Source: Actinomycetes bacterium
GTDB lineage: Bacteria > Actinomycetota > Acidimicrobiia > Acidimicrobiales > Bog-793
Length of the DNA stretch: 64,000 nt
Reading direction: 5' to 3'
Assembly: GCA_021809425.1 (NCBI GenBank)
Contig: JAKBAA010000003.1
Location: forward strand, 39,646-103,645
Position numbers and translations under genes: made by a program
Notes under the pieces: model-generated
Database searches by the model: none
The model's input: the letters and a program-made list of their open reading frames with translations, nothing else
What the model was told of the DNA's origin: nothing
In this document: positions 1-64,000 of the stretch, piece by piece
Layout: every line of letters begins with the position of its first letter
Position numbering within the stretch: position 1 is the stretch's first letter

Positions 1-621
1 CAACGTGGCGAGCGTCTGGTTGGCGTACAGGATCATCCCGTCGGCGCGGGCCACGAGGATGCCCTCGGGTAGCTGCTCGATCATGGCGCCGAGCAGCGTC
101 CAGGCGCCCCGGTCCGGCTCGGCGGCCGCCGGCTGGGCGGCTGCCTCCCCTTCCCCGGCTCCCGCCCCGGACGCCTCGGCCGCCGCAGCCGCCGCGGCCG
201 CCTCGTCCGGCTGGTCTGGCCCGCCAACCGCTCCCGGGATGCCCGCCAGCGCCTCGGCGAGCGCCACGGCCACCTGGACGAGCATGCCCTCCAGGTCGCC
301 GTTGCTCTCGAGCAGCAGGTAGTCCACCACCCCGAGCACCGCCAGGCGCTCCCCGCCGCGGCGCACCGGGACGGCCACGCAGCCCAGCCGCTCACCCTCA
401 CCGCCGGCGAGCTCGACGCGGTAGCGCCCCTCGCCGCCGGCCTCGTGGGCCAGCGCCGCCGCCGCAAGCCGGACGATCTCCTCGTCCTCGGCCGGCGTCG
501 TGTCACCCGGCGAGGACGCCACGATCGCGTCGGCACCCGGCCGCGCCACGAAGGCGGCGATCGCCGTCGCGGCGTCCCGCGCCAGGAGCAGCAGCTCCCG
601 GGTGCGCTCCTCTGAGGTCAT
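1..621 (-). CDS. PAS/GAF-type sensor or signalling protein, N-terminal fragment (runs off left edge)
   Basis: Minus-strand frame from ATG at 621: MTSEERTRELLLLARDAATAIAAFVARP...; PAS-like 'EGILVARADGMILYANQTLATL' at the window edge. TAGCGT -10 lies 7 nt before the ATG. Confidence 0.65.
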   Translation of the reverse strand, partial: MTSEERTRELLLLARDAATAIAAFVARPGADAIVASSPGDTTPAEDEEIVRLAAAALAHEAGGEGRYRVELAGGEGERLGCVAVPVRRGGERLAVLGVVDYLLLESNGDLEGMLVQVAVALAEALAGIPGAVGGPDQPDEAAAAAAAAEASGAGAGEGEAAAQPAAAEPDRGAWTLLGAMIEQLPEGILVARADGMILYANQTLATL

Positions 622-730
622 GGCCAGGACGCTAAGGGGAGGTGGTCCCAGCCGCGTCCGCTCGCCGTCCCCCCTTTGGCCGGCTTCCGGCGGGACGTTG
701 CGGAAACGGTCGCTTCCTACCGTCGCTGCC

Positions 731-955
731 ATGTTCGTCTCCTACGTGGTCCGCCTCCGGGCGGCCCAGCTGCGGCGGGGGGCCCTCGCCGGCGAGGTCG
801 TGGCCGTCGCCTCCGGGCGGCGCTACCAGGTCACCTCGGTCGAGCAGCTCGTCGCATTCCTCACCCGGTCGTGCGGCGAGGAGGAGACGCTCATCCGGCA
901 GGCCATGCCGCCGGACGACGACCCCGAGGAGGCGACCCTTTGCCGTCCTACGTGA
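731..955 (+). CDS. small hypothetical protein (74 aa)
   Basis: In-frame ATG at 731 within ORF 500..955: MFVSYVVRLRAAQLRRGALAGEVVAVASGRRYQVTSVEQLVAFL...; directly upstream of the sugar transferase. Confidence 0.55.
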   Translation: MFVSYVVRLRAAQLRRGALAGEVVAVASGRRYQVTSVEQLVAFLTRSCGEEETLIRQAMPPDDDPEEATLCRPT

Positions 956-2520
956 CCGACCGCTGGCGCCGCCACGGCGCCCCGGCGCCGTACGCCCTGG
1001 CCGACGCGTTCGCCATCGGGGTCGGCTCCCTCCTCGCCGCCGCCCTGGCCCCCGCCAGCGCCTCCCCCGCCGGCCGCCTCGTCGCCGTGCTGCTCGCCGC
1101 CGGCGCCCTTCTCGGCGGGCTCCGCCTCACGAGCGCCAACGACCGCAGCCGTCGCCGCATCGCCCCACTTCCGAGCGACGACCTCGGCGCCGTCCTCGGC
1201 GGGCTCGCCCTCGGGGCCGTCTCCCTCACCGCCGCCCGCGCCCTCGCCCCGGCCGCCCTCGCGCCGGTGCTCGCCGCACCCGCCCCGCTCGAGATCGCCG
1301 TGCTCGTCGCCGGCCTCCTCCCCATCGCCCGAGCCGGCGCCGCCGCCGGCGCCCGCCATCGCGGGCACCGCACCCGTGTCCTCGTCGTCGGCACCGGCCA
1401 CGTCGCCGCCGAGGTCACCGCCCGCCTCGCCCGGACCGGCCGGGTCGACGTCGTCGGCCACGTCGACGACGAGCCGGCGCCGGGCGCCGACAGCGAGCGC
1501 GTCCTCGGACGCCTCTCCGGTCTCAGCCAGCTGTGCGACGAGCTCGCCGTCGAGCGCGTCGTCGTCGCCTTCTCCCGCAGCCATCCCGGCCACGTGGCCG
1601 CCATGCTGCGCGACCTCCCCGAGCACATCGAGGTCGCCATCGTCCCCCGCTACTTCGAGCTCACCGGGTGGCACGCCGTCCTCGACGACGTGAGCGGCCT
1701 GACGCTGCTCTCGCTCGGCGACCGCCGCCCCGGTCGCGGGGCCCGTGCCGTCAAGCGCGCCCTCGACTGCGCCGTCGCCGCCGGCCTGCTCACCCTCGGG
1801 GCGCCGCTGCTCGCCGCCGCTGCCCTCGCCGTCCACCTCGAGTCACCCGGCCCCGTCCTCTTCCGCCAGGAGCGCCTCGGCCGGGCCCGCAAGTGCTTCC
1901 GCATCATGAAGCTCCGCACCATGGTCCCGCTCGACGCCGACGCCGACCGCACCATCCACCGGCCGGCAGTTCCCGGCGCCCACGAGTGGGATCCGCGCAT
2001 CACCCCGATCGCACGCCTCGTCCGCCGCCTCGGCATCGACGAGCTGCCCCAGCTCGTCAACGTGCTCCGCGGCGAGATGTCCCTCGTCGGTCCCCGCCCC
2101 CTCGTCGCCGAGGAGTGCACCGGGCTCGCCGACTGGGCCGACCGCCGCTTCGACGTGCGCCCCGGGCTGACCGGCATGTGGCAGGTGTGCGGCCAGCACG
2201 ACCTCTCCTTCGACGAGCTGCGCCGCCTCGACTACCAGTACGCCACCTCCTGGTCGATCGCCACCGACCTGCGCATCCTCGCCCGGACCCCCGGCCGCCT
2301 CCTCCACGGTGCCGGCGGCCTGGCGGTGTCCGCCCCGACCGCCACCGGGGCGGCTCCCGCCGGCGCCTCAGCGGCGGTGATGGCCGTTCCGGGCGTCGAG
2401 CTCCTCGCCGATCGCCGCACGCAGCCTGCCCTCCTGGCCCCTCCAGCGAGCCAGCTGCGCGTCCCGGGCGACCGCGGCGACGGCGGCAAGCCGGTCGTAG
2501 CCCGCCGCGAGCTCGGCTAG
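940..2520 (+). CDS. polyprenyl-phosphate sugar transferase (exopolysaccharide biosynthesis, WbaP/CpsE type)
   Basis: CoA-binding-like domain (VLVVGTGHVAAEV) plus bacterial sugar transferase motifs 'KRALDCAVAAGLL', 'SPGPVLFRQERLGR', 'FRIMKLRTMV', 'LRRLGIDELPQLVNVLRGEMSLVGPRPL', 'RPGLTGMWQV'. Start is TTG 940 or GTG 952. Confidence 0.9.
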   Translation: MPSYVTDRWRRHGAPAPYALADAFAIGVGSLLAAALAPASASPAGRLVAVLLAAGALLGGLRLTSANDRSRRRIAPLPSDDLGAVLGGLALGAVSLTAARALAPAALAPVLAAPAPLEIAVLVAGLLPIARAGAAAGARHRGHRTRVLVVGTGHVAAEVTARLARTGRVDVVGHVDDEPAPGADSERVLGRLSGLSQLCDELAVERVVVAFSRSHPGHVAAMLRDLPEHIEVAIVPRYFELTGWHAVLDDVSGLTLLSLGDRRPGRGARAVKRALDCAVAAGLLTLGAPLLAAAALAVHLESPGPVLFRQERLGRARKCFRIMKLRTMVPLDADADRTIHRPAVPGAHEWDPRITPIARLVRRLGIDELPQLVNVLRGEMSLVGPRPLVAEECTGLADWADRRFDVRPGLTGMWQVCGQHDLSFDELRRLDYQYATSWSIATDLRILARTPGRLLHGAGGLAVSAPTATGAAPAGASAAVMAVPGVELLADRRTQPALLAPPASQLRVPGDRGDGGKPVVARRELG

Positions 2521-3552
2521 CCCGCCGGCGATCGAGCCGGCCTCGTTTGCGACGTGCACCGCGTACGGGAACAGCTCCCGCCCGAGCGGCCAGTCGGACA
2601 CGAGCAGCGGCCGCCCGGCGTACACCGCCTCGTAGGCGGCCCGCATCACCGAGCCCGGCTCGGTCGTCAACGTCAGCACGGCGTGGGCCCCCCCGACCGC
2701 CGCCCGGTAGGCGTCCGGCCCGAGGAACCCCACGAAGCGCACGTTCGGCGGCGCCGACGACCGCAGCGCCTGCGGGCAGTCCGCCGGGTCCCCGGTCACG
2801 AGCACCTCGACGCCCGGCGACCGCCGGGCCGCCTCGAGCACGACCTCCACCGGCTCGTCCCGGGCGAAGCGCCCCACGTACAGCACCCGCAGCCGTCCCC
2901 GGTCCGACGGGACCGGCACGAGGTCGAGCATCGGCGCCTCGTGGACGACGACCGCCCGGCCACCCCAGCCCTCCACCATGGCCGCCCACGGCTCGGCGGC
3001 CACGAGCGAGAACGCCACCCGACGCGCCAGGAACCGGTGCAGGCGCCACAGCCGACGCGACAGCTCGTCGCCCTGCGCCCCGAACCCCCCCGGATGGCTG
3101 TCGAGGGCGACCGGGAAGCCGAGCACCCGACCCGCCACGTACGTCACGAGCCCCGCCACCACCGGCGGGTTCGTCACGACCACGAGCGCCGGACGGTGCC
3201 GCAACCGCCACGGGGTGATCACGCTGCAGTGCAGGTAGCGCACCGCCGCGTGCGGCCGCCGGCCGGACCCCGGCGGGTAGAGGCTGATCGACCTCCCCCC
3301 GAGCGCCGCGGCGATCTCGGCCGAACGGCCGGCGACGGCGCCCCAGGCGAGGAACACGATCCCCCGCTCCCCCGGCCCACCGGCCGGCTCCGGGTCACGG
3401 CCGCCGGCGGCCCGGGCGCCGGGCGACCGGGTGCCGGGCGACCGGGTGCCGGCGCCGCTCCTGCCGGGCAGGCCCGTCCGCCGGCCGGACCTTCGGTCGT
3501 CTGCCCCGGGCCCGCCAGGTGGCGGGGCGGTGCCCGGCCCTAGGAGGCCCAC
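2368..3552 (-). CDS. glycosyltransferase (GT4-like)
   Basis: 'RPALVVVTNPPVVAGLVTYVAGRVLGFPVALDSHPGGF', 'RVLYVGRFARDEPVEVVLEAARRSPGVEVLVTGDP', 'LTTEPGSVMRAAYEAVYAGRPLLVSDWP'. True start may be downstream of 3552. Confidence 0.8.
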   Translation of the reverse strand: MGLLGPGTAPPPGGPGADDRRSGRRTGLPGRSGAGTRSPGTRSPGARAAGGRDPEPAGGPGERGIVFLAWGAVAGRSAEIAAALGGRSISLYPPGSGRRPHAAVRYLHCSVITPWRLRHRPALVVVTNPPVVAGLVTYVAGRVLGFPVALDSHPGGFGAQGDELSRRLWRLHRFLARRVAFSLVAAEPWAAMVEGWGGRAVVVHEAPMLDLVPVPSDRGRLRVLYVGRFARDEPVEVVLEAARRSPGVEVLVTGDPADCPQALRSSAPPNVRFVGFLGPDAYRAAVGGAHAVLTLTTEPGSVMRAAYEAVYAGRPLLVSDWPLGRELFPYAVHVANEAGSIAGGLAELAAGYDRLAAVAAVARDAQLARWRGQEGRLRAAIGEELDARNGHHRR

Positions 3553-4493
3553 GAACGCGCCTCGACCACCGGGACGCCGTCACCGATCGAGCGCACGGTC
3601 CGCGCCGCCGCCTCCTCGAGGAGCCCCCGCGTCAGCACGCCGTCGGGCGGGCTGACCGCGAGGCCGCGGGCGGCGAGGTGGCGGGCCAGCAGGCACTGAT
3701 GGTCGTCCACGTGCTCGCCATGGGCGGCCTCGCGCGGCAGCAGCACCGGGCACCGCCCGGCGGCGAGGGCCACCAGGGCGGTTCCCACCCCGGCGTGGGC
3801 CAGCACGACGTCGGCCGACTCCACCGCCCGGCGCAGCTCCTCGGGGCTCACCATCGCCACCGAGGGGATCCCGAGGTTCTTCCCCTCCACCGGCCCGGTC
3901 TGCCACAGCACCTCGCAGTCGGCCGGCAGCACCGCCCGTGCCTGCGACACGAGGCGCCCGAAGGCGAACCGGGTCGACCCGACCGTCACGACCGCCCGCT
4001 CGATCGGACGCGGGTGGCGTGGCCCGGGCTCGAACGCGTCGAACACCGAGCCGAGGTAGGCGAAGCGAGACGCCACCTCCCACTCCGGGTACTGCCGGTA
4101 GCAGTTGACCCCGGGGATCGCCGCGACGAGCCGGCCGGCGAGCGACGGGCCGGTGAGGCGCGCCGCGCTCTCGATGTAGTGGCAGCGGATCCCCCGGCGA
4201 CGGGCCAGCGCCATGAACGGCACCGCCGGCACCGACCCGGTGCTCACCACCTCCTCGAAGGGCTCGCCCCGCAGGATCCGCCGGGCAGAGCGCGCCGTCC
4301 GTACCGTTCCCACGATGCTGCGGGGCGGCGCCGGCTCGATGAACACGTGACGCTCGCCTGCCAGCAGCGCCCGGCTCTGGGGCGTCTCCCACGTCACCCA
4401 TGTGACCTCGCGGGGCCCGCCCGGCAGGCGGTCGGCGAGGATGCGCAGCTCCTCGAGGTGGCCACCGACGCTGGCGACGAACAACGAGCGCAT
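3540..4493 (-). CDS. glycosyltransferase, Alg13/Alg14 (PssD/PssE)-like fused protein
   Basis: MRSLFVASVGGHLEELRIL... (Alg14-like start) and 'VTVGSTRFAFGRLV...VLAHAGVGTALVALAAGRCPVLLPREAAHGEHVDDHQ' (GT28 C-terminal type). Confidence 0.8.
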   Translation of the reverse strand: MRSLFVASVGGHLEELRILADRLPGGPREVTWVTWETPQSRALLAGERHVFIEPAPPRSIVGTVRTARSARRILRGEPFEEVVSTGSVPAVPFMALARRRGIRCHYIESAARLTGPSLAGRLVAAIPGVNCYRQYPEWEVASRFAYLGSVFDAFEPGPRHPRPIERAVVTVGSTRFAFGRLVSQARAVLPADCEVLWQTGPVEGKNLGIPSVAMVSPEELRRAVESADVVLAHAGVGTALVALAAGRCPVLLPREAAHGEHVDDHQCLLARHLAARGLAVSPPDGVLTRGLLEEAAARTVRSIGDGVPVVEARSWAS

Positions 4494-4549
4494 TGGCGCA
4501 GCATGTCCTGCGCCTGTCCCGCTGGCGTCTCGTCGGCGTCTCCGGCCGG

Positions 4550-7500
4550 TCAACTCAGTCGCTGGCTCAGCTTGTGCAGGTCCGGCGACGGCGGGATGCC
4601 GAGCTCAGCAAGGCTTCGCTCGGCCCGACCGATCGTGGCGAGCGCCCGACGGCGGTTGCCCGACCGCTCGTGCAGCTCGGCGACCCGCAGGTAGTGACGC
4701 TCCTCGTACGGGTCGCTCTCGATCAGCTGGTCGAGCAGCACCAGCGCCTCCTGGATGCGGTCCTCGGTGACGGCGTGGCGGACGCGCAGCTCGATCAGCT
4801 GGACCTGCAGGCGCGACAGCGACTCGCGCGTCGCCGCCGCCCAGTCGGCGTACCGGTCGGTCGGCAGCAGCTCTCCCTCGTACAGGGCGAGCGCCGAGCG
4901 GGCCAGCTCGGCCGACTTCTCCTCGGGGGTCGACGGATCGAGCGCCTGGACGGCGATCCGCCGGAACACCTCGACGTCGGTCACCGCCTCCGGCGACAGC
5001 AGGATGAGCTTGTCGTCGCGCAGCAGGATGTCCCCGCAGGCCACCCGGACCCGCCACAGCACGTTGCGCAGCCGGCGCAGCCCGACCCCCGGCGCCGACT
5101 CCGGCCACAGCTCCTCCACCAGCTCCTCGACGAGGATCCTCCGCCGGAGCGCCACCAGCTTGAGCGCCGTCGCCGCGAGGCTCGTCGGCATCGAGATGAG
5201 CTCCTCCTCGTGGCGCACGCTGAACGAGCCGAGCATGGTGATCTCCCAGCGCGCCTGCGGGTCGAGCCGGCTCGCCGACGCCACCGCGACCGCCGGGACG
5301 GGCTCGAGCGACGACGACGGCTCGTCGCCCTCCGCGCCCACCGCCTCGCCCGCCAGCACGGCCAGGTCCGGCCCGGCCTTGGCCGTCGTCTCCAGGCGGT
5401 CGAGCGTCAGCTCGAGCAGGCTCGCCCAGCCGTTGGCCCCGTGGTCCCGGGCCGATCCCGCCGCCGACCGGAGCCGTCGCGCGGCCCGCTCCACCAAACC
5501 CTCGGCGGCGAGGCGTGCGGCGTAGCACCCCTCGATTCGCGCCTGGAGCAACGGCTCGTCGCGCGCCATGCGCAACGATGCCTGGAACAGCTCCTCGGCG
5601 CTGCGCAGCTCGTCCGTCGCCACGGCGCGCACCGCCGGGCTCCATGCCGGCGCCACCACCCCGTGGCGCGCCGCCATGTCCACCAGGCCGACGAGGGCAC
5701 CCACCGACTCGAGCCTGCCGTCGTGGACGTACACCTCGGCAAGCGTCGCCGCCCAGCTCGCCCGGCGACCGTCGAGCGGCCCGGACACCCCGTGCGACGT
5801 CTCCTCGAACTCGGCGGCCTTCAACCAGCTGATCGCCGACGGGATGCGCGACCGCTGCAGCTCCAGCTCGGCCAGCGACCGGTAGGCGACGGCCCGCAGC
5901 CGCCGGTCGCCCTCGGCGGCGTCCGCGAACAGCCGGCTGGCCGTCACGAACGCCGGCTGGTACCGGCCCTGCAGGCTCTGGGTCTCGAGCAACAGCGCCA
6001 GCGCCCGCACGGCGATCGCCCGCTGGCCGTGGGCCACCGCGCCGTCGGCCGCCGCCTCGGCTCGCCCGGCCGCCTCGTCGAGCCCGCCGGCGCGCAGGGA
6101 CACCTGCGCCTCGAGCAGCCCGGCGACCGACCGCAGCGCCACGTTGCCCGTGGTCGCCGCGTTCCGCTCGAGCCACGACGCCCACGTCCGGGCCACCGCC
6201 GGGCCCGACTGCTCGAGCAGGGCGATCCCGGTCACCTCGGCGAACAGCGGCGACAGCGGCAGCGCGTCGGGCTGGCTCACGAGGAAGCTCGTCGCCGGCC
6301 GCAACCCGTCCGAGCCGTCGGTGCCCAGCCGGCCGAGCACCCGCACCCCGGCCGCCACCGCCTCGGCGAAGGCGTTCGGGAACCCGCCTACCCCCTCGGC
6401 CACCTCGAGCGCCCGCGCAGCCAGCCGCTCCGCCTCCGCGGCGTCGCCGGCGACGAGCAGGCAGATGGCGGCCTCGCCCAGCATCAGCGAGGCGCTCCCC
6501 GAGGCGTCCGGCGCCACCTGGTCCGCCGCCGCCTCCAGCTCGGCCGCCATCCGGCCGTCGACGCCGTCGGCCATCTCAGCACGTGCCCGCCAGTAGACGA
6601 GCGGGCCGCGCAGCTCGTCGGGAAGGGGCAGGGACGCCGCCTCGCTGAGGCACTCGCCGGCCCGCGCCAGGTCGCCGGAGGAGATCCACCATGCGGCGGC
6701 CCGCGTCAGGTGCTGCAGCACCACCTCGTCCATCCCGCCGAGCCCCGCCATCGCCTCCTGGTAGCGAGCCGCCGACGGCAGGTCGGCGCGGTCCAGCGCC
6801 ACGCGCACCGCCTGGCCGTACAGGCCGAGCACCGTTGCCGTCGGCGCCCCGCCCCGCCGGGCGTGCTCGGCGGCGTGCTCTACCTGCCCGGCCGACAGGA
6901 AGGCGTTGGCCAGCGCCTGGTGGGCGCCCGACCGCACCTCGTCGACCGCCCCGTGGTAGGCGGCCGAGCGCACCAGCTGGTCGCTGAAGGCCAACCGGTT
7001 GCGCTGCAGCACGATCACCCCGCGGGCCACCGCCGGCTCGAACGCCTCGACGTCGAGCTCCAGCTCGGCGAGCGCCGCCTCGAGCACCACGAGCGGCACC
7101 CGGCCGGCTGCCGCCACGACGAGCGCCAGCTGGGTCCGTACCGGAAGGTCCTCCAGGCAGGCGGCGAAGCGCCGCCGCTGGGACGGCTCGAGCCGCACCG
7201 GGTCGGGCAACGGCTCCCACCCCTTCAGCGCCCGGTCCGACAGGCGGGCCGCCGCGCCGAGGATCGCCTGCGGGTTCCCGCCGACCGCGCTCACGAGCGC
7301 TCGTACCACGCCGTGCTCCGGCACCTGGCCGAGGACCTGCTCGAGCAGCGCCGCCCCCTGCTCCTCGGTCAGCCCGTGCAACCGGCACGTCGACACCGGC
7401 GACACCTCGAGCTCCACCACCGGAAGGCCCGGCAGCTCCTCGATCGCCACGAGGGCGAGGCAGGGATGGCCGACGAGCGACTCCTCGACCGCCGTCACCA

Positions 7501-7981
7501 CCGCCTGCAAGAACGCGACCGGAACCGCCTGGGCGTCGTCGAGCGTCACGAGCAGCGGCAGCCCCGGTGCCGCCGCCAGGCGGCGCAGCGCCCGGGCCGA
7601 GCGCTCCACGAGCTCGTCAGGGGTGACCTCGTCGCACGCGTCGAGCAGCTCGGCGAGCGCCGCCGGCCATTCCGCCCGCGGCGTCCCCACCGTGCTCGGC
7701 GGGCGCAGCTGGACGAGCGAGAAGTCCCGCGCCCGGGCGGCGGCGGCGCTCACGAGCGCCGTCTTCCCCGTCCCGGGCTCGCCCCGCAGCACGACCACGG
7801 CCGAGCCCCCCACCCGGCACTGCCCGAGCGCACGCTCCAGCTCGGCCAGCTCCCGGTCACGGGCGACGAGGCCGACCGCCGAGCGGGTCGCCGGGACGAG
7901 CAGCGCCGGCGGGACGCCCGGTCTCGTCCCCGGGACGGTCGCGTCGAGCGATCCGGTGTCTGACAGGAGCCGGTTCATCAC
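4550..7981 (-). CDS. large AAA-ATPase/TPR transcriptional regulator with C-terminal SARP-type winged-helix and BTAD domains
   Basis: Walker A 'LRGEPGTGKTALV', long helical repeat region, then 'MLGSFSVRHEEELISMPTSLAATALKLVALRRRILVEELVEELWPES' (winged helix) and 'ALALYEGELLPTDRYADWAAATRESL' (BTAD). Confidence 0.85.
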   Translation of the reverse strand: MMNRLLSDTGSLDATVPGTRPGVPPALLVPATRSAVGLVARDRELAELERALGQCRVGGSAVVVLRGEPGTGKTALVSAAAARARDFSLVQLRPPSTVGTPRAEWPAALAELLDACDEVTPDELVERSARALRRLAAAPGLPLLVTLDDAQAVPVAFLQAVVTAVEESLVGHPCLALVAIEELPGLPVVELEVSPVSTCRLHGLTEEQGAALLEQVLGQVPEHGVVRALVSAVGGNPQAILGAAARLSDRALKGWEPLPDPVRLEPSQRRRFAACLEDLPVRTQLALVVAAAGRVPLVVLEAALAELELDVEAFEPAVARGVIVLQRNRLAFSDQLVRSAAYHGAVDEVRSGAHQALANAFLSAGQVEHAAEHARRGGAPTATVLGLYGQAVRVALDRADLPSAARYQEAMAGLGGMDEVVLQHLTRAAAWWISSGDLARAGECLSEAASLPLPDELRGPLVYWRARAEMADGVDGRMAAELEAAADQVAPDASGSASLMLGEAAICLLVAGDAAEAERLAARALEVAEGVGGFPNAFAEAVAAGVRVLGRLGTDGSDGLRPATSFLVSQPDALPLSPLFAEVTGIALLEQSGPAVARTWASWLERNAATTGNVALRSVAGLLEAQVSLRAGGLDEAAGRAEAAADGAVAHGQRAIAVRALALLLETQSLQGRYQPAFVTASRLFADAAEGDRRLRAVAYRSLAELELQRSRIPSAISWLKAAEFEETSHGVSGPLDGRRASWAATLAEVYVHDGRLESVGALVGLVDMAARHGVVAPAWSPAVRAVATDELRSAEELFQASLRMARDEPLLQARIEGCYAARLAAEGLVERAARRLRSAAGSARDHGANGWASLLELTLDRLETTAKAGPDLAVLAGEAVGAEGDEPSSSLEPVPAVAVASASRLDPQARWEITMLGSFSVRHEEELISMPTSLAATALKLVALRRRILVEELVEELWPESAPGVGLRRLRNVLWRVRVACGDILLRDDKLILLSPEAVTDVEVFRRIAVQALDPSTPEEKSAELARSALALYEGELLPTDRYADWAAATRESLSRLQVQLIELRVRHAVTEDRIQEALVLLDQLIESDPYEERHYLRVAELHERSGNRRRALATIGRAERSLAELGIPPSPDLHKLSQRLS

Positions 7982-8032
7982 GGCACGTAACGGCGCCCTT
8001 CGGCAGTTGTTTGAACATTGTCTGCCGCTTCG

Positions 8033-8070
8033 CGTCCCTCCGGGACACCCTCAGCCGTCCCGGAGGGACG
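8033..8070. repeat. perfect 14-bp inverted repeat (CGTCCCTCCGGGAC / GTCCCGGAGGGACG, 10-nt loop)
   Basis: Arms 8033-8046 and 8057-8070 are exact reverse complements; lies upstream of the SARP-type gene. Confidence 0.85.
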
Positions 8071-8188
8071 TCACCCGGCTCCGCCGGCGGCCCGCCTGCC
8101 GGTGACCGGAGGCCGCTTGCCGGTGACCGGAGGCCGAACCTCGGCGCCGGAGGCCGTTCCGCCAGGGTGCCCGCGCACGGGCGCGCAA

Positions 8189-8222
8189 GGGCCCCGCCAC
8201 CGCACTGCGGGTGACGGGGCCC
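8189..8222 (-). terminator. strong GC hairpin downstream of pilA
   Basis: gggccccgccaccgca...tgcgggtgacggggccc forms a near-perfect stem about 45 nt past the pilA stop; no obvious U-tract. Confidence 0.5.
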
Positions 8223-8267
8223 CCGATGTCGTCCCGGGCCAGGGCCCGGGCGCCAGCCTGCGGTCCG

Positions 8268-8804
8268 CTAGCCGGAGGTCGACGGCGAGTTGCTCCAGCT
8301 CGACGCCGACGTCGGGGCAGCGTTCGAGTTGCAGGTCGTCGACTTCTGCGTCGACCACCACGTGCCGCCGGAGGTCACGCCGATGGCCGTGCTGCCCGTG
8401 CCCTCGACGTCGGCGACGAAGTAGCAGTTGGTCCCGTCCGAGGCGGCCAGCACCACGGTCGAGCCCGAGTCGGTCTCGTTGAAGCTGATCATGTTCGTGG
8501 CCGCCGTCGGGCCCGCAGCGGTGTACTGCAGGCTCGTGCCGGCCGCCTGGAAGTCCGTCAGCAGCGTCGTGTTGGTCGGGTAGTTCCCGTTGTTGTTGAC
8601 GTAGATCGACTTTGCCGCGGTGAGCGCCGTGTTCAGGTTCGACTGCGCCGCGCTCTTCTTGGCCCCTCCCGTCACGGAGAGGTAGGTCGGGATGGCGATG
8701 GCGAGGAGGATGCCGATGATGAGCAGGACGACGAGCAGCTCGATCAGGGTGAAGCCCTCGTCCCCCTCCCCCTCTGCTCGAAGCCGCTTGATCATGGTCC
8801 GCAC
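8268..8804 (-). CDS. pilA: type IV major pilin-like prepilin
   Basis: Class III/type IVa prepilin motif 'EGDEGFTLIELLVVLLIIGILLAIAIPTYLSV'. GTG at 8804 has AGGAGG 6 nt upstream; ATG 8795 is the alternative. Confidence 0.9.
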   Translation of the reverse strand: MRTMIKRLRAEGEGDEGFTLIELLVVLLIIGILLAIAIPTYLSVTGGAKKSAAQSNLNTALTAAKSIYVNNNGNYPTNTTLLTDFQAAGTSLQYTAAGPTAATNMISFNETDSGSTVVLAASDGTNCYFVADVEGTGSTAIGVTSGGTWWSTQKSTTCNSNAAPTSASSWSNSPSTSG

Positions 8805-8854
8805 TGCTGTCCTCCTCGGGGTGGTCGACCCGGCCGGCCTATATGTCACGCTTT

Positions 8855-8882
8855 CTAACGGCAGTCCTGCCGTGAACCTTGA
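8855..8882 (-). promoter_or_regulatory. putative sigma28/WhiG-like promoter of pilA: TCAA-N16-GCCGTTAG
   Basis: Reverse strand TCAAGGTTCACGGCAGGACTGCCGTTAG; same bipartite motif occurs before pilB and pilT. Confidence 0.5.
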
Positions 8883-8924
8883 GGCCCCGCCCTCGGCCCG
8901 CCGGCGGCGGGCGCCGGCCTGGCG

Positions 8925-10544
8925 TCAGCTCGTCACGAGGTGCTCGCCGCTCACCACCACCTGCACGGACCATGGCTGCACGGCTGTCGGGATCACGCTG
9001 GCCGCGGCGTTCGAGGCGACGTCGGTGAAGTTGTTCGTGAAGTAGACCGGCCCACCGGCGACGATCTGGCCGGTCATGCTGACGTTGCTGTTGAAGCTGA
9101 CCGGCCCGGGCGTGTAGAGCAGCACGCTCACGCTCGGGTCGAACACGGTCGAGTTCGTGCCCGTGATCCCGCCCGTGCCGTCGCCGTACGGCACGACGAT
9201 CGCCACCGTGTGGCTGCTGCTCGACGCCGACTGGAAGATGTTGCACCCCCAGTCCTGGAAGCTCTGCACGAAGAGCACGAGGTTCGTGTCGAGCGACTCC
9301 GTCGAGATCCCCGGCCCGGTGCAGCCGCTCTGCCCTCCGGGGAGGTCCACGGCGCAGCCCGGGGCATCGATGACCGTGGTCGGCGCCGTCGAGGCGTCGA
9401 CGAGCTGGGTGAACGGGCTCGGCCCCGCCCCGCTGTGCGAGTAGCTCAGGTTGAAGAAGCTGCCGCAGGTGTCGGTGCCCGACCCGGTGGCGGCGATCGG
9501 CACGTAGGTTGTCCCCGCCGGCCAGCCGCTGTCGCCCGGGTCGGTCACCTGGGGGAACGGCGGCGCCTTCGGCATCGCCACCCCGGCCGGGATGCACGAG
9601 GCCGACCCGGTGCACACCGTTCCGCCGACCGTCGGCGCGCCGGCGTTGTGCACGTAGGCGCCGCTCGCGTACAGGCTGCCCCCGATGATCGGCGTCGGGT
9701 TGCCGAAGGTGGCGCCCCCGGCCGTCACGTCGACGTCGCCGCGCACGACCGAGTAATTGTCCATCTCGAGCGATCCGCCGAACACCTGGAGGGCGCCCAG
9801 GTTCACCGTGTCCGCCACCTGGACGGCCCCGCTCCCCACGTAGAGCGTCCCGCCGATGGTGCAGCTCCCCGAGAGCACCTTCGACAGGCTGCCCACCTCG
9901 ACGTTGCCCTGGATGACGTTCGAGTTGGTGCAGCTCCAGGCCCCCCCGGCGTACAGGCTCGGCAGGGCGGTCGACGTCCCGGCTTCGACGACGGCCTGGG
10001 AGTCCATCCCGATCGAGCTCGGTGTGTACACGGCGTAGTCGAAGGCCGGTAACGGCGTCGGCACGGCGTCCAGCGTCACGGTCCCCTGGATCTCGGTCGC
10101 GGCAGCCCGGTCGCGGCCCGTCGAGGTGACCACGGCAGTGACCGCCGACGGCAGCACCCCCGGCAGCGGGCACGACAGGGCGCTCCCACCGCTCGCGTAG
10201 GCGACCGACACCGTGTAGCTGCCGTACGCCATCGCCGTCGCCGACCCTGAGCACGCCGGAAGCCCCGACGGCGACGTGGCGTCCTTCATCTGCACCACGG
10301 CCGCCTGGAACCCGCTCTCGGCATCCAGGCGGGCGGTCGTCCGATCGACATACGCGCCCGTCTGGCCGCTGCTCGAGCTGGCGTTCCCGAGGGCGACCGT
10401 CGTCACGGCGATGAGCACCACCGCGACCACCAGCACCAGCACGAGGACGCTCCCGCCGTCGCCTCCCGCGTCGCCGGCCCGTTCTCGGAGCCGTCGCCGG
10501 AGGGCTCCTCGCTGCACCGCCCGCATCTCGTGCCGCTCGTTCAT
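8925..10544 (-). CDS. PilX-like pilus assembly/minor pilin protein with repetitive beta-rich ectodomain (paralogue 2)
   Basis: N-terminal 'GGSVLVLVLVVAVVLIAVTTVALGNASSSSGQTGAYVDRTTARLDAESGFQAAVVQMKDATS'; similar in order and motifs to the neighbouring 10641..12383 ORF. Confidence 0.65.
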   Translation of the reverse strand: MNERHEMRAVQRGALRRRLRERAGDAGGDGGSVLVLVLVVAVVLIAVTTVALGNASSSSGQTGAYVDRTTARLDAESGFQAAVVQMKDATSPSGLPACSGSATAMAYGSYTVSVAYASGGSALSCPLPGVLPSAVTAVVTSTGRDRAAATEIQGTVTLDAVPTPLPAFDYAVYTPSSIGMDSQAVVEAGTSTALPSLYAGGAWSCTNSNVIQGNVEVGSLSKVLSGSCTIGGTLYVGSGAVQVADTVNLGALQVFGGSLEMDNYSVVRGDVDVTAGGATFGNPTPIIGGSLYASGAYVHNAGAPTVGGTVCTGSASCIPAGVAMPKAPPFPQVTDPGDSGWPAGTTYVPIAATGSGTDTCGSFFNLSYSHSGAGPSPFTQLVDASTAPTTVIDAPGCAVDLPGGQSGCTGPGISTESLDTNLVLFVQSFQDWGCNIFQSASSSSHTVAIVVPYGDGTGGITGTNSTVFDPSVSVLLYTPGPVSFNSNVSMTGQIVAGGPVYFTNNFTDVASNAAASVIPTAVQPWSVQVVVSGEHLVTS

Positions 10545-10640
10545 CGTCGCTCTTCCCGCTCGACGCGTCCCTGCGTCGAGGTCGTCCCCACCTGCCCGGA
10601 TGCGGTCCGCCTCGGCCGCCGGGCGGCCAGGCGGCTCGTG

Positions 10641-12383
10641 TCAGACCTTCACGAGCGTCTCCCCCACGAAGCTCACGCTGCCGAGCAGCGGCTGGACCGC
10701 CGTCGGCACGATGCTCGCCGCCTGGTTCGAGTAGGTGAGCGGGCATCCCGCGGTCGCCGGGTCGTAGAGGGTCGAGGGGCCGTAGTAGGTGGCGATGTCC
10801 TGGCCCGCCACGACCTGGCCGGTCATCGGCGTCGGCCCGTCGGACGACGACGGCGCGCACTCGTAGGTGACGCTGCCCGGCGTGTACAGCAGCACCTGCA
10901 GGTTCGGGTCGAACTCGGTCGTGGGGGCGAGGACGATGTCCCCCGTGCCTGGTGACGGGACGACGACGGCCAGTCGGTGCCCGGACCCGCTGCTCACCGA
11001 CCCCGAGTCGAACGCGACGCAACCGCTGTCGGTGAAGCTCTTCACGAACAGCACGACGTCGCTCTGCAACGTGAACGTGTCGTTGCTCGGGCATCCGCCC
11101 CGGCTCGGACTTCCGCCCTGCAGGCTCACGTCACACGTCGGCGCGTCGACGACGGTCACCGGCGCCGTCGACCCGTTGACGAACGCCACGAAGGGGCTCT
11201 CGCCGCCCCCGGAAGCCGTGAAGAAGCTGCTGCACGACGTGTACGTGGGCGAGCTTCCCCCCGAGCTCGCCGTCGGGACGGCCAGGTAGTCGGCCCCCGA
11301 CGGCCAGCCCGAGCTTCCGGGGTCGGTCACCTGGGGGAACGGCGGCACGCTCGGCATGCCGAGCGACGAGGGGATGCAGCTCGGCGAGCCCGAGCAGGTC
11401 TGGCCGACCACCGGCCCGCTCGCGCTCGAGGAGACCGTGCCGCTCGTCAGCAGGTTGCCGTCCACCGTGGGTGGCTGCGCGTTGTTCAGCGACGAGTTGA
11501 ACGGGTCGTCGGCCTTGCCGGCGCCGTCGATGAACGAGACGTCGCCGCCCGAGACCACGGCATTGCCGGCGACCGTCCCCCCTTCCATCTCGAAGGAGCC
11601 GCCGGACAGGTCGAGCGATTCCACGAACCCCTGGTCGCTCATCGTGAGCGACGCGCCGTCGACCGAGAGGGTCCCGAGGATGGCGCACTCGTCGCTCACC
11701 GTCGCCCCCGTGCCGCCGCTCCCGGCCTGGACGTTCGCCGACAGCACGTTGTCCTGGCGACAGTCGAGCTGGCTCGCGTAGACCTGCGCGAACGAGCTCT
11801 CGCTTCCCGAGTTGACCGGCTCGAGCGAGTCGAGCGTCATCTTGCCGGCCGCGTACAGCACGTAGTCGAAGGCCGGCAAGGGGACCGGCGTCGAGGTGAC
11901 GGTCACCGTCCCGAGGAGCTTCACCGTCGACGACCCGAACGTCCCGGTGGCGTCGACGAGCGCCGTCATCGTCGACGGGAGCGAGCCGGACAGCGGGCAG
12001 GACAGCGCGCTCCCCGTCGCGTCCTCGTAGGTGACGCTCACCGTGTAGCTCCCGTAGGCGAGCGGCGCCGTCTGCGGGGCGCAGCCGGGCAGGTCGATCA
12101 GCGACGTGGCGTTCTTCATCTGCAGCACCGTCGCCTGGATGCCGCTCTCCGCGTCGAGGCGCGCCGTCGTGACGTTGGCGTACCCACCGGTCTCGCCGCT
12201 GCTCGCCGACGCGTTGTTGAGGGCCACCGTCGTGACGGCGATGAGCAGCACGGCGACGACGAGCACGAGCACCAGCACGCTGCCGGTGTCGTCCCGTCCG
12301 CTCCGGACCTCCCGCCAGCGGTGCCGAAGGAAGCGCACCACGCCCGCTCCCGCTCCTGGTCGGCCCCGTCCCACCTGCCGCAT
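10641..12383 (-). CDS. PilX-like pilus assembly/minor pilin protein with repetitive beta-rich ectodomain (paralogue 1)
   Basis: 'TGSVLVLVLVVAVLLIAVTTVALNNASASSGETGGYANVTTARLDAESGIQATVLQMKNATS', 'MPSVPPFPQVTDPGSSGWPSGADYL', shared with the adjacent paralogue. Confidence 0.65.
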   Translation of the reverse strand: MRQVGRGRPGAGAGVVRFLRHRWREVRSGRDDTGSVLVLVLVVAVLLIAVTTVALNNASASSGETGGYANVTTARLDAESGIQATVLQMKNATSLIDLPGCAPQTAPLAYGSYTVSVTYEDATGSALSCPLSGSLPSTMTALVDATGTFGSSTVKLLGTVTVTSTPVPLPAFDYVLYAAGKMTLDSLEPVNSGSESSFAQVYASQLDCRQDNVLSANVQAGSGGTGATVSDECAILGTLSVDGASLTMSDQGFVESLDLSGGSFEMEGGTVAGNAVVSGGDVSFIDGAGKADDPFNSSLNNAQPPTVDGNLLTSGTVSSSASGPVVGQTCSGSPSCIPSSLGMPSVPPFPQVTDPGSSGWPSGADYLAVPTASSGGSSPTYTSCSSFFTASGGGESPFVAFVNGSTAPVTVVDAPTCDVSLQGGSPSRGGCPSNDTFTLQSDVVLFVKSFTDSGCVAFDSGSVSSGSGHRLAVVVPSPGTGDIVLAPTTEFDPNLQVLLYTPGSVTYECAPSSSDGPTPMTGQVVAGQDIATYYGPSTLYDPATAGCPLTYSNQAASIVPTAVQPLLGSVSFVGETLVKV

Positions 12384-12385
12384 CG

Positions 12386-13123
12386 CTACTCCCCCGCCTG
12401 CGCAGGCTCGACGGTCAGGCTGCTCTGCAGCGCCGCCACCGTCGTCTGCATCGACACGGTCGAGCTCACGTGCTGCACCGTGCAGGTCACCTGGAGCGAG
12501 ATGGTCGCCGACGCACGCGCCGTGCTGCTCGCCGCCGCCACCTGGAACATGCCGTCAGATCCGGGTGCCACCGAGCAGCTCGTCAGCCCGGACGTGCTCG
12601 CATCGCCGGCGATCACCGTCGCCTGCGCGCTCGAAGGGCTCCCGCTCGCCGCCCAGCTCTGCTCCTCGAGCAACCCGTTGCCGTTGGCGCTCGGCGCCTG
12701 GTACCACCACTGGACCCAGTGGGCGGTCCCGAAGGCGGACGTGGAGATCTCGAGGCCGTCGTTCGTCGTCTCCTCGGGGCACGTCGAGCCGAGGACGGCC
12801 GCCGTCGGGGCCGACCCGCTCGTGTCGAGCAGGCAGACCTGGGCGGCCGAGGAGAGCTGGACGGCCAGGTCCTGCAGGGCGACCCGGCCGGCCGCCGTCG
12901 CCTGCTGCTCGGCCGTCGTCGTCTGGGACGCCCGCGTCACCGAGGCGGCGAACGGGATGAACATCGCCATGATGATCGACGTGATCAGCATCACCACGAT
13001 CAGCTCGATGATGGTGAACCCGCCGTCGCCCCGGCCGGACCGTCGCGCCGCTGCCGCCGGCGCCCGCCGCCGCCAGCGGCCTGCGAATGGGCCAACCGGC
13101 CCCGGCCGTGCAGCTGCGCTCAC
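12386..13123 (-). CDS. type IV prepilin-like protein (PilW/PilJ-like minor pilin)
   Basis: 'RGDGGFTIIELIVVMLITSIIMAMFIPFAASVTRASQTTTAEQQATAAGRVALQDLA'. GTG start 13123 overlaps the upstream stop (GTGA). Confidence 0.8.
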   Translation of the reverse strand: MSAAARPGPVGPFAGRWRRRAPAAAARRSGRGDGGFTIIELIVVMLITSIIMAMFIPFAASVTRASQTTTAEQQATAAGRVALQDLAVQLSSAAQVCLLDTSGSAPTAAVLGSTCPEETTNDGLEISTSAFGTAHWVQWWYQAPSANGNGLLEEQSWAASGSPSSAQATVIAGDASTSGLTSCSVAPGSDGMFQVAAASSTARASATISLQVTCTVQHVSSTVSMQTTVAALQSSLTVEPAQAGE

Positions 13124-13569
13124 AGCCCGCCCGCGAGCACCGTGCGCGACAGCGACGTCCCGCCGCTGCAGCCTGGCCAGGTGACCGTGATCGTGAACGT
13201 GTACGTCGGCAGCGCCCCCGTGCCGCTCGTCGTCGACGAGTAGGCCGTGCAGTAGACCACCCCGTTGATCGTCGTCGTCGGCGGGTCCGGCGCCAGGCCG
13301 GGCAGCGAGCTCGCCGCCGTTCCCTGGATCTGGGCGTCGGCGGCCGACAGCAGCCCGGTGGCCGCCGATCGCTGCGCGTTCTCGGCGACCACGCGCAGCG
13401 AGGTGCCCGTGCCGAGCACCACCGCCAGCCCGACCACCGCGAACACGCCCATCGCCACCATGAGCTCGACGAGGGTGAACCCGCCCTCTCCGTCCCCGGG
13501 ATAAGCCGTCCCGGCGCCGCGCCCGCGCAGGCACCGCCGAAGGGCGCGTGCCGCCACGATCGTCCGCAT
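13120..13569 (-). CDS. type IV prepilin-like protein (minor pilin)
   Basis: 'EGGFTLVELMVAMGVFAVVGLAVVLGTGTSLRVVAENAQRS'; ATG at 13569. Confidence 0.8.
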   Translation of the reverse strand: MRTIVAARALRRCLRGRGAGTAYPGDGEGGFTLVELMVAMGVFAVVGLAVVLGTGTSLRVVAENAQRSAATGLLSAADAQIQGTAASSLPGLAPDPPTTTINGVVYCTAYSSTTSGTGALPTYTFTITVTWPGCSGGTSLSRTVLAGGL

Positions 13570-13574
13570 GGCGC

Positions 13575-14189
13575 TCAGCCGCCGGCCGGCGCGCTCGCCG
13601 TGCTGGCCGTGCCGGCCGTCGACGAGGCGCCGAGGGAGCTCGTGTAGGCAGTCGCGGCGATCGTCGCGTGGTAGGCGCCGCCGCGGCCCGACACCACGTC
13701 GCCGTTGCTCGGCCCGGTGACCTGCAGCTGCTGCACGGTGACCAGCCGGCGCAGGTCGTACAGGCCGTTGACGAAGCGAGTGATGCCCGGCCGGCCGCCC
13801 GACACGGTGAGGTTGAGCGGGATCGTCGAATAGCCGCTCGCGCCGTTCACGGCGTTGTCCGTGATGCTGTCCAGCTGGAGCCCCTGGGCCGTCGCCAGCC
13901 GGTAGATCTGCACCACGAGCGTCGGGGCGTCCGGTTGCGGCGGCACGGCCAGGTCGAACGTGCGGATGAGCTGGCGCGCCTGGTGCTCCTTCTTCGCCAC
14001 CGCACGTAGCTGGAGGACACGTGCCTGGAGCGACACGAGCGTCGCCTGGTCCGACGTCTGCTGCTGGCGGGCCGACGACAGCTTCGCGGACTCCGGGGAC
14101 ATCCAGGCGAACCACCAGGCGGCGACCAGCACGACGCCGGCCACGGGGGTCCAGAACAGCTTCCGGCGGAGGAGCGCGGTGAGCTTCAT
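13575..14189 (-). CDS. pilO: PilO-like type IV pilus assembly protein
   Basis: Short N-terminal TM, coiled coil, 'QLDSITDNAVNGASGYSTIPLNLTVSGGRPGITRFVNGLYDLRRLVTVQQLQVTG'; position between pilMN and prepilins; ATGA overlap with pilMN. Confidence 0.75.
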   Translation of the reverse strand: MKLTALLRRKLFWTPVAGVVLVAAWWFAWMSPESAKLSSARQQQTSDQATLVSLQARVLQLRAVAKKEHQARQLIRTFDLAVPPQPDAPTLVVQIYRLATAQGLQLDSITDNAVNGASGYSTIPLNLTVSGGRPGITRFVNGLYDLRRLVTVQQLQVTGPSNGDVVSGRGGAYHATIAATAYTSSLGASSTAGTASTASAPAGG

Positions 14190-15883
14190 GGGGCGAACCC
14201 TTCGAATCGCTGGCTGCGCTTGCTCCGCAGCAGGTCGGTCAGGTTGAGCTCGGCCGTGAAGTCGACCTTGCTCGAGCTCGACGTCAGCCCGGAGTACTGG
14301 ACGATCTGGAACACGTGCGACCCCGACAGGGCGTCGAACCACGACTGGAACCCCGGATAGCTCGAGCTGGCCAGTGACAGGCTCACCGTCCCGAGCACCG
14401 CTCCGCCCGGCGACGACGCCAGCGTCCCGCTCGAGGTCGACGAGCTGGACGTCGTCACCGCTCCGGCGTTCGTGCCGCTCGCGCCGTTCAGGCTCGTCGT
14501 CGCTACCCCCGGCGGCGTGACCCGGCCGAGGTCGGCCAGCACGGCTGGCCAGGACACCTCGCTCGCAACGAGCGGCTGGACGATCCGCTGGTCGGCGACC
14601 GCCGTCGCCTCCAGCCGCTGCGCCTTGGCGAGGCGCGGCAAGCTCGCCTGGAGCGACGTGATCGACGCCTGCAACGCGCTCACCGACTGCTCGGTGCGCC
14701 GCACCTGCACGAAGCGAGCGGCACCTCCGCCGGCGGCAGCGAGCACCACGACGCCGACCCCGGCGAGCACCGCCCGCTCGGTGACCTGACGTCGGCGCAG
14801 GCCGAGCACCTCTGGCGGCAGCAGTCCTGCCGCCTGCTTGCCCGACGGGGCGAGCGCCAGACCGACCGCTACGGCACCGCGCTGGCCGATCGAGGTGCGG
14901 TCTCCGTCGGTCCGCACGCGTGCCAGGCCGTCGAGGCAGCTGCGCAGCTCGACCGGGGCCGCCATCTGGAACTGCAGCCGCTCCCCCATCCCGGCGAGCA
15001 GGGCGCCACCCCCGGTCAGCACGACCTGGCGCACCTCCCCGGCTCCGGGCAGCGACGAGTAGTACAGGATCGAGCTGCGGATCTCGTTGAGCAACGCCGC
15101 CGAGGCGTCTCGGGCGGCCGCCACGGTCTCGGCGGGCACCGCCGTGAGGACCGCCGAGCTCGATCCGAGCCGCAGCTTCAACGCCTCGGCATCGCTGAAG
15201 GGCACGTCGAGCGTCGAGGCGAGCGCCCGCGTCACCGAGGCCCCGCCAGCGGCGACCGTGCGCACGAAACGCACCTCGCCACCCTCATGGACCACGAGCA
15301 GGGTCAGCTCGGCGCCGATCGACACGATCGCCTCGGGACCGCCCAGGCCCTCGCCGGCGAGGCAGCGGACGAGCGCCGAGGAGGCCAGCTCGACCGCCTC
15401 GACCACGAACCCCGCCTCCTGGACGCACGCCACGAGCGGCTCCACCAGGTCGCGGTGTGCCGCCTCGACGAGCACGTTCATCCCGTCGGCCGCGTTGAAC
15501 CCACGCAGCCGGCGAGCCTGCAGCAGCGTCCGCTCGGGCGGGAACGGCACCACCTCGAGCGCCTGCATCCGTGCCGCCGCCTCGATCTCGCCGTCCGGCA
15601 TCGGCGGCATCACCAGCTGGCGGGTGATCGCCCGGAGACCGGACACCGACAGGCGCACCCGCCGGGGCGAGCCGAGCGGGCGACGCGCCACCTTCGCCGT
15701 CCGGCTCGCCTTGACGAGCGCCTCCCGCACGACCTCCGGCTCGGCGACGCCCCCGTCGACGACGGCCCCGAGCGGCAGCGGCACCTCAGCCCAGCCGACG
15801 AGCCGGCGGCGTTGGCCGCTGCCCTCGACTGCGGCGATGCGGACGGCGGTCGACGAGATCTCGACGCCGGTGCGCTCGCTCAT
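14186..15883 (-). CDS. PilM-PilN fusion, type IV pilus assembly
   Basis: N-terminal actin-like PilM ('VGVEISSTAVRIAAVEG'-type start, 'VVLTGGGALLAGMGERLQFQMAAPVEL'), then 'LLPPEVLGLRRRQVTERAVLAGVGVVVLAAAG...VSWPAVLADLGRVTPPGVATTSLNG' typical of PilN, in one ORF. Confidence 0.85.
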   Translation of the reverse strand: MSERTGVEISSTAVRIAAVEGSGQRRRLVGWAEVPLPLGAVVDGGVAEPEVVREALVKASRTAKVARRPLGSPRRVRLSVSGLRAITRQLVMPPMPDGEIEAAARMQALEVVPFPPERTLLQARRLRGFNAADGMNVLVEAAHRDLVEPLVACVQEAGFVVEAVELASSALVRCLAGEGLGGPEAIVSIGAELTLLVVHEGGEVRFVRTVAAGGASVTRALASTLDVPFSDAEALKLRLGSSSAVLTAVPAETVAAARDASAALLNEIRSSILYYSSLPGAGEVRQVVLTGGGALLAGMGERLQFQMAAPVELRSCLDGLARVRTDGDRTSIGQRGAVAVGLALAPSGKQAAGLLPPEVLGLRRRQVTERAVLAGVGVVVLAAAGGGAARFVQVRRTEQSVSALQASITSLQASLPRLAKAQRLEATAVADQRIVQPLVASEVSWPAVLADLGRVTPPGVATTSLNGASGTNAGAVTTSSSSTSSGTLASSPGGAVLGTVSLSLASSSYPGFQSWFDALSGSHVFQIVQYSGLTSSSSKVDFTAELNLTDLLRSKRSQRFEGFAP

Positions 15884-15955
15884 CGCCGAGCTCCCCTGCG
15901 CTGGAGGTGACGGGCGCCGGTCATCGCCGCACTCCCTTCCATGTCAGGCCGCATG

Positions 15956-17188
15956 TCAGCCACCGCCCTGCACGAGCTTGATGTAGTTGAACATCGGCAG
16001 GTACAGGCTGACGACGATGACGCCGATGCAGGCGCCCATGAACACGATCATCGCCGGCTCGAGCAGCGAGGTGAGCCCCGTCACGGTGGCGTCCACCTCG
16101 TCGTCGTAGAACTTGGCCACCTTCGCCAGCATGTCGCCGACCGCCCCCGACTCCTCTCCGGTCTCGATCATCTGGGTCACCATCTTGGGCATCACCGGCG
16201 ACGCGGCCAGGGTGCCGGCGAGCGAGCGCCCCTCGCGTACCCCCGTCCGGGCTCGGCGTGCGGCGTTCGCCACGATCACGTTGCCGACGTTGTCGGCGGC
16301 GATCGTCAGCGCCTCGATCACGCCGATGCCCGACGAGAGCACTGCCGACAGCGTCGTCGAGAACCGGGCGAGGGCGATCTTGTGGTTCAGCTTGCCGAAG
16401 ATCGGCAGCCGCAGCTTCAGCTGGTCGAACGCCTCCCTTCCCTTCTCGGTGGCGATCGCCCGGCGGACCCCGACGAGGAGCGCCAGCAGGCCGGCGATCA
16501 CCGCCAGCACCCACACGCTCGCCACGATGCTCGAGATGTGGAGCACGATCCGTGTAGGTAGCGGCAGCGTGCCGTGCAGCGAGCTGTAGATCCTCTTGAA
16601 CGTCGGCACCACGAACACCATCAACGCCGCCATCACCGTGATCACCACGAGGACGACCACCACCGGGTACATGAACGCCGAGCGCACCTTGCGGCGCAGC
16701 TCGACCTGCTTCTCGATCTGGTCGGCCACCTTCAGCAGCACGATGTCGAGCTGACCGCTCGCCTCGCCCGCCTTCACCATGGCCACGTAGATCGGCGAGA
16801 AGATCCGCGGAAAGTGCTCGAGCGCGGACGAGAACGACGAGCCTCGCTCGACCTCCACCCGGATCTCGCCGAGGGCGTTGCGGAGCACCTTGGCCTCGAT
16901 CTGCTCGGACAGCGCGCTGAGCGCCCGAACGAGCGTCAGGCCCGCCGACACCATCGTGGCGAGCTGGCGGCTCATCACCGCGACGTCCTTCAGCTTCACC
17001 CGGTCGGACAGCCCCGGGATGGCGATCTCCCGCTTCAGGTCGAGGCTCGAGGCCTCCTTGATCTCGATCGGCAGGTAGCCCATCTGGCGAAGCCGCCCGG
17101 CCACCAGCGTCACGTTGTCGCCGTCCAGCTTGCCCCGGACGAGGTTGCCCGTCTGGTCCCGGACCTTGTAGTCGTAGGTCAGCGTCAC
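15956..17188 (-). CDS. pilC: type IV pilus inner-membrane platform protein PilC
   Basis: GTG 17188: MTLTYDYKVRDQTGNLVRGKLDGDN...; 'VMSRQLATMVSAGLTLVRALSAL', 'LEPAMIVFMGACIGVIVVSLYLPMF'. Confidence 0.92.
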   Translation of the reverse strand: MTLTYDYKVRDQTGNLVRGKLDGDNVTLVAGRLRQMGYLPIEIKEASSLDLKREIAIPGLSDRVKLKDVAVMSRQLATMVSAGLTLVRALSALSEQIEAKVLRNALGEIRVEVERGSSFSSALEHFPRIFSPIYVAMVKAGEASGQLDIVLLKVADQIEKQVELRRKVRSAFMYPVVVVLVVITVMAALMVFVVPTFKRIYSSLHGTLPLPTRIVLHISSIVASVWVLAVIAGLLALLVGVRRAIATEKGREAFDQLKLRLPIFGKLNHKIALARFSTTLSAVLSSGIGVIEALTIAADNVGNVIVANAARRARTGVREGRSLAGTLAASPVMPKMVTQMIETGEESGAVGDMLAKVAKFYDDEVDATVTGLTSLLEPAMIVFMGACIGVIVVSLYLPMFNYIKLVQGGG

Positions 17189-18962
17189 TGGATGCCCTTT
17201 CGCAGCGCTGCCCCCGGGCTGCGCAGGTAGTCGAGGAGCTGCGACGGGTCGCGCGACCCGTCCTTCGCCATCGCCTCCGTGATCCGCTCCTCCCCCACCG
17301 CCTGGGCCAGCGCCTGGTCCATCGTCTGCATCCCGACGGCGCCACCGGTCTGCATCAGCGAGTAGATCTGGTGCGTCTTGGCGCTGCGGATCAGGTTGCG
17401 GATGGCCGCCGTGCAGATCATCACCTCGGTGACCGCCACCCGGCCCGCTCCCTCCGACGAGAGGAGCAGCTGCTGGGTCACCACCGCCTCGAGCGCCCCC
17501 GCCAGCTGTACGCGCACCTGCGCCTGCTGGTTCGTCGGGAACACGTCGATCAGCCGGTCGATCGACTGCGGCGCGTCCTGGGTGTGCAACGTGGCGAACA
17601 CCAGGTGTCCCGTCTCGGCCGCCGTGATCGCCATGGCGATGGTCTCGAGGTCGCGCAGCTCGCCCACCAGGATGACGTCGGGGTCCTGGCGCAGGGCGTG
17701 ACGGAGCGACTCGGCGAACGACCGGGTGTCCTGGCCGACCTCCCGTTGGTTGACGATCGAGCGCCCATGGCCGTGCAGGAACTCGATCGGGTCCTCGACC
17801 GTCACGATGTGGAGCGGCTTCGACTGGTTGATCACCTCGACGAGCGACGCCAGCGTCGTCGACTTGCCCGACCCGGTCGCCCCGGTCACGAGGACCAGGC
17901 CCTTGTTCAGCTCTGCCAGCCGCCCGACGACCGCCGGCAGGCCGAGCGACTCGAGCGACGGGATCTCGTCCGGGATGGTCCGCAGCACGGCGCCCACGGC
18001 GCCGCGCTGCTGGAACACGTTCAGCCGGAACCGGCCCAGCCCGGGCACGGCGTGGCTCGCATCCAGCTCCTTCGTCTCCTCGAACCGCTCGCGCAGCGCG
18101 CCCGGCAGGATCCCGAAGATCATCCGCCGGATCTGCTCGCCCTGCAGGCGGGGAAAGTCTCGCAGCGGGCGAATGGCGCCGTCCACCCGCACCGCCGGCG
18201 GGAACCGATCCGTCAGGTGGAGGTCGGAGGCACCTTGCGCCACGGCAAGCGCCAGCAGCTCGTTCAGGTCGAGGTCGGTCACCGCCTCGCCCGCCATGCG
18301 GTCGTTGCGCCACGACACCCAGTCGCCCGGTGTGACGCCCGGTGCGGTCGGTCCGGGCTCCACCACCTTCAGGTGGGACGTGACGCCCGGGCGGGCCGCC
18401 ACGGCGGCTCCCGTCGGCGGCCGGCCCACCGCCGGGGCACCCGCCGCCAGCGGGCCCGCCGACCCCGCGGCGGCCGGGCCCGGTGAGCGGTCGGCCGGAC
18501 CGGAGGGCCGGGACATCGCCACCGTCGTGTGCAGGTGGGCGTCGATCGCCCGCGGGTCGGCCAGCACGAGCTCGTCGATCTGCAGCTCGATCGCCGCGGC
18601 GATGGCCCGGATCGTCTCGGCATCCGGTGGCTCGGCGCAAGCCAGCTTGAGGCGCTGACCGTGCAGGCGGAAGCCCAGCACCCCGTGGGCACGCGCCAGC
18701 TCCACCGGCACGGCCGCCACCGCGGCCGGGTCGGGGGGCTGCGCCGACAGGTCGACGAGGCCGAGGCCCGAGATGGCCGACAGCCACCCCATCGCCGTCG
18801 CGGCGTCCACCACCTTCTCGGTGGCCAGCGCGATCGCCACGTGCGTCCCTGCCTGGCCGGCCGCCCGGACCCGCTCGGCGACGTCGGGGGCGATCGAGCG
18901 GCTCGAGACGAGGCCGTCCAGGATCTGCTCGGTCCAGCGTGCCCCGGTCGAGAGGACGACGC

Positions 18963-18966
<4 letters not shown>
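17185..18966 (-). CDS. PilT-family ATPase with N-terminal T2SSE_N-like domain
   Basis: MSVVLSTGARWTEQILDGLVSSRSIAPDVAERV...; 'ASDLHLTDRFPPAVRVDG', Walker A 'TGATGSGKSTTL', 'RQDPDVILVGELRDLETIAMAITAAETGHLVFATLHT'. Confidence 0.9.
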
Positions 18967-22124
<3,158 letters not shown>

Positions 22125-22166
22125 CTTCCTCGCTGGCGCGCTGCAGGGCCGGCGTGCCTCGAGGTG

Positions 22167-22193
22167 CTAACGGCAGGACCGCCATCAAATTCA
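22167..22193 (-). promoter_or_regulatory. putative sigma28/WhiG-like promoter of the pilB operon: TGAA-N15-GCCGTTAG
   Basis: Reverse strand TTGAATTTGATGGCGGTCCTGCCGTTAG, about 40 bp upstream of pilB ATG 22124. Confidence 0.5.
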
Positions 22194-22223
22194 AGTCGGG
22201 CCGGCAGCAGCCGTTGGCAGTCT

Positions 22224-23003
22224 GTGGCACAACCGTTCCTGCTCGCCGGCACCGGCCTGCTCGGCCTCGTGACCGGCTCGTTCCTGACCGTCGTCGCCCA
22301 TCGCCTCCCCGACGGCGAGTCCATCGTGCGCCCCGGCTCGCACTGCCCGACCTGCCGGACACCGCTCCGACCGGTCGACAACGTGCCGGTCCTGTCGTAC
22401 CTGCTCCGGCGGGGCCGCTGTCGCGCCTGTGCGGCCCGCATCCCTGTCCGCTACCTGCTCGTCGAGGTCGTCACCTGCGCCCTCTTCGTGGCCGTCCCGG
22501 CGCGCGTCCACGGCGGGTTTGCCGTCGCCGCCTACCTGGTGCTGGCTGCGGCGCTCGTGGCACTGAGCGTCGTCGACCTCGAGCGGATGCGCCTGCCCAC
22601 CCCGATCGTGCTGGCCGCCGCCCTGCTCGGCCTGCCGCTGCTCGCCGCCGCCTCTGCCGAGGCCCACGCCTGGGGCTCGCTCGGGCGTGCCGCCATCGCC
22701 GCCGCCGCCTGCGGCGCCGCCTTCCTTGCCATCGCCCTCGCCGTGCCGAAGGGCCTCGGACTCGGCGACGTCCGCCTGGCTGCCCTCCTCGGTGCGTTCC
22801 TCGGCTGGCTCGGCTATCGACAGATGGCCGTCGGCTTCCTCCTCGCACTGCTCACCGGCGGCGTCGTCGGGGTAGCCCTGCTCCTCGCCAAGCGGGGCAG
22901 CCGGTCGACCCGGCTCCCCTTCGGGCCCTTCCTCGCCGGCGGCTCCCTCGCCGCCGTGCTCTGGGGCACCGAGCTCTCCCGCTGGTGGCTCGGCCTCCAC
23001 TGA
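22224..23003 (+). CDS. pilD: prepilin peptidase PilD
   Basis: 'GLVTGSFLTVVAHRLPDGESIVRPGSHCPTCRTPLRPVDNVPVLSYLLRRGRCRACAARIPVRYLLVE', two CxxC pairs, 'GLGLGDVRLAALLGAFLG'. GTG start at 22224, divergent from pilB. Confidence 0.93.
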   Translation: MAQPFLLAGTGLLGLVTGSFLTVVAHRLPDGESIVRPGSHCPTCRTPLRPVDNVPVLSYLLRRGRCRACAARIPVRYLLVEVVTCALFVAVPARVHGGFAVAAYLVLAAALVALSVVDLERMRLPTPIVLAAALLGLPLLAAASAEAHAWGSLGRAAIAAAACGAAFLAIALAVPKGLGLGDVRLAALLGAFLGWLGYRQMAVGFLLALLTGGVVGVALLLAKRGSRSTRLPFGPFLAGGSLAAVLWGTELSRWWLGLH

Positions 23004-23009
23004 GCAGAC

Positions 23010-23029
23010 CCCCGGGGCGGTACCCGGGG
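23010..23029 (+). terminator. short GC hairpin directly after pilD
   Basis: ccccggg-gcggta-cccgggg, 7-bp perfect stem starting 7 nt past the stop. Confidence 0.4.
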
Positions 23030-23159
23030 CCACCCGGCAGGAGCACGGTCCAGCGGGTCGCCAGCCGGCCGGGGCGCGACGTGCCGTCGCCGTTCGCTCG
23101 TTGCTGCCACAACCGTCGCCAGCAGGGCCGGGGAAGCCGGCCCGCGCCAAGGGCGTGAC

Positions 23160-24278
23160 CTACAGCCGTACCGTCGGGAGCGGGTCGAGCACCACCTGGG
23201 TGATCCCCTCACGCTGCAGCATCAGGCGCAGCTCGTGCGGGTTCGGCGCCGCCTCCATCGCCGACTCGAAGTCGACCACGCCCGCCGCCAGCAGCGACAC
23301 GAGCGACTGGGCGAACGTCTGCATCCCGTAGTAGTCGCCCTCGGCGATGATGTCGGCGATGTCCTTCGTCCGCTCCGGGTCCACGATGCACTGCTGGATG
23401 CGGCCGTTCACCATCATGATCTCGACCGCCGGCACACGACCCTGGCCACCGACCACCGGCACCAGCCGCTGGCAGATCGTCCCGCGCAGCGTGGCCGCCA
23501 GCGACAGGCGCGCCTGGCGTTGCTGGCCGGGCGGGAACAGGTCGATGATCCGGTTGATCGTCTCGACCGAGTCGCCCGTGTGCAGCGTCGAGAACACGAG
23601 GTGCCCGGTCTCCGCGGCCGAGAGCGCCGTCGCCACCGTCTCGGCGTCCCGCATCTCGCCCACCAGCACCACGTCCGGGTCCTGGCGCAGCACGGCCCGG
23701 AGGGCGACAAGGAAGCTCTCGGTGTCGAACCCGACCTCGCGCTGGCTGATCGAGGCGAGCCGGTCCCGGTGGAGCACCTCGATCGGGTCCTCGATCGTCA
23801 CGATGTGGCACTCACGTGTCGAGTTGATGTGGTCGATCATCGCCGCCAGCGTCGTCGTCTTGCCCGACCCGGTCGGCCCGCTCACGAGCACGATGCCACG
23901 CCGCTCCTCCGCCAGCCGGCGAACCGTGTCGGGAAGGCGCAGGTCGGTGATCGACTGCGTCCCCGGGCGCACGTGCCGCAGCACGATCCCGATCGAGCCG
24001 CGCTGGCGGTAGGCGTTCACCCGGAACCGCCCGAGCCCGGACACCGAGTAGGCGAAGTCCGCCTCGTTCTGGATCTCGAAGCGCTGCCACGTCCGCTTCT
24101 GCATCAGCGCCTGCAGCAGCCCATCCAGCCCGGCCGCCTCGACCACCGGCTCCTCGAGCAGCTGGACCAGCTCGCCGTTCAGGCGGACCCTCGGGCGAGA
24201 CCCGACCTTCACGTGCAAGTCGGAGCCGCCCAGGGCCACGAGACGGCCGAGCAATCGGTTCAGGTCACCTGATTCCAC
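23160..24278 (-). CDS. pilT: type IV pilus retraction ATPase PilT
   Basis: 'GGSDLHVKVGSRPRVRLNGEL', 'SGPTGSGKTTTLAAMIDHINSTRECHIVTIEDPIEVLHRD', 'GEMRDAETVATALSAAETGHLVFSTLHT'. Start GTG 24278 preferred over GTG 24308. Confidence 0.92.
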   Translation of the reverse strand: MESGDLNRLLGRLVALGGSDLHVKVGSRPRVRLNGELVQLLEEPVVEAAGLDGLLQALMQKRTWQRFEIQNEADFAYSVSGLGRFRVNAYRQRGSIGIVLRHVRPGTQSITDLRLPDTVRRLAEERRGIVLVSGPTGSGKTTTLAAMIDHINSTRECHIVTIEDPIEVLHRDRLASISQREVGFDTESFLVALRAVLRQDPDVVLVGEMRDAETVATALSAAETGHLVFSTLHTGDSVETINRIIDLFPPGQQRQARLSLAATLRGTICQRLVPVVGGQGRVPAVEIMMVNGRIQQCIVDPERTKDIADIIAEGDYYGMQTFAQSLVSLLAAGVVDFESAMEAAPNPHELRLMLQREGITQVVLDPLPTVRL

Positions 24279-26202
24279 GAACCTCGCTAACGGCCACCGC
24301 CGGGCCACCTTGAGCCTGCAGGTGCACCTCGACGAGCCGCTCGGTGAACCGCTCGGCCACCGCCTCCCGGTGCGCCGCCAGCAGCAGGCCGTGGTTGAGG
24401 TGCTCGATCACCTCGATCTGCACCTGCCCGGTCGCCTCCATGTCCCCGAGCTCCCCCCGGGCGCCCTCCACGATCGGTCGCGCCTCGTCGCGCCCGCACA
24501 CCATGAACGTGTCCACCCCCGCCGCCTTCAGCGCGCCGAGCCACCGCTCCGGTGCCCGCTCGCGGTGGAGCGCCCGGTACAAACGCCACACGAGCGGCCG
24601 CAGGTGCTGGCGCAGCCCGGACGGCACCATCCGCCGGTACCTCCGCCCCGCCTGCGTCGCCGGTCGGCAGATGCGACGCCGCCCGTCCATCGCCTCCCCC
24701 TCGAGCGTCTCCGGCGGCACGAACATCGTCGACGGGTTCACCGCCAGCACCCCCCGCGCCCGCAGCTCGAGGGCCCCCTCCAGCGCCTGGTACGCCCCCG
24801 AGCACAGCCCCACCAGCACCACGTTGCCCGGGTCCTCCGGCGCCACCGCCTCGGCCACCTCCCGCACGTCGTCGAAGGCGTGCGGCGACCGGATCACCTG
24901 CTCCGCCGCACCCGGGCGCGCCGGGCTGTCGCCGATCCCGGACAGGTCCAGCCGGAAGCTCCGCACCCCGAGCGCCGCCCACCGGCGGCTCAGCTCGACC
25001 CACAGCCGGTTCGGCCCGATGTGGTGGTCCGTCGCCGCGTTCAGGAACAGCACCACCGGCGCCCCCCGCCGGGCTCGCTCGGGACTCGTCTCCATGGCGA
25101 ACAGTCCCGCCCCCCCGATCCGCACCGGCCGCTCCACGATCGCCCCTGCCGCACCCGAGCCGACCACCGCCTCGCCCCCGAGCAGCGCCCCCTCGCCGCC
25201 ACCGTCCGGGCAGCCACCGGCCTCCCCCGCCGTCAGCGCCTCGGCCAGCCACCCCACCAGGACGCCCAGGCTCTCCTCGGGCAGCACCTGCTCCTCCGGA
25301 CGGGCCTCCACGAAGGCAGCGTGGTCCGTCATCGTGTGCACCGTCACCCCCGGCCCCAGCCGCCCGACGACCCGCTCGGCGCCGGCGTCGTGCAGCCGAC
25401 GCAGCACGAGCGCCCTCGGCGCCAACGCCCGCTCGCCCGGCGCCGGCGCCAGCCCGGCCAGGTCGGCCACCTCTTCCGGCCGCAGCTGGAACCCGAGCAG
25501 CTCGGCGCCCGCCGACTCCCCCGGTCCCAGCTCGGCGTCGAGCAGCTGCAGCGCCCGCTGGTGCCGCACGAGCGCCTTGCCCGAGGCGAACGGGTCCCAC
25601 AGGGCGATCGCCGACACGCCCCCCAGCCGTTCCGCCGCCACCTCGGCCAGCAGCGCCCCGGCTCGCAGCCCGAGCAGCGCCACCCGCCCGTCGCCGAGCG
25701 ACCGGGCCAGCGCCACCGCTTCCTCCACGCTCGCCAGCCACGCCGCCACCCGCCCCGGATCGGTGTCGCTCCCGGCCGAGTCCCCGGTCCCGTCGTAGTC
25801 GAACCGCACCGCCAGCACCCCCCGGCAGGCCAGCTCCTCCGCCACCCGCCGTAGCGCCCGGTACGACGCGCCCAGCTCCCGGCCGACCGGCGGGCAGATC
25901 ACCACCACCGGGCCGCCCCCCGCCCGGTCTCCGTGCACCCACCCCGCCAGCGCCCGGTCGGCCGGCCCGAACCAGCACGGCGTTCCCGTCACCAGCTCCT
26001 CCTCCGACCCAGCCCCCGGCGACGACCGCCCCGCTCCGGCCTCCCCGGCCCTGCCGCCCCCCTCGGCGCCCGCACGGTCGGCGGCCACCGGCCCGCCGGC
26101 CGCCCCGGACTCCTCGGCCGACAGCTCGACGTGCAGCAACGCCCAACCTCCCCTATCCGAAAGCTCCACGCGCCGTGCCACCAGGTCGCGCTGCGGCAAC
26201 AT
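24265..26202 (-). CDS. double-lobed alpha/beta hydrolase (exosortase-associated-hydrolase-like, two tandem folds)
   Basis: Lobe 1 'VVVICPPVGRELGASYRALRRVAEELACRGVLAVRFDYDGTGDSAG...LLGLRAGALLA'; lobe 2 'VVLFLNAATDHHIGPNRLWVELSRRWAALGVRSFRLDLSGIGDSPAR...VLVGLCSGAYQALEGAL'. Confidence 0.75.
   Translation of the reverse strand: MLPQRDLVARRVELSDRGGWALLHVELSAEESGAAGGPVAADRAGAEGGGRAGEAGAGRSSPGAGSEEELVTGTPCWFGPADRALAGWVHGDRAGGGPVVVICPPVGRELGASYRALRRVAEELACRGVLAVRFDYDGTGDSAGSDTDPGRVAAWLASVEEAVALARSLGDGRVALLGLRAGALLAEVAAERLGGVSAIALWDPFASGKALVRHQRALQLLDAELGPGESAGAELLGFQLRPEEVADLAGLAPAPGERALAPRALVLRRLHDAGAERVVGRLGPGVTVHTMTDHAAFVEARPEEQVLPEESLGVLVGWLAEALTAGEAGGCPDGGGEGALLGGEAVVGSGAAGAIVERPVRIGGAGLFAMETSPERARRGAPVVLFLNAATDHHIGPNRLWVELSRRWAALGVRSFRLDLSGIGDSPARPGAAEQVIRSPHAFDDVREVAEAVAPEDPGNVVLVGLCSGAYQALEGALELRARGVLAVNPSTMFVPPETLEGEAMDGRRRICRPATQAGRRYRRMVPSGLRQHLRPLVWRLYRALHRERAPERWLGALKAAGVDTFMVCGRDEARPIVEGARGELGDMEATGQVQIEVIEHLNHGLLLAAHREAVAERFTERLVEVHLQAQGGPAVAVSEVRGIR
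24287..24313 (-). promoter_or_regulatory. putative sigma28/WhiG-like promoter of pilT: TCAA-N15-GCCGTTAG
   Basis: Reverse strand TCAAGGTGGCCCGGCGGTGGCCGTTAG; inside the 3' end of the upstream hydrolase gene; -10 is 8 nt from GTG 24278. Confidence 0.5.
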
Positions 26203-26327
26203 CCCGGAGCGCCCGCACCCTAGGCAGCGGCCGTCCGCGCACCGTCTCGGCGCCGTCCCCGATCGGCCCGCCGCCCACCTCCGCAGCGCGGACGGCCGCG
26301 AGACCGTCCGCCCGTACCCTCACCGCC

Positions 26328-27365
26328 ATGCAGGGTGCCCCCGCTCCGCGCACCACCCCCGACGCCCCCGTCGCCCCCGTCGCCCCGAGCGCACCGGTGC
26401 CGACGGTCGCCGTCGTCCTCGCCACCCGCGGCCGCCCGCACCTGCTCGCCGGGCTCGCCGACGCCATCCTCGCCGATCCCGGCGCCACCGAGCTCGTCGT
26501 CGTCGTCGACGGCGAGCCCGACGCCCCCGACGGCGGCCCGTCGGCCTCCCTCGCCACCCTCACCGCCCTCGCCGCCACCCGTCCACGCCTCACCGCCGTC
26601 GCCATCCCCCACGCCGGCCACCTGCGCGCCCTCGAGATCGGGGTCGCCCGGGCCACCGCCGAGGTCGTCCTGCTCCTCGACGACGACGTCGTGCCGACCT
26701 GCAACCTCGCCACCGGCCACGCCCGCCGACATGCCGACCGCCACGGCCTCGTCGTCGTCGGCTCGATGCCCGTCGCCCTCCCCGCCGGCCGGCCCGGCGC
26801 CGGCACCCTCCTCTATGCGAGCGACTACGACCGCCACCTGGCCAACCTCCGTAGCGGTCGCTACGCCGTCCTCGACCACCTCTGGATGGGCAACGTCTCG
26901 CTCCGCCGCCTCGACGCCGAGCGCGTCGGCCTCGGCGACACCACCTTTCGCGCCAGCTACCACACCGACCGCGAGCTCGGCCTGCGCCTCGCCGCCGCCG
27001 GCCTCGTCGGCCTGCTCGACGAGGACCTCGCTGCCGTCCACCTCCACCGCCGCTCCACCGCCGCCTTCTTGAACGACGCCCGCCGCCACGGGGCCGGGCT
27101 CGCCGCCCTCCACGACGTCCACGGCCAGCAGCTCGGCCCCTTCGACCCGGCCACCGTTCTCCACGGCCTGCCGTCCGTCCTGCGCACCGTCCTCGCCGAG
27201 GTCGGCGCCTCCGACGCTGCCCTGCCGATCGCCCGCACCGTCGCCATCGTCGGCGAGGGCCTCGGCCGCCTCGGCCTCTCCGGCGCCGCCCGCGGCTGTG
27301 CCCAGCTCGCCCGGCGCACCATGGTCTGCCACGGCGCGCTCCACGGCGAGCGCCCCGCCGACTGA
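26328..27365 (+). CDS. family 2 glycosyltransferase
   Basis: 'TVAVVLATRGRPHLLAGLADAILADPGATELVVVVDGEPD', 'ATAEVVLLLDDDVVP', 'WMGNVSLRR'. Confidence 0.85.
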   Translation: MQGAPAPRTTPDAPVAPVAPSAPVPTVAVVLATRGRPHLLAGLADAILADPGATELVVVVDGEPDAPDGGPSASLATLTALAATRPRLTAVAIPHAGHLRALEIGVARATAEVVLLLDDDVVPTCNLATGHARRHADRHGLVVVGSMPVALPAGRPGAGTLLYASDYDRHLANLRSGRYAVLDHLWMGNVSLRRLDAERVGLGDTTFRASYHTDRELGLRLAAAGLVGLLDEDLAAVHLHRRSTAAFLNDARRHGAGLAALHDVHGQQLGPFDPATVLHGLPSVLRTVLAEVGASDAALPIARTVAIVGEGLGRLGLSGAARGCAQLARRTMVCHGALHGERPAD

Positions 27366-27397
27366 CCCGCCGGCTGACCCGCCGGCTGACCGGTCGG
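27362..27397. repeat. three 12-bp tandem repeats CTGACCCGCCGG (third degenerate) between convergent genes
   Basis: 27362-27373, 27374-27385 identical; 27386-27397 CTGACCGGTCGG. Confidence 0.85.
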
Positions 27398-27419
27398 CCC
27401 GCCCGCTCGCCCGGATCCG

Positions 27420-29333
27420 TCAGCCTGCCCGCAGCGCCCTCGGCGCGCCTGCCGCCTCCGACGCCGGGCGCCCGGCTGCCTTCCCCCGGCCGAGCGCCGT
27501 CCGGACCAGCTCGACCAGGCGCAGCACCTCCCGCCGGAACGGCGGCACCAGCAGCCCCACGCACAGCGGGGCGAACAGCGCCGGCTGGAGCGCCCCCGGC
27601 ACGACCGGGGCGAGGGCTACCGGCACCGTGACCGCCGCCGCCGCCCCGATCCGCACGTACGAGAAGTGCACCTCCCGCCGGGTCGCCCGGTCGAGGATCC
27701 ACGTCGTCGACAGCGCCGCCAGGCTCCCGTACCCGTACCCGATCAGCCCCAGGTGGTGCACCGCGACGTACGACACCACCGCCAGCACCGCCGTCGAGGC
27801 GGCCGCCGACGACGCCACCGGCAGGTTGCGGCCCCGGCTGAACAGGAACGTCGACTGGACCAGCTGCACGGCGCTCAACATCGCGGCCACCGACACGGCC
27901 ACGTACAGCGGGATGGCACGGCTCCACGTCGCCCCGAACAGCAGCGGCACCAGCCGGCGCGCCAGCAGCCCGAACAGCGCGAACGGCACCCCCAGGGCGA
28001 TCAGCTGCAGGACCGTCCCCTCCTCGATCGCCGCCCGTAGCCGGGCGCGGTGGCCCGACGGCACCCGCGCCATCGCCACCATCCCCAGCCGGTAGGCGCC
28101 CCGCCGGGCGAACGCCAGGGTCACCACCAGCCGTTGGGCGAACGCCACGTACCCCACCCCGGCGGCCCCGGCGAACGACCCGACCACGAGCGGGCTGACG
28201 ATCCCCCGCAGCTGATCCGCCCACACCGACAGCGAGTAGCTGAACCCGTGGCGGACCAGCTCGCGCACCATCGACCCCGACCAGGCAAGGCGCGGCCGGA
28301 GCCCCGACACCACGTAGCTGCCGACCAGCTGCCACGTCTGCATCGCCAGAAAGCCGGCCACCAGCGACCAGGCCCCCTTGTGGTCGAGCGCCAGCGGGAT
28401 GGCGGTCGCGTACAGCGCCACGTCGCCACCCAGCTCCAGCAGCCCCATCGCCCGGTACCGGAACTGCCGCTCGATCGCCGCCTGCGCCGGCGCCCACAGC
28501 ACGTTGATCGGCACGCTCAGCAACAGCACCCGCAGCGGCCCGACCACGCCCGTCGGCCGCAGCACGCCGCCGGCCACCGTGCTCAGCCCGATCGCCCCCG
28601 CCGTCAGCACCAGCGAGGTGACCACCAGGAACGTGAACGCCACGTCGTAGTGCCGCCGCTCGAGCCCGGCCGGCTGGCGGATCAGGTAGGTCTCGATCCC
28701 CATCTGGGCGACCACCGTCACCACCAGCACGAACGCCAGCGCCGCGCTGTAGATCCCGTAGCTCGCCGGTCCGATCACCCGCACCGTCAGCACCACCCCG
28801 GCGAGCCGCACCACCATCCCGACGGCCTCCCGGGCGACCAGGTACCCGCCGCCACGCACCGTCCGCTCCCGCAGGCTCAGCTCGGGTGCCGCCACCCCGA
28901 GCGGCGGCGCCGACAACCGCCACCCCCGCCGTGGCTCCGGCCGGCGGCGGGGGCGGGCCAGCAGCTCGTCGAGCGCCAGCCCGATCCGCTCCTCGGCGCC
29001 CTCCATCCGGGCGCCCTCGAGCAGCACCACGATGCTCCGCCGCCGCAGCTCGTCGGGCGCCGACCCCGACAGCAGCGAGCGGGCCACCCGGTCGCGGAAC
29101 GTCTCCGGCCCCGATCCCCGCCGGACCGGCGCCGCCGCCACCACCACCCGCGGGGTCAGCACCGCCAGCACGTCGTCGCTGCGCAGCCGTCCCCCGGCGC
29201 GCCCGACCGCCCGCTCGGCCCGCCCCGGCACCGCCACGAGCACGACGGCGAACACCGTCGCCACCCCCGCCGGGCGGCGCGCCAGCTCGGCCCGCAGCCG
29301 GTCCAGGAACGCCGTCGCCGACGACGGCTGCAT
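27420..29333 (-). CDS. oligosaccharide flippase (Wzx-like) with degenerate GGDEF-like N-terminal domain
   Basis: 'REAVGMVVRLAGVVLTVRVIGPASYGIYSAALAFVLVVTVVAQMGIETYLIRQP' (MATE/Wzx type). First ~150 aa 'ATAFLDRLRAELARR..VFAVVLVAVPGR...GGRLRSDDVLAVLTPRVVVAAAPV'. N-terminus could extend upstream in frame. Confidence 0.8.
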   Translation of the reverse strand: MQPSSATAFLDRLRAELARRPAGVATVFAVVLVAVPGRAERAVGRAGGRLRSDDVLAVLTPRVVVAAAPVRRGSGPETFRDRVARSLLSGSAPDELRRRSIVVLLEGARMEGAEERIGLALDELLARPRRRPEPRRGWRLSAPPLGVAAPELSLRERTVRGGGYLVAREAVGMVVRLAGVVLTVRVIGPASYGIYSAALAFVLVVTVVAQMGIETYLIRQPAGLERRHYDVAFTFLVVTSLVLTAGAIGLSTVAGGVLRPTGVVGPLRVLLLSVPINVLWAPAQAAIERQFRYRAMGLLELGGDVALYATAIPLALDHKGAWSLVAGFLAMQTWQLVGSYVVSGLRPRLAWSGSMVRELVRHGFSYSLSVWADQLRGIVSPLVVGSFAGAAGVGYVAFAQRLVVTLAFARRGAYRLGMVAMARVPSGHRARLRAAIEEGTVLQLIALGVPFALFGLLARRLVPLLFGATWSRAIPLYVAVSVAAMLSAVQLVQSTFLFSRGRNLPVASSAAASTAVLAVVSYVAVHHLGLIGYGYGSLAALSTTWILDRATRREVHFSYVRIGAAAAVTVPVALAPVVPGALQPALFAPLCVGLLVPPFRREVLRLVELVRTALGRGKAAGRPASEAAGAPRALRAG

Positions 29334-29574
29334 CTTCAGCCCGACCGACGCCCGACCGCCGGCGCGCCGGCGCCGGCCCCGGACCGCGTCCCTCGCGCCG
29401 CCACCACCCGCACGCACATGGCCACCACCTTCGGGCCCCCCTGTCCCTGGCCCGTCCCTCCCGGAGCGCCTCCCGTCGGGGACGGCGCCGAGATGGCCCC
29501 CACCGCCCCGCCCGCCCGGCGACGTCGCCCTACGCTGGCGGTCAGCCGAGCCGAGCCACTGGAAGGAACGCCCG

Positions 29575-30615
29575 ATGAACGTCCTCGTGATGGCGCCACA
29601 CCTCGGCACCGACCTCGACTGGGTGGCCGCCGTCGACCCGTCCGTGCGCGTCCTCGACGGCAATGCCGCCTTCCTCGCCGACCTCGCCGACCTCGGCATC
29701 GGCCGGGTCGACCCGCCCGACCACGCCCCTGCCCCTGCGGCGCGCGCCGCCCTCCTCGCCGACGCCGACGTCCTCCTCGTCGGCTACCCGCTCCCCGTCG
29801 CCCTCGCCGCGCGTGCCCCGCGCCTCGCATGGGTCCACCACACCCAGGCCGGTGTCTCCAACCTGCTCGGAAGCGACCTCTGGTCGGCCGACGTCCTGCT
29901 CACCTCGAGCCGCGGCGCCGTCGCCGCCGAGGCCATCGCCGAGTACGCCGTCGCCGGCGTCCTCGCCTTCGCTCGCGGTCTGCTCACCGCCGCCCGCCGC
30001 CCGCTCGGCGAGGCAACCCGGCGCCACGACTACGCCGCCTCCCGCCCCGTCGACGGCGCCACCCTCGGCGTCATCGGCCTCGGCGGCATCGGCCGGGAGG
30101 TCGCCCGCCTCGGGCGGGCCCTCGGCATGCGCGTCGTCGCCACCCGAGGCTCCATCCAACAGCCGGTCCGGGACGCCGAAGGGGTCGACCTCCTCCTCCC
30201 GGCCGCCGACCTCCACCGGCTGGCCACCGAGAGCGACTTCGTCGTCTGCTGCGCCCAGCTCACCCCCGCCACCACCCACCTGCTCGACGACGCCTTCTTC
30301 GCCGCCCTCCGACCCGGCGCCGTCCTCGTCAACGTCGCCCGCGGCGAGGAGATCGACGAGCAAGCCCTGCTCCGCGCCGTCGACGCCGGCCGCCTCGGCG
30401 GTGCGCTGCTCGACGTCTACGACGGCGAGATGGTCGGCCGGCCGCCCCGGCCGGAGCTCACGTCGACGCCCTCGATCGTCCTCACCCCCCACGTCTCCGG
30501 CGCCGGCGACCGCACCGGCGGCGCCCCCGTCCGGGCCCTGTTCGCCGACAACCTTCGCCGCTACCTCGCCGGCCAGCCGCTCCGTAACCTCGTCGAGCGC
30601 GACCGCGGGTACTGA
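29575..30615 (+). CDS. D-isomer-specific 2-hydroxyacid dehydrogenase
   Basis: 'TLGVIGLGGIGREVARLGRALGMRVVATRGS', 'FFAALRPGAVLVNVARGEEIDEQALLRAVDAGRLGGALLDVYDGEM', 'TPHVSG'; SD GGAAGGAA. Confidence 0.9.
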   Translation: MNVLVMAPHLGTDLDWVAAVDPSVRVLDGNAAFLADLADLGIGRVDPPDHAPAPAARAALLADADVLLVGYPLPVALAARAPRLAWVHHTQAGVSNLLGSDLWSADVLLTSSRGAVAAEAIAEYAVAGVLAFARGLLTAARRPLGEATRRHDYAASRPVDGATLGVIGLGGIGREVARLGRALGMRVVATRGSIQQPVRDAEGVDLLLPAADLHRLATESDFVVCCAQLTPATTHLLDDAFFAALRPGAVLVNVARGEEIDEQALLRAVDAGRLGGALLDVYDGEMVGRPPRPELTSTPSIVLTPHVSGAGDRTGGAPVRALFADNLRRYLAGQPLRNLVERDRGY

Positions 30616-31166
30616 GCCTCCGCCGCCCCCGGACCCCCGCCGGGGCCGCCCTCGCCGGCGGTCACCGCTTCGCCGCCCTCGCCGGCGGTCACCGCTTCGC
30701 CGCCCTCGCCGGCGGGCGTCGGGGCGGTGGCCGCCCGCACCCGCCGGGACGGGCGCGTGGCGCACGCCGCCTCCTCGAGACGACATGCCACCGCCACGGC
30801 GCCCTCCAGCTCGGGCTCGTCGGCGCCGCTCACGGCGGCGGCCACCCACTCGATCTTGCGCGCCCGCGAGCTGCGGGCCAGCGTGCGCCCGGTCTCCGTC
30901 AGGTCGACGATGATCCCACGGCGGTCCGACGGGTCGCTCCGGCGGGTGACCAGCCCCTCCTCCTCCATGGCGATCACGAGCTTCGTGATCGTCGGCTGGG
31001 CGACCCCCTGGTCGCGCGCCAGCTCGCTCACCCGGCGGGGTCCCCCGGTGCGCAGCGTCGCGAGGATCGATCCGCGGGCGGGGGACAGCCCGAGCTCGTT
31101 GTCGAGCGACCGGAAGCGCAGGGCGGCATGCTGGATGGCCGAGAACAGCTCCTCTGCAGGCCGCAC
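30561..31166 (-). CDS. MarR-family transcriptional regulator with repetitive C-terminal tail
   Basis: 'ELGLSPARGSILATLRTGGPRRVSELARDQGVAQPTITKLVIAMEEEGLVTRRSDPSDRRGIIVDLTETGR'; GTG 31166 with TAGCCT 6 nt upstream. Confidence 0.85.
   Translation of the reverse strand: MRPAEELFSAIQHAALRFRSLDNELGLSPARGSILATLRTGGPRRVSELARDQGVAQPTITKLVIAMEEEGLVTRRSDPSDRRGIIVDLTETGRTLARSSRARKIEWVAAAVSGADEPELEGAVAVACRLEEAACATRPSRRVRAATAPTPAGEGGEAVTAGEGGEAVTAGEGGPGGGPGAAEAQYPRSRSTRLRSGWPAR
30651..30704. repeat. two perfect 27-bp tandem repeats (plus partial third copy) in the MarR tail
   Basis: ctcgccggcggtcaccgcttcgccgcc at 30651-30677 and 30678-30704; encodes GEGGEAVTA x2. Confidence 0.95.
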
Positions 31167-31227
31167 CGGGCGAGGCTACACCCGGGCCCCGAGCTGACAG
31201 CTGCCGGCCCGCCCGGCCACCACCGCG

Positions 31228-32025
31228 TCAGCCGAAACGTCCCCACAGCTCGTCGGCGAGCGCCGGCCACACCTCCGGGTCGTGGCCCGGCACGAGGCGC
31301 AGCCCGGAAGCGGCGGCGGCCGCCTTGAGCCTGACGATCTGGTCCACCGTCTCCTTCGCGCTGCACCCGATCCGCTCCCCGATCGCCAGCTCACCGTCCA
31401 GGTTGGCCGTCAGGTCGGCGGCGTCGAAGGCGAACAGGAACCCGCCACCGCCGACCGCCGGGTCGAGCGTCACGGCGAAGCTCTGGTGGCCGGGCGTGTG
31501 CCCCGGCGTCGCCAGCGCCACGATGCCCGGGGCGATCTCCACGTCGCCCTCGGCGAGCCGCCAATCGATCGCCGGGTCGTCGAAGTCGATCCGGTAGATC
31601 CCGTGCGCCTCCGCCTCGCTACCGAGCCCGAACGCCACCTCGGCCGCCTGCGCGTGCACCGGTACCCGCCCGGCGACGTGCCGCAGCCCGCCAGCGTGGT
31701 CGTAGTGCAGGTGCGAGACGGCAACCGCCGTCACCTCCCCGAGCGACCTGCCCGTGCCGGCCATCGCTGCCTCCAGCGGCTCGCCCGCGCCGGGCAGCGA
31801 CACCACCACCCCCGGGTCTCCGTGGAACCGTCGCCGCAACGCCGCGTCGGCCAGCAGGGCCGTGTTGACACCGGTGTCGAGCAGCACCACCTCGTCGCCC
31901 GCCTCGACCAGCACCGCCGGGATCGGCTCGCACAGCCGAGCCCCGGACCGGTCGCCCTCCACCGACACCGACCGCGGCAGCTCCACCCAGCCGAGCGTCA
32001 GCGGCAGCACGCGATGGGCCAGCAC
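31228..32025 (-). CDS. MBL-fold metallo-hydrolase (AHL-lactonase-like)
   Basis: 'AVAVSHLHYDHAGGLRHV' (HxHxDH), 'LATPGHTPGHQSFAVTL', 'LVPGHDPEVWP'. Confidence 0.85.
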   Translation of the reverse strand: MLAHRVLPLTLGWVELPRSVSVEGDRSGARLCEPIPAVLVEAGDEVVLLDTGVNTALLADAALRRRFHGDPGVVVSLPGAGEPLEAAMAGTGRSLGEVTAVAVSHLHYDHAGGLRHVAGRVPVHAQAAEVAFGLGSEAEAHGIYRIDFDDPAIDWRLAEGDVEIAPGIVALATPGHTPGHQSFAVTLDPAVGGGGFLFAFDAADLTANLDGELAIGERIGCSAKETVDQIVRLKAAAAASGLRLVPGHDPEVWPALADELWGRFG

Positions 32026-32069
32026 CCTGCCAGCATGGCCCGCCCGTGCGGCCGGCGCCGGCCACGACG

Positions 32070-32708
32070 TCAGCTCCGGCCGCCGCCGAGCACCCCCGCC
32101 TCCACCGCCGCCATCACCGTGTCGACGATCACCGTGGCGAACCGACCGTCGAGCGGTCGCTCGGTCGTCTGGAGCAGCCGGAAGTAGAGCGGTCCGTAGC
32201 ACAGGTCGAGCACGACCTCGGCGTCGACCCGGCGCGGCAGCTCGCCCCGCTCGACCGCCCGGGTGACGAGCTGGCTCGTCCGTGCCCGCACCGGCTCGAG
32301 GAACCGCTGGCGCCACGCCGCCGCCAGCTCGGCGTCCCGCTGCGCCTCGGCCACCATGCCGCGCAGCGTCCTGCCCGTCACCGGGTCCCTGACCGTCCGC
32401 ACCCAGCCGCGCAGCGCCGCCAGCAGGTCGCCTCGCAACGTCCCGGTGTCCGGCAGCGGCTGGCGCTCCACGAAGCTCGCCATGAACGCGTCGAAGGCCA
32501 GCACCCCCTTCGACGGCCACCGCCGGTACACCGACGCCTTGCCCACCCGGGCGCGGCTGGCGACCTCCTCGACGGTCAGCCCGGCGATGCCCCGCTCGCC
32601 GAGCAGCTCGACGGTCGCCCGCAGGATGGCCTCCTCCGTCCGGGCGCTCGGCGGTCGGCCGCGCCCCCGCCCCGGGTCGACCGACCCCGGAATATCCCCT
32701 TCGCCCAC
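32070..32708 (-). CDS. TetR-family regulator
   Basis: 'RTEEAILRATVELLGERGIAGLTVEEVASRARVGKASVYRRWPSKGVLAFDAF'; divergent from MFS gene. Confidence 0.87.
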   Translation of the reverse strand: MGEGDIPGSVDPGRGRGRPPSARTEEAILRATVELLGERGIAGLTVEEVASRARVGKASVYRRWPSKGVLAFDAFMASFVERQPLPDTGTLRGDLLAALRGWVRTVRDPVTGRTLRGMVAEAQRDAELAAAWRQRFLEPVRARTSQLVTRAVERGELPRRVDAEVVLDLCYGPLYFRLLQTTERPLDGRFATVIVDTVMAAVEAGVLGGGRS

Positions 32709-32737
32709 GACGTTCCCCCCAGACGGAACATAACGAA

Positions 32738-32751
32738 ACGGTACGTATCGT
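32738..32751. promoter_or_regulatory. candidate TetR operator, ACGGTACGTATCGT
   Basis: 12 of 14 positions palindromic; in the AT-richer TetR/MFS intergenic region. Confidence 0.5.
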
Positions 32752-32835
32752 ATTGCACGATCGCCGGCCCGGCGCAGCCGCGGGGCGGTCGGGCGAAGGA
32801 GGACCCATGCACGACGACACCACGGCGGCGCGGCC

Positions 32836-34248
32836 ATGACCGGTGCCCGCCGCCCGACGGCAGCGCTCGCGCTCATCCTCGCCGCAGCCTTCATGGTGGT
32901 GCTCGACTTCAGCATCGTCAACGTGGCCCTCGCCGCCATCGAGCGCGAGCTGCACGCCCGTGCCAGCGACGTCCAGTGGGTGATCACCGCCTACGCCATC
33001 ACCTTCGGCGGCCTGCTCGTCCTCGGCGGCCGCCTCGGCGACCTCGTCGGCCGGCGCCGCCTGTTCATCGGCGGTCTCGTCCTGTTCAGCGCCGCCTCCC
33101 TCGCCGGCGGGCTCGCCAACGACCTCGCCCTGCTCGTCGTCGCCCGGGCCGTCCAGGGGATCGGGGCCGCCGTCGTCGCCCCGACCGCCCTCTCGCTCCT
33201 CACCACCAGCCTGCCCGCCGGCCCGGCCCGGACACGCGCCCTCGGCCTGTACGGGGCGACCGCCTCGGTCGGCTTCGTCGCTGGCCTCGTCGTCGGCGGC
33301 ATCCTCGTCCAGCTGTTCGACTGGCGAGCCGTCCTCTTCGTCAACGTCCCGATCGGTCTCGCCGTCGCCGGGCTCGCCCCCTTCCTCCTCCCCGACGCCG
33401 CCCCGTCCGCCACCGGCGGCCGGCTCGACCTCGGCGGGGCCGCCCTCGTCACCGGGGCGCTGGCGGCGGTCGTCTACGGGGTGTCGAGCGGGCCGGCGAA
33501 CGGCTGGGCCTCCCCGGCCACCCTCGGGGCCCTCGGCGGGGCCGCCGTCGCCCTCGTCGGGTTCGTCGCCGTCGAGCGGCGCCACCCCCGCCCGCTCGTC
33601 CGCCTCGGCCTCCTCCGGTTGGCCTCGCTGCGCACCGCCAACCTGGTCACCGTCCTCCTCGGGGGCTGGAGCGCCGCACAGGTGCTCGTCATGCCCCTCT
33701 ACCTCCAGCTCGTCCTGCACCAGTCGCCGCTCGTCACCGGCCTCGCCCTCGCCCCCCAGGGCCTCGCCGGCTTCGCCGGGTCGGCGCGGGGCGCCGGCCT
33801 GCTCCGCCGGATCGGTCCCGACCGCTACCTCGCCCTCTCGGCGGCGGCCGCCGCCGGCGGGCTCACCCTGCTCGCCGCCGGCGTCGCCGCCCGCTCCTAC
33901 CCGGTGCTCCTCGTCGGGCTCCTCCTCGTCGGCTACGGCACCGGAACCGGCGCCTTCGGCACGACCGTCGCCGCCACCCACAGCGTCGACCACGCCGAGC
34001 AGGGCGTGGCCAGCGGGCTCGTCAACATGAGCCGACAGGTCGGTGCCGCCCTCGGCGTTGCCGTCGCCGCCGCCCTCGTCGGCAGCGGTGCCACCGCCGG
34101 CGCCAGCCCGGCCGCCGACCGGACGGCGCTCCTCGCCGCCGTCGCCCCCGCCGTCGTCGCCGCCCTGCTCGCCCTGCGGGGACGCACCCACCGGGCGGCC
34201 CTCCCCGAGAGGGTCCCGGTCGAGCGCTCCTGCGCCCAGGCCGCCTGA
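32836..34248 (+). CDS. MFS transporter, DHA2/EmrB-QacA family
   Basis: 'VLDFSIVNVALAAIERELHA...VQWVITAYAITFGGLLVLGGRLGDLVGRRRLFIGGLVLF', 14-TM-like length. Confidence 0.92.
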   Translation: MTGARRPTAALALILAAAFMVVLDFSIVNVALAAIERELHARASDVQWVITAYAITFGGLLVLGGRLGDLVGRRRLFIGGLVLFSAASLAGGLANDLALLVVARAVQGIGAAVVAPTALSLLTTSLPAGPARTRALGLYGATASVGFVAGLVVGGILVQLFDWRAVLFVNVPIGLAVAGLAPFLLPDAAPSATGGRLDLGGAALVTGALAAVVYGVSSGPANGWASPATLGALGGAAVALVGFVAVERRHPRPLVRLGLLRLASLRTANLVTVLLGGWSAAQVLVMPLYLQLVLHQSPLVTGLALAPQGLAGFAGSARGAGLLRRIGPDRYLALSAAAAAGGLTLLAAGVAARSYPVLLVGLLLVGYGTGTGAFGTTVAATHSVDHAEQGVASGLVNMSRQVGAALGVAVAAALVGSGATAGASPAADRTALLAAVAPAVVAALLALRGRTHRAALPERVPVERSCAQAA

Positions 34249-34372
34249 CCCGCCGCCGGCGCCTTCTCACCCGCCGCCGCTCGGCCAACCCGGCCGTCAC
34301 CATCCTGGCCTTGTCGTCCCGGCTCGCCGACCACCTGTCCGGGTGCGGACCGTCCGGGGGCGGCCGAAGCCG

Positions 34373-35095
34373 TCAGTGCCCTTCCGACTCCCTCGCGTAC
34401 ACCTGGGCGGCGTACGCCTCGAGCGCCCGCTCGCACTCCACCAGCACCTGCTCGGCCGCCGCCAGCCCCGACGCCCCGAAGGTGTCGCGCAGGCGGACCT
34501 TGGCCAGCCAGCTCTGCAGCTTCGTCAGGTCGACCTCGTTCTCCTCCAGCTCGGCGTAGCTGAAGTGCTCGGCCACGTGCTCCTTCTCGACCTGTGCCAG
34601 GAAGTCCCGGGCCCGGTCCACGATCTCCTCGTACTCGTCGTCGCGAGCGGCCTGGAACGCCGCCACCACCTCGTCCTCGCCCGCCAGCGCCTGCGACCGC
34701 AGCAGCACCGCCGTGCCACCCATCTCGAGGATCGACCGCCGCAGCGCCCGCAGCGCCCGCTCGTTGGGCGGGGTGTCGGGCAGGGCCGCCACCGAGTTCT
34801 GCAGGTAGATCGCCCCGAGGCCCCGCACCCGCCGCCACACCGTCGCGCGCAGCCGCGTCGGCTCGGACGGCACCCGGTACACGAGGCACAGCCACCCGCT
34901 CCCCCGGGCCGCCCGGCCCCGCCGCCGCGTCGCCGCGGCCGGCGGGTCCGTCTCCGGGTCGCCGGCGTCCCGGCCCGCCGCCGACGTCGCCGGCCCCGCC
35001 GCCGTCTCCTCCGCCGGGCGCCGCCGCGACGCCGGCGCCCGTCGTCTGGGGGTCGCCACCCGACCAGTCTCGCCGACCGGGCAGCGATCGGCCAT
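34373..35095 (-). CDS. ChrB-like protein (chromate resistance regulator N-domain type)
   Basis: 'WLCLVYRVPSEPTRLRATVWRRVRGLGAIYLQNSVAALPDTPPNERALRALRRSILEMGGTAVLLRSQAL'. Start may be GTG 35059. Confidence 0.7.
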   Translation of the reverse strand: MADRCPVGETGRVATPRRRAPASRRRPAEETAAGPATSAAGRDAGDPETDPPAAATRRRGRAARGSGWLCLVYRVPSEPTRLRATVWRRVRGLGAIYLQNSVAALPDTPPNERALRALRRSILEMGGTAVLLRSQALAGEDEVVAAFQAARDDEYEEIVDRARDFLAQVEKEHVAEHFSYAELEENEVDLTKLQSWLAKVRLRDTFGASGLAAAEQVLVECERALEAYAAQVYARESEGH

Positions 35096-35132
35096 CTGCC
35101 CGGCCGGGCACCATCTCGGTTACCTGTAACAG

Positions 35133-35146
35133 CTAACAGCTGTTAG
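35133..35146. promoter_or_regulatory. perfect 14-bp palindrome CTAACAGCTGTTAG, likely operator
   Basis: Perfect palindrome overlapping the TAGGAT -10 (35144-35149) upstream of the mini-ORF/COG4280-type operon. Confidence 0.6.
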
Positions 35147-35156
35147 GATATGCAGC

Positions 35157-35207
35157 ATGACCGATTGCTGCTGTGCAGTGACCGAGCCCACCCGGGATCC
35201 GCGATGA
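35157..35207 (+). CDS. polycysteine leader peptide MTDCCCAVTEPTRDPR (candidate cysteine-responsive attenuator uORF)
   Basis: ATG 7 nt after TAGGAT; codons tgc tgc tgt; stop TGA overlaps the ATG of the next gene (ATGA 35204-35207). Confidence 0.6.
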   Translation: MTDCCCAVTEPTRDPR

Positions 35208-36040
35208 GCGGGGCAGGGGCAGCGCTGTTCGCCGCCGTCTTCCTCGCCTGTGCCGTCGAGGCGGTCGAGGCCACCACGATCGTGCTCGCCGCCGGGACGA
35301 CCCGTGACTGGCGTTCGGCGCTCACCGGGGTGGCCGCCGGGCTGGTGGTCCTCGCCGTCGTCGTCGCCGCCCTCGGGCCGGCCCTCTCGACGATCCCGCT
35401 CGGCCCGCTCCGCCTCGTCGTCGGGGGCCTGCTCCTCGTGTTCGGCCTGCAGTGGCTGCGCAAGGCGATCCTGCGGGCGAGCGGCTACAAGGCGCTCCAC
35501 GACGAGGCCGCCATCTACCTCCGCGAGGTCGAGGCCGCCAAGCAGGCGGACCGCCGACCGCGCCACGGGGTGCGCGACTGGTACGCCTTCACCCTGTCGT
35601 TCAAGGGCACCGTCCTCGAGGGTCTCGAGGTCGCCTTCATCGCCCTCACGTTCGGCACCAACCAGCACGACGTCCCCCTCGCCGCCGTCGCTGCGGTGTC
35701 GGCCATCGTGGTGGTCGCCGCCGTCGGCGTCGCCGTCCGGGCACCGCTCGCTCGCGTGCCGGAGAACACCATGAAGTTCGTCGTCGGCGTCATGCTGACG
35801 TCGTTCGGCATGTTCTGGGGCGCCGAGGGGGCGGGGGCCCACTGGCCGCACTCGGACGCCGCGCTCCTCGTGCTGGCGCCGGCCACGCTCCTCTTCGGGC
35901 TCGCCACGACTGCCGTGCTCCGTGCCCAGCGCAACCGCAGCCTCGGTGCCCCCGCCGCGGCGCTCGGCCTCGCCACCGGGCCGTCCCTCCGCCACGGGGA
36001 CGCCACCGCCCGGCGCACCAGCGAGGAGGTCACCCGATGA
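35204..36040 (+). CDS. COG4280-like multi-pass membrane protein (uncharacterised transporter-like)
   Basis: MSGAGAALFAAVFLACAVEAVEATTIVLAAGTTRDWRSALTGVAAGLVVLAVVVAALGPAL...; repeated membrane segments. Alternative upstream ATG at 35150. Confidence 0.75.
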   Translation: MSGAGAALFAAVFLACAVEAVEATTIVLAAGTTRDWRSALTGVAAGLVVLAVVVAALGPALSTIPLGPLRLVVGGLLLVFGLQWLRKAILRASGYKALHDEAAIYLREVEAAKQADRRPRHGVRDWYAFTLSFKGTVLEGLEVAFIALTFGTNQHDVPLAAVAAVSAIVVVAAVGVAVRAPLARVPENTMKFVVGVMLTSFGMFWGAEGAGAHWPHSDAALLVLAPATLLFGLATTAVLRAQRNRSLGAPAAALGLATGPSLRHGDATARRTSEEVTR

Positions 36041-36243
36041 TCGCCCGCCTCAAGGCCTTCGGGGCCTTCTGGTACGACTTCGTCGTCGGCGACGACTGGC
36101 GCATCGCTGCCGGCGTCGTCGCCATGCTCGCCGTCACCTGGGGCGTCAGCCACACGTCGGTGCCGTCGTGGTGGCTGCTCCCGGCCGCCATCGGCACCGT
36201 CCTGCCGATCAGCCTGTGGCGCGCCGCTCGGGCGTCCGGCTGA
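36037..36243 (+). CDS. small membrane protein (68 aa)
   Basis: ATGA overlap with preceding gene; MIARLKAFGAFWYDFVVGDDWRIAAGVVAMLAVTWGVSHTSVPSWWLLPAAIGTVLPISLWRAARASG. Confidence 0.75.
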   Translation: MIARLKAFGAFWYDFVVGDDWRIAAGVVAMLAVTWGVSHTSVPSWWLLPAAIGTVLPISLWRAARASG

Positions 36244-36265
36244 CCGGCCCGTCACCGACGGGCGG

Positions 36266-37381
36266 TCAGCGGATCGGCGGGACCGCGGCGAGGGCACGAC
36301 CCGCAGCCCGCACCCCGCCGCTGGCGCACACCCGCGCCGGCCGCCCGCCGTCCAGGGCACAGACGCCGGCCGACAGGTAGTTGGCCTCGACCACGAACGC
36401 CGTCCCGCCGAGCCGCTCGCCGAGCCGGCTCGTCGGCTGGCGGACGGCCCGGGCGACCTCGACGATGCCCACCCGGTCCCCGGCGAGCACACCGCTCGAG
36501 GCAACCTGGGCGAGCCCCGCCGAGGTGCCGGCGACGACGTAGCGGTTGCCGAGGTCCACGAAGGGGATCCCCGGCTGCTGCCACCGACCCGCCCCGAAGC
36601 GCGACGCCGTCCCCGCCCGCGGGTCGCCGGCGTAGGTGGCGAACAGCTGGTCGACGGCCGGCGGCACCGGCTGCAGGACCTGGCCGAGCCGGTCGGCCGC
36701 CTCGTACGGGGTGAACGTCACGTACCGGCTCGTGTACCTGCTGTCCAGGAAGCTGAACGTCGGGATGTCGCCGTCCCGGTCGCCCGATGCCGTCACCCGC
36801 AGGTTGGCGAACGTCCCGAACCGGCCGAGGGCGGCCACGAGGGCATACCGGTCGACGGCGCAGAACGGGCAGTACTCGGCCCCCTCGTACACCAGCCGGG
36901 GCCTGCGACCCGTCCCGAGCGGCGGCTGGCCCGCCGTCACGGCGAACGGCGCCCCCTCACCGCCGGTCCCGATCCGGTCGAACGTCGACGTCGGGATCGT
37001 CACGAGCGCCTCCACGGCGGCCGCCGGCGCCGCTGCCGGCGTGCGGTCGGCCCCGTGCACCGTCGACCTCGACGACGCAGCCCCCGCCGACCCCGACGTC
37101 GGTGACGACGGGCCCGACCCGGTGCTCGACACGAGCGCCATCACCCCGGCCACCACCACGACGGCCCCGGCCGCCAGCCAGCCGGCCCGGCGGCCGGCCC
37201 GCCTCCGGCCCGACCCCGTCGGCGGGAGGGCGGCACCCCCGGCGCCGCTCCCTCCTTCCCCGGCCGATCGCCGGGCCGAGGGTGGCGTGGCTGCCCGCGC
37301 CCCGGCTGTCCGGGGCGTCCCGCCTCGTGCCGTTGACCGCCCCGCTACCGCTCGACCCCCGGGACGTTGCCCGTTCGCCAC
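36266..37381 (-). CDS. membrane-anchored DUF929-like protein with CxxC (CPFC)
   Basis: TM 'AGWLAAGAVVVVAGVMALV', 'RPRLVYEGAEYCPFCAVDRYALVAALGRFGTFANLR'. Confidence 0.75.
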   Translation of the reverse strand: MANGQRPGGRAVAGRSTARGGTPRTAGARAATPPSARRSAGEGGSGAGGAALPPTGSGRRRAGRRAGWLAAGAVVVVAGVMALVSSTGSGPSSPTSGSAGAASSRSTVHGADRTPAAAPAAAVEALVTIPTSTFDRIGTGGEGAPFAVTAGQPPLGTGRRPRLVYEGAEYCPFCAVDRYALVAALGRFGTFANLRVTASGDRDGDIPTFSFLDSRYTSRYVTFTPYEAADRLGQVLQPVPPAVDQLFATYAGDPRAGTASRFGAGRWQQPGIPFVDLGNRYVVAGTSAGLAQVASSGVLAGDRVGIVEVARAVRQPTSRLGERLGGTAFVVEANYLSAGVCALDGGRPARVCASGGVRAAGRALAAVPPIR

Positions 37382-37523
37382 GGTTCCTCGCCTTCCGCCG
37401 CCGCCGTTGCCGCCACCGGCCTACTCGCCCGCCGGCGCCCCTCCCAGGGTCGTCCGACCCTTCGGCGGCGGCCGCGGGCGCCAGGCCGGGCTGCCCGCCG
37501 CCGGGCTGCCCGAAGGTCTGGGG

Positions 37524-40500
37524 TCAGTGGTTGCCCGGGTCGCCGAACGTCGCCTCGTCGAGCGCCTTGATCGCCTCGAAGAGACCCCGGGGCGAGCCGG
37601 AGGCGAGGGCCTGCTCGGCGCTGGCGACGACCGCCGAGTAGCGGGACCAGTCGCCCGTGCCGTTGGCGAAGTCGAGCAGGGTCGTGAGCAGGTGGAGCTT
37701 CACGTCGCTCGCAAGCCGCCCCTGCAGGCCGCCGGTGAGGTCGCCCGGCGCGAGCAGCCGCTCGGCTGCTGCCAGCGACCCGCTCGGGCCGGACGGCGAG
37801 GCGAGCGCCTGGGCGAGCGGGGGGCTCAGGTAGCTGGCGATCCGGAGGTCGCACGTCAGCTGGGCCGCCGTCAGCTGCAGGTGGTGGTCGCGACCGGAGG
37901 CGGCGCCGGCAGAGGGGTGGGCTGCCAGCCACTGGACCAGGCGGAGCTGGCCCAGCCAGTAGCCGGAACCCTCCGGCGGGGCGCCGAGGGGCGCGGTGAC
38001 GACGACCGGGGTGGTGAGCACGGGCGCTGCAAGGGTGTCGGCGTCGGTGACCGAGGTCGTCACGAGATCAAGGCAGGCGGCTGGGAAGGTGTGCGGGAAG
38101 CCGGTGGCCGAGGCCGAGTACGGGAACCACCCGGTCGCCGGGTCGACCGGCCCGCTCGGCGTGGTGGCGGTGAGGGTCGTCGGGGTGGTGCCGTCGGCCC
38201 AGCTCGTCTGGAAGGTGAGCACCGCCTCGGGTGAGATGTGGAGGGCCGTCGCCATCCAGGTGACCGGGGTGCCGGCGTGGGTGAAGACGGTGCCCGCCGT
38301 GCCGATCTGGCCGCCGCCCACGCTCTGGACGACCGTGGCCTCGGCGGTCGGGGTGAGGGTGGTCCCCTTCGGGGCGACGTCGTCGACGGTGACCGACGTG
38401 CCGGCCGAGGCGGACGTCCCGTCGGCCTCGGCGACCGACACGGCGACCGGCTCGACCGCCGTGGGCGAACCGGAGGGGGCGAGCACCTCGTAGGTGTGGG
38501 TCGCCGAGAAGGTGCCGCCGGGCCCGACGGTGACCGTGCTCGGCGCCGTGGCGTCGCCCCAGGTGATCGTGGCCGTCTCGGTCTCCCCCGGCTCGGGGGC
38601 GGCGAGGGCGCCCCGGAGGGTGACCGGGGTCATCAGGTTGGCCGTCTGAGGGGAGACGGTGAGGGAGGCGACGGCAAGGGGCGTGTCGAGCACGCTCACC
38701 TGGCCGGTGGCCGGGGTGACGCCGGGGACCGAGGCGGAGACGGCGAAGGGGCTGGTGGCGCCTCCGGCGCTCTCGTCGGCGTAGGTGTGGCTGGCCTGGT
38801 ACTGGCCGTTCGAGACCGTCGCCGTCGAGGTGGTGCCGTCACCCCAGGCGAGCTGGACGGTGGTCGCCGAGCTGTTCTCGACATAGCCCGAGGCGGTCAC
38901 GGTGCCGCCCTCGTCGACCCAGGTGCGGTTGAGCGAGAGGGAGATCGACGGCGCCGGCGTGGGTGGGGCCGTGCAGGTGCCCGTGTTCGTCCCGCTGTAG
39001 AGGCCGTCCAGGGTGCCCTGGCTCAGGCTGTGGTTGGTCGTGCTCGTGAGCACCGACCCGAGCGAGGTCGGCGAGGGGCCGGTGAAGGTGACGGAGTGGC
39101 CGAGCGAGCTCACCTCGATGCTCGTCGGGGACTGGGTCCCCTGGGTGTAGCTCACGGTCGTCATGGCACAGGTGATCGAGGTGGGTGCGGCCGGGTCGAC
39201 GGCGTGGATCCGCCGGACCAGCTGGCCCGGGCGGGCCCCGTTCGGCACGGCGAGACCGGCAGAGCCGAGGGTCGTGTTGACCGACGGGTCGGCGAAGAGG
39301 TGGCGAGCAGAGGCGACCACCTCGGAGAAGGGCTGGGTGCAGAGCGGGGTGCCGAAGATGGCCGGGTCCACCGGCCCGGACGGGGTGTTGGAGCACAGCC
39401 CCGGGATGGTGAAGCCCGGGACGATGGTGACGCAGCCGAGGAACCCGCAGGGCCGCCACCCTGGGAAGTTCAGGCCGTCGAGGGCGTCCTGGAAGATGGA
39501 GGTGGTCGGGATGTCGAGCCTTCCGAGGCCCGCCTTGTTGAGGCCGGAGTTGACGCCGTCGATCTTCCCGGCGACGGACTGGTAGACGGAGAGCACCTTC
39601 TGCCAGGTCGGCGGCCCGCTGCTGCCGAGGAATTGGAAGCCGGACCGGATGTCCCCCACCACCTGGTTGGCGCTCCCGGCCACGTAGGTCTGGTACCAGG
39701 CGGAGGTCGCCGTCGTGGCGGTGTCGATGGCCCCCTTGATGTGGGCGCCGGCCGTCTGGAAGGCCTGCTTGACGGTGTTGAACCAGTCGGTGAGGTTGAA
39801 GCCGGGGTTGCTCAGGTCGAGGGACCCGGTGGCGTTGACGCTGCCGCTCAGGCCACCGACGTCGATGGACCCGGCGAGGTGGAGCTTCTGCGTCCCGACG
39901 TCCAAGGTGAGGGTGCCAGACCCCCAGACGGGCGCGTTGGAGCCCTCGGTCTTGTAGAGGACCGGATCGAGCAGCTGCCCGCCGCCGGAGATGTCCACCT
40001 GGACCTCGGAGCTGTCGAGGGTGAAGCTCAGGTTGGTCGGCTGGAAGCTGAGCGGCCCGGCGGACCACCCCGCGAGGTGACCCTCACCGAGGATCCCGCT
40101 CGGGCTGATCGAGAGGAAGACGCTGGCGAGGCAGGAGCTCGAGTCGCTGGAGCACACCGAGCTGCGTGACGGCGGGCTGCAGTCCGACGCCTGGCCGGTC
40201 GGGGCGGTGCCGCCGACGGCGGTGGCGCCCGAGTTGGCGAGGACGAGGTCGCCGGAGAGGTAGATGCCCTGTTGGAGGCAGAGCGCCGTGCTGTCGACCG
40301 ACGAGTAGGAAAGGTAGATGTTCCGGAGGGCCAGCGGCGGGAGCGAGCTGGTCGAGACGTTGCCGCCGCTCACCTCGTTGTACAGGTCGACCAGGTCGGC
40401 CATGGTGACGCCCTGGTGGCTGGCGATCTGGAAGCCGAGCAGGTCGACGAAGGGTGGGCTTGCCGTGACGGCGAGGTCCACGGACACCCCGAGGTCGCTC

Positions 40501-42779
40501 GAGCCGATCGTCACCGCCCCGTGCGCCCCGAGGGTGAGCGAGCCGCCGCCCGCCGAGCTGACGCCGATCTGGAGCGCCAGGTCGTTGATGGTCACGAACG
40601 ATGCCGGCGAGGGCAGGGTCCACCCACTCGTGGCGTTGCCGCCGGTGAGCTGGCCGGTCAGGGTGACCGAGGCGTTGCCGCCCGAGGCCCCGATCGACCC
40701 GGTGACCGAGACGTCCAGGCAGACGTCCCCCTGGGGGAGCGAGCCCTGGAGGCTCTGGGGGCAGGTGGAATTGCCCCCGGTGCCCGGGGCGAACAGCTCG
40801 ATGTCCCCGCCGGCGCCCACCGAGACCTTGCTGCCGGTCTCGGAGATGGAGAAGTGGAGCTTCAGCTGCTGGATCGGCCCGGCCGCGAGCGTGATGGTGG
40901 GGAGGTGCACCGTCAGGCTGGTGGTGGTGCCGCCGAACAGGGGGATCTGGCCGTCGATCACGACCGGGCCGGTCAGCAGGTTCGCGCAGGCGCTCACCGA
41001 CAGCTTGAGGAGCCCGCACAGACCGGTCTTGATGGCGCTCGGCAGCGGGGTGCTCGCCGACAGGCCGACCCCGGCGGACGCGTTCAAGGTGAACGAGCAG
41101 GTCGGGTCCGACGAGCTGCAGAGGACGGGCTGGAAGTAGGCGCGGGTCGGCGCGTCGAGCTGGCTCGACGGGATCGAGAGGTTGGCGGTCGACACCACCA
41201 GGGCGAGGCTCGGCAAGGTGAAGTCCGGGTTGACCGTGGTGCCGAGCAGCTGGCTCAGGGTGAGGGTGGTGGTGGGCCGGGCGGCCACGAGCAGCGAGCC
41301 GCCCGAGCCGAGCTGGGCCCGCACGAGCACGTCGGCGCTGAAGGAGCCCGAGCCGAGCGGGACCGTCGCCGTCCCCTCCACGGCCACGGTCACCGAGCCG
41401 GTGCCGGGGATCTCGAGGGCGAGGTCGAGCCCGGACAGCTGGAGGTCGGGCGTGCCGGACGGGAAGGCCGGCAGCCCGAGATCGCCGGCGAGGGTGGCGG
41501 CGTCCAGGGTGGCCGTCGTCGTGAGCTCGACGCTCAGTCCCGTGCCGGAGCCGAGGCTGGCAGCCACGGTGAAGCTCGACCCGTCGAGCGTGGCCGTGGC
41601 GTCGAGGCTGGCCGCCGTGGTGGCGCCGATCGACCAGCTCACGGTCGTCTGGTCGAGGGTCAGCCAGCTCTGTCCGAACGGCGCCGTGACCGTGCCGAGC
41701 GAGGCGTCGAGGGCGACGGTCACCCCGCCGGCCGCATCGGTGATGGAGAGGTCGGCGGTCACCGGCACCTGGCCCGAGCGGGGAAGCGTCACCTCGGCCG
41801 ACCCGCTGGCGCTCGCCGTCCACGTGCCCGAGCCGCCCTGGATCGAGAGGGTGAGCGAGCCCAGGCTGAGCCAGCTCGGGGTCTGCAGCGTCGGGGTGAA
41901 CGAGGCGGACAGGTCCAGCCCGGCGGTCACCGACGGCGCCGAGGACAGGCTGAAGCTGGCCGACCCGGTGAGCGACCCCTGGAGGGTGATGCCGCTCGGG
42001 CTCACGCCGAGGTCCGAGACGCCGGTCGCCACGGCGCCCGTCGTGGCGAGCACGCCGCGAAGGCTGAGCCCGGACCCGGCGACGGAGAGGTTGCTCCCGA
42101 GGAAGCTGCCGGCCGACGCCGGAAGCGCGGCCGTGTCGAGCGTGGTGCCCGAGGACGACGTGGTGAAGGCGAGGAGGGCGCTCGACAGCTGCACGGCCGG
42201 CCCGGGTGCACCGGCCGAGACGAGGCTCGACAGGCCGACGTTCTGGAAGCCCACGACGACCGAGAAGGTCGGGCTCGTCGCCGTCGCCGACGACCAGCTC
42301 CCGACGACGAGGAGCCCGGCCGACTGGCCGAGCACGCTCGTTGCCCCGGAAGCCCCCTGGAGGGTGAGGGTCGTGCACCCACCGCTCCCGCCGATGGGCT
42401 CGGTCGCCAGGGCGAGCCGGCTGGCGTCGAGCGAGGCGAAGCCGGTCGGACCGATCGGCAGGCTCACCGCGGTGTTGCTCCCGGCGTCGCCCTGGAGGGC
42501 CGACGCGACCTGCGAGCAGGTCATCGTGGCGACGTCGACCAGCGTGGTGCCGCTGGCGGTGGTCCCCGGCCCGGTCACGTCGGCGCTCAGGGTCCCCGTC
42601 GCCTGTGCCCGGCCGGCCAGCAGCACGAGGGCGACGACCAGCGCCCCCACCAGCCCGGCAAGGACGGCGACCACCGAGGCAAGCGGAGCCCGCGGCCGAC
42701 GCCCCTTGGCGAGACCGGACCGCAGCGACGCCGTGGTCCGGGCCGCCGCAGCCCCTTCGGCATCTGCCGAACCGTCCAT
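37524..42779 (-). CDS. giant secreted/surface protein (about 1750 aa) with C-terminal PKD-like domains
   Basis: N-terminal TM 'LASVVAVLAGLVGALVVALVLLAGRAQA', Ser/Thr/Gly-rich beta repeats, 'SLNRTWVDEGGTVTASGYVENSSATTVQLAWGDGTTSTATV...SHTYADES' and second 'ATITWGDATAPSTVTV...ATHTYEV'. Confidence 0.8.
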   Translation of the reverse strand: MDGSADAEGAAAARTTASLRSGLAKGRRPRAPLASVVAVLAGLVGALVVALVLLAGRAQATGTLSADVTGPGTTASGTTLVDVATMTCSQVASALQGDAGSNTAVSLPIGPTGFASLDASRLALATEPIGGSGGCTTLTLQGASGATSVLGQSAGLLVVGSWSSATATSPTFSVVVGFQNVGLSSLVSAGAPGPAVQLSSALLAFTTSSSGTTLDTAALPASAGSFLGSNLSVAGSGLSLRGVLATTGAVATGVSDLGVSPSGITLQGSLTGSASFSLSSAPSVTAGLDLSASFTPTLQTPSWLSLGSLTLSIQGGSGTWTASASGSAEVTLPRSGQVPVTADLSITDAAGGVTVALDASLGTVTAPFGQSWLTLDQTTVSWSIGATTAASLDATATLDGSSFTVAASLGSGTGLSVELTTTATLDAATLAGDLGLPAFPSGTPDLQLSGLDLALEIPGTGSVTVAVEGTATVPLGSGSFSADVLVRAQLGSGGSLLVAARPTTTLTLSQLLGTTVNPDFTLPSLALVVSTANLSIPSSQLDAPTRAYFQPVLCSSSDPTCSFTLNASAGVGLSASTPLPSAIKTGLCGLLKLSVSACANLLTGPVVIDGQIPLFGGTTTSLTVHLPTITLAAGPIQQLKLHFSISETGSKVSVGAGGDIELFAPGTGGNSTCPQSLQGSLPQGDVCLDVSVTGSIGASGGNASVTLTGQLTGGNATSGWTLPSPASFVTINDLALQIGVSSAGGGSLTLGAHGAVTIGSSDLGVSVDLAVTASPPFVDLLGFQIASHQGVTMADLVDLYNEVSGGNVSTSSLPPLALRNIYLSYSSVDSTALCLQQGIYLSGDLVLANSGATAVGGTAPTGQASDCSPPSRSSVCSSDSSSCLASVFLSISPSGILGEGHLAGWSAGPLSFQPTNLSFTLDSSEVQVDISGGGQLLDPVLYKTEGSNAPVWGSGTLTLDVGTQKLHLAGSIDVGGLSGSVNATGSLDLSNPGFNLTDWFNTVKQAFQTAGAHIKGAIDTATTATSAWYQTYVAGSANQVVGDIRSGFQFLGSSGPPTWQKVLSVYQSVAGKIDGVNSGLNKAGLGRLDIPTTSIFQDALDGLNFPGWRPCGFLGCVTIVPGFTIPGLCSNTPSGPVDPAIFGTPLCTQPFSEVVASARHLFADPSVNTTLGSAGLAVPNGARPGQLVRRIHAVDPAAPTSITCAMTTVSYTQGTQSPTSIEVSSLGHSVTFTGPSPTSLGSVLTSTTNHSLSQGTLDGLYSGTNTGTCTAPPTPAPSISLSLNRTWVDEGGTVTASGYVENSSATTVQLAWGDGTTSTATVSNGQYQASHTYADESAGGATSPFAVSASVPGVTPATGQVSVLDTPLAVASLTVSPQTANLMTPVTLRGALAAPEPGETETATITWGDATAPSTVTVGPGGTFSATHTYEVLAPSGSPTAVEPVAVSVAEADGTSASAGTSVTVDDVAPKGTTLTPTAEATVVQSVGGGQIGTAGTVFTHAGTPVTWMATALHISPEAVLTFQTSWADGTTPTTLTATTPSGPVDPATGWFPYSASATGFPHTFPAACLDLVTTSVTDADTLAAPVLTTPVVVTAPLGAPPEGSGYWLGQLRLVQWLAAHPSAGAASGRDHHLQLTAAQLTCDLRIASYLSPPLAQALASPSGPSGSLAAAERLLAPGDLTGGLQGRLASDVKLHLLTTLLDFANGTGDWSRYSAVVASAEQALASGSPRGLFEAIKALDEATFGDPGNH

Positions 42780-42848
42780 GCCACACGCCCCCCCGAGGAC
42801 TACTTCCGGCGTGCTGCTGCCAGCCTCATCCCATCGAATGCCCACTAA

Positions 42849-42878
42849 GGCATACTGACTGGCAGGTCACGTTGTCAA
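42849..42878 (-). promoter_or_regulatory. putative housekeeping promoter TTGACA-N18-TATGCC for the giant surface protein
   Basis: Reverse strand TTGACAACGTGACCTGCCAGTCAGTATGCC; supports start at ATG 42779 rather than 42845. Confidence 0.45.
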
Positions 42879-42987
42879 GGCGCCGCCTCGACTGCTGGTC
42901 CCACCCGGTACGGCTGGCGGCAGTCGGACGTGATGCTCCTTCTATGGGGGCCACCGGGGGCGCCGTGCACCGCAGCGCCATCGGCGC

Positions 42988-43776
42988 GACCAGCATGGCG
43001 ACAACTTCGCCGTCTGCGCCGTGCGCCCCGGCTTGGTGCCCACCACCTCGGGATACGCCATCCGCGTCGAGCACGGCCTGGAGCGTCTCGCCGAGGCGGA
43101 CCTGATCGCCGTGCCCGCCTGGAGTGACCGCGACTGCACCCGACTGGAGCAGTTGGTGGCCGCCCCGCACGAGGCGCTCGGGCGCGGCTCCCGGGTGCTC
43201 GGGATCTGCTCAGGAGCGTTCCTGCTCGCCGCCGCCGGGTTGCTCGACGGGCGCCGCGCCGCCACCCACTGGCGCTATGCCGCCACCCTGGCGGCCCGCT
43301 ATCCCCAGGTGCACGTCGACCCGGGCGTCCTCTACGTGGAGGATGGCCCGGTGGTCACCAGCGCGGGCACCGCGGCCGCCATCGACGCCTGCCTGCACCT
43401 CGTACGTGCCGAGCACGGCGCCGCCGTGGCCAACGCCCTGGCTCGGCGCATGGTGGTCGCACCGCATCGCTCGGGAGGCCAGGCCCCGTTCGTCGAGTCC
43501 CCGGTGCCGGCCAGCTTCGACGACGATCGCCTGGGCAAGGTGCTCGAGTGGGCCGGCCACCACTTGGACCAGCCGCTGAGCGTGCAGCAGCTGGCAGGGC
43601 GGGCGCTCCTGTCCCCACGTACCTTCGCCCGCCGCTTCAAAGCCGCTTCCCGCACCACCCCACACCGCTGGCTGGTAGACCAGCGGCTGCCGCTGGCCGA
43701 GCACCTCCTGGAAGAGACCGACCTGAGCGTCGACGAGATCGCCCGCCGCTGCGGCCTGGGCAGTGCTGACACGCTG
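42988..43776 (+). pseudogene. truncated GlxA-family (DJ-1/PfpI + AraC) regulator remnant
   Basis: 'FAVCAVRPGLVPTTSGYAIRVEHGLERLAEADLIAVPAW...VLGICSGAFLLAAAGLLDGRRAATHWRYA...LSPRTFARRFKAASRTTPHRWLVDQRL...IARRCGLGSADTLR' lacks the first DJ-1 strand/helix and the end of the last HTH; in-frame stop at 42931. Confidence 0.7.
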
Positions 43777-43798
43777 CGGGGCTCCGGCGCCGGTCCCC

Positions 43799-43832
43799 TT
43801 ACGGCAGTGCTCGGATTACGGCAGTGCTCGGA
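43799..43832. repeat. 17-bp tandem direct duplication TTACGGCAGTGCTCGGA x2
   Basis: Copies 43799-43815 and 43816-43832; at the junction of glxA remnant and hicA 3' end. Confidence 0.95.
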
Positions 43833-44040
43833 GCTCATCGCGGTAGATGCCGGCATCCCGCCGGATGCCGAGCAGCGTGCCGCGCTCCAGCTGCCGATGA
43901 AGGGGAACGACGAGCGGGTTCGAGCTGGCGGCATGGCGGAGCACGACATGGCTCCCGCGCTGGCGCACGACCTCCCAGCCCTGTCGGGCCAGCACCCGGA
44001 CCAGCGCGTCGCCCGAGACGACCGGCAGGCGGTCGCTCAC
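43816..44040 (-). CDS. hicA: HicA-family toxin
   Basis: 'VSGDALVRVLARQGWEVVRQRGSHVVLRHAASSNPLVVPLHRQLERGTLLGIRRDAGI' typical HicA. Confidence 0.88.
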   Translation of the reverse strand: MSDRLPVVSGDALVRVLARQGWEVVRQRGSHVVLRHAASSNPLVVPLHRQLERGTLLGIRRDAGIYRDELRALP

Positions 44041-44261
44041 GCCGGCATGGAGAGCCTCCGGCGGACGACGCCCGCTCCGATGGGCTTGCCCTCTTCACGG
44101 AGGGTCTCCACGTACAGCGCGACCGCCTCCTCGGCGTTCGCGGCCGCCTCGTCGAGGGTGTCACCCTCCGTGTGCAGGCCGGGTAGGTCGGGCGCGTAGA
44201 CGCAATAGCCGCCCTCATCCTGCGGCTCGAAGATCAGCTCGACCTCACGCAGTCCCGCCAT
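44037..44261 (-). CDS. hicB: HicB-family antitoxin (partial-fold, short)
   Basis: 'LIFEPQDEGGYCVYAPDLPGLHTEGDTLDEAAANAEEAVALYVETLREEG'; ATGA overlap with hicA; TACGAT 6 nt upstream of ATG. Confidence 0.88.
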   Translation of the reverse strand: MAGLREVELIFEPQDEGGYCVYAPDLPGLHTEGDTLDEAAANAEEAVALYVETLREEGKPIGAGVVRRRLSMPA

Positions 44262-44379
44262 GGCGACATCGTAGGACGGCGCCACTGAGGTGATGATTCC
44301 CTCTGCGTGGTCGGAACATCATCCGCAGTGGCGGCCTCCCTCAGGGGGCCATGTGGGTCTGACCTGCAAAGAAGAAAGC

Positions 44380-44450
44380 AGCCCCAACGGGATTCGAACC
44401 CGTGTCTCCACCTTGAGAGGGTGGTGTCCTAGGCCTCTAGACGATGGGGC
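44380..44450 (-). tRNA. tRNA-Glu (CTC)
   Basis: GCCCCATCGTCTAGAGGCCTAGGACACCACCCTCTCAAGGTGGAGACACGGGTTCGAATCCCGTTGGGGC cloverleaf; CTC anticodon. Confidence 0.95.
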
Positions 44451-44546
44451 CGTGCGGCCCGCTGGCGATCGCCTCCCGGGCCGGGTGCCGATCGTAGCGG
44501 ACATGGAACGTCCCGCCGGACGACTCGCTCGGCGGGACGCTGCTCG

Positions 44547-44618
44547 CTCGGGGGGGAGGACTCGAACCCCCAATAACAGGGCCAGAACCTGTCGTGTTGC
44601 CGATTACACCACCCCCGA
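44547..44618 (-). tRNA. tRNA-Gln (CTG)
   Basis: TCGGGGGTGGTGTAATCGGCAACACGACAGGTTCTGGCCCTGTTATTGGGGGTTCGAGTCCTCCCCCCCGAG; CTG anticodon. Confidence 0.95.
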
Positions 44619-44675
44619 ATGGGTGCCGAGGCATCCTAGCAGGCTCGGCCTGGCCCTCTCTGACGCCGGCGACGC

Positions 44676-45305
44676 TCAGTGGTCGGCCCAGGTGGCGTGG
44701 GCGTAGCCGATCACCCGCCCGACCGCCACACCGGTGGCCTGGCGCCAGAGCGGGCCGAGGTCGGACACGCTGATGCTGGTCGAGCCGACGGCCGGCGCCA
44801 CCGACGCCGTCAGCCCGTCGGCCGAGGCGGCGCCGCGGCTGAACAAGGCGTCCATGGCGTCGGTCACCACCACGATGCGGGCCGGCGTCCCGACGACCGC
44901 CGCCACCGCTGCCAGCGTCGCCGTCGGCGTGCTCGTCGACAGCCGCAGCACCTTCGCTCGCGGCACCCCGTGGTCGACCAGCCAGCGCGCTGCCACGGCG
45001 CCGGGCGACGGGTCGCCTGGCGCCGCCGGCAGCCCGGCCACGACCACCCGTGGCGTCGCCTTGCCCGCCACCAGCCGCTCGGCCGTCTCGAGCCGGCCGA
45101 GCAGGTCGGGCGACGGGGCTCCACCCGGCTGGAGCGGCGCCGGCAGGACCACGATCGCCGCCGCCTTGGCGGCACTCACCGCCGCCACCTGCTGGCGGGA
45201 TGCCGTCACCACCTGGACCCCGCTCGCCACCACGTAGCCCACGGCGCTCAGCAGGAGCAGCGACGGCAGCCGCAACGCCCAGCGCAGCGGCGACAGGAAG
45301 AACAT
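44676..45305 (-). CDS. DUF218/YdcF-ElyC-like membrane protein
   Basis: N-terminal TM then 'AAAIVVLPAPLQ...RLETAERLVAGKATPRVVVAGLPAAPGD...WLVDHGVPRAKVLRLSTSTPTATLAAVAAVVG'. Confidence 0.7.
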   Translation of the reverse strand: MFFLSPLRWALRLPSLLLLSAVGYVVASGVQVVTASRQQVAAVSAAKAAAIVVLPAPLQPGGAPSPDLLGRLETAERLVAGKATPRVVVAGLPAAPGDPSPGAVAARWLVDHGVPRAKVLRLSTSTPTATLAAVAAVVGTPARIVVVTDAMDALFSRGAASADGLTASVAPAVGSTSISVSDLGPLWRQATGVAVGRVIGYAHATWADH

Positions 45306-45307
45306 GC

Positions 45308-46726
45308 TCAGCCCTCGCCGCGCCGGCGGGCAAGGGCCGCCCCGACGCGAGCCCGCACGGTCGCCTCACCGAGCACCTCGAGCGACTCGAACAGCGGCAG
45401 CCCGATCGGCCGGCCCATCGTGGCGACCCGTACCGGCGCCTGCGCCTTGGCCAGCTTGCGCCCGAGGGCGTCGGCCACCCCGGTGAGCACCGACCGCAGG
45501 CCATCCGCCCCGAACGGCACCGTGTCGAGGCCGGCAAGGAACCGCTCCAGGATCTCCGGGGCCGCATCGTCCCCGGCGATCGCCTTGTCGTACGCCCCTG
45601 GGTCCGGGTCGAACGGCTCGACGAAGGCGAAGGCCACCAGGTCCGGCACCTCCGACAGCGTCGCCACCCGCTCCTTGGCGAGCGGGGCGAGGCGCGCCAG
45701 CACCTGGTCGTCGAGGCGGCCGGCGAACGGGACGTCCGGCGCCTCGAGGAACGGGCGGGACGCCGCCAGGAAGGCGTCGTCGCCGAGCGCCCGGACGTAC
45801 ACGCCGTTGAAGTGGCCCAGCCGCTTCAGGTCGAAGAAGGCCGGTGACCGGTTGACGTCCTCCAGCCGGAACTCGGCGACGAGCTCGTCACGGGTCAGCA
45901 CCTCCCGCCCGTCCGCCGGGGCCCAACCGAGGAGGGCCAGGTAGTTGACCATCGCCTCCGGCAGGTAGCCGGCGTCCCGGTAGTCCTCCACGGCCACCTT
46001 GTCACGCCGCTTGGACAGCTTCTGGCGCTGCTCGTTCACGAGGATCGGCAGGTGGGCGAACACCGGCAGCGGGCGACCGTCGCCGAGCGCCTCCCACAGC
46101 AGCACCGCCTTCGGCGTCGTCGGCAGGTGCTCCTCGCCCCGGACCACGTGGGTGATCCGGAGGTCGAGGTCGTCGACCACGACCGCCAGCACGAACAGGG
46201 CATCCCCGTTGGACTTCTGCACGACGAAGTCCTCGATGGTGGCGTTGGCGAACTCGACGTCACCGCGCACCAGGTCGCACACGACCGTCGTCCCCTCGTC
46301 CGGCACCTTGAACCGCAGCGCCCGCCCCGGCCCGGGCTCGAGGCCACGGGCACGGCAGTGCCCGTCGTAACCCGGCACGGGGTTGCCGGCGGTTCGTGCC
46401 CGCACCTCGTCCGGGGTGCAGTCGCAGGCGTAGGCGCGCCCCTCGGCGAACAGCCGGCGAGCGGCCGCCTCGTAGCCTGCCCGCCGCTCCGACTGGTGGA
46501 TCGGCCCCTCGTCCCAGTCGATCCCGAGCCAGCGCAGCGCCGACAAGATCCCGTCGGTCCATGCCGGGTCGCTCCGCTCCCGGTCGGTGTCCTCGATCCG
46601 CAGAACGAACTGGCCGCCGAGGCGCCGGGCGAACAGCCAGTTGTACAGGGCCGTCCGCGCCCCGCCGACGTGGAAGTAGCCGGTCGGTGACGGGGCGAAA
46701 CGGACCCTCGGCGCTCCCTCGCTCAT
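45308..46726 (-). CDS. gltX: glutamyl-tRNA synthetase
   Basis: 'VRFAPSPTGYFHVGGARTALYNWLFARRLGGQFVLRIEDTDRERS', 'KLSKRRDKVAVEDYRDAGYLPEAMVNYLALLGW'; ATG 46726. Confidence 0.95.
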   Translation of the reverse strand: MSEGAPRVRFAPSPTGYFHVGGARTALYNWLFARRLGGQFVLRIEDTDRERSDPAWTDGILSALRWLGIDWDEGPIHQSERRAGYEAAARRLFAEGRAYACDCTPDEVRARTAGNPVPGYDGHCRARGLEPGPGRALRFKVPDEGTTVVCDLVRGDVEFANATIEDFVVQKSNGDALFVLAVVVDDLDLRITHVVRGEEHLPTTPKAVLLWEALGDGRPLPVFAHLPILVNEQRQKLSKRRDKVAVEDYRDAGYLPEAMVNYLALLGWAPADGREVLTRDELVAEFRLEDVNRSPAFFDLKRLGHFNGVYVRALGDDAFLAASRPFLEAPDVPFAGRLDDQVLARLAPLAKERVATLSEVPDLVAFAFVEPFDPDPGAYDKAIAGDDAAPEILERFLAGLDTVPFGADGLRSVLTGVADALGRKLAKAQAPVRVATMGRPIGLPLFESLEVLGEATVRARVGAALARRRGEG

Positions 46727-46818
46727 CCGCACGAGCGTAGCCAGCCGCTCCCCTCCAACCGAACCATCCACCCCACCCGCCTGCCTGCCGCCGGCCCCGG
46801 GGGTTACGCTCGCCGGCC

Positions 46819-48189
46819 GTGACCGCCCCCCGGCGACGCCTCCTCGGCGCGGCCCTCCTCGCCGTCCTCGTCGCCGCCCTCGCCCTCGCCGCCGCGGTCG
46901 CCGTCGGCGCCTTCTCCGGGCCGACCCCGGCGCAGATCGCCGCCGAGCAGATCGCCCGCCTGCGCGCCGCCGAGCAGCGGGCGGTGCGCAGCGCCGAGTC
47001 CCTGGTCGCCGTCCGGCTCCCCCACCGCTCGGGCAGCCCGGCCCCGGACCCGACGGCGGCGCTCTTCCGACCGCCCCTCCCCGCCCCGCACCAGGTGGTC
47101 GGCTACGTCCCCTACTGGACCATGGCCGGCCTCACCCCCGCCGACTACACCGACGTGTCGACCCTCGCCTACTACGGGCCGACCCTCCTCGCCTCCGGGC
47201 GCCTCGCCACGGTCGGACCCGGCTACACCGACCTGGCGAGCGGCGCCCTCGCCCAGCTCGTCGCCCGATCCCACGCCGCCGGTGACCGAGTCCTCCTGAC
47301 CGCCGCCACCACCGACCCGGCGGTCATCGCCGGCCTCCTCGCCGACCCGGCCGCAAGCGCCGCCCGGCTCGCCGGCGCCCTGCTGCCGCTCGTCGCCGCC
47401 CACCACTTCGACGGCGTCTCGCTCGACGTCGAGGGACGGGCGACCGCCCAGCGTCATGGCTACACCGCCTTCGTGGCCGCGCTCTCGGCCCGTCTCCGTC
47501 GGGCCGACCCCCACCTCGAGCTCGTCGTCGACGTCTACCCGCAGTCGGCCGGCAACGGCAGCGACTTCTTCGACGTCGCCGCCCTCGCCCCCCACGTCGA
47601 CCTGCTGTTCGTGATGGCCTACGACATGGAGGACCCCACCGTGCCGTCGGCCGGCGCCCCGCTCGCCAGCCCGACCCTCGGCCTGAGCGACGTCCAGACG
47701 GTGCTCGCCTACGAGAAGGCCGTGCCGGCCAGCAAGCTGGTCCTCGGCATCCCCTTCTACGGCTACGACTTCACCCTCGCCGCCGGGCGCTCCGCCAGCC
47801 ACCCCTCGGCCGCCGGGCCACCGATCGCCGTCACCTACGCCGCCATCGCCGCCGTCGGGCGTCCGGCCCGGTGGGACACCGGCTCCTACACCCCGTACAC
47901 CTCGTTCTCCGCAGGCGGCAGGGCGCACGAGACGTTCTACGACAACGCCGTCTCGATCGCCCTCAAGACGGCCCTCGCCGAGAAGGCCGGCCTCGCCGGG
48001 ACCGGTGCCTGGGCCCTCGGCGACGAAGGCGGCGACGCCACCCTGCTCCAGGCGCTCGACGGCGGCAGCCCCCCCGTCCGGCTCCCGCCCGTCCCCGCCC
48101 CGAGCCCCGCCGCCGTAGCCGCCGCCACTGCCGCTGCCGCCGCTGCCGCTGCCGCCACCACGGCCGCCGCCGGCACGCCTTCCGGCTGA
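46819..48189 (+). CDS. secreted GH18-family glycoside hydrolase
   Basis: 'QVVGYVPYWTMAGLTPADYTDVSTLAYYG', catalytic 'FDGVSLDVEG', 'LLFVMAYDMEDPT', 'KLVLGIPFYGYDF'; N-terminal TM. Confidence 0.85.
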   Translation: MTAPRRRLLGAALLAVLVAALALAAAVAVGAFSGPTPAQIAAEQIARLRAAEQRAVRSAESLVAVRLPHRSGSPAPDPTAALFRPPLPAPHQVVGYVPYWTMAGLTPADYTDVSTLAYYGPTLLASGRLATVGPGYTDLASGALAQLVARSHAAGDRVLLTAATTDPAVIAGLLADPAASAARLAGALLPLVAAHHFDGVSLDVEGRATAQRHGYTAFVAALSARLRRADPHLELVVDVYPQSAGNGSDFFDVAALAPHVDLLFVMAYDMEDPTVPSAGAPLASPTLGLSDVQTVLAYEKAVPASKLVLGIPFYGYDFTLAAGRSASHPSAAGPPIAVTYAAIAAVGRPARWDTGSYTPYTSFSAGGRAHETFYDNAVSIALKTALAEKAGLAGTGAWALGDEGGDATLLQALDGGSPPVRLPPVPAPSPAAVAAATAAAAAAAAATTAAAGTPSG

Positions 48190-48326
48190 TCCTGCCGGTT
48201 TGCCGCCGGGATGTTCGGGCATCTCCGGGGCGAGCCCTACGGGCGGGTGCCCGCCGGTGGGCGGCCCGCCAGGGCGCCGGCCCGAGGGCTCGGCCCGGTG
48301 CGTCGACCGAACGGGTGGTGGTTTCG

Positions 48327-49112
48327 ATGGGCGGCGACGACGACCAGGGCGGCCGGCACAAGGTGGAGCTGCCCGACGGCCGCACGGTCGTTGCCGTCAG
48401 CGAGGACGACTGCCGCTTCGCCTGGGACGAGATCTTCCAGCAGCACTCGTACCGGGAGGCCGCACGGCTGGTCCGGCCTGGCGGCGCCGTGGTGGACGTC
48501 GGCGCCCACCTCGGCCTGTCCAGCCGCTACTTCCTCGAGCACACCCCTGCGGACGTCATCCTGGCCTGCGAGCCCGCCTCGGCCACCTTCGCCTGCCTCG
48601 TCGCCAACGTCGCCGGCGCCGACCGCATCCGGCCGATGCGCCTCGCCCTCGGCCGCCGGAACGGCACCGGCCGGCTCACCTACTACCCCGACGCCCCCAC
48701 CCAGTCAGGCCTGTACGCCGACCCGACACGCGACGAGGCCACCACGGTGGCCTACCTCGAGCACCAGGGGTACCGACCGCGCGAGGCCCGCTTCCTCGCC
48801 GCCGGCATCCACGAGGGCCAGGCCGAGCAGGTCGAGGTGCTCACCTTGAGCGAGCTACTCGAGCGCTGCTGCGTCGGCCGGGTCGACCTCGTCAAGATCG
48901 ACGTCGAGCGCAGCGAGCTCGACGTCCTCGACGGCATCGACCAGGGCGACTGGCACCGCATCGGCGCCTTGGTCGTCGAGGTCCACGACGTCGACGGCCG
49001 ACTCGCCCGCTGCCGCGACCTGCTCGCCGGCCACGGCCTCCGGGTGCGCACCTGGCAGGAGCCGTGGCTCGCCGGCTCGGAGCTGCACAGCGCCCTCGCC
49101 GTGCGCCCCTGA
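48327..49112 (+). CDS. FkbM-family methyltransferase
   Basis: 'GGAVVDVGAHLGLSSRYFLEHTPADVILACEPASATFACLVANV...VDLVKIDVERSELDVLDGI'. Confidence 0.85.
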   Translation: MGGDDDQGGRHKVELPDGRTVVAVSEDDCRFAWDEIFQQHSYREAARLVRPGGAVVDVGAHLGLSSRYFLEHTPADVILACEPASATFACLVANVAGADRIRPMRLALGRRNGTGRLTYYPDAPTQSGLYADPTRDEATTVAYLEHQGYRPREARFLAAGIHEGQAEQVEVLTLSELLERCCVGRVDLVKIDVERSELDVLDGIDQGDWHRIGALVVEVHDVDGRLARCRDLLAGHGLRVRTWQEPWLAGSELHSALAVRP

Positions 49113-49118
49113 GCGCGA

Positions 49119-49146
49119 CGAGGCGCCGCCCGCAGGCAGCGCCTCG
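49119..49146 (+). terminator. hairpin after FkbM gene (8-bp perfect stem CGAGGCGC/GCGCCTCG)
   Basis: Seen directly; 7 nt after stop codon; no U-tract. Confidence 0.45.
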
Positions 49147-49196
49147 AGGTGCGACCCCTGGGCCGCCGACCGGGTGCTCCCGGCCGGCCGCCCCCG

Positions 49197-49478
49197 CTAG
49201 GAGGTCTGGTCGGCCGCCGAGCGCGCCTCATTGGCGTGGCGCATCAGGCGCGACTTGCGGCGGGCCGCCTGGTTCGGATGGATGACGCCCTGGGCCGCCG
49301 CCTTGTCGATGCGGCGCACCGCCGCCTGCAGACGCTCCACCGCGTCCTCGGCGCCGGTCGTCGCGGCCTGCAGCGCCCGCTTGGTGCGGGTCCGCATCTC
49401 CGAGCGCACCGACTTGTTCCGCTCGCGGCGGATCTCGTTCTGGCGGTTGCGCTTGATCTGACTCTTGATGTTGGCCAT
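49197..49478 (-). CDS. rpsT: 30S ribosomal protein S20
   Basis: [39 protein letters not shown]... Confidence 0.97.
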
Positions 49479-49638
49479 GACGTCCCTCGTCGTGATCGAG
49501 AAGCGGAGCGATCCTAGCAGGGCCGACCGCTCCTCCCGCCGCCGGCTCCGGACCGCCGGCACCGGCTCCTCGCCCCCCGGGGGCCGGCCAGGCCGGCCGG
49601 CGACCGGGGCGGCGCAGGCGAGGTGGCACGATGGACGG

Positions 49639-51426
49639 GTGATCGATCCTCGACGGATCCGCAACTTCTCGATCATCAGCCACGTCGACCATGGCAAGTC
49701 GACGTTGTCCGATCGCATCCTCGAGCTGACCGGGGCCGTCGAGGCGCGCGACATGCGCGAGCAGTACCTCGACTCGATGGACATCGAGCGCGAGCGCGGC
49801 ATCACCATCAAGGCCCAGAACGTGAGGGTCCACTGGCGCGACCACATCCTCCACCTGATCGACACCCCCGGTCACGTCGACTTCGGCTACGAGGTCAGCC
49901 GCAGCCTGGCCGCCTGCGAGGGAGTCGTCCTGCTCGTCGACGCCTCCCAGGGGATCGAGGCGCAGACGCTCGCCAATTGCTACCTGGCCCTCGAGCACGA
50001 CCTCGAGATCGTCGCCGCCCTCAACAAGATCGACCTGCCCGCCGCCGACCCCGAGCGGTACGCCGCCGAGATCGAAGCCGTGCTCGGCCTGCCGGCCGAC
50101 GAAATCCTCCACATCTCGGCAAAGACCGGCCAAGGGGTCGACCAGCTCCTCGACGAGGTGGTCCGGCGCATCCCCGCACCGAAGGCCGACCCCGAGGCAC
50201 CCGCCCGGGCGCTCATCTTCGACTCGTACTACGACCAGTACCGGGGCGTCGTGAGCGCCGTACGGGTGGTCGACGGCGTGATCCGCTCGGCCGGCAGGGT
50301 CCGCTTCGTCCAGGCCGGCACGGTGCACGACATCGAGGAGCTCGGCGTGCGCACCCCGGTGCCGGTCCCGATCGCCGAGCTCGGCCCGGGCGAGGTCGGC
50401 TACCTGATCGCCGGCGTCCGCAACGTCGGCGAGGCCCGTGTCGGCGAGACCGTCACCGACGCCGCCCGGCCCGCCTCCTCGCCCCTTCCCGGCTACCGCG
50501 ACCCCAAGCCGATGGTGTTCTGCGGGCTCTACCCGGTGGAAGGCGACGAGTTCCCCGACCTGCGCGAGGCGCTCGAGAAGCTGCAGCTCAACGATGCCAG
50601 CATCTCCTACGCCCCCGAGACCTCGGTGGCGCTCGGCTTCGGCTTCCGCTGCGGCTTCCTCGGGCTGCTCCACATGGAGATCGTCCGGGAGCGCCTCGAA
50701 CGCGAGTTCGGCCTCAGCCTCATCGCCACCGCCCCGTCGGTCGAGTACGTGGCCCACCTCACCGACGGCACCACCCGCCATGTCGACAACCCGTCCGAGC
50801 TGCCGCCGGCCCAGAACATCGACCACGTCGACGAGCCGATGCTGCGCGTCACGATCGTCACGCCGAGCGAGTACACCGGCACCATCATCGACCTGTGCCA
50901 GACCCGCCGGGGGCGCCAGGAGCGGCTGCAGTACCTGTCGGCCGAGCGCCTCGAGCTCGTGTACCTCCTGCCGCTCGCCGACGTGGTGGTCGACTTCTTC
51001 GACCAGCTGAAGAGCCGCACCAAGGGCTTCGCCAGCCTCGACTACGAGCCGGCCGGGCTCGAGACCGCCCAGCTCGTCCGGGTGGACGTGCTGCTGAACG
51101 GCCAGCCCGTCGACGCCTTCTCGTCGATCGTCCACCGCGCCCGCGCCGAGGACTACGGGCGCAAGATGGCCGCCAAGCTGCGCGAGCTGATCCCCCGCCA
51201 GCTGTTCGACGTCCCCATCCAGGCCGCCATCGGGGGCCGCATCGTCGCCCGCGAGACGGTCAAGGCCCGCCGCAAGGACGTCCTTGCCAAGTGCTACGGC
51301 GGTGACATCACCCGCAAGCGCAAGCTGCTCGAGAAGCAGAAGGAGGGCAAGAAGCGGATGAAGTCGATCGGGCGCGTCGAGATCCCCCAGGAGGCCTTCG
51401 TCTCGGCCCTCCGCCTGGACGAGTGA
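49639..51426 (+). CDS. lepA: translation elongation factor 4 (LepA)
   Basis: GTG 49639: '[63 protein letters not shown]'. Confidence 0.97.
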
Positions 51427-51433
51427 CCGCCGC

Positions 51434-52417
51434 GTGACCGCCGAGCGACCGCCCGCCAGCCCGCCCCGCCGCGGCGGGCTCGGCCCGATCCGGCGCCTGG
51501 TCCTCGCCCAGCTGCGCGACGCCCTCGGCGAGGGTGGCTCGGCACCGCTCCCCCTCGACGACCCCCCTGGCGACCCCGGCCTGTTCGGCCCGGCCTCGCT
51601 CGCCTGGCGGGTGCACGCCGACCTCGGCTCGATGCTGATCGGCGGCTACTCGGCCCTGATGCTCCAGATGCTCCACCCGCTCGCCATGGCCGGGGTCGAG
51701 CAGCACTCGGCCTACCGGGAGGACCCGCTCGGCCGGCTGCACCGCACGGCCCGCTACGTCGCCGGCACCACCTACGGGGGCCGCCCGCTCGTCGACCAGC
51801 TGGTGGACCAGGTCCGCACCGTGCACACCCACGTCCGCGGCGTCGCCCCGGACGGACGCCCGTACCGGGCCGACGACCCGCACCTGCTCGCCTTCGTCCA
51901 CACCTGCGAGGTGTGGGGGTTCGTCACCGCCTACCAGCGCTACGGGCCCCGCCCGCTGCTGCGCCCCGACAAGGACGCCTACCTCGACGAGGTGGCCGTG
52001 CTCGCCGACCTGCTCGGCGCCGACCCCGTCCCCCGGTCGGTCAGCGCCGTGCGCGCCTACTTCCGTGCCATCCGCCCCGAGCTCGAGGCCACCGCCGACG
52101 CCCGCTCCGCCTTCGCCTTCCTCCGCACCGCCATCGGCCGACGGCCGACCGACGTCGTGGCCCACCGGATCGTCGCCGAGGCCGCCATCGACCTGCTCCC
52201 GGGGTTCGCCCGCGCCGAGCTGGGCATCGCCGGCCTCACCGGGCGGCTCGCCACCGGCGTCGTCCCGGGCAGCGGCCGCCTGGCCACCCGGGCGGCCGCT
52301 GCCAGCCTGGCGGCCGGCCTTCGGCTCGCCCTCGGCCCGTCGCTCGTCCGCAGCGCCGCCGAGGCACGGGTGGCCGCCGGCGCCACCATCGAGGAACCTG
52401 AGGCTGGCGCTCGGTAG
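51434..52417 (+). CDS. oxygenase MpaB-family (DUF2236) protein
   Basis: 'WRVHADLGSMLIGGYSALMLQMLHPLAMAGVEQHSAYREDPLGRLHRTARYVAGTTYG'. Confidence 0.82.
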   Translation: MTAERPPASPPRRGGLGPIRRLVLAQLRDALGEGGSAPLPLDDPPGDPGLFGPASLAWRVHADLGSMLIGGYSALMLQMLHPLAMAGVEQHSAYREDPLGRLHRTARYVAGTTYGGRPLVDQLVDQVRTVHTHVRGVAPDGRPYRADDPHLLAFVHTCEVWGFVTAYQRYGPRPLLRPDKDAYLDEVAVLADLLGADPVPRSVSAVRAYFRAIRPELEATADARSAFAFLRTAIGRRPTDVVAHRIVAEAAIDLLPGFARAELGIAGLTGRLATGVVPGSGRLATRAAAASLAAGLRLALGPSLVRSAAEARVAAGATIEEPEAGAR

Positions 52418-52430
52418 ACTCGAGTGCCAA
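52404..52430. promoter_or_regulatory. CIRCE-like HrcA operator TGGCGCTC-N9-GAGTGCCA with -10 TAGACT in spacer
   Basis: Half-sites 52405-52412 and 52422-52429 with one mismatch; 70 bp before hrcA. Confidence 0.7.
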
Positions 52431-52499
52431 CCGGGGCGCCTCCCGGTTCCGGTTCGAGGCTGCAGGGTGGCAGCTGCAGGGTGGCACGGGAGGGAGGGC

Positions 52500-53510
52500 A
52501 TGCTGGACGCCCGAAAGGCGGCGATCCTGCGAAGGGTCGTCGAGGCCCACATCGAGACGGCACAACCGGTCGGCTCGGTCCACGTCGTCCAGGATCCCGG
52601 CATCGACGTGTCGCCGGCGACCGTCCGCTCCGACATGGCCGCCCTCGAGCGCGAGGGGTACCTGACCCACCCCCACACGAGCGCCGGGCGGATCCCCACC
52701 GACAAGGGGTACCGGTTCTTCGTCGACCACTTCGCCGACGCCGCCGCGCTCGACCCGGCGTCGGAGGAGCAGATCGCCGCCTTCTTCGGTCGAACCCACG
52801 GCGCCATCGAGCAGATGCTGCGCGACACCACCCGGCTGCTCTCCGAGCTGACCGACCACGCCGCCGTCGTCGTGCCGCCGGCCCACGACACCCTCGCCCT
52901 CGTCTCCCTCCTCCTCACCCGGCTGTCGCCGCGCCTCGGGCTGCTCGTCCTGGTGCTGTCGAACGGGGTGGTGGAGAAGCGAACCGTCGAGCTCGACGAG
53001 GCCTCCACCGAGGACGACCTCGAGGCGGTCAACCGGCACCTCCGCCAGCACGCCTGCGGCCAGGTGCTCGGCCACCTCCAACCGTGCCCGCCGACCGGCA
53101 AGGCCCACCTGGACGACCTCGTCGAGGCCTGCCAGCACGTCCTCGTCGAGACCCGTCGCACCATGCCCCTCGACGAGGAGGTGTACGTCGGTGGCACCGC
53201 CCGCATGGCCGAGCAGTTCACCGCCGTCGACACCGTCCGGGCGGTGCTGTCGATCCTCGAGCAGTCCTTCGTGGTGGTCTCGCTGCTGCACGACGTCCTG
53301 TCGCAGGGCCAGACGGTGGCGATCGGTGCCGAGAACGGGCTGGCGTCCCTCGTCGAGTGCTCGCTCGTCGTCGCCCCCTACCGCGTCGGCGACGAGGTGG
53401 TCGGCACCATCGGGGTGCTCGGACCGACGAGAATGGACTACTCCCAGGCGCTCGCTACGGTGGCGGTCGTGAGCCGGCGCCTCGGCCGCGAGCTGGCGGC
53501 AGGAGGATGA
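52500..53510 (+). CDS. hrcA: heat-inducible transcription repressor HrcA
   Basis: 'LDARKAAILRRVVEAHIETAQPVGS...ATVRSDMAALEREGYLTHPHTSAGRIPTDKGYRFFVD'. Confidence 0.96.
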   Translation: MLDARKAAILRRVVEAHIETAQPVGSVHVVQDPGIDVSPATVRSDMAALEREGYLTHPHTSAGRIPTDKGYRFFVDHFADAAALDPASEEQIAAFFGRTHGAIEQMLRDTTRLLSELTDHAAVVVPPAHDTLALVSLLLTRLSPRLGLLVLVLSNGVVEKRTVELDEASTEDDLEAVNRHLRQHACGQVLGHLQPCPPTGKAHLDDLVEACQHVLVETRRTMPLDEEVYVGGTARMAEQFTAVDTVRAVLSILEQSFVVVSLLHDVLSQGQTVAIGAENGLASLVECSLVVAPYRVGDEVVGTIGVLGPTRMDYSQALATVAVVSRRLGRELAAGG

Positions 53511-53559
53511 CCGTGGCGACAGCCCGCCGGCAACGGCGAGCGGAAGGTGAGCCCTGACG

Positions 53560-54696
53560 ATGGCGGAGAGCTACTACGACCTGCTCGGGGTGCGTCCCGA
53601 TGCCGGCGACGACGAGCTGAAGCGCGCCTACCGTCGGCTCGCCCGTGAGCTCCACCCCGACGCCAACGGCGGCGACGCGACCTCGGAGGCCCGCTTCAAG
53701 GAGGTCACGGTCGCCTACGAGACACTTCGCGACCCCGAGCGGCGCCGCCGCTACGACCTGTTCGGCCCGGACGGCGCCCGCCAGGGTGGCGGTCCGGCCG
53801 GTGGCGACCCGTTCGCCGGCGGGCTCGGCGACCTGTTCGACGCCTTCTTCGGCGGCGGCGCCAGCCCGTTCGGGGGCGGGGCCCCCCGACGGACCGGTCC
53901 GCGCCGTGGCGAGGACGCCGAGGCCATCCTCGACCTCCGCTTCGACGAGGCCGTGTTCGGCGTCGAGCGCACCCTCGACCTTCGCCAGCCGGCCCCCTGC
54001 GAGGAGTGCGGCGGTAGCGGCGCCGCCCCCGGCACCACGGCCACGAGCTGCGCCGACTGCGCCGGCAGCGGGCAGGTCCGCCGGGTCCGCCAGTCGATCC
54101 TGGGCCAGGTCGTCACAACCACCCCCTGCCCGGCCTGCCGGGGCCTCGGCGAGGTCGTCACCAGCCCCTGTACCCGGTGTCGGGGCGACGGGAGGCGGAT
54201 CGAGGAGCGCTCGGTGCGCGTCGACGTCCCTGCCGGCGTCGACGACGGCACCACCTTGCGCATCAACGGCGCCGGCGCCGCGGCGCTCCGCGGCGGGATC
54301 CCCGGCGACCTCTACGTCCACCTCCGAGTCGCCCCCGACGCCCGCTTCGAGCGGTCCGGCGCCGACCTCGTCACCGACCTCCACGTCGCCATGACCCAGG
54401 CCGCCCTCGGCGCAGAGGTCGACCTCGAGCTGCTGGACGGCGGCACCGAGACGATCAGCGTCCCGGCCGGGACCCCGTCTGGCAAGGTGGTCCGCGTCCG
54501 CAACCAGGGCGTTCCCCACGTCCGAGGCCGGGGGCGCGGCGACCTCATCGTGCGAGTCGTCGTCGACATCCCCGAGCGGCTGTCCAAGGAGGAGGAGCAG
54601 CTGCTCCGCCAGCTCGCCGACCTGCGCGGCGAGGCCGTGGCGAGCGGCGACCACGGCGGTGGCCTGTTCCACCGCCTCCGCTCCAGCCTCGGTTGA
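53560..54696 (+). CDS. dnaJ: chaperone DnaJ
   Basis: J-domain 'DYYDLLGV'-type 'SYYDLLGVRPDAGDDELKRAYRRLARELHPDANGG', four CxxCxGxG-type repeats. Confidence 0.96.
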   Translation: MAESYYDLLGVRPDAGDDELKRAYRRLARELHPDANGGDATSEARFKEVTVAYETLRDPERRRRYDLFGPDGARQGGGPAGGDPFAGGLGDLFDAFFGGGASPFGGGAPRRTGPRRGEDAEAILDLRFDEAVFGVERTLDLRQPAPCEECGGSGAAPGTTATSCADCAGSGQVRRVRQSILGQVVTTTPCPACRGLGEVVTSPCTRCRGDGRRIEERSVRVDVPAGVDDGTTLRINGAGAAALRGGIPGDLYVHLRVAPDARFERSGADLVTDLHVAMTQAALGAEVDLELLDGGTETISVPAGTPSGKVVRVRNQGVPHVRGRGRGDLIVRVVVDIPERLSKEEEQLLRQLADLRGEAVASGDHGGGLFHRLRSSLG

Positions 54697-54703
54697 CGTT
54701 CGC

Positions 54704-55471
54704 TTGACCCTGGGCGCCCCCGACGACCGCCTCCGCCGGGCGGCCGCCGTCGTGTTCGTCGACGACCTCGACGCCCCGGTGTGCACCGACGAGGACGCCC
54801 ACCACCTCCTCGAGGTGCTCCGCCTCGACACCGGCGCCGACGTGGCCGCCAGCGACGGCCGCGGTCGGTTCCGACCCTGCCGGCTTGCACCGGCCGAGCC
54901 GCGCCGGCGCAAGGGGCGGCCGGTCGCCGCCATCCTCGTGCCGTCCGGCGACGTGGTCGACGACCGCCCGGTCGCGCCCCCCGGGACCGAGCCGGCCACG
55001 GTCGCCTTCGCCCTCGTCAAGGGCGACCGGACCGAGTGGGCCGTCCAGAAGCTCACCGAGCTCGGCGTCGACCGGCTCGTCCCGCTCCTCACCGCCCGAA
55101 CCGTCGTCCGCCTCGACCCCGACGGTGCCGCCCGGCGAGCCGAGCGGCTGCGCCGGGTCGCCCGAGAGGCCGCTGCCCAGGCTCGCCGTACCACCCTTCC
55201 GGAGGTCGCCGTCCCGACCCCCCTCGACCGCTACCTCGCCGGGGGCACCCCCGACGGCCTCCCGCCGCCCGCGCCCGGCGCCGTGGCCCTCGCCGAGCCC
55301 GGCGGCACGCCGCTCGGGCCGGCGACACGCTGCGTGGTCGTCGGCCCAGAGGGTGGCTGGACGGTCGACGAGCTGGCCCTCGTCGACCGTCGCGTCGGCC
55401 TCGGCCGCCTGGTCCTTCGGGCCGAGACGGCCGCAGTGGTCGCCGGCGTCCTCCTCACGCACGCGCGCTGA
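54704..55471 (+). CDS. rsmE: 16S rRNA (uracil1498-N3)-methyltransferase
   Basis: 'VAFALVKGDRTEWAVQKLTELGVDRLVPLLTARTVVRL...CVVVGPEGGWTVDELAL'; TTG start. Confidence 0.92.
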   Translation: MTLGAPDDRLRRAAAVVFVDDLDAPVCTDEDAHHLLEVLRLDTGADVAASDGRGRFRPCRLAPAEPRRRKGRPVAAILVPSGDVVDDRPVAPPGTEPATVAFALVKGDRTEWAVQKLTELGVDRLVPLLTARTVVRLDPDGAARRAERLRRVAREAAAQARRTTLPEVAVPTPLDRYLAGGTPDGLPPPAPGAVALAEPGGTPLGPATRCVVVGPEGGWTVDELALVDRRVGLGRLVLRAETAAVVAGVLLTHAR

Positions 55472-55538
55472 GTGTCGCCGTTTGCCTCGTAGCGCGGCTA
55501 ACCTCCCTGCGGAGCAGCGACGACGGAGTGGGGCAACG

Positions 55539-56063
55539 ATGCCTGGCAAGGGTGGGGTGACCGACGAGTCCCGCTACGCGGAGGTCGTCGGAGCGCGGCT
55601 GCGAGCGGTACGCCGGCAGAAGCAGCTCTCGCTGCAGGCCGTCGAGGCAGGCTCCGGCCAGGAGTTCAAGGCGTCCGTCCTCGGTGCCTACGAGCGCGGC
55701 GAGCGGGCCATCTCGGTGCCCCGCCTCCAGCGGCTGGCCCGGCTCTACGACGTGCCCGTCGACCAGCTCCTCCCCGACGACCTCGAGCCGCCCACCCGGC
55801 GCACCGACGAGTCGTCCAACGACCGCGACCGGCGCCGCGGCGACATCCGCATCGACCTCAACCGGCTCAAGGACGCCCTCGGCCCCGAGGCGGCGGCCCT
55901 CCGCCGGTTCCTGGCCACCATCCAGGTGGAGCGCCAGGACTTCAACGGCCACGTCCTCACCATCCGCGCCGACGACCTTCGGGTCATCGGGGCCACCTTC
56001 GGGCTCGGTGCCGACGAGATGCTCGACACGCTCGACCGGCTCGGCATCGTCTACCACGGCTAG
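55539..56063 (+). CDS. bldD: BldD-like XRE-family transcriptional regulator
   Basis: 'YAEVVGARLRAVRRQKQLSLQAVEAGSGQEFKASVLGAYERGERAISVPRLQRLARLYDVPVDQLLP...LRRFLATIQVERQDFNGHVLTIRADDLRVIGATFG' colinear with Streptomyces BldD including the RxD-X8-RxDD region. Confidence 0.82.
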   Translation: MPGKGGVTDESRYAEVVGARLRAVRRQKQLSLQAVEAGSGQEFKASVLGAYERGERAISVPRLQRLARLYDVPVDQLLPDDLEPPTRRTDESSNDRDRRRGDIRIDLNRLKDALGPEAAALRRFLATIQVERQDFNGHVLTIRADDLRVIGATFGLGADEMLDTLDRLGIVYHG

Positions 56064-57201
56064 CCCCGCCGCCGCGCCGGCGGCCGACTTCGGCGTGTAC
56101 CTCCACGTGCCGTTCTGCACCAGTCGCTGCGACTACTGCGCCTTCGCCACCTGGACCGACCGGCACCACCTGCACGACACCTACGTCGACGCCGTCCTCG
56201 CCGAGCTCGCCGCCGCGGCCGCCCGTGGGGCGCTCCGACCGGCCACCAGCGTGTTCTTCGGCGGCGGCACCCCTTCGCTGCTCGGCGGGCGCCGCCTCGC
56301 CCGGCTGCTCGACGCCGTCGACCGGGTCGAGGGGGCCGAGGTCACCGTCGAGTGCAACCCCGAGACGACCACCGCCGAGCTGCTCGACGCCCTCGTCGAG
56401 GCGGGCGTCACCCGCCTGTCGCTCGGCGTCCAGTCGATGGTCCCCCACGTCCTCCGTGGTCTCGGCCGCCACCACCGGCCGGACCAGGTGCGCCGGGCGG
56501 TCGACCGGCTCGGGGCGGCCGGCATCGAGCGGTACAGCGTCGACCTCATCTACGGCGGCTTCGGCGAGCAGGACGCCGACTGGGTCGCCACCCTCGACGC
56601 CGTCCTTGCCCTCGACCCGGCCCCGACCCACCTGAGCGCCTACGCCCTCACCGTCGAGCCCGGCACGCCGCTGTGGCGCGACCCGGCCCGGCACCCCGAC
56701 GACGACGTCCAGGCGCGCCGCTACGAGCTCGCCGACGACCTGCTCGCCGCCGCCGGGCTCGACTGGTACGAGGTGTCCAACTGGGCCCGACCCGGTCACG
56801 CGTGCCGCCACAACCGCACCTACTGGCAGCAGGGCGACTACCTCGGGGTCGGCTGCGCCGCCCACAGCCACCGGAGCGGTCGCCGCTGGTGGAACGTGCG
56901 CCACCTCGACCGCTACCTCGAGGCGGTCGCCCGGGGCGGCACCGCCGTTGCCGGAGAGGAGCGGCTCGGACCGGACGAGGCCGCCCTCGAGGCTCTCCAG
57001 CTCGCCCTGCGCACCCGAGACGGCGTGCCCGACCACGCCTTCCCTCCCGACCGGCTGGCACGCCTCGAGGACGGCGGACCGCTCGGCCCGCTCGTCGAGC
57101 GACACGGGCGCCGCCTCGTGCTCACCCGGCGCGGGCGCCTCCTCTGCAACGTCGTTGCCGGCGACCTGTTGCCAAGAACGTTGACCATTTCCGCCGGTTG
57201 A
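56008..57201 (+). CDS. hemW: radical SAM HemW/HemN-like protein
   Basis: 'VYLHVPFCTSRCDYCAFATW' (CxxxCxYC), 'VFFGGGTPSLL', 'RLSLGVQSM'. GTG start 56008 overlaps bldD end; start uncertain. Confidence 0.9.
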   Translation: MPTRCSTRSTGSASSTTASPAAAPAADFGVYLHVPFCTSRCDYCAFATWTDRHHLHDTYVDAVLAELAAAAARGALRPATSVFFGGGTPSLLGGRRLARLLDAVDRVEGAEVTVECNPETTTAELLDALVEAGVTRLSLGVQSMVPHVLRGLGRHHRPDQVRRAVDRLGAAGIERYSVDLIYGGFGEQDADWVATLDAVLALDPAPTHLSAYALTVEPGTPLWRDPARHPDDDVQARRYELADDLLAAAGLDWYEVSNWARPGHACRHNRTYWQQGDYLGVGCAAHSHRSGRRWWNVRHLDRYLEAVARGGTAVAGEERLGPDEAALEALQLALRTRDGVPDHAFPPDRLARLEDGGPLGPLVERHGRRLVLTRRGRLLCNVVAGDLLPRTLTISAG

Positions 57202-57282
57202 CGGCAAGACCGCCCGGGATCGTCCCGAGATCGACGCATTCATCGCCACCCTTGGAAGGAACCCATTTGTTAGGGTGCGCTC

Positions 57283-57516
57283 GTGGAGGGAGTGCCCACC
57301 TGGATGAGCACCAAGGAGGCGGCCGCCTACCTCGGGATCAACCTGCGGACCCTCTACCGCTTCATCGACGAGGGCGACCTCCCCGCCTACCGGTTCGGGC
57401 GCGTCATCCGGCTGCGCCAGGGGGAGCTGGACACCTTCATCGAGCACGCCCGCATACTCCCGGGAACGCTCGAGCACCTGTACCCGGAGCCGGCCGCGCG
57501 GCCCAACGCCTCATGA
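57283..57516 (+). CDS. excisionase/MerR-type helix-turn-helix DNA-binding protein
   Basis: '[47 protein letters not shown]'; TAGGGT 6 nt before GTG. Confidence 0.85.
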
Positions 57517-57878
57517 GCCCGTCCGGCCCACCCATCCCGGACTGCCTGTTCTGCCGGATCGTCGCCGGCGACCTCCCGGCGAGCCGCCTCGGGGAGACCG
57601 AGCGGTCGGTGGCCTTCGCCGACATCGACCCGAAGGCACCATTCCACGCCCTCGTCGTCCCGAGGTCCCACCGCCGCGACGCCACCGCCCTCGAGGCGGG
57701 CGACGGCGAGCTGCTGGCCGACCTGTTCGCCCTCGCCAACCGGTGCGCCGCCGAACAGGGGCTGGCGGCGAGCGGCTACCGGCTGGTGGTCAACGTCGGC
57801 GACGACGCCGGCAACTCGGTCCCCCACCTGCACCTCCACGTGCTCGGCGGGCGCCCCCTCGCCTGGCCGCCCGGCTGA
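57513..57878 (+). CDS. HIT-family hydrolase
   Basis: '[43 protein letters not shown]...[16 protein letters not shown]'. Confidence 0.93.
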
Positions 57879-57983
57879 GCCCGCCGGCCCGCCGGCCTGC
57901 CGGCCTGCCGACCGCTCCCGCCGCCTGCCCTCCGCCCCCGTGCCAGCCGGGCGGCGGGTCGCTGGTACCCTGGATGCGTCACC

Positions 57984-58937
57984 GTGCCTGCGACCCGCCA
58001 CGAGCTCCGTGTTCCCGCCAACGACCTGATGGTCGGCCTTCTCGGCGAGCGGGACGAGCGGCTGCGCCTCGTCGAGGCCGCCTTCCCGGACACGGCCATC
58101 CACGTGCGCGGCAACGCCATCACGGTCGACGGCCCGAAGGCCGACGACGTGGCGCTCATCTTCGAGGAGCTGGTCAGCCTGCTCCAGGCCGGGCACGTGC
58201 TCGACGAGGCCAGCGTGCTGCGGGCCATCGAGATGGTGGCGGCCGACGAGCGGCCGTCGCAGGTGCTCGCCCGGGAGGTGCTGCGCGGGGCGCGCGGCAA
58301 GCCGGTCCGGCCGAAGACGGCCGGGCAGCGGCGCTACGTGGACGCCATCGCCAGCAACACCATCACCTTCGGCATCGGCCCGGCCGGCACCGGCAAGTCC
58401 TACCTCGCCGTCGCCCTCGCCGTGCAGGCCCTCCAGGCCAAGGCGGTCAGCCGGATCATCCTGGCCCGCCCCGCCGTCGAGGCAGGCGAGCGGCTCGGGT
58501 TCCTGCCGGGCGACCTGATGGCCAAGGTCGACCCGTACCTGCGACCGCTGTACGACGCCCTGTACGACATGCTCGAGCCGGAGGGCACCCAGCGGCTGCT
58601 CGAGCGCGGCACCATCGAGGTGGCCCCGCTCGCCTTCATGCGCGGCCGGACCCTCAACCAGAGCTTTGTCATCCTCGACGAGGCCCAGAACACGACGCCC
58701 GAGCAGATGAAGATGTTCCTCACCCGGATCGGCTTCGGAACGAAGGCCGTCGTGACCGGGGACGTCACCCAGGTGGACGTGCCCGGCGGACGGAGCGGGC
58801 TGGCCGGGCTGGAGCGGATCCTGGACGGGATCGACGGGCTGGCCTTCGTCCATCTCGGCCAGGCGGACGTGGTCCGCGACCGGATCGTGCGCGACATCGT
58901 GTCGGCCTACGAGCGGGTCGACGCCGCGGAGCGCTGA
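57984..58937 (+). CDS. PhoH-like ATPase
   Basis: '[66 protein letters not shown]'. Confidence 0.94.
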
Positions 58938-58940
58938 CCC

Positions 58941-59420
58941 GTGCCCCCCCGGGTCGTCGTAACCGACGCCCAGTCCGACCGCCCGGTCGAGGCCGCCCGT
59001 TGGGGTGCGCTCGCCGAGGCCGTGCTCACCGCCGAGGGGGTCGACGGCGAGGCAGAGCTGTCGCTGAGCTTCGTCGACGAGGCCACCATCGCCGAGCTCA
59101 ACGAGCGCTGGCTCGGCCACGACGGGCCGACCGACGTGCTGTCGTTCCCGATCGACGACGACCCCGACGACCGGCGCACCGGCGACCCGGACGCCGGGGG
59201 GGCGCCGCCGGTGCTGCTCGGCGACGTCGTCGTGTGCCCGGCGGTCGCCTTCCGCAACGCCCCCGATCATGCCGGCACCTACGACGACGAGCTGGCCCTG
59301 CTGGTCGTCCACGGGGTGCTCCACGTGCTCGGGATGGACCACGAGGACCCGGACGAGGCCGACGCCATGGAAGCCCGTGAGCAAGCCCTGCTCGAGGCAC
59401 ACCACCGGAGCGCCCCGTGA
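58941..59420 (+). CDS. ybeY: endoribonuclease YbeY
   Basis: '[21 protein letters not shown]', '[22 protein letters not shown]'. Confidence 0.93.
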
Positions 59421-60907
59421 CCGCCGGGCCGGCCGTCCTCGCCGCCAGCATCGGTGCCACCGACGGGGCCATCTTCGCTGCCGTCATCGTCCTGCTCGCC
59501 CTGTCGGCGATCCTGTCGCTCGCCGAGACCGGTCTCGTCCGGACGTCGCTCGCCCGGGCCCGGGCGCTCGAGGAGGCCGGGCGGCACGGCGCCCGGTCGC
59601 TCGTCCGGCTGGTGGAGGATCCCGAGCACTTCCTGGCCCCGGTGCTCCTGCTGGTGCTCGTCTGCCAGCTGGTCGCCGCCACCCTCGTCGGTGTCGAGTC
59701 GTCTCGCCTGTTCGGCGCCATCGGGGTTGCCCTTGCCACCGTGTTCGAGGTGGTCGTCATCTTCGTCGTCGGCGAGGCGGTCCCGAAGAGCTGGGCGGTC
59801 CGCCACGCCGACCGGGCCGCCTTGCTCGCCGCCCCCCTCGTCAGCGCCACCATCGCCTTCCCCCCGATCCGCGCCGTGTCGGCCCTGCTCATCGGCATCG
59901 CCCGGCTGGTCACCCCGGGAGCCCGCTCGGCCGACGAGGCCGCCAATGCCGAGGTCACCGAGTCGGAGCTCCTCGCCCTGGCCGACGTGGCCGTCCACGA
60001 GGAGGTGCTCGAGCGGGAGGAGCGGGTGCTCATCTCCTCGATCATCGAGTTCGGCGACACCATCGTCCGCGAGGTCATGCGGCCCCGCCCCGACGTCGTC
60101 GCCGTCGAGGCGTCCGCCCGGATCGGCGCCGCCCTCGAGACGGCCATCGCCTCCGGCTTCTCCCGCCTCCCGGTGTACGCCGGAACCCTCGACGACGTGA
60201 TCGGCATCGCCTACACCCGCGACCTCGTCCGCACCAGCCGCACCGACGGCGACCAGCGGCCGGTCGCCGAGGCGGTCCGTCCGGCCCACTACGTGCCGGA
60301 GACCAAGCGCGTGGCACCGCTGCTCCGCGAGATGCAGGCCGCCCAGTTCCAGATCGCCGTGGTCGTCGACGAGTACGGAACCACCTCCGGCATCGTCACC
60401 CTCGAGGACCTCATCGAGGAGCTGGTCGGCGAGATCGCCGACGAGTTCGACCTCGACGAGCCCGCCCTCGTCGGGCTCGGACCGGACCGGTACCGGGTGT
60501 CGGCCAAGATGCCGGTCGACGAGGTCAACGAGCTGCTCGACGCCGACCTTCCGGTCGGCGACTGGGACACCATCGGCGGGCTCGTCCTCCACCTCGGTGG
60601 CCACGTGCCCACCGAGGGCGAGGTGTTCACCGCCGACGGCTGGACGCTCGTCGCCGAGCGGGTCCAGCGCCGGCGCATCGTGTCGGTCCGCCTCGAACGG
60701 GCCGGCCCGCCGACGACCGCCCCGACGGCCGAGCCGGCCGGACAGGCCGGCAGCGGGCCCACCGGCACCGACGGCGACGGCGACCGTCCCGACGGGGCGC
60801 CAGAGGGGCGCGACCATCGCACCGGCCGTGACGGCGGCAACGCCCCGGCCGGCGAGCGCCGCCTGCCGGCGATGGCCGATGGCCGGACGCCGGGGCGCCG
60901 CCCGTGA
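59417..60907 (+). CDS. CNNM/CorC-HlyC family transporter-like protein (DUF21 + CBS)
   Basis: 'LALSAILSLAETGLVRTSLARARAL', CBS segments, 'VVDEYGTTSGIVTLEDLIEELVGEIADEFD'. Confidence 0.92.
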   Translation: MTAGPAVLAASIGATDGAIFAAVIVLLALSAILSLAETGLVRTSLARARALEEAGRHGARSLVRLVEDPEHFLAPVLLLVLVCQLVAATLVGVESSRLFGAIGVALATVFEVVVIFVVGEAVPKSWAVRHADRAALLAAPLVSATIAFPPIRAVSALLIGIARLVTPGARSADEAANAEVTESELLALADVAVHEEVLEREERVLISSIIEFGDTIVREVMRPRPDVVAVEASARIGAALETAIASGFSRLPVYAGTLDDVIGIAYTRDLVRTSRTDGDQRPVAEAVRPAHYVPETKRVAPLLREMQAAQFQIAVVVDEYGTTSGIVTLEDLIEELVGEIADEFDLDEPALVGLGPDRYRVSAKMPVDEVNELLDADLPVGDWDTIGGLVLHLGGHVPTEGEVFTADGWTLVAERVQRRRIVSVRLERAGPPTTAPTAEPAGQAGSGPTGTDGDGDRPDGAPEGRDHRTGRDGGNAPAGERRLPAMADGRTPGRRP

Positions 60908-61779
60908 CCACCACCGAGCCGGGCCACCACCCGTTCCGATCCGGCTTCGTCAGCCTGGTCGGACGCCCCAACGTCGGCAAGTCGACCCTGCTCAACCGCA
61001 TCCTCGGCGAGAAGGTCTCGATCACGGCCGCCACCCCCAACACCACCCGCACCCGCGTCCGGGGGGTGCTCGACGGCGACGGCTACCAGGCCGTGTTCGT
61101 CGACACGCCCGGCATCCACAAGCCCCGCACGGCCCTCGGCACGCGGCTCAACGAGGCGGCCACCGGCAGCCTGACCGACGTCGACCTCGCCGTGCTCGTC
61201 CTCGACGCCGCCGCTCCGGTCGGCCCGGGCGACCGCTTCGTGGCGGCCCGCCTGCCGAGCGACGCCGTGGTGGTCGTCAACAAGGTCGACCGGGCAACCC
61301 CCACCGCCGTCCTCGACCAGCTCGCCCGCGCCCGCGACGAGCTGGGGCTGGCGGCCGCCGACTACTTCCCGGTGTCCGCCCGCACCGGCGCCGGCGTCGA
61401 CCAGCTCCTCGCCCACCTCGTCGGCCGGCTCCCCGAGGGGCCCCGCTACTTCCCCGAGGGGACCCGGCGCGAGGCGCCCGAGCACGTCTTCGTCGCCGAG
61501 CTGGTACGTGAGCAGCTGCTCCGCCACGCCCGCCAGGAGCTGCCCCACTCGATCGCCTGCCGCGTCACCGAGTGGGACTGGCCGTACATCCGCTGCGAGA
61601 TCCTGGTCGAGCGCGACTCCCAGAAGGCCATCGTCATCGGCCAGGGCGGCGCCCTCCTCAAGGCGGCCGGGATCGCCGCCCGCCGGGCGCTGCCACCCGG
61701 CGCCTACCTCGACCTGCGGGTCAAGGTAGAGCCCGACTGGCAGCGCCGTCCCGACGTCATCGAGCGGCTCGGCTACTGA
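60904..61779 (+). CDS. era: GTPase Era
   Basis: 'RSGFVSLVGRPNVGKSTLLNRILGEKVSITAATPNTTRTRVRGVLDGDGYQAVFVDTPGIHKP', KH domain 'VERDSQKAIVIGQGGALLKAAG'. Confidence 0.96.
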   Translation: MTTTEPGHHPFRSGFVSLVGRPNVGKSTLLNRILGEKVSITAATPNTTRTRVRGVLDGDGYQAVFVDTPGIHKPRTALGTRLNEAATGSLTDVDLAVLVLDAAAPVGPGDRFVAARLPSDAVVVVNKVDRATPTAVLDQLARARDELGLAAADYFPVSARTGAGVDQLLAHLVGRLPEGPRYFPEGTRREAPEHVFVAELVREQLLRHARQELPHSIACRVTEWDWPYIRCEILVERDSQKAIVIGQGGALLKAAGIAARRALPPGAYLDLRVKVEPDWQRRPDVIERLGY

Positions 61780-63809
61780 CCGGCCGCCCCTTGGGCGGCG
61801 GCTGACTCGGCCAGCACCGCCTCGGCGTGGACGGCCCGCAGGAACCCTTCCGCCTCCGCCCGGTGGCGCGTGCGCCGCATCGGCGGCAGCGCCCGCACCA
61901 GGTCCCACCGGTACGACGCCGTGGCCAGGCGCGAGTCGAGCACGGCCACCACCCCCCGGTCCGCTGCCGTCCGGATCAGCCGGCCGGCTCCCTGGGCGAG
62001 CAGGCTGGCGGCGCGGGGCAGGTCGACCGTCCGGAACGCCGACGGCCCTGCCCGGTCCCGCCGGGCCGACACGAGCGGGTCGTCCGGGCGCGGGAACGGG
62101 ATCCGGTCGATCACCACGCACGACAGCGTGGCGCCCGGCACGTCGACCCCTTGCCAGAACCCCATCGTGGCGAACAGACATGCCCCGGGCTCGGCGACGA
62201 ACCGGGCGAGCAGTGCCTGCTTGCCGGCCTGGCCCTGCACGAGCACCGGCCACGTGACCCGGGCGGCCACGGCGGCGGCCGCCCGCTCCATGGCGGCCCG
62301 GCTGGTGAACAGCCCCAGCGTGCGCCCCCCTGCCGCCTCGATCAGGGCGGTCAGCTCGTCGTGGATCGCCGCCTCCGCCCCCGGACGGCGCCGGTCGGGC
62401 AGGTGGGCGGCGCAGTAGAGCAGCCCCCGCTCCTCGTACGCGAACGGGCTACCCACGTCGAGGGTCGTCGCCTCGCCGGCCCCGAGCCGCGCTGCCACGC
62501 CCGCCGGCAGGGTGGCGCTCGTCAGCACCACGGTTCGCTTCGACCACACCTGGTCGACCAGCACCGGCGCCACGTCGATCGGCGCCACCACCAGCGCCGG
62601 GTGCGGGCCCGCCTCGATCCAGGCCACGTCGTCGGCCGACGGCGCCTGCAGGGCCACCACGTCGGCCCGCAGCCGTCCCGCCACGAGGGCGGCCCGGGCC
62701 GGCCGCTGGTCGGTCTCGCCGGCGCCTCCCGGTCCCCCGGGGCGGCGCCCGGGCGAGCCGGGCGAGCCGGCCGCCTCGGCCCGGCGGCGCAGCAGCCCCT
62801 CGACACGCTCCAACCGGGCCGCCACCAGCTCGAGCAGATCACCCAGCTCGTCGCTCGGCGCCGCCGCCAGCCGCTCGCCCGGCCGCCCGGCCAGCACCGC
62901 CTCGAGCCGGTCGGCCGCCTCCACCAGGTCGTCCAGCAGCCGCCGGTCGGCCGACGGCCGACGCCCGGGGGCCAGCACCGGGCGGGCCGCCGCCACGACG
63001 CCGCGCAGCCGGCCGGCGCCGACCGCCCGGCCGAGGCACTCGGTCACCACGTCCTCGAGGGCGTGCGCCTCGTCCACCACCAGTGCATCGTGCTCCGGCA
63101 GCACCGTCCCGCCCGCCGCCAGGTGGGCCCCGAGCAGGTGCAGGTTGACCACCACCACGTCCGCCTCGGCCGCCCGCTCCCGGGCCGCTTCGGCGAAGCA
63201 GTCGGACCCGGACGGACAGCGGGCCTTGCCCGGGCACTCCTCCGCCGTCACCGAGAACGATGCCCACACCCTCGGGTCCGGCTCGTCGGCGAGCTCGGCC
63301 CGGTCCCCCGTCGCCGTCTCCGCCGCCCAGGCGACCACCGCCGCCGCCTGGGCCCCGAGCCGCCCGACCTCGCCCCCCCGGCCGCGCTGATCGCGGCTGG
63401 CGGCCTCGGCGTCGCCATCGGCGCCCCCGAAGGTCACCTGCTGGCCGGCCGCCGCCGCCTCGTCGAGGCGCTGGCGGCAGAGGTAGTTGGACCGGCCCTT
63501 CAGCACTGCGAAGCGCAGCCCCCGCTCGCTCAGGGCGTCGGCGACGAACGGCAGGTCCTTGTCGCCGAGCTGATCCTGCAGCGCCTTGGTGGCCGTCGCC
63601 ACCACCACCCGCTGGCCGGACAGGGCGGCCGGGACGAGGTAGGCGAGCGACTTGCCCGTCCCCGTGCCGGCCTGGACGACCAGGTGGTGCCGCTCGGCCA
63701 GGGCAGAGGCCACGGCGGTAGCCATCTCCACCTGGCCCGGGCGCGCCTCGCCGGCCCCGGGAAGGCGGCCGACCACGCGCCGTAGCGCTGCTTCCACGTC
63801 CGTCGGCAC
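61773..63809 (-). CDS. DinG-type ATP-dependent helicase
   Basis: 'VVQAGTGTGKSLAYLVPAALSGQRVVVATATKALQDQL', Fe-S cysteines 'CPGKARCPSGSDCFAEAA', 'LVVDEAHALEDV', 'GAGRLIRTAADRGVVAVLDSRL'. Confidence 0.93.
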   Translation of the reverse strand: MPTDVEAALRRVVGRLPGAGEARPGQVEMATAVASALAERHHLVVQAGTGTGKSLAYLVPAALSGQRVVVATATKALQDQLGDKDLPFVADALSERGLRFAVLKGRSNYLCRQRLDEAAAAGQQVTFGGADGDAEAASRDQRGRGGEVGRLGAQAAAVVAWAAETATGDRAELADEPDPRVWASFSVTAEECPGKARCPSGSDCFAEAARERAAEADVVVVNLHLLGAHLAAGGTVLPEHDALVVDEAHALEDVVTECLGRAVGAGRLRGVVAAARPVLAPGRRPSADRRLLDDLVEAADRLEAVLAGRPGERLAAAPSDELGDLLELVAARLERVEGLLRRRAEAAGSPGSPGRRPGGPGGAGETDQRPARAALVAGRLRADVVALQAPSADDVAWIEAGPHPALVVAPIDVAPVLVDQVWSKRTVVLTSATLPAGVAARLGAGEATTLDVGSPFAYEERGLLYCAAHLPDRRRPGAEAAIHDELTALIEAAGGRTLGLFTSRAAMERAAAAVAARVTWPVLVQGQAGKQALLARFVAEPGACLFATMGFWQGVDVPGATLSCVVIDRIPFPRPDDPLVSARRDRAGPSAFRTVDLPRAASLLAQGAGRLIRTAADRGVVAVLDSRLATASYRWDLVRALPPMRRTRHRAEAEGFLRAVHAEAVLAESAAAQGAAGQ

Positions 63810-63843
63810 CGCCCGATCCTACGGGCGGCGGCTCACGCCGCCC

Positions 63844-64000
63844 CTACCGTCCGGTCGCCAACTGTCGTCCCGCCGGGTGGTCGCGGCGACGCTCGAGGCG
63901 GCCGGCCAACGTGTCCACCAGCTGCGCCCACCGCCGGTCGCCCATCACCCAGAGGTACGACTCGTAACGTGACCCGTCGACAACCCGGCGCACCAGCGGC
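63844..64000 (-). CDS. C-terminal fragment of a protein entering from the right edge
   Basis: Minus frame ...PLVRRVVDGSRYESYLWVMGDRRWAQLVDTLAGRLERRRDHPAGRQLATGR* with codon-position bias; stop at 63844. Confidence 0.5.
   Translation of the reverse strand, partial: PLVRRVVDGSRYESYLWVMGDRRWAQLVDTLAGRLERRRDHPAGRQLATGR

Follow-up and report, generated by a model that had tools for sequence, protein, structure and literature searches.

The locus raises the question of what a very short open reading frame (ORF) with three consecutive cysteine codons does directly in front of a membrane protein operon. The initial annotation had proposed a two-layer switch, in which a palindromic operator is combined with a cysteine-responsive translational attenuator. 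We examined this proposal in the window, i.e. the whole stretch of 64,000 nucleotides, and in homologous loci. The source genome is a 3.5-Mb assembly of 179 contigs and probably belongs to the Acidimicrobiales; its relatives of the same order include Acidiferrimicrobium.

Organisation of the locus

The locus consists of the following features, given with their positions in the window.

34373 to 35095, minus strand: ChrB_N-only (PaaX/Cas2-like) protein, predicted repressor (PF20229, alignment of 29 homologues, structure model)
35133 to 35146, no strand: putative palindromic operator CTAACAGCTGTTAG with TAAC-N4-GTTA as its core; 40 homologous sites have this very sequence as their consensus
35144 to 35149, plus strand: -10 element TAGGAT, partly within the right operator arm; the TANNNT register is kept in 44 unique loci
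35157 to 35207, plus strand: coupled mini-ORF MTDCCCAVTEPTRDPR at leaderless position, predicted to pass ribosomes on to the start that follows; counterparts without the cysteine run in nine relatives
35204 to 36040, plus strand: 278-aa polytopic membrane protein, OFeT_1/GDT1-like (PF16955, alignment of 30 sequences, helical model)
36037 to 36243, plus strand: 68-aa small membrane protein, overlapping the transporter gene and co-conserved with it (position in homologous loci)

Every element of the layout described initially is present and correctly placed. The 14-bp sequence at 35133-35146 is a perfect palindrome, and 7 nt separate TAGGAT from the ATG of the mini-ORF at 35157. The mini-ORF has 16 codons, with TGC TGC TGT as codons 4-6, and its stop codon TGA overlaps the transporter's ATG by two bases (ATGA at 35204-35207). 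The 278-aa and 68-aa genes overlap by ATGA in the same way. The chrB-like gene (35095-34373) is divergent from the transporter operon, and its annotation as ChrB-like agrees with a strong match to the ChrB_N domain.

Two further features lie downstream. A gene for a DUF929 protein (36266-37381, minus strand) is convergent with the transporter operon. ARAGORN calls a tRNA-Glu at 38738-38828 on the plus strand, inside a 1773-aa ORF of the opposite strand (37524-42845), and this is probably a false call.

The membrane proteins

The 278-aa protein matches OFeT_1 (PF16955) with 37.8 bits (cut-off 26.9, E 2e-9), while the score for GDT1, 22.2 bits, is below the cut-off of 27. Two ExxE motifs, E19/E22 and E139/E142, are kept in the alignment of 30 sequences. 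The structure model is helical with a pLDDT of 87, and the search for related solved structures gave no meaningful match. This OFeT/GDT1-like protein may transport a metal. A search of the available literature on COG4280 found nothing. The 68-aa protein has no Pfam family, and in almost every homologous locus its gene is found at a distance of about 750-1100 bp from where the transporter starts.

A conserved palindrome overlaps the -10 element

The comparison covered 135 unique homologous transporter loci, drawn from the order and family of the source genome, GTDB species genomes and the class Actinomycetes. No congener with a near-identical locus was found. In 44 of these loci, TAAC-N4-GTTA is present just 5' of the transporter gene with at least 8/9 positions matching, and its right arm lies within a TANNNT -10 element. 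The 40 perfect sites give a consensus, CTAACAGCTGTTAG, that is identical to the sequence in the window. Off-site, only eight 8/8 palindromes were found in 606,632 positions, so 0.003 would be expected per 250 bp. The form that combines the operator with the -10, TAACNNNNGTTANNNT, occurs a single time in the genome of the window. The palindrome is thus likely a conserved operator of the type where a bound protein blocks the promoter by overlapping its -10.

The alignment of upstream regions therefore divides the initial proposal. The palindrome is conserved and the ATGA coupling is found in a subset of the loci, but the run of cysteine codons is absent from the relatives, i.e. the comparison supports the operator layer of the switch and not the cysteine layer.

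In four loci (L058, L112, L074, L100) the operator and its -10 are located past the 3' end of chrB, at roughly -630 to -700 relative to the start of the transporter, with the promoter pointing antisense through chrB toward the transporter. On the plus strand, an open frame of 216-239 codons extends to the transporter start, on which it ends. L100 has an additional 9-codon mini-ORF that overlaps (GTGA) a start in the antisense open frame. This arrangement may reflect a transcript antisense to the operon's own repressor gene, or no more than an open frame on the antisense strand of GC-rich DNA.

The neighbouring ChrB_N protein as candidate repressor

The divergent gene encodes 240 residues, of which 83-237 match PF20229 with 144 bits (cut-off 23, E 3.5e-42). 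The N-terminal ~65 residues form an extension with poor conservation among the 29 aligned homologues, so translation may really begin at a later codon; the structure model (pLDDT 83) is confident from about residue 66. Its best match in the PDB is PaaX (8a39, E 4e-4), followed by Cas2 proteins. R83 and R88, five residues apart, are invariant in the 29 homologues.

The ChrB of Ochrobactrum tritici represses its promoter at an imperfect inverted repeat that overlaps the -10; its R18A and R23A variants are constitutive, and its response to chromate requires R180, R187 and H229, so that the sensing residues lie within 180-229 (PMC3817168). Judged by their spacing and not by a direct alignment, R83 and R88 would be the counterparts of R18 and R23. 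The C-terminal chromate-sensing domain is absent from the window protein, in which Pfam matched only ChrB_N. The suggested connection to chromate or sulfate is consequently weak, and chromate is unsupported as the signal.

The distribution of the operator follows this protein. Among loci with enough flanking sequence, chrB is nearby in 22 of 30 with the operator and in 8 of 80 without it (Fisher 2e-10). In 46 whole genomes, a ChrB at least 59% identical to that of the window is found in 18 of 19 operator genomes and in none of the 27 others (Fisher 7e-12). Both p-values overstate independence since the searched genomes are kin, and the co-occurrence is in part confounded by relatedness. In several of the 18 genomes, chrB is located away from the transporter. 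Where ChrB_N proteins exist in operator-less genomes, they share only ~28-37% identity with that of the window. Close relatives without this chrB (e.g. G092, G138, G070, G303 and G305) also lack the operator, and in eight loci with chrB the transporter is not preceded by an 8/8 operator.

A pattern scan of 399 genomes of the phylum, blind to chrB, found the operator with the 6-nt spacing directly before chrB in five genomes, all from one family of another class. Of 16 short chrB genes on plasmids, most of them from Proteobacteria, 11 are preceded within 100 bp by a site matching at least 7/8 positions (0.18 expected), usually as (TG)TAAC-N4-GTTA(CA) ~24-28 bp before the start. For the full-length ChrB L222 (316 aa), no such upstream site was found. 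Taken as sequence comparisons, these data make the ChrB_N-only neighbour, with its PaaX/Cas2 fold, the likely repressor acting at the operator.

Some of these genes have settings of their own. In the five genomes of the other class (L164, L165, L166, L168, L171) chrB itself is at the leaderless position, with GTG/ATG 6 nt after the -10, which suggests autoregulation. Short chrB genes of Alpha- and Betaproteobacteria (L199, L211-L218, L223) adjoin MFS, CDF and phosphatase-type genes, and most have the usual plasmid form or its one-mismatch variant at the same distance upstream. On plasmid NZ_CP098737.1 (L197), a short chrB at 1492-2034 is located beside mcr-5.1, with AAACGGCCGTTA (7/8) 51 bp upstream; it may encode a repressor of the kind proposed here.

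A mini-ORF at leaderless position

The start codons behind the -10 peak at one spacing. An ATG or GTG follows it after 6 nt in 12 of 38 operator loci and after 7 nt in 2, with 0-3 loci for other spacings. In the final set of 44 operator loci, ten ORFs of 8-18 codons begin at this leaderless position and end exactly on the transporter start (RTGA/TTGA). In three further loci the transporter itself starts at the leaderless position, and one start is neither. Shuffled leaders contain on average 0.52 coupled ORFs, with a maximum of 4 in 2000 runs, i.e. the combination of leaderless position and exact overlap is about 20-fold over-represented. With looser spacing the number rises to 15 of 44, so about a quarter to a third of the operator homologues have a coupled mini-ORF. 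The remaining ones appear to be led by a Shine-Dalgarno (SD) sequence, and the mini-ORF is thus one of several solutions.

The encoded peptides (e.g. VTIIRRSER, MTYTRNMERRVRER, VTPFDRTS and MVTWTPERGLARAGGLAR) have little in common beyond a frequent threonine at codon 2. In most of the coupled loci a GGAG-like stretch precedes the transporter start. In the window no SD was found in the preceding GAGCCCACCCGGGATCCGCG, and this transporter should therefore depend most on coupling.

In mycobacteria, leaderless RTGA-coupled small ORFs are over-represented, and in one example the architecture is kept and the peptide is not (Shell et al. 2015, PMC4633059). A 2025 review (PMC12548453) likewise describes how a ribosome is delivered by a short ORF lying upstream. 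The window mini-ORF, whose leaderless start is predicted from geometry, fits this class rather than that of the polycysteine attenuators. The distance from -10 to ATG and the ATGA coupling, both part of the initial description, are kept in a subset of relatives.

Alternative explanations

In a cysteine attenuator, slow decoding of TGC-TGC-TGT at scarce Cys-tRNA would alter the delivery of ribosomes, as a second layer specific to this lineage. Polycysteine ORFs of mycobacteria provide a precedent (Canestrari et al. 2020, as cited in PMC9094748), and ribosome delivery should matter here, given the missing SD. The run itself is improbable, with a chance of ~1.5e-4 in shuffled mini-ORFs, although this is a single case chosen post hoc, and it is unexplained except as chance. 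In the homologous loci compared, however, no relative has three consecutive Cys in a short ORF before the transporter, the very finding that was to speak against a cysteine-responsive attenuator, and the proposed cysteine switch is therefore unlikely. Neither CC nor CCC occurs in the nine further coupled mini-ORFs of the strict set; a single Cys occurs in L005 only, and the mini-ORF of a relative from the same family (L071, VTPFDRTS) has none. A genome-wide search for the leaderless-CCC pattern gave two matches, as did the reversed control. The match other than the mini-ORF, at the beginning of an alcohol-dehydrogenase-like gene, is out of frame, so that the search found no further in-frame CCC ORF with this geometry in the genome. 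Compared with its shuffles the leader folds worse (z +1.7), with no stable structure and no Rfam family, and it contains neither a terminator nor room for one. Further, the Pfam matches of the transporter do not indicate an evident sulfur role. We regard a cysteine-dependent pause as very improbable. (Another CCC, in L033, belongs to an ORF that begins 7 nt ahead of the gene and overlaps it in a different frame, at a locus without the operator.)

The mini-ORF could instead be a chance ORF, with the transporter translated independently from 35204 or from an ATG at 35150, which is in frame and open into the transporter. A coupled mini-ORF is indeed absent from most operator-bearing homologues. 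The start at 35150 was rejected: it abuts the -10 and is upstream of any start site set by that -10, and the N-terminal extension it would give is missing in homologues, whose M1 aligns with 35204. Independent initiation at 35204 has to contend with the missing SD, and chance with the over-representation of the exact arrangement, which leaves this explanation improbable. Equally, the palindrome could be the operator of another regulator of ArsR, TetR or GntR type, with chrB as a passenger. In L169, TAAC-N4-GTTA and an ATG at leaderless position precede an ArsR-family gene, so other regulators can use similar palindromes, and a TetR gene is located ~2 kb from the operator in the window. Against this, the co-occurrence with a window-like ChrB is nearly perfect at the genome level, even where chrB is far from the transporter, and the sites are found before chrB itself in other classes and phyla. 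We give a different regulator little chance.

Proposed mechanism and relation to known systems

A ChrB_N-controlled transporter operon, in which a leaderless mini-ORF delivers ribosomes to the transporter start, is in our judgement the probable explanation. It builds on the conserved overlap of operator and -10, on the co-occurrence with ChrB_N orthologues, and on the coupled mini-ORFs that nine relatives have without the Cys run. A dimeric, divergently encoded ChrB_N-only repressor with PaaX/Cas2 fold would bind CTAACAGCTGTTAG and block the overlapping -10. Its release would allow transcription from 35157, or next to it, to give a leaderless mRNA. A 70S ribosome would then initiate on the 5'-terminal AUG, read 16 codons, stop at the ATGA junction and re-initiate at the transporter start, which has no SD of its own; the same type of overlap would couple the 68-aa protein to the putative metal transporter. 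As the role of the mini-ORF would be ribosome delivery, its amino-acid sequence, including CCC, would not be under selection.

With the mycobacterial RTGA-coupled ORFs (PMC4633059) the window shares a predicted leaderless start, a short ORF, the TGA/RTG overlap and an architecture that outlasts the peptide sequence. It differs in lineage, which is probably Acidimicrobiales, and in its specific promoter with a predicted repressor. With the mycobacterial polycysteine attenuators (Canestrari et al. 2020, in the account cited above) it has in common that Cys codons follow one another in a predicted leaderless ORF ahead of an operon. Compared with that account, the Cys codons of the window are not conserved, a second genomic case with this geometry was not found, no sulfur gene follows, and an ATGA joins the ORF directly to the start behind it.

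The ChrB of TnOtChr from O. tritici (PMC3817168) resembles the window protein in its ChrB_N domain, a dyad overlapping the -10 and an Arg pair five residues apart, but the window protein is without the chromate-sensing C-terminal half. The operator is TAAC-N4-GTTA instead of GTAGAT...ATCTAC, and the target is an OFeT/GDT1-like gene instead of chrA. PaaX (8a39) shares the Cas2-like core with the ChrB_N model, although the overlap is partial (TM 0.35 by query) with 16% identity.

Should the doubtful pause at the CCC codons nevertheless operate in this one lineage, the delivery of ribosomes to the transporter would depend on Cys-tRNA or thiol status as a layer added to repression by ChrB_N, i.e. 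a two-layer switch outside mycobacteria. The favoured ChrB_N-controlled operon provides a concrete operator, (TG)TAAC-N4-GTTA(CA), together with a likely repressor family, the ChrB_N-only proteins, whose genes usually carry just the label 'chromate resistance protein ChrB'. This prediction holds across two phyla. It would also extend leaderless coupled mini-ORFs beyond mycobacteria, and the relatives show two arrangements, one in which the transporter itself begins at the leaderless position and one in which a mini-ORF hands over to it.
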